DNA of 34,783 nucleotides from Flavobacteriales bacterium (GTDB lineage: Bacteria > Bacteroidota > Bacteroidia > Flavobacteriales > Flavobacteriaceae): NCBI GenBank assembly GCA_011524915.1, contig WTJH01000088.1, positions 1-34,783 on the forward strand. The letters run 5' to 3'. Position numbers and translations under genes: made by a program. This document shows positions 1-34,783 of the stretch, in pieces; the first letter of the stretch is position 1; every line of letters starts with the position of its first letter. The notes below the pieces were generated by a model. That model had not been told where the DNA came from. It was given only the letters and a program-made list of their open reading frames with translations, and made no database searches.

Positions 1-34
1 CTTTCAAATCTATTCAATATCGCTAATTTTAATT

Positions 35-505
35 AATCATCCAGATGATTTGATTCTGATTTCTTTAAACGAAGTATATCGTCTAATTCAAAAAAATTTG
101 TGCCCCCTGTATCACTTGAGCAATTGCTCTGCCATTTGCTATTGGAATTCCTGTGACTCAAAGCGTTTATAGTAAAAGCCTCCAGGTGATAATCGCTATT
201 AGATCTTCCGATAAAATTTTGCAAAATATAGAGACGGTAGTAAAATCTTTGATTACCGTGGTTATTTGAATGGGAATGCATAAATTGTCCCAAATCATTT
301 CTATTTCCCAAGCGAATTGTAAGTGGGACCTCCCTTTTGCTGTCATTTTAGATGGAACTAAAAATGAGAAAAAATCAGGTATTGGTATTCTAGCACCATA
401 GAATAAATTGTAAAAGAAAAACAGCCTTTTTCCCAGCGTTTATTATTGGTATTCTTGTGATCGGATATGAAAGTCTGCTGATTTTTTCAATGAATCTTTT
501 TTAGA
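35..505 (+). pseudogene. cobA: Decayed uroporphyrinogen-III C-methyltransferase (SUMT/CobA) remnant
   Basis: Plus-strand fragments in three frames resemble SUMT in collinear order: NHPDDLILISLNEVYRLIQKN (35-97); IALPFAIGIPVTQSVYSKSLQVIIA...TVVI*MGMHKLSQIISISQANCKWDLPFAVILDGTKNEKKSGIGILAP (123-398, in-frame TGA at 267-269); PAFIIGILVIGYESLL (433-480). They correspond to the SUMT GIPVT, MGM..L and PA.I.IG.V blocks. Lies directly upstream of precorrin-2 dehydrogenase. Confidence 0.65.
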
Positions 506-547
506 AGATGACTTTATTTATTAAAATTTAAATATTCGCCCGTATAT

Positions 548-1147
548 ATGGAAAGAAACGAATTGTATCCCATTTTTGTTAAAGTACACCAAATCAACGT
601 ACTTATTGTCGGTGGAGGGAATGTAGGTTTAGAAAAACTTTCATTTTTATTAAAATCCAGTCCTAGAGCCAATGTTGAGGTGATTTCTATTGATTTCATT
701 CCCGAATTAAAAGCTTTAGCAAAAGAACATCCGACTGTAAAACTAACACAGAAGCCCTATGAAACCTCGGATCTAGAGAAACGTCATTTGGTTATTGGAT
801 GTACCGACGATTTGACTGTTAATCTTCAAATCAATCAAGAAGCTAAGGCAAAACATTTATTAGTAAATATTGCTGATACACCTGATCAATGTGATTATTA
901 TTTAGGAGGAATAGTTACCAAAGGACACGTTAAAATTGCTATTTCCACCAATGGAAAATCTCCAACTACAGCTAAGCGTATCCGACAATTATTGGAAGAT
1001 ATTATTCCAGAAGACATCAATGAAATGGTCATTAACCTCAACGACTACCGCAAAACACTCAAAGGAGATTTTGAAGAAAAAGTAGATCAAATGAATAAGG
1101 TTACCCGAAAATTAGTACAGAAAAAAAGACGTTTATGGCCTTGGTAA
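548..1147 (+). CDS. Precorrin-2 dehydrogenase / siroheme synthase N-terminal domain protein (CysG-N/Met8-like)
   Basis: NAD-binding VLIVGGGNVGLEKL, DYYLGGIVTKGHVKIAISTNGKSPTTAKRIRQLLE typical of Met8/CysG-N; full-length ORF. Confidence 0.9.
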   Translation: MERNELYPIFVKVHQINVLIVGGGNVGLEKLSFLLKSSPRANVEVISIDFIPELKALAKEHPTVKLTQKPYETSDLEKRHLVIGCTDDLTVNLQINQEAKAKHLLVNIADTPDQCDYYLGGIVTKGHVKIAISTNGKSPTTAKRIRQLLEDIIPEDINEMVINLNDYRKTLKGDFEEKVDQMNKVTRKLVQKKRRLWPW

Positions 1148-1348
1148 AATATGTCGGGAGCTACGGCTGAAGCCATTTAGCAAATTTGCTTTTCTTCGGT
1201 TATATTTCAATACCGATATTCATGACCATAGACAAATTGAAGCCCCCGGGAATTGTTAAGCGTATCGAAGATTAGCAGTCTTAAGTAATGAAGGATGTAC
1301 AGACTACGAGAGACTAAATAAACAACTATCAAAAAGATCTAAAAACTC

Positions 1349-2515
1349 CTATTGCTCCAAAGTCTCTCCAAGATCAGCATTCATTTCCATAGCTGCATCC
1401 ATATAGACATAGATGTCTTCGGTATATGGATTGCCCTCAATCTTTTCTCCTTTGCTATGTCCTAAGCGTACAGCAATCAGATCCAAAGCGGGAAAAACAA
1501 TCACATATTGCCCCAAATGTCCTCGCATCATGTAGACCTTTTGATCTTTATAGGTTTCTAACCACCAACCATACCCATATTCTGGGTCTTTTTCAAAACG
1601 AGGCTGTACAGAAAGGGCTACATAGGCAGAATCTAAAACCTGCTTTCCATTCCATTTCCCATGGTTTTTAATGAGCTTTCCGTAGCGAGCAAAATCTCTA
1701 GCATTGGAAGCTAAGCAACAATAGGCCTTTTCCATGGCATTCTCATCGCTGTCCAATTGCCAGTAGGCTTCTTTTTCTGCTCCCATAGGATGCCAAAAGC
1801 TGTCATAAAAATAGGCGGAAAGTGTCTTTCCTGTGGCTTTTTCGAGTACCATCCCCAACAATTGGGTGGTTCCGCTTTTATAATTAAAACCATCGGCGGG
1901 TTTTTCGCTAATGGGTTGCCCAAGGATGAGCGCTCTTAAATCTTCCGTAAAATAAGATTCGGTGGTTACAGACAGGGCGCCGTAATAATTTTCTTCCCAC
2001 AATTGACCGGAAGACATCGTGGCTAAGTCGCCCACAGTAACTGTATCGGCATAGGCCCCTTGAAGTTCAGGGATAAAGTCTTTAACGGCTTGATCTACAC
2101 TTTGGATATAGCCATCCGAAATGGCTTTCCCCAAGAGTCCGCTCACAATACTTTTAACCATAGAAAATGAATTACTCTTGCTAGAAGGGCCATAGTCTTC
2201 GTAGTATTTCTCGTATAGCAGGCTGTCATTTTTGATCAACACAAAAGCAACTGTTCCCGTTTGTTGATGGTAGTCCTCCAATGTTTTGGACACTTCAAAA
2301 CGATTGAATTGTTCATGTTCTGGCCAAGGCTGAGGTTGGTTGGACGGCGGAATAATACGATTATCAAACCGGGTATAATCAGAAAGGTAGGCAGTTGTAT
2401 GTCCGGTCAGGTATATTTTCTGGACAGCATTTAATAAATACTTATAATCGGAAATATACACAGCTGCAAAAAGTGCAACCAGTACAATACCCAACGTTTG
2501 TAAAGCTTTTTTCAT
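1349..2515 (-). CDS. Serine hydrolase, beta-lactamase class C family
   Basis: N-terminal membrane segment; SMVK (SxxK), YKSGTTQLLG, and GYGWWLE blocks of class C beta-lactamase-like hydrolases. Confidence 0.88.
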   Translation of the reverse strand: MKKALQTLGIVLVALFAAVYISDYKYLLNAVQKIYLTGHTTAYLSDYTRFDNRIIPPSNQPQPWPEHEQFNRFEVSKTLEDYHQQTGTVAFVLIKNDSLLYEKYYEDYGPSSKSNSFSMVKSIVSGLLGKAISDGYIQSVDQAVKDFIPELQGAYADTVTVGDLATMSSGQLWEENYYGALSVTTESYFTEDLRALILGQPISEKPADGFNYKSGTTQLLGMVLEKATGKTLSAYFYDSFWHPMGAEKEAYWQLDSDENAMEKAYCCLASNARDFARYGKLIKNHGKWNGKQVLDSAYVALSVQPRFEKDPEYGYGWWLETYKDQKVYMMRGHLGQYVIVFPALDLIAVRLGHSKGEKIEGNPYTEDIYVYMDAAMEMNADLGETLEQ

Positions 2516-2570
2516 GTTTATCTATTGATTGTTCGTTAGTCAAGCCTAAAATAAAGAGGCTTAATAGCTC

Positions 2571-3053
2571 CTAAAATAAGGATTTTTGAGGATTTTTTTG
2601 TTCCAATTCTAAGAGGGATTTTTTCCGGGGAATTCCGCCAGAGTAGCCAATCATTTGTCCGTTACTTCCAATGATTCTGTGGCAGGGGATTAGGATCAGA
2701 ATAGGATTTTTCCCCACAGCTGCCGCAATAGCCCGTATGGCTTTAATATTTCCCGACATTTGGGAGAGTTTCAGATAGGAAAGGGTTCTTCCAAAAGGTA
2801 TTTTTAGAAGAAGTAGCCACACTTTTTTTTGAAATTCTGTACCTTCAGGGTTGATTGGAAGTTGGAACTTTTCACGTTTACCCTCAAAGTATTCCAAAAG
2901 CTGTGCTTGAGTTTGTTTAACCAAGGGGTGTTCTGAAGGTGTTCTGTTAGCCATGTCGTCCACGAAGGAGAGCGCTGTCACATGTGTATCACTATGAGTA
3001 ATTTCGATATTTCCCAAGGGGGACTCTACTATGTAACAATTGTTGGCTTCCAA
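2571..3053 (-). CDS. ogt: Methylated-DNA--[protein]-cysteine S-methyltransferase
   Basis: IPFGRTLSYLKLSQMSGNIKAIRAIAAAVGKNPILILIPCHRIIGSNGQMIGYSGG, containing the PCHR active site. The track start is TTG; no nearby upstream ATG seen, so the start is uncertain. Confidence 0.9.
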   Translation of the reverse strand: MEANNCYIVESPLGNIEITHSDTHVTALSFVDDMANRTPSEHPLVKQTQAQLLEYFEGKREKFQLPINPEGTEFQKKVWLLLLKIPFGRTLSYLKLSQMSGNIKAIRAIAAAVGKNPILILIPCHRIIGSNGQMIGYSGGIPRKKSLLELEQKNPQKSLF

Positions 3054-3100
3054 AAAAAGTGATTGAATATGAATGTGTTAAGTTAAACAAAATTTCGTCT

Positions 3101-3844
3101 ATGTTGTATTTTATTTTAGGATTCGGCCTCTTTATTAGTTTTTTTCCAAAAATAATTACGGAAAAGAATGCGCCACAACTGCTTTCAGGATTCAATACGC
3201 TCTCAAAGGAAAAACAGGCCCAAGTAGATTTGAAGGGATTATTGCAAACTATGCGCGATTATCACTTTAAAGTAGGAGGGGGCTCTACTCTTGTGGCTCT
3301 GATTCTTTATTTTTTGAATTGGAAGGATGCTGCCATGTTTACGGTGTCTTTCGGTCCAATTTTAGGCTACTTTTATTTGATCCCAAAAATGCAAGAGTTT
3401 TATGGAGAAGCCGCAACAGGCATACAAAGTCAAGCCAAAATAGGGGTGGTCATTTTGGCCGTAGTTATGCTGGGTGTTGGGGGAATGCTGGTGTATGGTT
3501 ACCAAGACAATCAATTGGAAATTAGTTCCGAGGAACTCATTTTCTCTGGAATGTATGGACTAGAAATTCAAAGGGAAGCCGTTGCAGAACTTCGGATAAT
3601 AGACCGGCTACCGAAAATTACCAAGCGGACCAATGGCTTTGCTACTCAACATATGCTCAAAGGGAAATTTAGAACGGAAGATGGAAAAAAAGTACATCTG
3701 ATCCTTAATGCACGCCAAGGACCATTTTTGGAAATAAACCGGTCCAAAAAGCCCACAGTTTACTTTAGCCTGGAGCAAAATTCCCAAACGGTCGTTCAAC
3801 AGTTGAAGCGTATGGGATGGCCGCTGAATACTACAAGTTACTGA
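3101..3844 (+). CDS. Hypothetical membrane protein (multiple hydrophobic segments)
   Basis: ORF 3059-3844 opens with GTG; first ATG at 3101 precedes hydrophobic MLYFILGFGLFISFFP. No family recognised. Confidence 0.6.
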   Translation: MLYFILGFGLFISFFPKIITEKNAPQLLSGFNTLSKEKQAQVDLKGLLQTMRDYHFKVGGGSTLVALILYFLNWKDAAMFTVSFGPILGYFYLIPKMQEFYGEAATGIQSQAKIGVVILAVVMLGVGGMLVYGYQDNQLEISSEELIFSGMYGLEIQREAVAELRIIDRLPKITKRTNGFATQHMLKGKFRTEDGKKVHLILNARQGPFLEINRSKKPTVYFSLEQNSQTVVQQLKRMGWPLNTTSY

Positions 3845-4821
3845 TTGAGGAGGTCTGCTGCATTTTCTGCATGATAGGTGGCAATGAGTTGTGCTCCAGC
3901 CCTTTTAAAAGCTAATAGTTGCTCGATCATGACGGAATTGTAGTCGAGCCACCCTTTTTCTACAGCTGCCTGAAGCATTGCATAGGTTCCACTGACCTGA
4001 TAAACAGCCAACGGCAGTTGAGTGTTTTGATGCAGCAAACTCAATATATCCAAATATGCAGCTCCTGGTTTAACCATTAAGATGTCTGCGCCCTCTTCTA
4101 TATCGGTCTGAGCCTCCAAAAGTGCTTCTCGTTGGTTGGCTGGATCCATCTGATAGGTCTTTTTATCGCCAAATCCTGGTGCAGAATCTAAAGCATCTCG
4201 AAAAGGGCCATAGAAAGCTGAAGCATATTTGGCGGTATAACTCAGAATGGCGGTGTCATGGAACTGATTTTGTTCCAAGACTTGACGAATCCCTCGCACA
4301 CGACCATCCATCATATCACTCGGTGCCACTATATCCGCACCTGCCTGAGCATGACTTAAAGCCATCTGGGCCAAAACTTCAACTGTAGGATCGTTGACTA
4401 TTCTGTTCATTTCTACGATTCCATCATGTCCGAAGGATGAATAGGGGTCTAGAGCGACGTCCGTCATAACGACCATTTCGGGTACAGCCGCTTTAATCAT
4501 CTGAATGCTTCTTTGCATGAGTCCGTCTGGATTCAATGCTTCAGTCCCGCGATTGTCCTTTCTATCATCGGGGACTTTTACAAAGAGTAATACAGCTTTC
4601 AATCCTTTATCCCAAAGGCGCTTAACTTCCAATTCTAAAAGGTCTAAACTGAAACGGTAGTAGTTGGGCATGGAGGGGATTTCCTCTTTTATGTGTTGTC
4701 CTTCCACCACAAAAAGTGGGACTATAAAGTCGTTGGGGCTTAAATAATTTTCGGCGACTAAAGCGCGTAGGGCAGCTGAACTGCGTAAACGACGGTTTCT
4801 AAACTCAGGAAATTTCATCAT
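3838..4821 (-). CDS. hemB: Delta-aminolevulinic acid dehydratase (porphobilinogen synthase)
   Basis: RNRRLRSSAALRALVAEN, MTDVALDPYSSFGHDGIV, DIVAPSDMMDGRV, ILSYTAKYASAFYGPFRDALDSAP, ADILMVKPG. Confidence 0.97.
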   Translation of the reverse strand: MMKFPEFRNRRLRSSAALRALVAENYLSPNDFIVPLFVVEGQHIKEEIPSMPNYYRFSLDLLELEVKRLWDKGLKAVLLFVKVPDDRKDNRGTEALNPDGLMQRSIQMIKAAVPEMVVMTDVALDPYSSFGHDGIVEMNRIVNDPTVEVLAQMALSHAQAGADIVAPSDMMDGRVRGIRQVLEQNQFHDTAILSYTAKYASAFYGPFRDALDSAPGFGDKKTYQMDPANQREALLEAQTDIEEGADILMVKPGAAYLDILSLLHQNTQLPLAVYQVSGTYAMLQAAVEKGWLDYNSVMIEQLLAFKRAGAQLIATYHAENAADLLNQ

Positions 4822-6139
4822 CGGTATTTTCTTCTATAGCAGGTTTCTGAACGATTAACTCTGGTACTTCTTTAGCAGCGGTTTCCATTTCCGCTTCAGC
4901 CTCTAAGCACTCTTCTTCAATGGCTTCTTTTAAGGGCTTTTTACCAAGTGTTCCCAAAGCCATTAAGACCATGGAAAATAATATGACCACCAAAAGTTCT
5001 TGCTCATTTAAGCCGGTCCGAAATTCCTTTAAAAACTCCAGGTCTTTAATCTGCAAAAACAATAAAATGGAAATCAATCCTCGGGGGGCCATATAGGCCA
5101 GTGCACCGGGACTGATTTTAAGTTGAGTTAGCATAAAATAGAGATAGCGCAAGCCAAACATGGCTCCCAAAATAATCAAGCCTACCAGATAGGGCATGGG
5201 TTGGCTAAAGTTGCTTAGAGGGATGGAAAATCCAAAGAAAAGGAAGAAAAATGTTCTTACAATAAAAGTGGACTCAGCAGTGAGCAAGTGAAATTCGTGC
5301 AGTTCTTCGGCTGTTTCTTGTTCGGACAGTTTGGATTTAAGCACTGCGGGTAAAAGTTGTTGGCTATTACTTAAAAACAGGCCAAATATAAAAATGGTAA
5401 CTAAGGCGGGGAGGTGAAAATATTTACCCAAGGCATAGACCAAAATCAACAAGGCCAAGATCAAAAAAAACTTGACTTGATGTTCAATTTTTTTAATCAG
5501 CCAAAGCAATAAAAAACTAATGGCAATTGACCCGATGATAATTCCAAAGATCTGAAATCCTAGCTTGCTTAGAGGTTCCCACCCGAGAAGTGACTGTTGA
5601 TTTTCCAGCTGCCCGATAGCGTAGTAGAACAACATAATACCTAAAATATCGGAAAAGGTAGATTCATAGACTACAAATTCTTTTTCGGCATCTATTAAGC
5701 TCGCAGCAGACGGAATGGCTACGGCACTGCTGATGATACTCAAAGGGATGGCGTAAATCAAAGCTTGTTGGGGTGCATACTGAAGAAAGACTTCAAAGCC
5801 CCAACTCAGAACAGCTACATTGGCCAAAAGCAAGACAAGGGCAGCTAAAAATCCTTTAAGGATAAGTTTAATTTTTTCCAGTTTGAGATCCAACTCTAAT
5901 GCTCCTTCCAAAACAATTAGAATAAGACCAATAGTTCCTAAAACAGGAATTAAGTTTTCTAAAAAATCAAATTCAGAATACCCGAGACTTTGGGTAATTG
6001 CCCGGAGAGCGATACCAGTCCCCATCAATAAAATGACACTGGGGAATTTTGTTTTTCGAGCAAATGCATCAAAAAGATAGGAAAAGACGATCAGCAGCGG
6101 TAAAACAAAAAGAATATCTAAGGTTCCCATAAGTCTCAA
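4805..6139 (-). CDS. Cation:proton antiporter (CPA-type Na+/H+ exchanger family)
   Basis: About 12 hydrophobic segments; ILIVLEGALELDL and AVAIPSAASLIDAEKEFVVYESTFSDILGIMLFYY typical of CPA exchangers. Confidence 0.88.
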   Translation of the reverse strand: MRLMGTLDILFVLPLLIVFSYLFDAFARKTKFPSVILLMGTGIALRAITQSLGYSEFDFLENLIPVLGTIGLILIVLEGALELDLKLEKIKLILKGFLAALVLLLANVAVLSWGFEVFLQYAPQQALIYAIPLSIISSAVAIPSAASLIDAEKEFVVYESTFSDILGIMLFYYAIGQLENQQSLLGWEPLSKLGFQIFGIIIGSIAISFLLLWLIKKIEHQVKFFLILALLILVYALGKYFHLPALVTIFIFGLFLSNSQQLLPAVLKSKLSEQETAEELHEFHLLTAESTFIVRTFFFLFFGFSIPLSNFSQPMPYLVGLIILGAMFGLRYLYFMLTQLKISPGALAYMAPRGLISILLFLQIKDLEFLKEFRTGLNEQELLVVILFSMVLMALGTLGKKPLKEAIEEECLEAEAEMETAAKEVPELIVQKPAIEENTDDEIS

Positions 6140-6174
6140 TTGGTTTTAGAAAAGTTCAAGTTAGCGTAAAATCC

Positions 6175-7089
6175 TCAAATCCAATCTTTGGGATTTTTAA
6201 GGGTTTCTACAAGTAGGGCCTCTGGACTATTTTCGGCTACTTGATGATCGTAACGCCATTGGACTTGGGGCGGCAGGCTCATCAGAATACTTTCGATACG
6301 TCCATTGGTTTTTAGACCGAAGAGAGTTCCCTTGTCATGGACCAAATTAAACTCGACATATCGACCTCTTCTAATTTCTTGCCAATTGCGATGACTTGAA
6401 GTATAAGCCGTATTTTTTCGTTTAGAGACTATCGGCAGATAGGCCTGAATGAATTGATCTCCTACACCCGTCACAAATGCATACCAATCGTTCATGGTTT
6501 GATTTTCATTGGCTTGGAGGTAATCAAAGAATAATCCCCCAACGCCACGAGCTTCGTTTCTATGGCTGTTCCAAAAGTATTCGTCACACCTTTTTTTATA
6601 GGTGGCGTAAAACTCCGGATGGTGCGCATCGCAAGCCTTTTTACAGATCGTATGGAAATGAGTTACGTCTTCTGGGAATATATAATAGGGGGTTAAATCC
6701 AGTCCGCCACCAAACCATTGCTTTTCGATATTCCCTTGGCTGTTATACAGCTCAAAATATCGGAAATTAGCATGTACTGTGGGGACAAAAGGATTTTTGG
6801 GATGTAGTACTAGGCTGATACCTGTAGCATAAAAATCGGCTTCTTCGACTCCAAAATATTGTTGCATGCTTGTTGGAAGAGCTCCATGTACTGCAGATAT
6901 ATTGACCCCGCCTTTTTCAAAAACAGCTCCTTCAGCAATCACTCGACTCCGACCACCACCCCCTTCCGGGCGTTCCCAGAGATCTTCATGAAACTTGGCC
7001 GAACCATCTTCTTGTTCTATGGCCTGACAAATTTGATCTTGTAAGCTTAGAATGTAGGGATAAAAAGAAGATTTAAACGAGCTTTTCAT
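6175..7089 (-). CDS. hemF: Oxygen-dependent coproporphyrinogen III oxidase
   Basis: GGGGRSRVIAEGAVFEKGGVN, WFGGGLDLTPYY, GGLFFDYL, RRGRYVEFNLVHDKGTLFGLKTNGRIESILMSLPP. Confidence 0.98.
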   Translation of the reverse strand: MKSSFKSSFYPYILSLQDQICQAIEQEDGSAKFHEDLWERPEGGGGRSRVIAEGAVFEKGGVNISAVHGALPTSMQQYFGVEEADFYATGISLVLHPKNPFVPTVHANFRYFELYNSQGNIEKQWFGGGLDLTPYYIFPEDVTHFHTICKKACDAHHPEFYATYKKRCDEYFWNSHRNEARGVGGLFFDYLQANENQTMNDWYAFVTGVGDQFIQAYLPIVSKRKNTAYTSSHRNWQEIRRGRYVEFNLVHDKGTLFGLKTNGRIESILMSLPPQVQWRYDHQVAENSPEALLVETLKNPKDWI

Positions 7090-8112
7090 TTATGAATAGG
7101 ATTTTACCGTGTCTACAAATGCTTTTGCATGATCCACTGGGATGTTGGGTAAAATCCCGTGTCCCAAATTAACGACATAACGGTCTTTTCCGAAAGCATC
7201 GATCATTTGACGAACTTCTTTTTCGATAGTAGGAATCGGCGAAAGTAATCGTGAGGGATCAAAATTTCCTTGGAGGGTAATATTTCCTCCCGACAGATAG
7301 CGCGCATTTCGAGCACTGCAGGTCCAGTCGACCCCTAGTGCTGCTGCACCCCATTGACTCATGTCTTGCAGAGCGAACCAACATCCTTTTCCAAAAACAA
7401 TCGTAGGAGCCTCTTCTTTGAGGGCTTCAACAATTTGCTTGATGTAGGGAGCCGAAAACTGATTGTAATCGGAAGGACTTAATAAACCTCCCCAAGAGTC
7501 AAATACCTGAACTGCATTTGCCCCTGCAGCCACTTGAGCTTTAAGGTAAGTAATGGTAACGTCCGTAATTTTTTGAAGAATTTCGTGCGCCGCTTGAGGT
7601 TGTGTAAAACAGTAGGCTTTAGCCATATCAAAATTTTTGGATCCCTGCCCCTGAACTAAATAGCAAAGTAAAGTCCATGGCGATCCAGCAAATCCGATTA
7701 ATGGGACCCGTCCGTCTAGGGCTGTTTTAGTCATTTTTAAGGCTTCCATGACGTAGCTCAGCCGGTCGTGTACATCGGGTATTTCTAAGCGAGAAACATC
7801 AGCAGCGGTCCGTATAGGTTCTTCGATCCATGGCCCCACACCATCTTTCATTTCAACCTGAATCCCCATGGCCTGTAGGACAACCAAAATATCGCTAAAT
7901 ATAATGGCGGCGTCTACACCGATTTGATCGATCGGCATCACAGTAATTTCGGTTGCTAGTTCGGGAGTTTGGCAGCGGGTAAAGAAGTCATATTTATGTT
8001 TGAGCTTCATAAAGTCGGGTAAATACCGACCCGCTTGGCGCATCATCCATACGGGAGGTCGCTCAACGGATTCCCCTCTTAGGGCTTTTAAAAATAAATC
8101 GTTTTGGATCAT
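7090..8112 (-). CDS. hemE: Uroporphyrinogen decarboxylase
   Basis: [44 protein letters not shown]. Confidence 0.98.
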
Positions 8113-8768
8113 AGGTCTTTAAAATATTTTTGGATGGACACCAGCATTCCACTGGCGTTTGGTTCTTTGGCTAAGAAACCATTGGTTTCAAAATTTTGAT
8201 AAGCATTGAGTGTCGATGGTCCCAGACAAAAGGCTGGACCTTTTGTTTTTTGTGGGAGCGAAAAATAACTTTCTACGGCCGATGGACTAAAAAACAGAAG
8301 TCCATCAACAGGTTTTTGGATGGTATATGGAGTCAAAACGGTTTGATAGACTTCTATAATCTGGCAGGGAATATTTTGTCTTTTCAATGCCAATTCTATC
8401 GTATTGAGTCTTCTTTTTCCACAGAAAAAAGTATAGGATTTTACGGAGCTGCTCAGTTGCGCTTTTAGGGCTTCAGCGGTTGGAGCAAAACCAATGACCT
8501 GAGCGCCTAAATGTTCTAAAAGAGATTGCGTTTTACTTCCTACACAAAAACAGGGGAGCTTTTGAATTTCTGCTCTTAGGGCATTGTTCTGAGCGGCAAT
8601 CCGTACAGCATTTTGACTGGTAAAGATCAATGCTTCCCCACTAATAGCTGTTGTTATATGTGAAAGCTCTTCCACTTGTATAAAGGGAAATTCGATCAGG
8701 CTAAACCCTAGCCCAAGCAAGCGTTGTTTAAAGGAAAAATCTAATATTTTGGTGGATAATAGCCGCAT
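8109..8768 (-). CDS. hemD: Uroporphyrinogen-III synthase
   Basis: HemD-like pattern ([33 protein letters not shown]). Start placed at [10 protein letters not shown] (ATG 8768), overlapping the hemC stop; the track ORF starts further upstream. Confidence 0.88.
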
Positions 8769-9670
8769 CAGTTCGATAAAGCACTCATTATTTGTTGACC
8801 ACCGGTATTGAGGATTTCTTGGGCCAGTAGTTGGGGCTTGGTTTCCCATTGATTGGCTTCCACCCAAGTGTCTACAACCAAGGCCTCGGAACCATCTGGA
8901 GAAAACAAACCTCCTTTAAAGTTCCATCCCTCGCTAGTAGGTGTCGCTAAAGCTCCAATAGGAGCACTACACCCGCCTTCTAAAGTCCTTAAAAATTGAC
9001 GTTCCATTTGTATGGCCTTCCAAGTTTGGCTGCAATTAAATTTTTGAATAATTCGAATGAGTTCTGTATCTGATTCTCGAACACAGATACCAACGGCCCC
9101 TTGAGCTGCTGCAGGAATCATCCAGTCTAAAACCTCGTATTTTTCTGGCAATAAGTCTAATCGTTCTAAACCAACCTGCGCAAAAATTGCACCATCCCAT
9201 GCAGATGCCTCCAGTTTTTGTAGTCGAGTTTGAACATTTCCTCTTAAATTTTCGAACCGGTGTTTGGGATATTTATGTAGCCATTGGGCCCTCCTACGAA
9301 TACTTCCACTAGCAATTGTTGCTGGAGCATCTGTTGGAGTCTGCTGGGTGTAGGCCAAAATATCATATACATTTCCACGCGGAAGCACGCCTGCTAAAAC
9401 AATGCCTGTTGCGAGTTGCGTTGGGACATCTTTTAGGCTGTGAACAGCCAGGTCTATTTGATTGTTGAGTAAGGCGATATCCAACTCTTTTGTAAAAACC
9501 CCTTGAATCCCCATCTCATACAGGGGTTGGGTAAGATTTTGATCTCCCGTGCTTTCAATTTTGATCAGGCGATTTAAAACCCCTAATTTTTCAAAAGCAT
9601 CCGCTACTTGGTTGGCTTGCCAAAGAGCTAAGTCACTTTTTCGGGTGCCAATACGCCAGGTATTACTCAT
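8768..9670 (-). CDS. hemC: Hydroxymethylbilane synthase (porphobilinogen deaminase)
   Basis: WRIGTRKSDLALWQAN, AVHSLKDVPT, NLRGNVQTRL, EGGCSAPIGA (dipyrromethane Cys). Start moved to ATG 9670; track start at 9754 is upstream. Confidence 0.97.
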   Translation of the reverse strand: MSNTWRIGTRKSDLALWQANQVADAFEKLGVLNRLIKIESTGDQNLTQPLYEMGIQGVFTKELDIALLNNQIDLAVHSLKDVPTQLATGIVLAGVLPRGNVYDILAYTQQTPTDAPATIASGSIRRRAQWLHKYPKHRFENLRGNVQTRLQKLEASAWDGAIFAQVGLERLDLLPEKYEVLDWMIPAAAQGAVGICVRESDTELIRIIQKFNCSQTWKAIQMERQFLRTLEGGCSAPIGALATPTSEGWNFKGGLFSPDGSEALVVDTWVEANQWETKPQLLAQEILNTGGQQIMSALSN

Positions 9671-10877
9671 GCGATTCGAGTTGAAATACAGATTGAAGTA
9701 TGTTAAAGACTTCTTCGGTTTTATGGGGGGCTGTCTTGAGATAGGCAGCGACATTACCGGTTATCTTTTGGGCTAAAAACTCTCGTTGGTTCGCCTCAGC
9801 ATCCGGATTCGCTGGATTGGTTTCCAAATGCTCTAAAATCATTTTTTTAATGTTTTTAAGGTAGGGAGCGAATTTTCGCTGTTTGAGCCAAAGGTTAAAT
9901 TCCTCTAAAGTGGTATCAACAATAGTTTCGGCCTGGGGCAAATGTTTGTATCGTTCTGCCCTGTTGGCTTCAGTAATTTTTGAAAGTTGATCTACATCTA
10001 TACGAGTCACCTGATACAGTTCTGCTATATCCGGAGAGGCATTTGCTGGGATAGACAAATCCAAGACCACAAGCTCCTGTTCGAGCGAAAGCTTGTCCTT
10101 GGTAATGGTTGGCTGAGGAGCTCCCGTGGCTACAATCAGTACGTCAGCGGATTGAAGTGTTTCTTCTAATGCTTCAAGGGGACGAATTTCGAGCGTGTGT
10201 TTTTCTGCTAATTTAGCTGCCTTTTCTAAGGTTCTATTGATTAGGACAATACGGTCTTGAGGACGATGTTTAATTAGGTTTTCACACGTATTTCGTCCAA
10301 TTTTTCCGGTTCCATACAAGACTATAGTTTTGGATTCATTCGTAGGAAAAGAGTTCAGTAAATATTGTACGGCTGCAAAAGCTACAGAGGTCGCCCCAGA
10401 AGAAATCTCCGTTTCTGTTTTTACTCGTTTACTGGCTTGAATAACGCTATTGATGAGTCGCTCCAGCTGACCATCTGCCAAATGCATAGCCTTGGATGTG
10501 TAAAAGCTCTTTTTGATTTGACTGATGATTTCGAAATCCCCAAGGATTTGACTTTCCAGTCCAGTTCCTACTCGGAATAAATGCTGTAAAGCTTTTTCGC
10601 CTTGGTGCTGGTAGGCTAATTGTTCCAATTGCGCTCGATTTCCAGAGGTAAATGCCATCCATAAATCTTTCAGTTGAAGTAGGGTAGCATCAAAACTGTA
10701 AAGCTCAGTTCGGTTACATGTACTTAAAACCAACAAATTAGTAATACCACAACGAAGAGCTTCTGCCAGAAGCTGTTCAGATGCTTCAGCACTTAAGCTG
10801 TATTGACCCCGTGTTTGGGTATCAGCTTCTTTATAACTTATACCAATACTTACAAAATCAAAAGACATTTGATCCAT
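9663..10877 (-). CDS. hemA: Glutamyl-tRNA reductase
   Basis: LVLSTCNRTELY, HLFRVGTGLESQILGDFEIISQIKKS, VLYGTGKIGRNTCENL, VLDLSIPANASPDI. Confidence 0.97.
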   Translation of the reverse strand: MDQMSFDFVSIGISYKEADTQTRGQYSLSAEASEQLLAEALRCGITNLLVLSTCNRTELYSFDATLLQLKDLWMAFTSGNRAQLEQLAYQHQGEKALQHLFRVGTGLESQILGDFEIISQIKKSFYTSKAMHLADGQLERLINSVIQASKRVKTETEISSGATSVAFAAVQYLLNSFPTNESKTIVLYGTGKIGRNTCENLIKHRPQDRIVLINRTLEKAAKLAEKHTLEIRPLEALEETLQSADVLIVATGAPQPTITKDKLSLEQELVVLDLSIPANASPDIAELYQVTRIDVDQLSKITEANRAERYKHLPQAETIVDTTLEEFNLWLKQRKFAPYLKNIKKMILEHLETNPANPDAEANQREFLAQKITGNVAAYLKTAPHKTEEVFNILQSVFQLESHE

Positions 10878-10898
10878 ATTTCTTCCTAAAATCCACTA

Positions 10899-10906
10899 CA
10901 AAAATA
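10899..10906 (-). promoter_or_regulatory. Candidate Bacteroidota -7 box (TATTTTTG) for hemA operon
   Basis: Plus strand CAAAAATA at 10899-10906, matching TAnnTTTG on the minus strand, upstream of hemA start at 10877. Confidence 0.4.
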
Positions 10907-11038
10907 GACTCCAAGAAATCCAAAAAACACCGCTAAAAGGTCTAATTGTATCAAAAGCCGTACTTTTAAGGTATATATTCGACGAAAGCAACGAAAATCA
11001 ACGCTTTTATTTAGAATGAATATAAATAGATAGAATTC

Positions 11039-11926
11039 ATGATGCAGGAAAACAACGGTAAAAGGTCCTTTGTCCCTCTAAGTTTAGAGGAAGACTTTAA
11101 AATTCTACAAGCTGAAAATTTTGAAGCGGAGCAGGCGGTGTTTCATCATGCTGTTCAGGAGACCCTGCTGCAATTCCATTTTTGTATGCGTGGCACGGCA
11201 ATTTTTCGTTATCACGAGGGCAGCTATGTTCAAAATATTCAGGAATCCAGCAGTAATTTATTGTACAATCCTCAGTTAATTTTACCCATGGACGTACTTA
11301 TGGATCCTGATACTGAAGTGGTAAGTATACTGATGTCCATCCAGAAATTTCACAGTCTTTTTTCGGATGATGCAGGGCATATTTCGTTTTTAAGCCCTGC
11401 GAATATTTCTAAAAAATATTACCATACCAAAGAGATTAGTCCGGCTATGATGGTGGTCCTAAAACAAATGGTACATTCGAAAATTCATCCGAGTATGCTA
11501 TCGCTTTACCTCAAAGCAAAGGTGTATGAATTATTGAGTTTGTATTTCAATACCAATGCAGAGACTGCTATCGAACAATGTCCATTTTTAGCAGATGAAA
11601 CCAATGTTCAGAAAATTCGACAAGCCAAGACCATCGTTTTGGAACATTTAGCCGAGCCACCGAGCTTACAAGAGCTAGCAGATCAGATAGGATTGAGTTT
11701 AAAAAAATTAAAAGAAGGCTTTAAGCAACTCTATGGAGATACGGTTTATGGGTATTTGTTGGAACACAAAATGGAAGAAGCGCGTCGAATGTTAAACTCT
11801 CAACAGTACAACGTCAATGAAGTAGGCCTAAAATTAGGCTACAGTACTTCCAGTCATTTTATAGCTGCTTTTAAAAAGAAATATGGGACAACTCCAAAGA
11901 AATATCTAATGTCTTTATCTTCGTAA
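11039..11926 (+). CDS. AraC family transcriptional regulator
   Basis: C-terminal AraC HTH: SLQELADQIGLSLKKLKEGFKQLYGDTVYGYLLEHKMEEARRML...VGLKLGYSTSSHFIAAFKKKYGTTPKKYL. Confidence 0.95.
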   Translation: MMQENNGKRSFVPLSLEEDFKILQAENFEAEQAVFHHAVQETLLQFHFCMRGTAIFRYHEGSYVQNIQESSSNLLYNPQLILPMDVLMDPDTEVVSILMSIQKFHSLFSDDAGHISFLSPANISKKYYHTKEISPAMMVVLKQMVHSKIHPSMLSLYLKAKVYELLSLYFNTNAETAIEQCPFLADETNVQKIRQAKTIVLEHLAEPPSLQELADQIGLSLKKLKEGFKQLYGDTVYGYLLEHKMEEARRMLNSQQYNVNEVGLKLGYSTSSHFIAAFKKKYGTTPKKYLMSLSS

Positions 11927-11937
11927 AAAAATTGCGA

Positions 11938-12969
11938 ATGAAAGGTGTGCTGTTGGTGAACCTAGGATCTCCTGATTCTACAGATCCTAAGGATGTTAGA
12001 TCTTATTTGGACGAATTTTTAATGGACGAAAGGGTTATTGATTTACCCAAACCATTAAGAACACTTTTGGTACGAGGAATTATCCTGAATACACGACCCA
12101 AAAAGTCAGCTAAAGCGTATTCAAAGATCTGGTGGGAAGAGGGTTCTCCTCTGATTGTTCTTTCCGAACGCTTACAGGCCGGAGTACAGGAGAAAGTCCA
12201 AATCCCAGTGGCTTTGGCCATGCGCTATGGGAAGCCCAGTATTTTTTCTGGTCTTAAAGAACTTTACGAACAAGGGCTGCGTGAAGTTTTATTGGTGCCG
12301 CTCTATCCCCAATTTGCGATGGCAACTACGGAGACCATTATAGTTTTAGCCGAGCAACTTCGAGATCAACATTTTTCTGATATGGATTTCACAGTGCTCC
12401 CCCCATTCTACAAGCATCCCGATTATATTCGAGTATTGTCTAATTCGATTCAAGCGTATTTAAAGGATAAAAATTGGGAACATCTGTTATTTTCATATCA
12501 CGGAGTTCCAGAACGTCACATTCGAAAATCAGACATTACAAAATCGCATTGTAAAATGGATGGGAAATGTTGTTTTACCCCATCGGATGCCCATGCCTAC
12601 TGCTACCGACACCAATGTGAAATAACGACTCAGGAGGTAGCTAAATATTTGGAATTAAAAGAGGGGCAATATTCCACCTCATTTCAGTCCCGTCTAGGTT
12701 TGGACCCTTGGCTGAAACCCTACACCGACAAAACAGTCGAAAATTTTGCTAAGACGGGGACCCAGGAAATGGCAATTGTCACGCCTGCCTTTGTTTCGGA
12801 CTGCTTGGAAACACTTGAAGAAATAGGTATGGAAGCCGCTGAAGATTTTGAAGAAAAAGGCGGAAAACATTTGCACGTGGTTCCGTGTTTAAACGATCAA
12901 CCCGACTGGATCAATACACTGAGCCGCTGGATAGACGAATGGGCGGTGCAGAAGCCTGTAAATTCATGA
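11938..12969 (+). CDS. hemH: Ferrochelatase
   Basis: GVLLVNLGSPDS, SYHGVPERHIRKSD, FQSRLGLDPWLKPYTD, VVTPAFVSDCLETLEEI-type block. ATG at 11938 preferred over upstream TTG. Confidence 0.97.
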   Translation: MKGVLLVNLGSPDSTDPKDVRSYLDEFLMDERVIDLPKPLRTLLVRGIILNTRPKKSAKAYSKIWWEEGSPLIVLSERLQAGVQEKVQIPVALAMRYGKPSIFSGLKELYEQGLREVLLVPLYPQFAMATTETIIVLAEQLRDQHFSDMDFTVLPPFYKHPDYIRVLSNSIQAYLKDKNWEHLLFSYHGVPERHIRKSDITKSHCKMDGKCCFTPSDAHAYCYRHQCEITTQEVAKYLELKEGQYSTSFQSRLGLDPWLKPYTDKTVENFAKTGTQEMAIVTPAFVSDCLETLEEIGMEAAEDFEEKGGKHLHVVPCLNDQPDWINTLSRWIDEWAVQKPVNS

Positions 12970-14324
12970 AAACATCTGCGGCACAAATGGGTACAGAACC
13001 CATTCCAAAACTCTTGATTCGACAGGCTGTACCTGCCTCGCTTGGAGTTTTAGTTATGTCGTTGAATATTTTGGTAGATACCATTTTTGTGGGGCAGTGG
13101 ATTGGTTCAGATGCCATTGCGGCCATAAATGTAGTATTGCCAGTTTCATTTTTTATTGCTGCCTTAGGGCTTTCGATCGGTATTGGGGGAGGGTCCATTA
13201 TTTCCAGAGCTCTTGGGAAAGGGGATAAAGAAACAGCCATTCAAACCTTTGGGAACCAGATTACTTTAACCATTAGTAGCATTAGCTTATTGGTCGTTTT
13301 TGGGTTTGTCTTTATGGAAACGCTAATTCCAGCTTTTGGAGGAAAAGGCAATCTCTATCCCTTGGCACGCATTTATTATATCATTGTCTTAGCAGGAGTT
13401 CCGCTTTTGGGCCTTTGTATGATGGGAAATAATACCATTCGGGCCGAAGGAAAACCCAAATACGCCATGTATGCCATGATGTTACCCTCTGTTTCTAATT
13501 TAGTATTAGATGTCTTATTTATCAAGGTTTTTGATTGGGGGATGTATGGTGCCGCTTGGGCGACTTCCATATCCTATGGGGTTTGTTTGGCCTATATTCT
13601 TTTTTTCTTTGTTGCAGGCAAGTCGGAGTTAAAGCCACAACTCAAAGATTTGATTTTACGCACAGCCCTGGTAAAAGAAATTGGAGCCTTGGGATTTGTT
13701 ACTCTGGCACGTCAAGGAACGGTAAGTATAAGTATCCTAATCATCAATAATATCCTTTTCGACTTAAGTGGGGAAACTGGAGTTGCCGTTTATGCCATCA
13801 TCAGTCGGATGCTCATTTTTGCATTTTTTCCAATTTTGGGAATTACCCAAGGTTTTGTCCCCATTGCAGGCTATAATTTTGGAGCCAAAGACCACAACAG
13901 GGTGATCGAAGTTATCCGAACGGCACTCACCTATGCTTGTTTTTTGTCTTGCTTATTGTTTGGTTCTATTGTTCTGTTTAATGAGAATATTCCAATCATA
14001 TTTACCAGTGACTTAGACGTAGTAACAGAAGCTGCCGCTGCCATTGTATGGGTTTTTGCTGCCATGCCCATTGTAAGTATTCAATTGATAGGTGCGGCTT
14101 ATTTTCAGGCCATAGGGCGGGCAATTCCCGCTTTGTTATTAACCCTTACTCGTCAAGGATTTTTTTTATTGCCTTTGGTATATCTGTTGCCTATTTGGTT
14201 TCATCAAAAAGGCGTTTGGATGGCTTTTGCTTTTGCCGATTTTTTGTCAACTCTGGTAACCGCATATTTTCTTTGGGCAGAAATCCGTCGATATCGTTTG
14301 GAGGCAGCCTCTCAAACCGTTTAG
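12966..14324 (+). CDS. MATE family efflux transporter
   Basis: ~12 hydrophobic segments; VLVMSLNILVDTIFVGQWIG, GGGSIISRALGKGDKE, GFVPIAGYNFGAK. ATG at 12966 overlaps hemH stop (ATGA); track start 12885 lies within hemH. Confidence 0.93.
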   Translation: MKTSAAQMGTEPIPKLLIRQAVPASLGVLVMSLNILVDTIFVGQWIGSDAIAAINVVLPVSFFIAALGLSIGIGGGSIISRALGKGDKETAIQTFGNQITLTISSISLLVVFGFVFMETLIPAFGGKGNLYPLARIYYIIVLAGVPLLGLCMMGNNTIRAEGKPKYAMYAMMLPSVSNLVLDVLFIKVFDWGMYGAAWATSISYGVCLAYILFFFVAGKSELKPQLKDLILRTALVKEIGALGFVTLARQGTVSISILIINNILFDLSGETGVAVYAIISRMLIFAFFPILGITQGFVPIAGYNFGAKDHNRVIEVIRTALTYACFLSCLLFGSIVLFNENIPIIFTSDLDVVTEAAAAIVWVFAAMPIVSIQLIGAAYFQAIGRAIPALLLTLTRQGFFLLPLVYLLPIWFHQKGVWMAFAFADFLSTLVTAYFLWAEIRRYRLEAASQTV

Positions 14325-14359
14325 TTTTGTACTTTTAAGCGAAAGCAAAATTCGTATCG

Positions 14360-14902
14360 GTGGTTTATAACTACATCAAAGCACTTCACCTCATTTTCGT
14401 GATCACTTGGTTCGCAGGTCTATTTTATATGCCTCGACTATTGATCTATTATCTTGAAGCTGCTGACCAACCGGCAGAAGCCCAGCACATTCTTCGAGAG
14501 CAATTTAAGCTAATGGCCAAACGTCTATGGTATATCATCACTTGGCCATCGGCTGTATTAGCGATATTTTTTGCGCTTTGGCTTTTAACGCTTATGCCTG
14601 CTTGGCTCACCCAAAACTGGATGTTGATTAAATTAGGATTCGTAGTTCTTCTGGTTTTATATCACCTAAGAACCCATCGAATGTTTAAACAAATGCAGGC
14701 AGATGCATTAGCCTATAGTGCTAATTATATGCGGATTTGGAATGAGGGAGCAACACTACTGCTCTTTGCTATTGTGTTTTTGGTCATCTTAAAAACAAGC
14801 ATTCATTGGATCTTTGGAGTGGTGGGGCTCATAGGCCTAGCCATTTTATTAATGTTGGGGATCCGTCTATATAAAAACTGGCGGCAGAAAAATGAATCCT
14901 AA
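14360..14902 (+). CDS. hemJ: HemJ-like protoporphyrinogen oxidase (CopD/UPF0093 family)
   Basis: YNYIKALHLIFVITWFAGLFYMPRLLIYYLEA, WLLTLMPAWLTQNWMLIKLGFVVLLVLYH; location in a heme locus. GTG start. Confidence 0.88.
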   Translation: MVYNYIKALHLIFVITWFAGLFYMPRLLIYYLEAADQPAEAQHILREQFKLMAKRLWYIITWPSAVLAIFFALWLLTLMPAWLTQNWMLIKLGFVVLLVLYHLRTHRMFKQMQADALAYSANYMRIWNEGATLLLFAIVFLVILKTSIHWIFGVVGLIGLAILLMLGIRLYKNWRQKNES

Positions 14903-16371
14903 TGTTCAGGAGGTTTAAGTCATTTTCGCTTAGAGCCCGGATTTTTGGATCCATGGTCATGCTATTGTTATTGGCTTGTTTACTGATCTTGGGAGCCACC
15001 TTATTGCAATACGATAACCAGTCGAGTGACTACAATATCTTCCGACTCTATCGTAAAGAAAATCAAATCAAAAGCCATTTAAATACGCTCGTCAAACGAT
15101 ACGATTTACTTCAACAACCCGATTCCGTCTGGACTCAATACACCCAAGAGTTTCGGGATATTACTAAAATCCATAAGGTAGAATACTCCTTTTTTAATTT
15201 AGAGGGAGCGCCTATTTTCACGACCTATCTCCCTTTAAAAGTTATTGCTAACGGATATAAGCTTCCAACGGATTTGTCTCAAAAAATTCGAGAAAGTGTT
15301 CAAAATCGATATCTGGAAAAGAACGAAACTGAAATTGGAAATTTTCAAGCGTCCTACTCCATGTTAACCACAGATGAGGGAGTCCCCTATGGAATTCTAT
15401 TTTATCCCTACTTTGAAGATGTTTCATTTTCTGAAAATGAACTAAACACCTTCTTGCAACGCTTATATCAGATATACATACTGATGTTGTTGATTGCCAT
15501 TGTGGTGGCCTATTTTATCTCTCGTTTTGCGACCCGCTCTTTAGAAAAAATTAGACTAAAACTGGACCAGACAGCTCTTTTGGGGCGGAATGAGCGAATT
15601 GAATTACCCAGTGGCAGTAGAGAGATTGTGAGTTTGGTAAATGCATACAATAAGATGATCGATGATTTAGAAGAGAGTGCGCAACTTCTAGCCAAAACCG
15701 AACGCGAACAAGCCTGGCAAGAAATGGCAAAACAAGTGGCGCACGAAATCAAAAATCCTCTGACACCTATGCGATTAACCGTTCAAAGTTTTGAAAAAAC
15801 CTTTGATGCCCAAGCTCCAGATGCTTCAGAGCGATTACGTGAATTCAGCCAAATACTTGTGGAGCAAATCGACACCATGAGTAATGTGGCTAATGCCTTT
15901 TCTGATTTTGCCACCTTGCCCAAGCCCCAGCTCAAGCAGGTCGATTTGGTCGAGGTTACCCGTATGGCTTTACAGATCTATGAAAAGGGGCAAATCTCTT
16001 TCTTTACCAATGCGAAATCTGCCACAGTAGCTTTAGACCGAACCCAATGGATCCGAGTGGTGACTAACCTTATTAAAAATGCGCTTCAAGCCATGCCTGC
16101 CGAGCGCAAGCCCAAAATTCAAGTACAAATAGAAGTACAAGTCAGGGCAGTTGTGGTTTCCATAGCAGACAATGGGGTCGGTGTTCCTGTTGAGGTTCGT
16201 GAAAAGATTTTTGACCCTAAGTTTACCACCAAAACCAGAGGGATGGGATTGGGTCTGGGGATTGTTAAGAATATTATTGAACTACACCAAGGAAATATCC
16301 GTTACACGACTCAAGCCAATCGCGGAACAACCTTTTATATCACCCTTCCTCTGAAACACCAAGAATTATGA
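14902..16371 (+). CDS. Sensor histidine kinase, NtrY-like HAMP-HisKA-HATPase
   Basis: Two TM segments around a periplasmic domain; H-box [13 protein letters not shown]-box [12 protein letters not shown]-boxes DNGVGVP and [16 protein letters not shown]. Confidence 0.95.
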
Positions 16372-17135
16372 GTTTTATTTCCATAGAAACATCCGAGCAT
16401 ATTGGAATAGTTACTATTGCTCGTGAAAAGAAATTAAATGCGTTGAATACGCAAGTTATTGAGGAGCTGTCCGAAGCCTTCAAATCCCTGGCAAAAAATC
16501 CAGATATACGTGCAGTAATCCTAACAGGAAGTGGCCCTAAGGCCTTTGTGGCTGGGGCAGATATTAGTGGCTTTCCAGGGCTTTCAGCTGCACAGGGCCA
16601 GGCCTTAGCTCAAGAAGGTCAGCAGGAGTTATTTGATCGAATTGCTCATTTTTCAAAGCCTGTTATTGCAGCCATTAACGGTTTTGCACTAGGAGGCGGG
16701 TTAGAGTTGGCATTGGCTTGTCATTTGCGAATCGCTTCGGAGAATTCCCGAATGGGCTTACCTGAGGTTAGCTTGGGTCTTATTCCAGGATATGGAGGAA
16801 CCCAACGTCTTCCACAAGTGGTGGGTAAAGGACGTGCTTTAGAAATGATTCTTTCTGCTCAAATGATCGATGCGCAAAAAGCTTTGGACTGGGGGTTGGT
16901 CAATGCGATGGTACCCCTTGAAGATCTTTTAGAAGAAGCGATCTCTATGGCGCAACGGATCCTAAAAAATGCTCCTTTTGCCTTGGGAGCGGCTTTAGCA
17001 GCTGTGCAATACCCCAAAGCAGGACAGCCCGAAGGCTTTGCTTTCGAAACGCAACAGTTTGGCTCTTGTTTTGGAACTTCAGACTTTAAAGAAGGCGTTT
17101 CAGCCTTTTTGGAAAAACGAAAACCTAACTTTTAG
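16368..17135 (+). CDS. Enoyl-CoA hydratase/isomerase family protein
   Basis: [76 protein letters not shown]. Confidence 0.96.
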
Positions 17136-17871
17136 CCAAGTCCGCTAAACGATTTCCGATCTGGGTTTCAATACGATCGATTAATGTGTCTGGATCTTTG
17201 GACTCTTGAGGGATGGGATCCATGATGTCCACGTGGATACGTACCCCTACAGGAAAAGGGAAGTAGTTGTTTTGGGCTAATTTCCACGAATGTTGGATGG
17301 CGATAGGTACGATAGCAGCATCGGGCATATTCTCAAGTAAAGCCACCAGTCCACTGCGGTGAAATTTTTTTGGGGTAGCCGATTTACTTCGGGTACCTTC
17401 GGGAAAAATGGCGCAAGAATACTTTTGAGATTGTAGCTCTTTGCCGAAAGTTCTTATGTCATTGATGGCTTGAGCTGGTTTTTTGCGATCGATCAACAAA
17501 TGTCCACCATTTTTTAGATTGTAGGATATGCTCGGAATCCCCTGACCCAATGATTTTTTAGAAATAAAGCGTGCATAATGGGCTCGTAGGTGCCAAATCA
17601 TCGGAGGGATGTCGTAAGTACTTTGGTGGTTGGAAGCAAAAATATAAGACTGTCCTTTTTGGAGCTTTGATGACTTTTGGACACGATAACGAATTCCTAA
17701 AATCAGAAAGGCTCCCATCAGAAACCAATTCAAGATATCTACCACTCGTTTATGTGTTTCCTTTCCAAAAACATGTAGGCCAATGACCTGTAACAGGTGA
17801 AAAAAACACAGTAAAAAGCCGAAATACAGGTAATAGATTACCGATAGGGGGTAGGCTAGAAATTTTTTCAA
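17125..17871 (-). CDS. 1-acyl-sn-glycerol-3-phosphate acyltransferase
   Basis: ASNHQSTYDIP (NHxxxxD), FPEGTRSKS, IVPIAIQHSW. Confidence 0.93.
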   Translation of the reverse strand: MKKFLAYPLSVIYYLYFGFLLCFFHLLQVIGLHVFGKETHKRVVDILNWFLMGAFLILGIRYRVQKSSKLQKGQSYIFASNHQSTYDIPPMIWHLRAHYARFISKKSLGQGIPSISYNLKNGGHLLIDRKKPAQAINDIRTFGKELQSQKYSCAIFPEGTRSKSATPKKFHRSGLVALLENMPDAAIVPIAIQHSWKLAQNNYFPFPVGVRIHVDIMDPIPQESKDPDTLIDRIETQIGNRLADLAKS

Positions 17872-17880
17872 AAGTTCTGT

Positions 17881-18294
17881 TTAAGCACAGTGGGCATCGT
17901 AGGCCCCTTTAAGATTTTCTGCAATCAACTCCGCTGGACGACCTTCGATGTGGTGTCTTTCGATCATATGGACCAATTCTCCATCCTTAAACAAAGCAAT
18001 GCTTGGAGATGAAGGAGGAAAGGGAAGCATACGATCTCGTGCTGCTGTTGTAGACTCTACGTCCACACCCGCAAATACGGTTACCAACTGATCTGGAGTA
18101 TTTTCGTTTGCTAAGGAATAGCGGACTCCCGGACGTGCATTGGCGGCCGCACATCCACAGATAGAATTAACGACAACCAAAGTGGTGCCGCTTTTTGCTA
18201 GGGCCGATTCTACATCAGTAGCCGAAAGAAGTTCCGAAAATCCTACAGCTGTTAACTCCTCTCGCATGGGTTTTACTAATTCCGGTGGGTACAT
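17881..18294 (-). CDS. BrxA/BrxB family bacilliredoxin (YphP/YqiW family)
   Basis: VVVNSICGCAAANARPGV (CGC active site), FKDGELVHMIERHHIEGR, 137 aa. Confidence 0.93.
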   Translation of the reverse strand: MYPPELVKPMREELTAVGFSELLSATDVESALAKSGTTLVVVNSICGCAAANARPGVRYSLANENTPDQLVTVFAGVDVESTTAARDRMLPFPPSSPSIALFKDGELVHMIERHHIEGRPAELIAENLKGAYDAHCA

Positions 18295-18310
18295 AAGCGT
18301 AAATTTTTGA

Positions 18311-18318
18311 CAAAGATA
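18311..18318 (-). promoter_or_regulatory. Candidate -7 box (TATCTTTG) for bacilliredoxin
   Basis: Plus-strand CAAAGATA at 18311-18318, 17 bp upstream of the start. Confidence 0.45.
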
Positions 18319-18344
18319 TAACTATTCTAAGGAAATTAAATCGG

Positions 18345-18352
18345 TATTTTTG
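18345..18352 (+). promoter_or_regulatory. Candidate -7 box (TATTTTTG) for TerB/DnaJ gene
   Basis: TATTTTTG matches TAnnTTTG, 34 bp upstream of ATG 18387. Confidence 0.4.
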
Positions 18353-18386
18353 AAGCTGTATATTTAAAATTCTTAACGATTCGGTT

Positions 18387-19109
18387 ATGATGCTTCCCTG
18401 GATTTCAGCTTTGTTAGGCTATATCTTTTTTCGGTTACCTGGAGCTCTTTTAGGGTATTTTGTAGGGTCACTTTTCAGTCGAATGTCGGAGGCTCCCAAC
18501 GGAGGAATTCCATTTGCTAATCGACCAGCTCCTTTAGAATTTGAATTGAATTTATTGGCATTGTCCGCCGTCATCATCAAGTCCGATGGGGAGGCACATA
18601 AAGAAGAGTTGGCCTTCGTACGTAAATTTTTTATCACCCAATACGGTCCGGAGCACGCTCAAGAAATTTTCCAAAAATTTAACGCAGAAACCAAACAGCA
18701 AAAACAGCAACTCGGGACGCTAACCGAATATTTTAATCGCAGAACACGATATGCTACCCGCTTACAATTGCTTCATTTTTTATTTGGAGTGGCCGATGCA
18801 GATGGCCGAATTTGTGATGCGGAAGTCAGTAAATTGCAACAAATCGCTCAGGCCTTTCGGATCCTACAACCCGACTATGAAAGTATACGAGCCATGTTTA
18901 TCAAGGATACCGATCAAGCCTATAAAATTTTGGAAGTCGCTTCAGATGCTTCGCCAGAGGCCATCAAAAAAGCCTACCGAAACATGGTGAAAAAGTATCA
19001 CCCCGATCGTTTAAAAACGAAAGATCCAGCCTTAATTAAAGGAGCACAAGAAAAATTCAGACAGGTACAAGAGGCTTACGAAACCTTAAAAAAGAAACAT
19101 CAATTTTAA
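18387..19109 (+). CDS. TerB-like plus C-terminal DnaJ domain protein (DjlA-like)
   Basis: N-terminal hydrophobic segment; TerB-like [16 protein letters not shown]-domain [33 protein letters not shown]. Confidence 0.92.
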
Positions 19110-19118
19110 TATTGAATC

Positions 19119-19685
19119 ATGGATGATATTTGGATTTACATACAATTAGGAATCGATCATGTTTTAGATTTTGGTGCCATTGACCATATGTTATTCATCG
19201 GGGCATTGGTCTTGCCTTACAGTCTCAAAGAATGGAAATTATTGCTGTGGTGGGTATCCCTATTTACGCTTGGACATACGGTTTCCCTGATTGGGAATTA
19301 CTATTTTGGATGGAATCCTTCGCCCTATGCTATTGAGTTGCTAATCCCCATATCCATTGCAATCACCTGCCTTCCTTTGATGTGGGATTATAAAAAGGGA
19401 AATGTTCCGCCCTTACAAACCTTAATAACCATTGCTTTTGGTCTGATACACGGTTTTGGATTTAGTGGATATTTTCGCATGATGATCCCACAGGACAGTG
19501 CCGAAACCGCTTTATTTTCCTTTGCTGTAGGAGTAGAAATAGCTCAGCTTTGTATTGTAGCTTTTGTAATCATTCTCAATTTTTTTATCCTTAGAATCTT
19601 TCAGGCGAAAGCTTTACATTGGCGAATGATTGGAGGTGCAATGATATTTTCTCAGGCCCTTGGGATGATTCTCGAACGCATCTAA
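19119..19685 (+). CDS. HupE/UreJ family membrane protein
   Basis: GIDHVLDFGAIDHMLFIGAL, SLFTLGHTVSL, FGLIHGFGFSGYF, GVEIAQL. Confidence 0.9.
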   Translation: MDDIWIYIQLGIDHVLDFGAIDHMLFIGALVLPYSLKEWKLLLWWVSLFTLGHTVSLIGNYYFGWNPSPYAIELLIPISIAITCLPLMWDYKKGNVPPLQTLITIAFGLIHGFGFSGYFRMMIPQDSAETALFSFAVGVEIAQLCIVAFVIILNFFILRIFQAKALHWRMIGGAMIFSQALGMILERI

Positions 19686-19694
19686 TTCGGAAGT

Positions 19695-20120
19695 ATGACA
19701 AAAGAGAAGCAGTTACAATACGATCAAGCCTATATCGAAATGGCCTCTGTATGGGGTCAACTTTCCTATTGTGAACGCAAAAAGGTGGGAGCCTTGATTG
19801 TTAAGGATCGTATGATTATCTCCGATGGCTATAATGGAACCCCTTCAGGCTTTGAAAATATTTGCGAAGATGAAGACCATTATACCAAATGGTATGTCTT
19901 ACACGCAGAAGCCAATGCCATTTTAAAAGTGGCATCTTCTACCCAATCCTGTCGAGGGGCAACTTTATATATTACCCTTTCTCCCTGTAGGGAGTGTAGT
20001 AAGCTAATTCATCAGGCCGGAATTAAACGAGTTGTCTACAGGGATGCTTATAAAGACTTGAGTGGCGTAAACTTTTTACTAAAAGCCGGAGTGGAAGTTG
20101 TACATTTAAGTAAAAATTAG
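19695..20120 (+). CDS. dCMP deaminase family (zinc-dependent deoxycytidylate deaminase)
   Basis: HAEANAIL, TLSPCRECSKLIHQAGIKRVVY, KKVGALIVKDRMIISDGYNGTPSGFEN. Confidence 0.93.
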   Translation: MTKEKQLQYDQAYIEMASVWGQLSYCERKKVGALIVKDRMIISDGYNGTPSGFENICEDEDHYTKWYVLHAEANAILKVASSTQSCRGATLYITLSPCRECSKLIHQAGIKRVVYRDAYKDLSGVNFLLKAGVEVVHLSKN

Positions 20121-20124
20121 CTGT

Positions 20125-21699
20125 GTGAGAAGAGTTACTTCGGTTCTGATGATCCTGATGGCCTTGCTGATTGGTTTTAGTTTGGGACTTCAACGCAATC
20201 GTATCCCCGGAATACAAGAGGCCAAAGGGATAAAGAAGGTCAATAGATTACTTCGTTACATTGAGCAATCCTACGTGGAGCCTATAGACACCGATAGTCT
20301 GGTAGGGCAGATCATGGAGCAAATTGTAGATGGTTTGGACCCACACTCCTCTTATATCCCCGCTCAGGAACAACGCCTGATTGCCGAAAACATGCAAGGT
20401 AATTTTGTGGGTATTGGGGTCAGTTTTTATATGTTAAGAGACACCGTAACCGTTGTTCGAGTCTTAAAAGACGGGCCTAGTGCAACCGCAGGAATTCAGA
20501 CAGGCGATCGTATTTTAATAGCGGATAAAGATACGCTCTACAATAAAAATTTATCCAGTGAAGCTGTTATTGGTGTCCTAAAAGACAGCCAAGCCTCACG
20601 AGTGGATTTACAGATCTACCGGAAAGAAACGGATTCCCTTTTTCAGTTAGAATTATTTAGAGGGGAAGTCCCTTTGCCTTCCATCAATGCAGCCTATTCG
20701 ATAGATTCATTAACGACCTATATCAAGGTCAATCGATTTTCTCAAACGACCTTGGGAGAATTTAAAACTGCAGTTGCCCAATATATTGAGCCGCATACAC
20801 AGAAAGTCTTAATCGATCTGCGCGATAATCCAGGGGGCTACCTAGACCCTGCTATTGGGATGTCTGAAATATTTCTGGACCAAGACCAACCTATTGTTCG
20901 GGTAAAATCCAACCAGGGACAAGAAGAGTGGTATACTGCCGACAGTGACGACCCCCTAACCGATATCGGGGTGTATATACTGGTCAATGAACAGTCTGCC
21001 TCGGCCAGTGAAATTGTAGCCGGTGCCATTCAAGATAATGATAGAGGATGGATTGTTGGCCAACGAACATTTGGAAAAGGTTTAGTCCAGCAGCAAATGC
21101 CTTTAGGAGGTGGAGACGTAGTTCGACTGACCACAGCTCGTTATTATACCCCTACGGGACGGTCCATCCAAAGGCCTTACAGTAAAAATGACAACGAAAA
21201 TTATTTTGCAGAACTCAATCGACGTTGGGAATCAGGGGAACAAAAGGATCCCGAAAATATCCCGATAAACGATAGTCTGGAGTATAAGACTCCTCAAGGC
21301 AGAACCGTTTATGGAGGAGGAGGAATTGTCCCAGATATTTTTGTGCCCAATACCAATTCCATGGATCAGGAATGGAATGACTTTTTGTTGCGTTCAAATT
21401 TGGTGAATCGGTTTGTTTTTTTGCAATTGGATAAAGACCCCAGTCTGAGAAAGCAGTTCAGCAAAGAGATGCTATTGCAACGGGAGTTGTCTTCGCCGGA
21501 GCTTTGGGTGGAGGGCTTTCGTGCCTATACCCAAGAGCTCAATGTTCCTGTGGAGGTAGAAAACGAGGCTTTACTTCGGCAAGCCATACGGGCCTATATC
21601 GCTTTGCAGTTGTACGGAGAAAATCTATTCATCCAGATCAATAATCTATCCGATCCCTACATTCAAGCGGCTTTGGCTCATCAGACCATCTTACCCTAA
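20125..21699 (+). CDS. S41 family C-terminal processing peptidase
   Basis: PDZ-like FVGIGVSFYML...GDRILIADKDTL; LIDLRDNPGGYLDPAIGMSEIFLD; NEQSASASEIVAGAIQDNDRGWIVGQRTFGKGLVQ. Confidence 0.95.
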   Translation: MRRVTSVLMILMALLIGFSLGLQRNRIPGIQEAKGIKKVNRLLRYIEQSYVEPIDTDSLVGQIMEQIVDGLDPHSSYIPAQEQRLIAENMQGNFVGIGVSFYMLRDTVTVVRVLKDGPSATAGIQTGDRILIADKDTLYNKNLSSEAVIGVLKDSQASRVDLQIYRKETDSLFQLELFRGEVPLPSINAAYSIDSLTTYIKVNRFSQTTLGEFKTAVAQYIEPHTQKVLIDLRDNPGGYLDPAIGMSEIFLDQDQPIVRVKSNQGQEEWYTADSDDPLTDIGVYILVNEQSASASEIVAGAIQDNDRGWIVGQRTFGKGLVQQQMPLGGGDVVRLTTARYYTPTGRSIQRPYSKNDNENYFAELNRRWESGEQKDPENIPINDSLEYKTPQGRTVYGGGGIVPDIFVPNTNSMDQEWNDFLLRSNLVNRFVFLQLDKDPSLRKQFSKEMLLQRELSSPELWVEGFRAYTQELNVPVEVENEALLRQAIRAYIALQLYGENLFIQINNLSDPYIQAALAHQTILP

Positions 21700-21893
21700 A
21701 ACTTTGACTGCTCCTCAATTTTTTTGGATACTCTTAGGATCCAAACCAATACAAAAGCAGAAGCCGATGCCATTACCCCAATCCAAGCCACGGTATTGTC
21801 AGCAGTTAAAGGAGCACTCCAATCGACATGGTACAGGTTGAATCCAACAGCTAAAAGAGCTAGTCCTTTAAAAATCCAAAGTGTAGTTTTCAT
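21696..21893 (-). CDS. Small hypothetical membrane protein (65 aa, two hydrophobic segments)
   Basis: ORF with two TM-like segments ending convergently with the S41 gene and just downstream of marC. Confidence 0.6.
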   Translation of the reverse strand: MKTTLWIFKGLALLAVGFNLYHVDWSAPLTADNTVAWIGVMASASAFVLVWILRVSKKIEEQSKF

Positions 21894-21897
21894 AAGC

Positions 21898-22473
21898 TTA
21901 AGCGTTTATTAGTATTCGAATATTGGTTGCAAATAATTTGACGGCAATGGCCAAAAGGATCACTCCAAAGACTTTTCGGACGATCCCTATTCCAGAAGCT
22001 CCCAAAAAACTTTCGATTCGTTTGGAGCTCTTTAGAAATAAATAGACAATGAGAATATTCCCGACAATGGCGACAATTATATTTTGAACCGCAAATTCTG
22101 CTCTTAAGGAGAGGACCGTGGTTAGGGTTCCTGCCCCTGCAATTATAGGAAATGCCAAGGGTACAATGGAGGCCGTACTGGGAGCCTCGTCCTGATAGAG
22201 GGTTATACCTAAAATCATTTCGATGGCTAAAAAGAAAATAACGATCGCTCCTGCTACCGAAAAGGAATTGACATCGATACCTATAAGGTTAAGGATTTCT
22301 TCTCCTATAAATAAGAAGGCAATCATTAATAAGCCTGCAACTAATGAAGCTTTTTCTGACTGAATGTGCCCCACCTTGTTCCGCAAACTGATGACAATGG
22401 GCAGACCCCCTACGATATCGATAACAGCAAAGAGAATCATTCCAGCTGTTGCAATTTCCTTTAGATCAAACAT
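21898..22473 (-). CDS. MarC family integral membrane protein
   Basis: FAVIDIVGGLPIVISLRNKVG, MILGITLYQDE, PLAFPIIAGAGTLTTVL. Confidence 0.93.
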   Translation of the reverse strand: MFDLKEIATAGMILFAVIDIVGGLPIVISLRNKVGHIQSEKASLVAGLLMIAFLFIGEEILNLIGIDVNSFSVAGAIVIFFLAIEMILGITLYQDEAPSTASIVPLAFPIIAGAGTLTTVLSLRAEFAVQNIIVAIVGNILIVYLFLKSSKRIESFLGASGIGIVRKVFGVILLAIAVKLFATNIRILINA

Positions 22474-22553
22474 AGTGTAAAGGTAGTTGAAAAGCCCACT
22501 ACATTCACGAATTAAAGTTTATTTTAGAGGCAGATTTTAGCACCTAGTATTTT

Positions 22554-23132
22554 ATGTTTCAACTAGAAAACACCTTGATTTCGGAAGAAATTCTCGAAGA
22601 GGCATTTATGTGTGATTTAGAGGCCTGCAAAGGAGCTTGCTGTGTAGAAGGAACAGCGGGAGCTCCCTTGGAGCCGTCCGAACTTCCTATTTTAGATCAG
22701 ATCTATACGGCTGTATTTCCCTATTTGCCAGAAGCGGGAAAAGCAGCTTTGGAGGCTCAAGGACCTTATGTAAAAGGGGCTGATGGGGATTGGGAAACTC
22801 CCTTAGTGGACGGTAAGGAATGTGCTTATACTTTTTTTGACGATACCGGCAAGGCCCATTGTGGTATTGAACGGGCCTATAAAGATGGAGCAGTAGATTG
22901 GCCTAAGCCGGTTTCCTGTCATTTGTATCCCGTACGCGTACAAAAATACGCCGCCTTCGAAGCAGTTAATTATCACCGATGGAATATTTGTTCTGCTGCC
23001 TGCTCTTTGGGTAAAAAAAATGCCATGCCTATTTATCAATTTACAAAGGCAGCTCTTATTCGAAAATTCGGAGAAGATTGGTACAACGATCTCGAAGGGG
23101 TTGCAAAAGAGCTTCAGAAGCAGAAGCAGTAA
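22554..23132 (+). CDS. DUF3109 family cysteine-rich protein
   Basis: MCDLEACKGACCVEGTAGAPLEPSEL, KECAYTFFDDTGKAHCGIERAY, KPVSCHLYPVRV, WNICSAACSLGKK, a conserved Cys pattern. Confidence 0.85.
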   Translation: MFQLENTLISEEILEEAFMCDLEACKGACCVEGTAGAPLEPSELPILDQIYTAVFPYLPEAGKAALEAQGPYVKGADGDWETPLVDGKECAYTFFDDTGKAHCGIERAYKDGAVDWPKPVSCHLYPVRVQKYAAFEAVNYHRWNICSAACSLGKKNAMPIYQFTKAALIRKFGEDWYNDLEGVAKELQKQKQ

Positions 23133-23340
23133 TAATCAGGCTTCCGAAGATTTTTAGTTTTTAAGCAGCTGAAAATCAACAATATAAAACTTTTTGATTT
23201 TTGATGATTCGATCGATTTTTTGGGTTTTTTGTTAAAAACTCGAAAACATTGTGGAAAAGTTGAGCTTTCAATTCCACCGAATATTAGCCATCTTTGTTG
23301 GAGTCGAAAACAAATATTTTAACCAAAAAACAAAAAGCCA

Positions 23341-24317
23341 TGGCTGCCGTAGAACCGATTCTTCAAGAAAATGCTGACCGATTTGTCATATTCCCTATTC
23401 AACACCACGATATATGGGAGTGGTATAAAAAAATGGAGGCTTGCTTTTGGACAGCTGAAGAAATCGATTTACATCAAGACTTAACGGACTGGAGCAACAA
23501 GCTCAATGACGATGAGCGTTACTTCATTAAGCATATACTGGCCTTTTTTGCAGCCTCTGATGGTATTGTCAATGAAAACCTCGCCGAAAACTTTGTTAAC
23601 GAGGTACAGTATTCTGAAGCGAAGTTTTTCTACGGTTTCCAAATCATGATGGAGAACATCCATTCAGAAACCTATTCTTTGTTGATCGACACTTATGTAA
23701 AAGACGAAGCAGAAAAAACAAAACTATTTAAGGCCATCGAAGTATTTCCAGCCATCAAGAAAAAGGCTGAATGGGCCCTGCGTTGGATCGAATCAGATTC
23801 TTTCGCTGAGCGATTGATTGCTTTTGCTGCAGTAGAAGGGATTTTCTTTTCTGGAGCTTTTTGTTCTATTTTCTGGCTTAAAAAACGCGGTTTAATGCCC
23901 GGACTCACCTTTTCAAATGAGTTGATTTCTCGGGACGAAGGAATGCATTGCGATTTTGCAGTTCACCTACACAACAAGCACCTTGTCAATAAAGTTCCGA
24001 AAGAACGTATCCGTGACATTATTCTTGATGCGCTTAACATCGAACGTGAATTTATTACGGAGTCACTGCCTGTAAGTTTGATTGGGATGAATTCCAAATT
24101 AATGACCCAATATTTGGAGTTTGTAACTGATAGACTCTTGGTGGAGTTAGGTCTCGAAAAAGAATTCAACGTGACCAATCCATTTGATTTCATGGATATG
24201 ATTTCCTTACAAGGGAAAACAAATTTCTTTGAAAAACGAGTGGGAGAATACCAAAAAGCTGGTGTTCTTAACAAGGAGAACAGTGAAACGAAGTTCTCCA
24301 TGGACGCAGACTTCTAG
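23341..24317 (+). CDS. nrdB: Ribonucleoside-diphosphate reductase small subunit (class Ia R2)
   Basis: [73 protein letters not shown]. Start placed at ATG 23341 ([11 protein letters not shown]); the track starts at TTG 23295. Confidence 0.95.
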
Positions 24318-24401
24318 ACGAAGCCCTAAACATTGTCCCAATCTTCAGGGAAAGCGTTTTGTTTTCCCCCTAACAATTGATGAATAAAATATAGATTAGA
24401 T

Positions 24402-26834
24402 ATGCATGTAATTAAGAGAGATGGTCGGAAAGAGCCCATCATGTTCGACAAAATCACTGCCCGAGTTCGCAAGCTTTGTTATGGCTTAAACCCCATGGTG
24501 GACCCGGTTCGGGTAGCGATGAGCGTTATTGAGGGGCTCTACGATGGAGTGACCACCTCTGAACTAGACAATCTAGCTGCTGAAATTGCTGCTAGTATGA
24601 CCACCACTCACCCAGATTACACCCAGTTGGCGGCTCGCATATCTGTCTCCAACCTCCATAAGAACACCAAAAAGTCTTTTACGGAGACCATGCACGATCT
24701 CTACACCTATGTCAATCCACGGACCAACAAAAAAGCTCCGCTTTTATCCGATGAGGTGTATGATATCATCCAAAAAAATGCAGACTTTCTCGATTCTAGT
24801 ATCATCTATAACCGCGACTTTGGATACGACTACTTTGGGTTTAAAACCCTAGAGCGGTCCTATCTACTCAAGCTGAACGGACGAATTGTGGAGCGCCCAC
24901 AGCACATGCTTATGCGGGTAGCCGTAGGAATTCATCTGGACGATATGGATGCGGTAATTGACACCTATGAGTTGATGTCTAAAAAGTATTTTACACATGC
25001 CACTCCTACGCTGTTCAATTCCGGAACACCAAAGCCACAAATGTCTTCTTGTTTTCTTTTAACCATGAAAGACGACAGTATCGATGGAATCTATGATACC
25101 CTAAAGCAAACAGCTAAGATTTCTCAATCGGCAGGTGGGATAGGTTTGTCTATTCACAACATTCGTGCCACGGGATCCTATATCGCGGGAACCAACGGAA
25201 CATCCAATGGGATTGTTCCTATGCTGCGTGTTTTTAATGACACAGCTCGCTATGTAGATCAAGGAGGAGGAAAACGTAAAGGTTCCTTTGCCATTTATGT
25301 GGAGCCTTGGCATGCAGATATCTATGATTTCCTGGATCTAAAGAAAAATCATGGGAAAGAAGAAATGCGTGCTCGAGATTTGTTCTATGCCATGTGGACT
25401 CCAGATCTCTTTATGAAACGTGTAGAGGAAGATACCGATTGGACTTTGATGTGTCCCAACGAGTGTCCGGGCTTGTATGACTGTCACGGAGACGAATTTG
25501 ACGCCTTATACCTCCAATATGAAGCTGAAGGTAAAGGTCGAAAGACGGTCCGCGCACGAGAACTTTGGGAAAAAATATTGGAGTCTCAGATCGAGACCGG
25601 AACTCCTTATATGCTTTACAAGGATTCTGCCAATCGAAAATCCAATCAAAAGAACTTGGGAACTATTCGCTCCTCTAACTTGTGTACGGAGATTTTAGAA
25701 TATACAGCTCCAGACGAGGTTGCCGTATGTAACCTGGCTTCTATTGCTCTTCCTATGTTTGTTAAGGATGGAGCTTTTGATCATGAGGAATTGTACAAAG
25801 TTACTGTTCGAGTCACCAAAAACTTAAATCGCGTCATAGATCGCAACTATTACCCAGTACCCGAAGCAGAAAACTCGAATTTCCGTCACCGTCCCGTAGG
25901 CCTTGGAGTTCAAGGTTTAGCGGATGCGTTTATCAAATTGCGTTTGCCCTTTACTTCTGAGGAGGCCAAGCAATTGAATCAGGACATCTTCGAAACGATC
26001 TATTTCGCAGCAGTTACGGCTTCCATGGAAGAGGCTCAAGCAGATGGTCCCTACGAAACGTATGAAGGGTCACCTATTTCGCAAGGAGAATTCCAATACA
26101 ATCTTTGGGGCATCTCCGATGAGGAACTTTCGGGACGTTGGGATTGGAAAGCCTTACGTGAAAAAGTACTTGAGCATGGCGTTCGAAACTCTTTGCTTGT
26201 GGCTCCTATGCCTACGGCTTCCACCTCACAAATTTTAGGAAATAACGAGTGTTTTGAACCCTACACTTCTAATATATATACCCGTCGTGTTTTGTCTGGT
26301 GAATTTATTGTTGTCAACAAACACTTACTCGAAGATCTAGTTCAACTCGGACTGTGGAATGAAGACATGAAACAGGCCTTGATGATGAATAACGGTTCGG
26401 TCCAAGATATTGATGGAATTCCCGAAGATCTCAAAGAACTCTATAAAACGGTTTGGGAAATGAGTATGAAAGACATCATTGATATGTCTCGTCAGCGGGG
26501 ATACTTTATTGATCAGTCCCAATCCTTAAACTTGTTTATGGAGGGCGCAACGATGGCTAAACTTACTTCTATGCACTTCTATGCTTGGAAGTCGGGCTTA
26601 AAAACAGGAATGTATTATCTGCGTACCAAAGCGGCTGTGGATGCTATTAAGTTTACTCTTGATAATACAAAAAAGGCTGCTCCTGTAGAGGCTACTGCCG
26701 CTGCGACTGCTACACCTGCTGCCTCAGCTCAGCAAAACGTACAGGTAGAGCCTATGAGTCCACAAGAATTAAGACAAATGTTGGAACAATCCCGCGAAAG
26801 TGAAGACGACGATTGTTTGATGTGTGGTTCATAA
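24402..26834 (+). CDS. nrdA: Ribonucleoside-diphosphate reductase large subunit (class Ia R1)
   Basis: N-terminal ATP-cone; [68 protein letters not shown]-terminal CLMCGS redox tail. Confidence 0.98.
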
Positions 26835-26857
26835 AACCGCTCAACATCCGTATAAAT

Positions 26858-26879
26858 AGGGCCTTCGGGCCCTTTTTTT
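26858..26879 (+). terminator. Rho-independent terminator after nrdA
   Basis: AGGGCC-TTCG-GGCCCT hairpin followed by TTTTTT. Confidence 0.9.
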
Positions 26880-26886
26880 ATGCACG

Positions 26887-26930
26887 AAATTACGCTTATG
26901 TTACGCCAATGTTAACTTAATGTTACGTAA
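26887..26930 (+). repeat. Four tandem 11-bp direct repeats (operator-like)
   Basis: AAATTACGCTT / ATGTTACGCCA / ATGTTAACTTA / ATGTTACGTAA in perfect 11-bp register, ending 15 bp before a -7 box. Confidence 0.75.
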
Positions 26931-26945
26931 TTCAGATTTTTTTTA

Positions 26946-26953
26946 TATCTTTG
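26946..26953 (+). promoter_or_regulatory. Candidate -7 box (TATCTTTG) for YwqK-like gene
   Basis: TATCTTTG matches TAnnTTTG, 28 bp upstream of ATG 26982; no clear -33 TTG, where the 11-bp repeats sit instead. Confidence 0.55.
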
Positions 26954-26981
26954 AGTAACATTCATCCTAAAAACCTGAATT

Positions 26982-27332
26982 ATGAAAACATTAGTCTTAA
27001 GCATTTTGAGTTTATTCGTAACAACAAGCATCATTGCTCAAAACCCACAAGGTGCTGTTACTCAAAAAGAGAAAACGACGGTTTATGAGGATTATCACGC
27101 CAATGGAAGCGTAGCACAACGCGGCTATTTAAAAGAGAACAAACCCCATGGGATTTGGGAATCTTTTAATACCGATGGAGAACTTGTTATGCAAGGACGC
27201 TATGTAGACGGGCAGAAAGAAGGAACGTGGTTGTTTTGGCAAAAAGAAGGATTGATTCAAGTCGAATATAAAGCCAACCAAAAACAATCCTATCTACGCT
27301 TTTCATACGAGGAATCCTACGTAGAAAAATAA
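26982..27332 (+). CDS. YwqK/MORN-repeat-like secreted protein
   Basis: Signal peptide MKTLVLSILSLFVTTSIIAQ; YHANGSVAQRGYLKENKPHGIWESFNTDGELVMQGRYVDGQKEGTWLFWQKEG repeats. Confidence 0.85.
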   Translation: MKTLVLSILSLFVTTSIIAQNPQGAVTQKEKTTVYEDYHANGSVAQRGYLKENKPHGIWESFNTDGELVMQGRYVDGQKEGTWLFWQKEGLIQVEYKANQKQSYLRFSYEESYVEK

Positions 27333-27338
27333 AATCGT

Positions 27339-29603
27339 TTAGCGTTCCTGAACAGAGGAGTAGAAGGTATCTATCAGTTCGAACTGATTTCGGACGAGAT
27401 CCTTGGTCTTTAAAAGTATGTTGAAATAAAGCGAAGCATTTCTAGGACTACTTTCAAACTGCGCCGTTTGTTCGATCTGCCATTGTATTTTCTCTTCTAA
27501 GAGTTTATAGATATCCGCTCTAAGGGCAAATACGTCCTGATATTCCGAATCATCGGTTCCCGCTGCAAAGGCTTCCTTTGCCTCTTGCAACAGCCGTTGA
27601 AGTGATTCTTCTAGGTCCAACAAGTTTTCGACGTGTTCCCCGGACAATTTCTGGTGACTGTTATACACATGCAAGTGTGTTAGCTTAGTAAGATAATAGA
27701 GATCTTCATTTACATCTTGTAGAGCGCCCAACTGATTGACATAAAAGGTGGCCGCCTTAGTTTCTTGTGTATCTATACTTCGGATAAAGTAAAATACTCC
27801 ATTGCGTAATTCTTCCAATTCTCGATTGAGTTTACGACTCTCACGTTTGGCACTCCACAGGGGTGCCAAGTCGTAATTGGTGAGTCCGCGGACCATTAAC
27901 CCATAAGTGGTCATGACCGTTTGCATGACTGCTGCAATACTGTGTCCGCTGTCCCGAATAACATCTGTAGTATTCTGATTTTTTAATCTTAAAATGCGTT
28001 CATAGGCAACGTTTTTACGTTTGCGGTTTCGGTGGATTTGGTAGTTTTTCAGCAATAAGAATACAATTACAAATAGAATCGTACCAATGCTCCAAATCCC
28101 CCCTTTATGGATCGCAAAAACAACGATCCCTCCCAAGGTAAAAGCACTAAAGGCGGTAAAAAACCACCCTCCAATAACATTAATTACCCCAGCAACTCTA
28201 TAAACAGCACTATCAGCTCCCCAGGCACGGTCTGCAAGGGAACTTCCCATAGCTACCATAAAGGTGACATAGGTGGTTGATAAGGGTAATTTTAAGGAAG
28301 TTGCGAACGAAATTAAAACCGCAGCAACAACCAAATTGATGGAAGCTCGGAGTTTGTCAAAGGCAGGTGCATCAGGATCAATGACGGTGGCTTCTGATCC
28401 GCTGGCATAGGTTTTATCGATTTTTTGCAAAACACTTTTTGGGGTTATCCCCACAAAGGCCCGATTAAAAAAGCGGGCGCTATTGACCAACTGGCGGGCT
28501 ACAAAATTGGCCTTAAACCGTTCTCGAGTATTTTGTTGATTGGATAAATCGATAGAAGTTTTGACAACGGCACGAGCTTTTGAAGAAGTCCAAAGCGTAG
28601 CGATCATAATAGCTCCAGAGAGCAATAGAAAACTACTGGGGGTGGGAACTTTTTTGGCCAAGGCACTCATTTCGTAAAAATCCGGGTGCATACCACTGGA
28701 AACCCAAGCTTCATAGGATTGAAAGGCAGCAATGGGGACCCCGATAAAGTTGACCAAATCGTTTCCAGCAAAAGCTAATGCCAAAGCAAAAGTTCCGATC
28801 CCTATAATGACTTTATAAATATCAATTTTTAAGACTCCTTGGATCAGCCACGAAAAAACAAACCAAAAAATGAATAAGCTTCCATTGACCACCAAGGTTT
28901 CCCCCTCTAGAAATGAAAGGATGGTTTGTCCACCCAAAAGATCAAAAGAAGTATTGGCAAAAGGAGTTCCTTTAATCCCTTTAATCAGAATAAAAGTGGT
29001 GATGGCCGTTAGGGAAACGCCACCAAAAAGGGCACTCCAAAGAGGCGATTTTTGTTCAAACTTATAGGTCCATAGCATACGCGCGAGCCATTGCACCAAA
29101 GCTCCGATACTGAAGGCAATCACAACCGAAAGTAAAATCCCTAAAATGATTTGAGCAGCCTTTTCAGTGTTGATATAGGACCCGAGGGTGCTGAGATCGT
29201 TCCCGGCATCTACAATCTTGATAATAGACATGATCACCGCAGCTCCCAACAGTTCAAAAACAATAGAGACTGTGGTTGATGTCGGCATCCCAAAAGAATT
29301 GAAAAAATCCAACAGGAGGATATCCGTCATCATCACTGCCAAAAAAATGCTGATGATCTCATTGAAGTAGAAAGCACTGGGGTTAAAGATTCCTTTGCGA
29401 GCTACTTCCATCATTCCGCTGGAAAATACAGCCCCACAAAGAATCCCAATACTGGCTAGGATCATTAAATTCCGAAACGAAATCGCCTTTGAACCAATGG
29501 CAGAATTCAAAAAATTTACGGCGTCGTTACTGACCCCTACAATCAAATCTCCTACGGCTAGTAGCGATAGCAGTAGGATTAATCCCAAATAATAGCTTTC
29601 CAT
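27339..29603 (-). CDS. PiT family inorganic phosphate transporter with helical C-terminal extension
   Basis: PiT signatures: GVSNDAVNFLNSAIGS near the N-terminus, AFAGNDLVNFIGVPIAA, and TSLKLPLSTTYVTFMVAMGSSLADRAWG; 754 aa with ~220 aa soluble helical C-terminus. Confidence 0.93.
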   Translation of the reverse strand: MESYYLGLILLLSLLAVGDLIVGVSNDAVNFLNSAIGSKAISFRNLMILASIGILCGAVFSSGMMEVARKGIFNPSAFYFNEIISIFLAVMMTDILLLDFFNSFGMPTSTTVSIVFELLGAAVIMSIIKIVDAGNDLSTLGSYINTEKAAQIILGILLSVVIAFSIGALVQWLARMLWTYKFEQKSPLWSALFGGVSLTAITTFILIKGIKGTPFANTSFDLLGGQTILSFLEGETLVVNGSLFIFWFVFSWLIQGVLKIDIYKVIIGIGTFALALAFAGNDLVNFIGVPIAAFQSYEAWVSSGMHPDFYEMSALAKKVPTPSSFLLLSGAIMIATLWTSSKARAVVKTSIDLSNQQNTRERFKANFVARQLVNSARFFNRAFVGITPKSVLQKIDKTYASGSEATVIDPDAPAFDKLRASINLVVAAVLISFATSLKLPLSTTYVTFMVAMGSSLADRAWGADSAVYRVAGVINVIGGWFFTAFSAFTLGGIVVFAIHKGGIWSIGTILFVIVFLLLKNYQIHRNRKRKNVAYERILRLKNQNTTDVIRDSGHSIAAVMQTVMTTYGLMVRGLTNYDLAPLWSAKRESRKLNRELEELRNGVFYFIRSIDTQETKAATFYVNQLGALQDVNEDLYYLTKLTHLHVYNSHQKLSGEHVENLLDLEESLQRLLQEAKEAFAAGTDDSEYQDVFALRADIYKLLEEKIQWQIEQTAQFESSPRNASLYFNILLKTKDLVRNQFELIDTFYSSVQER

Positions 29604-29611
29604 AATACGTC

Positions 29612-29640
29612 AAAAAAAAAGAGGCTCAATGGAGCCTCTT
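29612..29640 (-). terminator. Hairpin with T-tract (minus strand), between TonB receptor and PiT genes
   Basis: Plus-strand AAAAAAAAA GAGGCTC-AATG-GAGCCTC TT; on the minus strand the hairpin is followed by a T9 tract. Confidence 0.8.
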
Positions 29641-29650
29641 CGAATATAGT

Positions 29651-32473
29651 TTAAAATTTATAACTATAGCCCAAACTTATGGCCGTTCCTAAAGAACGCC
29701 TTGAGAATATTTTAGATTCGTCTCCGTAGGAAATGAATTGACTTAATCGATCATCGTTTAATAGGTTTTTAACTTTCAAACTAATCGTACTGTTTTTGAG
29801 CTCCCCAAAAGTATAGCTTGCGTTTAAGTTAAGGCTGTTAAACGGCATGGTGTAAACATCTGGAACTTCTCCAATTCCTACGACCTGTAGGGTTCGCCCT
29901 TGGGTATTGAAATATAACCCAGCATCTAAACCTAGGTCTGTATTGGAGTAGTTAATCCCTGTATTGATCAAGAAAGGGGATTGTCCTTGCAGGTCTCGAG
30001 TGGTGGGAACCGTTTCCCCATCTCGTACAATTCCATCTTCCGTTCGAGATTCATATTCCCCACCTGGAGACTGATCCATTTTGAGTTCTGCTTCGATAAG
30101 GGAGCCATTAAAATTGAGGTTGAAGTATTTTAAGGCATCGGCAAACACTCCTAAATTTTTTCGAATTTCAACTTCGGTACCAATAACCGTAGCTTCACCC
30201 ATATTTCGAGGAGTAAAGTTATCGGGTGCAGAGGCACTAAAGGTTACTAATTCGATGGGGTCCTTAAGGGTCTTGTAGAATGCACTAAAAGCAATGATTT
30301 CTCCTGGATTATCGAACCTTTCATACCGAATGTCAAAGTTATTGATGTAGGACGGCACTAGATCGAGGTTTCCAATAAAGAATCGGTTGTTTAACGGATC
30401 AAAAATCTGTGCATTGGAAACTTCTTTAAAGGAAGGTCTGGCAACCGTTTGTGCAAAAGAAGCTCTAAGGTTTACTTTGTCATTGCTGCTGTAAACAAGA
30501 TTTACAGAGGGGAAGAAATCAGTTTCATTGATAATGGTTTGATTTCTAATTTGAACGTCGTTTTGATCGATCCCTCTAAACTTTTGTCTATAGTTTTCGA
30601 TTCGAAGTCCGATGATGGCACGTAGTTTTTCGATCGGTTGAAATTCTTGTGAAAGATATCCGGAGTAATTGATTTGTGCACTTGAAAATTGATCCGCCTC
30701 TCCTGATCCCCGAGCGATATAGGTTCCTTGGTTGGTCGCAGTTGTCCAGATATTACTATCCAAGAAAAGTGTATTGGGGTTTCCTTCAGAAAAATCAAAT
30801 TGACTTCGTCGTTTGATCTTCACTAAAAAGTTTTCGATATTAAAATCTCGAGTTTTTAAAGAGCGGAATAAACCGGCCTTAAATTTTGCGTTGCGCTCGA
30901 ACAATTGAAATTCTTTTACAGCATCTACTTTACTGACATAAGAAACCTCATCTAAATAGCGCCAAATACGCAATGGGTCTCCCGATTCACTGGGTTCGAT
31001 TTCAAATCCTCCATCGTCAACTCGGAAGGGAGTCACACGAATGTCCTTGTCATAATTTTTATTAATTGTTGGAGAGAGTTTCCACTCGAGGGTAAAACTT
31101 CCTTCCTGGAAGTAGTGTTTTCCTGTTAAAAGGATATTAGTGACCGATTTCTGATTATAATCCATTACATCTTTCACTAAAGTGTTCGAGCCATAAATAA
31201 AGTTAGATTCTCTGAATTTAGCTGCGGTAGACACTCCGTTTTGAAGGTGCAGTACATTGAGTTTGTATTTCGATAATTCTCCTTTGAGGCTCAATCCTAA
31301 CAATCCACTAAGTAAGACGTTTTGAGTACTGATTTCTCCCACTTGAGTTCTGTTAGTTAACAGATTTAAATCAGAAGTATTGTTGGTGTTTTTGATATAA
31401 GAAGAAGCCTCGAAATCATCGTAATATTCAAAGTCTTTATCGTATGCGATTGAGCTTACCAATCCAAACTGTTTGTCCCCAATCTGAAATTGATTTCCAT
31501 AATTAAAAGAAGCACTAAAATTTAAGGGACTAGTAGCTTGTAGTGGGGCTAACTCTGGATTAAAGGATTGTGTTAAACGAGTTAACTCTTCGTTTCCTTG
31601 AGATGAACTAGGAATTTCTGTGCTACTAGATACGGGTAAATCTCGTGTTTGTGAGTCAAATCCAAAGATATCAGTACTCGACCCGTTTTGTTTTAGAAAA
31701 CCGGATTGAAAATGCATCCGAGGATTGTATTCCATGGAATAAGAGAAGGACATATTTTTTTGGGCAGGGATATCTTTAGTAATAATATCGACAATCCCTC
31801 CAGTAAAATCTGCTGGATATTCGGCTGTAGCCGACTTTAATACCATAACATTATCGATAATTCCAGATGGGAAAATATCCATCTGTATCGAATTTCGGTC
31901 GGGATCCAAACCAGGAATATCCATTCCGTTAAGTATGGACTTGGTATAGCGGTCTCCTAAGCCCCGTACATAGACATATTTTCCGCCCTGTACCGATACT
32001 CCCGGAACATTTTTGATGGCATTAGCTAAGTCGCTAGCTCCTATTTTTTTAAAGTTTTGAGAAGAAATTCCGTCCAATAGATTGGCTGATTTTTTCTGTA
32101 CGGCTAAAACCGCTTGTTCAGAATTCCGTAAAGCTTGGACGGTAACCACGACCTCCTCCATTTGTTCTGCTGCAGAGCCCAAGCTGAGATTAACTTCCTC
32201 CGTAGCTCCGGCAATCACGTTTACATTTTCAACACGGACAGATTCATATCCGACAAAAGAAAATATCAAGGTGTAAGTTCCTTCTGAGAGTTCGAGGGTA
32301 TATAAACCGTCAAAATCAGTGGTTGTCCCTTCTGTGGAACCCTCTATCAAGACATTAGCAAAGGGGAGGGGTTCTTGGAAATCTTTGTCCTGAACCAAAC
32401 CTTTGATGTATCCGCTTTGTCCCCACATCCCTAAAGGAAGAATGGCCAAACAAAGAATTAAAAATTTACGCAT
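29651..32473 (-). CDS. TonB-dependent receptor with N-terminal carboxypeptidase-regulatory-like domain
   Basis: Signal peptide MRKFLILCLAILPLGMWGQ; GLVQDKDFQEPLPFANVLIEGSTEGTTTDFDGLYTLEL; plug NVPGVSVQGGKYVYVRGLGDRYTKSILNGMDIPG; C-terminal beta-barrel ending GYSYKF. ATG 32473 preferred; track ORF extends to 32569 into an upstream non-signal leader. Confidence 0.95.
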   Translation of the reverse strand: MRKFLILCLAILPLGMWGQSGYIKGLVQDKDFQEPLPFANVLIEGSTEGTTTDFDGLYTLELSEGTYTLIFSFVGYESVRVENVNVIAGATEEVNLSLGSAAEQMEEVVVTVQALRNSEQAVLAVQKKSANLLDGISSQNFKKIGASDLANAIKNVPGVSVQGGKYVYVRGLGDRYTKSILNGMDIPGLDPDRNSIQMDIFPSGIIDNVMVLKSATAEYPADFTGGIVDIITKDIPAQKNMSFSYSMEYNPRMHFQSGFLKQNGSSTDIFGFDSQTRDLPVSSSTEIPSSSQGNEELTRLTQSFNPELAPLQATSPLNFSASFNYGNQFQIGDKQFGLVSSIAYDKDFEYYDDFEASSYIKNTNNTSDLNLLTNRTQVGEISTQNVLLSGLLGLSLKGELSKYKLNVLHLQNGVSTAAKFRESNFIYGSNTLVKDVMDYNQKSVTNILLTGKHYFQEGSFTLEWKLSPTINKNYDKDIRVTPFRVDDGGFEIEPSESGDPLRIWRYLDEVSYVSKVDAVKEFQLFERNAKFKAGLFRSLKTRDFNIENFLVKIKRRSQFDFSEGNPNTLFLDSNIWTTATNQGTYIARGSGEADQFSSAQINYSGYLSQEFQPIEKLRAIIGLRIENYRQKFRGIDQNDVQIRNQTIINETDFFPSVNLVYSSNDKVNLRASFAQTVARPSFKEVSNAQIFDPLNNRFFIGNLDLVPSYINNFDIRYERFDNPGEIIAFSAFYKTLKDPIELVTFSASAPDNFTPRNMGEATVIGTEVEIRKNLGVFADALKYFNLNFNGSLIEAELKMDQSPGGEYESRTEDGIVRDGETVPTTRDLQGQSPFLINTGINYSNTDLGLDAGLYFNTQGRTLQVVGIGEVPDVYTMPFNSLNLNASYTFGELKNSTISLKVKNLLNDDRLSQFISYGDESKIFSRRSLGTAISLGYSYKF

Positions 32474-32529
32474 AATATTTTGTATTGATGTGACTCCTAT
32501 GTCTCGGGAGAATCTAATTTTTGGATGGA

Positions 32530-34008
32530 TTAAAAGTCTAAGGCTCCGCTTGTAAAGGCCAAGGTCCATTCAAAGTTGCTTGTATCGGCGCCTATACCTT
32601 CTGAAGGGTTTGCTAAAGAAGTATTTTCGCTTTGTAAACGAGCTATAGCAGCAGCAATAGAAGCGGACTCTGCAACGGCAGATGGGTCTCTAGAAACATT
32701 GCTGTCAAATGCATCAAAAGCTCCGTTGTTATCAGACACAGCATCTGTTGGAACACTCCATTTTATGGCAAAGATGCTTGTGAACGACTTTCCAATAGAA
32801 CTGTTGAATTCGTTATTGTTAAAGAGGAGATCTCCTGCCTGATATGCATCGAAAATTGTAGGGTTGTTCGCTACTTTATCTCCAACTTCTTTGGTGCTTC
32901 CATCAACAACAGAGGTGTATTTGGTACCATCTCCATCGAATTCTATATCAGCATCAACACCAAAATTGAAGAAATAGGAATTGGTGATGGATCCAACAGC
33001 ATAACTTCTAAAGTCAGCAATTTCTCTTCCTTCTGCGGCATTGCCAGGACCTTTAGCGGTGGCATTGCTGATACTAAACTTGTTTCGGCTTTCAGGAGAA
33101 AGGGCAGTACCCTCACGGCCATCAATTTCAAAGGCATGATCAGAATCTTCTCCAGCGATATAGACGATATTAGAGATATTTCCTGCATAGGATTGGTCAA
33201 TGTCATAAGCATCATCTCCCTGAGACCATACTACAGCATTGGTAAGGTTTACGTTTCCACCAAAAAACTCGATCCCGTCATCTTGGTTGGCATATACTTC
33301 AATATTGGAAATGGTGGTACCAGCGCCTACCCCTCCAAGAGTAAGTCCGTTGATTTCGTTTCCAGCACCTATATTTGTTCCTCCGTGACGGATAGAAATA
33401 TATTTGATGATTCCTGAATCGTCGGAATCATTTGTTCCACCATAGAGCCCATAGCTATCTGAAGCAGGGATCCCTTCGATTTGAAGTTCGGTTACATTAT
33501 TTTTAAAAGAACAACGCGCATTTCCTAAAACAATAATTCCTCCCCAAAGTCCTGTATCGGCTGCTGTCAAACGGTTAGCTGCACTCGGATACGTTTGATC
33601 TGCATAAATGGGGTCATCTTCAGCAGTAAAAATAATCGGATGATCTGCAGAACCAATAGCGTTTAATTTTCCACCTCGTGCAACAATTAATGCAGCTGCA
33701 TCTTCAATATCACTACTGGTAAGGCCTTTAATAACAGTTCCTTCTTCAATGGTAAGGGTAACACCAGAGTTGACCACGACTTTATCATCAAGGAAGTGAA
33801 TGACATTGTTGTACCAAATTTCATCCGCAGTGATGATTCCAGTATGGGTTTGATCTGTAGTAGGGCGATTGTTATTTCCACTTCCAGGATTGTTTCCATC
33901 TCCCGAATCGGATGAAACTAGAACCTCAACTATTTCTGTTTCAACTTCGCAAGCGACAGTTCCAAAAACAACGAGACTTAAGATTAAAGACTTTAAGAAG
34001 GTTTTCAT
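32530..34008 (-). CDS. Secreted beta-helix-like lipoprotein, partner gene upstream of TonB receptor
   Basis: MKTFLKSLILSLVVFGTVAC lipoprotein-like signal, acidic residues after Cys, Asn/Gly-rich linker, then right-handed beta-helix-like repeats (GVTLTIEEGTVIKG, GIIVLGNARC, ISNIEVYANQDDGIEFFGGNVNLTNAVVWSQGDDAYDID). Confidence 0.8.
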   Translation of the reverse strand: MKTFLKSLILSLVVFGTVACEVETEIVEVLVSSDSGDGNNPGSGNNNRPTTDQTHTGIITADEIWYNNVIHFLDDKVVVNSGVTLTIEEGTVIKGLTSSDIEDAAALIVARGGKLNAIGSADHPIIFTAEDDPIYADQTYPSAANRLTAADTGLWGGIIVLGNARCSFKNNVTELQIEGIPASDSYGLYGGTNDSDDSGIIKYISIRHGGTNIGAGNEINGLTLGGVGAGTTISNIEVYANQDDGIEFFGGNVNLTNAVVWSQGDDAYDIDQSYAGNISNIVYIAGEDSDHAFEIDGREGTALSPESRNKFSISNATAKGPGNAAEGREIADFRSYAVGSITNSYFFNFGVDADIEFDGDGTKYTSVVDGSTKEVGDKVANNPTIFDAYQAGDLLFNNNEFNSSIGKSFTSIFAIKWSVPTDAVSDNNGAFDAFDSNVSRDPSAVAESASIAAAIARLQSENTSLANPSEGIGADTSNFEWTLAFTSGALDF

Positions 34009-34027
34009 TTTTGAATATTATTTGCCG

Positions 34028-34035
34028 CAAATATA
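34028..34035 (-). promoter_or_regulatory. Candidate -7 box (TATATTTG) for beta-helix lipoprotein / TonB receptor genes
   Basis: Plus-strand CAAATATA at 34028-34035, 20 bp upstream of ATG 34008. Confidence 0.5.
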
Positions 34036-34089
34036 TTCTCACTTTCAGGTCGGGGTTTTAGTAAAAAGTTAACGATGGGTTTATCTTTT

Positions 34090-34136
34090 TTAAGCTTTTG
34101 TTAAGGGCAAACAAAGGAGTTAACACAGGCTTAACA
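34090..34136 (-). repeat. 11-bp-period TTAA(C/G) direct repeats in the dgt/lipoprotein divergent region
   Basis: Plus strand TTAAGC-N5-TTAAGG (34090-34106) and TTAACA-CAGGC-TTAACA (34120-34136). In sense of the minus-strand gene: TGTTAAGCCTG TGTTAACTCCT. Confidence 0.65.
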
Positions 34137-34187
34137 CGTGTTTTCTCCAATATTTGATTATTATTGGGATTGCGCCCGATAATATTC

Positions 34188-34195
34188 TAATTTTG
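34188..34195 (+). promoter_or_regulatory. Candidate -7 box (TAATTTTG) for dgt
   Basis: TAATTTTG matches TAnnTTTG; TTG at 34164-34166 lies 21 bp upstream; ATG at 34204. Confidence 0.45.
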
Positions 34196-34203
34196 GCTCA
34201 GGT

Positions 34204-34783
34204 ATGGAATGGGAACAACTTTTGTCCCTCAAACGTTTTGGGGATTCACATAAACGCTTAAGACGAGAGCAAAACGCTCTTCGATCAGGGTTTGAAGTCG
34301 ATTATGATCGTATCGTTTTTTCACAGGCTTTTAGAAGTTTACAGGATAAAACCCAAGTCATTCCCTTTTCGAAAAAAGATTTTGTCCATACTCGTCTCAC
34401 CCACAGTTTAGAAGTCTCTGTTGTAGCCAGGAGTTTAGGTCGTTTGGCCGGAGCTGCCATTTTAGATTTAAATCCTTCCCTACAGAATATTCATGGCTAT
34501 ACGGCCGATGATTTTGGAGCCATTACTGCTGCTGCTGCTTTAGCACATGATATCGGAAACCCTCCCTTTGGGCATAGTGGCGAAAAAGCGATAGGCGAGT
34601 TTTTTAGTCGAGGAGCAGGACAAGCATTCGAAAGTCAACTCCACGAGAGTCAATGGGCAGATTTATGCTCCTTTGAGGGAAATGCAAATGGCTTTAAAAT
34701 ACTTACAGAATCTCTTCCCGGAACTCCAGGAGGGCTCCGCTTGAGTTATGCCACTCTAGGAGCTTTTATCAAGTATCCTAAGG
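34204..34783 (+). CDS. dgt: dGTP triphosphohydrolase (Dgt, HD domain), truncated at window end
   Basis: Open reading frame from ATG 34204 to window end: MEWEQLLSLKRFGDSHKRLRREQNALRSGFEVDYDRIVFSQAFRSLQDKTQVIPFSKKDFVHTRLTHSLEVSVVARSLGR...AHDIGNPPFGHSGE (HD motifs HTRLTHSLEV, AHDIGNPPFGHSGE). Not listed in the ORF track because it lacks a stop. Confidence 0.95.
   Translation, partial: MEWEQLLSLKRFGDSHKRLRREQNALRSGFEVDYDRIVFSQAFRSLQDKTQVIPFSKKDFVHTRLTHSLEVSVVARSLGRLAGAAILDLNPSLQNIHGYTADDFGAITAAAALAHDIGNPPFGHSGEKAIGEFFSRGAGQAFESQLHESQWADLCSFEGNANGFKILTESLPGTPGGLRLSYATLGAFIKYPK

Follow-up and report, generated by a model that had tools for sequence, protein, structure and literature searches.

A conserved array of 11-bp direct repeats, probably a Pho box, upstream of a secreted YwqK-like gene in flavobacteria

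The repeat array and its neighbourhood

The window, that is the whole stretch of 34,783 nucleotides analysed here (contig WTJH01000088.1 of the Flavobacteriales assembly GCA_011524915.1), carries a short gene for a secreted YwqK-like protein, a convergent three-gene operon ending in a phosphate transporter gene and, upstream of both, copies of a short tandem repeat (Table 1). The operon's lipoprotein resembles, as judged by eye, the low-phosphate lipoproteins of Flavobacterium johnsoniae, a species in which a TonB-dependent receptor and a lipoprotein encoded beside phoBR rise by 8-10 log2 units on phosphate depletion, the phosphate-starvation response of Flavobacterium being very large (PMC8115612). 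The lipoprotein/TonB receptor pair of the window is presumably homologous to that phoBR-adjacent pair. As called, the TonB receptor ORF shares its first 40 bp with the 3' end of the lipoprotein gene (window 32473-32569), and its true start probably lies at an internal MRKFLILCLAILPLG signal peptide. The gene order dgt, lipoprotein/TonB receptor, PHO4 or oprP and an opposite-strand YwqK-like gene, often followed by nrdA-nrdB, is found in many Flavobacteriaceae (L004-L083). The literature search returned no paper linking YwqK to phosphate and likewise no phosphate-limitation data for YwqK-like genes.

Four 11-bp blocks in exact register had been described in front of the YwqK-like gene in an earlier note made from the letters of the window, and the sequence at 26887-26930 is as described. 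Read directly, TGTTAC at 26899, TGTTAA at 26910 and TGTTAC at 26921 follow one another in exact 11-bp register, giving the tandem direct repeats of 11-nt period that characterise a PHO box. The tandem array is therefore real, but the count of four has to be redrawn: the unit at 26888 (AATTAC) is a poor match compared with the three good repeats and represents an extra degenerate repeat, while the degenerate fourth unit is found at 26932. The core is placed from 26899 onwards because the conserved distance between the first TGT and TAnnTTTG matches when counted from that position, and the predicted core array is made up of the units at 26899, 26910 and 26921 together with the degenerate unit at 26932.

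Table 1. Positions of the repeats, promoter elements and genes considered in this study (window coordinates unless a contig is named).
Feature	Position	Strand	Remarks
Degenerate upstream repeat AAATTACGCTT	26887..26897	+	In phase; outside the conserved core; absent from the register shared by relatives
Core repeat 1 ATGTTACGCCA	26898..26908	+	TGT at 26899, with 47 bp to the -7 element
Core repeat 2 ATGTTAACTTA	26909..26919	+	Sequence, shuffle test
Core repeat 3 ATGTTACGTAA	26920..26930	+	Covers the position of a -33 element
Degenerate fourth repeat TTCAGATTTTT	26931..26941	+	Relatives carry AATGTAAA in the same slot; inferred from alignment
-7 promoter element TATCTTTG	26946..26953	+	Perfect TAnnTTTG; distance conserved
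Secreted 116-aa YwqK-like / MORN_2 repeat protein, predicted controlled gene	26982..27332	+	PF07661 E 3.5e-5, short of the Pfam cut-off
Operon gene 3, PHO4-family inorganic phosphate transporter	27339..29603	-	PF01384 E 1.9e-23; convergent with the YwqK-like gene
Operon gene 2, TonB-dependent receptor	29651..32569	-	
Operon gene 1, 492-aa predicted lipoprotein	32530..34008	-	No match in Pfam; neighbourhoods of homologues examined
Candidate -7 element TATATTTG of the pho operon	34028..34035	-	Weak; distance unlike that of the YwqK-like gene
Second box TGTTAAGCCTGTGTTAA	34120..34136	-	112-128 bp before the pho operon start codon, pointing at the operon
Small ORF array of the same genome	Contig C147, about 180-310	-	L095/L240

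A single copy of TGTTAM-N5-TGTTAM-N5-TGTTAM is present in the window and none of 100 dinucleotide shuffles produced one, and the two-unit form TGTTAM-N5-TGTTAM occurs three times, against 0.01 expected. Throughout the genome assembly (2.07 Mb, 88% complete) the exact two-unit form was likewise found only three times, twice within the array and once on the minus strand at 34120-34136, so that its sole other copy in the genome fronts the neighbouring lipoprotein-TonB receptor-PHO4 operon. No well-placed -7 element was found for this second box in the window.

Conservation and distance to the -7 element

Loci of relatives were gathered using the PHO4 protein as query, and the neighbouring genes were then mapped. 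Among 35 Flavobacteriaceae YwqK-like genes, 74% carry, no more than 200 bp upstream, a sequence that agrees with the three-unit motif of the window at 15 or more of its 18 positions, a threshold reached by 0.6% of dinucleotide shuffles. Control upstream regions of the same loci gave 0% (nrdA), 0% (marC), 11% (nrdB) and 31% (dgt), many of the dgt matches sitting in intergenic regions common to divergent TonB-receptor or oprP genes. In the YwqK-like promoters the spacing between TGTTA words peaks at 11 and 33 bp, and unsupervised motif discovery returned TTTAATGTTAAtTTAATGTTAaGTAAATGTTgaTTtAATGTAAA, which corresponds to four tandem AATGTTAA units. Conservation in relatives, named in the earlier note as a test on which its proposal depended, is thus evident from both the 35-locus scan and motif discovery. 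That 100% of the YwqK promoters exceeded the threshold of the unit profile is circular and carries no weight. The strict three-unit pattern gave 4 matches in 60 relatives, of which a single one could be placed with confidence at a YwqK-like gene, and was dropped as a regulon classifier, being too rare.

An origin of the repeats by chance in an AT-rich gap, which would fit the AT-rich flanks and the one poor repeat among the four, has next to no probability when set against the shuffling result and an in-register conservation that is strong and spans dozens of genera; it was regarded as already refuted by this conservation.

The consensus of the -7 element in Bacteroidota is TAnnTTTG (PMC9723704). 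The gap between the end of core repeat 3 (26930) and the -7 element is 15 bp, and no TTTG is found at the -33 distance upstream of TATCTTTG, a position which sits inside the last repeat; the sequence bears out both the 15-bp distance and the lack of an obvious -33 element that had been reported for this promoter. Among the 26 YwqK-like promoters having a TAnnTTTG element, 19 place it 46-48 bp from the first repeat, so that the array stands where a PHO box is expected, just upstream of the -10/-7 element and in place of the -35/-33 element. The same distance in the window is 47 bp when counted from 26899 and reads 36 if the array is aligned one unit later.

This arrangement bears on the direction of control. 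A Pho box that represses the YwqK-like gene by covering its -33 region is conceivable, in that the repeats overlap the -33 position and OmpR-family regulators can either activate or repress, but the promoter offers no recognisable -33 element to block, the fixed distance and phase to the -7 element suit contact with sigma, and the placement matches that of PhoB-activated promoters, in which 10 bp separate the boxes from the -10 element (PMC1906773); repression is accordingly considered very improbable. Activation by a PhoB-type regulator is the likeliest mode because of the established behaviour of the family (PMC4415409) and the fixed spacing.

Recurrence at phosphate genes

The YwqK-gene promoters of relatives, without that of the window, were used to build a sequence-only profile. 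In the genome under study its best match was the array of the window (E 7.5e-5), followed by a site on contig C147 (E 0.036). Among 36 relatives (E <= 1e-3) most matches precede YwqK-like genes, with 3 at oprP or oprP-pst promoters and 4 before a small ORF. Across 148 genomes of the phylum (E <= 0.005) matches again adjoined YwqK-like genes. Further matches, independent of the promoters used for training, lie next to pstS, pstC, DUF47/Pit, PHO4 and Porin_O_P genes, the adjacent pstS and pstC being identified by TIGR00975 (409 bits) and TIGR02138 (321 bits), respectively. Several of these phosphate-gene matches belong to other classes of Bacteroidota: outside Flavobacteriales 8 matches were obtained, 4 adjoining a pst, Pit, PHO4 or Porin_O_P-type gene and the other 4 a TonB receptor or genes of unknown function. 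The evidence is confined to profile matches around E <= 0.005, and weaker ones (E 0.001-0.05) precede mostly unrelated genes.

Direct inspection of promoters gave a comparable picture. The upstream regions of 30 phoB-type genes contained 11 TGTTA pairs at exactly 11 bp in the sense orientation and none in antisense, and 30 oprP promoters contained 14 TGTT[AT] pairs of the same spacing, in reverse orientation. Pairs at 11 bp also occur in distant families, both in the pstS-phoB intergenic region and between phoU and a downstream transporter-like gene. The phoB promoter of the genome under study showed no clear array. As expected of a PHO box, the motif therefore recurs from genome to genome at phosphate genes (pst, pit, oprP, phoB), PhoX promoters, with almost no 11-bp pairs, being the exception. 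The check proposed in the earlier note, a scan for enrichment between genes and near pho functions, finds the motif intergenic and concentrated at the PHO4 operon, phoB, oprP, pst and Pit, which makes for a strong link to phosphate.

The orientation of the arrays differs between targets. At YwqK-like, phoB and small-protein genes they point toward the gene, whereas those of oprP and several pst genes face away from it, typically with GGAAACATTaagtTAACATT just before a -7-like TTaTTTG, which suggests two architectures for one motif. In the reversed arrays at oprP/pst (e.g. L133, L136, L139, L149, L157, L271, L274) the second unit is often TGTTTCC.

Arrays also precede an unannotated ORF of about 40-45 residues (L123, L124, L126, L269 and, in the genome under study, L095/L240), which encodes a candidate small protein of the same regulon. 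Its products share a C-terminal motif, seen as YARKYRxxYYxLL, YAKKCRHSYLRML and KYAENCRHSFNSML and, in the genome under study, as MNLQKLLKKRAVVPQLIRKFQYYARKYRHVYYALMFDKPL. Upstream of oprP (Porin_O_P), outside the window, a block TATTAGTTTTTGTCG is followed by a hairpin and a T-run (for example L043, L058, L061, L104, L106, L070, L102, L025). The block matches, letter for letter, the reverse complement of the oprP leader CGACAAAAACTAATA, located about 125 bp downstream; the two pair over 12-17 nt at roughly 25 loci, compensatory changes are seen in L070, L102 and L025, and in relatives the close inverted TATTAGTTTTTGTCG/CGACAAAAACTAATA pair was seen at the oprP locus only. This block is a candidate adjacent small RNA of about 70 nt that may control the phosphate porin. 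Rfam gave no match near oprP or near the arrays at small-protein genes.

Regulators, related boxes and proposed mechanism

Only two OmpR-type regulators are encoded in the genome under study, a PhoB-like protein (L089), which scores 215 bits against TIGR02154 (cut-off 296 bits) and whose gene is followed by a kinase gene, and RprY (L090); L089 provides the PhoB-type regulator that a PHO box implies. Tested against the ArcA model, the two scored 121 and 122 bits, the cut-off being 334. An ArcA box bound by ArcA was rejected, the OmpR-type regulators being PhoB-like and RprY only. Profile matches at E <= 0.01 occurred in 23 of 32 sampled genomes with a strong PhoB match and in 0 of 5 without (Fisher p = 0.005, uncorrected for kinship).

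The array might alternatively be the operator of another OmpR-family regulator, either RprY or one absent from the incomplete assembly, responding to envelope or redox stress and with phosphate genes as part of its regulon. RprY is indeed present and the assembly is 88% complete, the repeats resemble the E. coli ArcA box in sequence (PMC3798270), and the PhoP sites of Riemerella have been interpreted as redox-related (PMC9603813). Yet the upstream regions of 19 RprY-type genes, which RprY need not autoregulate, contained no 11-bp TGTTA pairs, against the 11 found at phoB; the independent matches fall on pst, Pit, PHO4 and oprP genes; and the association with strong PhoB matches, kinship uncorrected, points the same way. 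This alternative is regarded as unlikely, if less so than repression.

We consider it probable that the array is a Pho box, bound by a PhoB/PhoP-type regulator and activating the secreted YwqK-like protein at low phosphate. The activator-type interpretation put forward from the window alone gains support from the conservation of the array and its concentration at phosphate genes, from which we infer PhoB as the binding protein, activation as its effect and phosphate as the signal.

Resemblances to known boxes are manifold. The Bacillus PhoP box consists of TTAACA repeats, a TTAAC-type half-site resembling the array. The cyanobacterial SphR box CTTAACCT, with its 3-bp linker, likewise has TTAAC-type half-sites and an 11-bp period (PMC1906773); both boxes belong to phyla and regulators different from those of the array. 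The E. coli PHO box of PhoB is similar in having at least two head-to-tail 11-nt direct repeats just before the core promoter element (PMC4415409, PMC1906773), but differs in its half-site (CTGTCAT, versus AATGTTAA here), while the arrays described here usually have four repeats, a TAnnTTTG promoter and a reverse orientation at oprP/pst. The ArcA box of E. coli, an 18-bp direct-repeat pair at an 11-bp distance, which may be extended to five repeats (PMC3798270), shares the 11-bp direct repeats, two to five per site, and a similar sequence, but this genome is without ArcA and the targets of the array are phosphate genes.

The closest precedent comes from Riemerella anatipestifer, also of the Flavobacteriales, in which DAP-seq of PhoP yielded a motif similar to the ArcA box and showed PhoP bound at its own promoter (PMC9603813). 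The core of that motif, TTTAACA, is TGTTAAA read on the opposite strand. The Riemerella PhoP motif appears, on comparison of the letters, to be the same sequence as the array. In the accessible text of that study the motif is tied to virulence and redox, not presented as a phosphate operator, and, unlike here, repeat number, -7 spacing and a pst/oprP/PHO4/YwqK regulon are left undefined (PMC9603813). Because the 583 PhoP peaks reported there have mostly non-phosphate targets (PMC9603813) and an earlier Riemerella paper found pstS raised, not lowered, in the mutant, the regulator may act beyond phosphate control. The suggestion of an undescribed Pho box therefore holds in part: the motif had apparently already been seen in the Riemerella data, while no definition of a Pho box or its regulon for Bacteroidota was found in the open-access literature.

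In the proposed mechanism, phosphate scarcity would lead a PhoR-type kinase to phosphorylate the PhoB/PhoP-type response regulator (L089), two dimers of which would line up head to tail along one side of the helix, occupying four 11-bp half-sites (AATGTTAAnnn). Since the array covers the -33 position and ends about 14 bp before the -7 element, the bound regulator would replace the missing -33 element and recruit the primary sigma factor, switching on the secreted YwqK-like protein; the second copy of the box would serve the lipoprotein-TonB receptor-PHO4 operon.

The array is thus real and evolutionarily conserved, a DNA switch that very probably induces phosphate-starvation genes in flavobacteria; the same switch appears to operate across the phylum Bacteroidota. 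The YwqK-like gene would be an unexpected and highly conserved target. We lean, with some reserve, towards the broader proposal that TGTTA-N6-TGTTA in either orientation is a whole-phylum Pho box, whose most conserved targets in Flavobacteriaceae are the unstudied secreted YwqK-like protein and the unannotated YARKYR-type protein of about 42 residues, not phosphatases; if true, these two proteins would join the core of the response to phosphate starvation as new members. Bacteroidota play a major part in recycling organic phosphorus in soils and in the sea, and a working motif would allow the regulon to be predicted from any genome, providing new targets and testable sites in culturable species.
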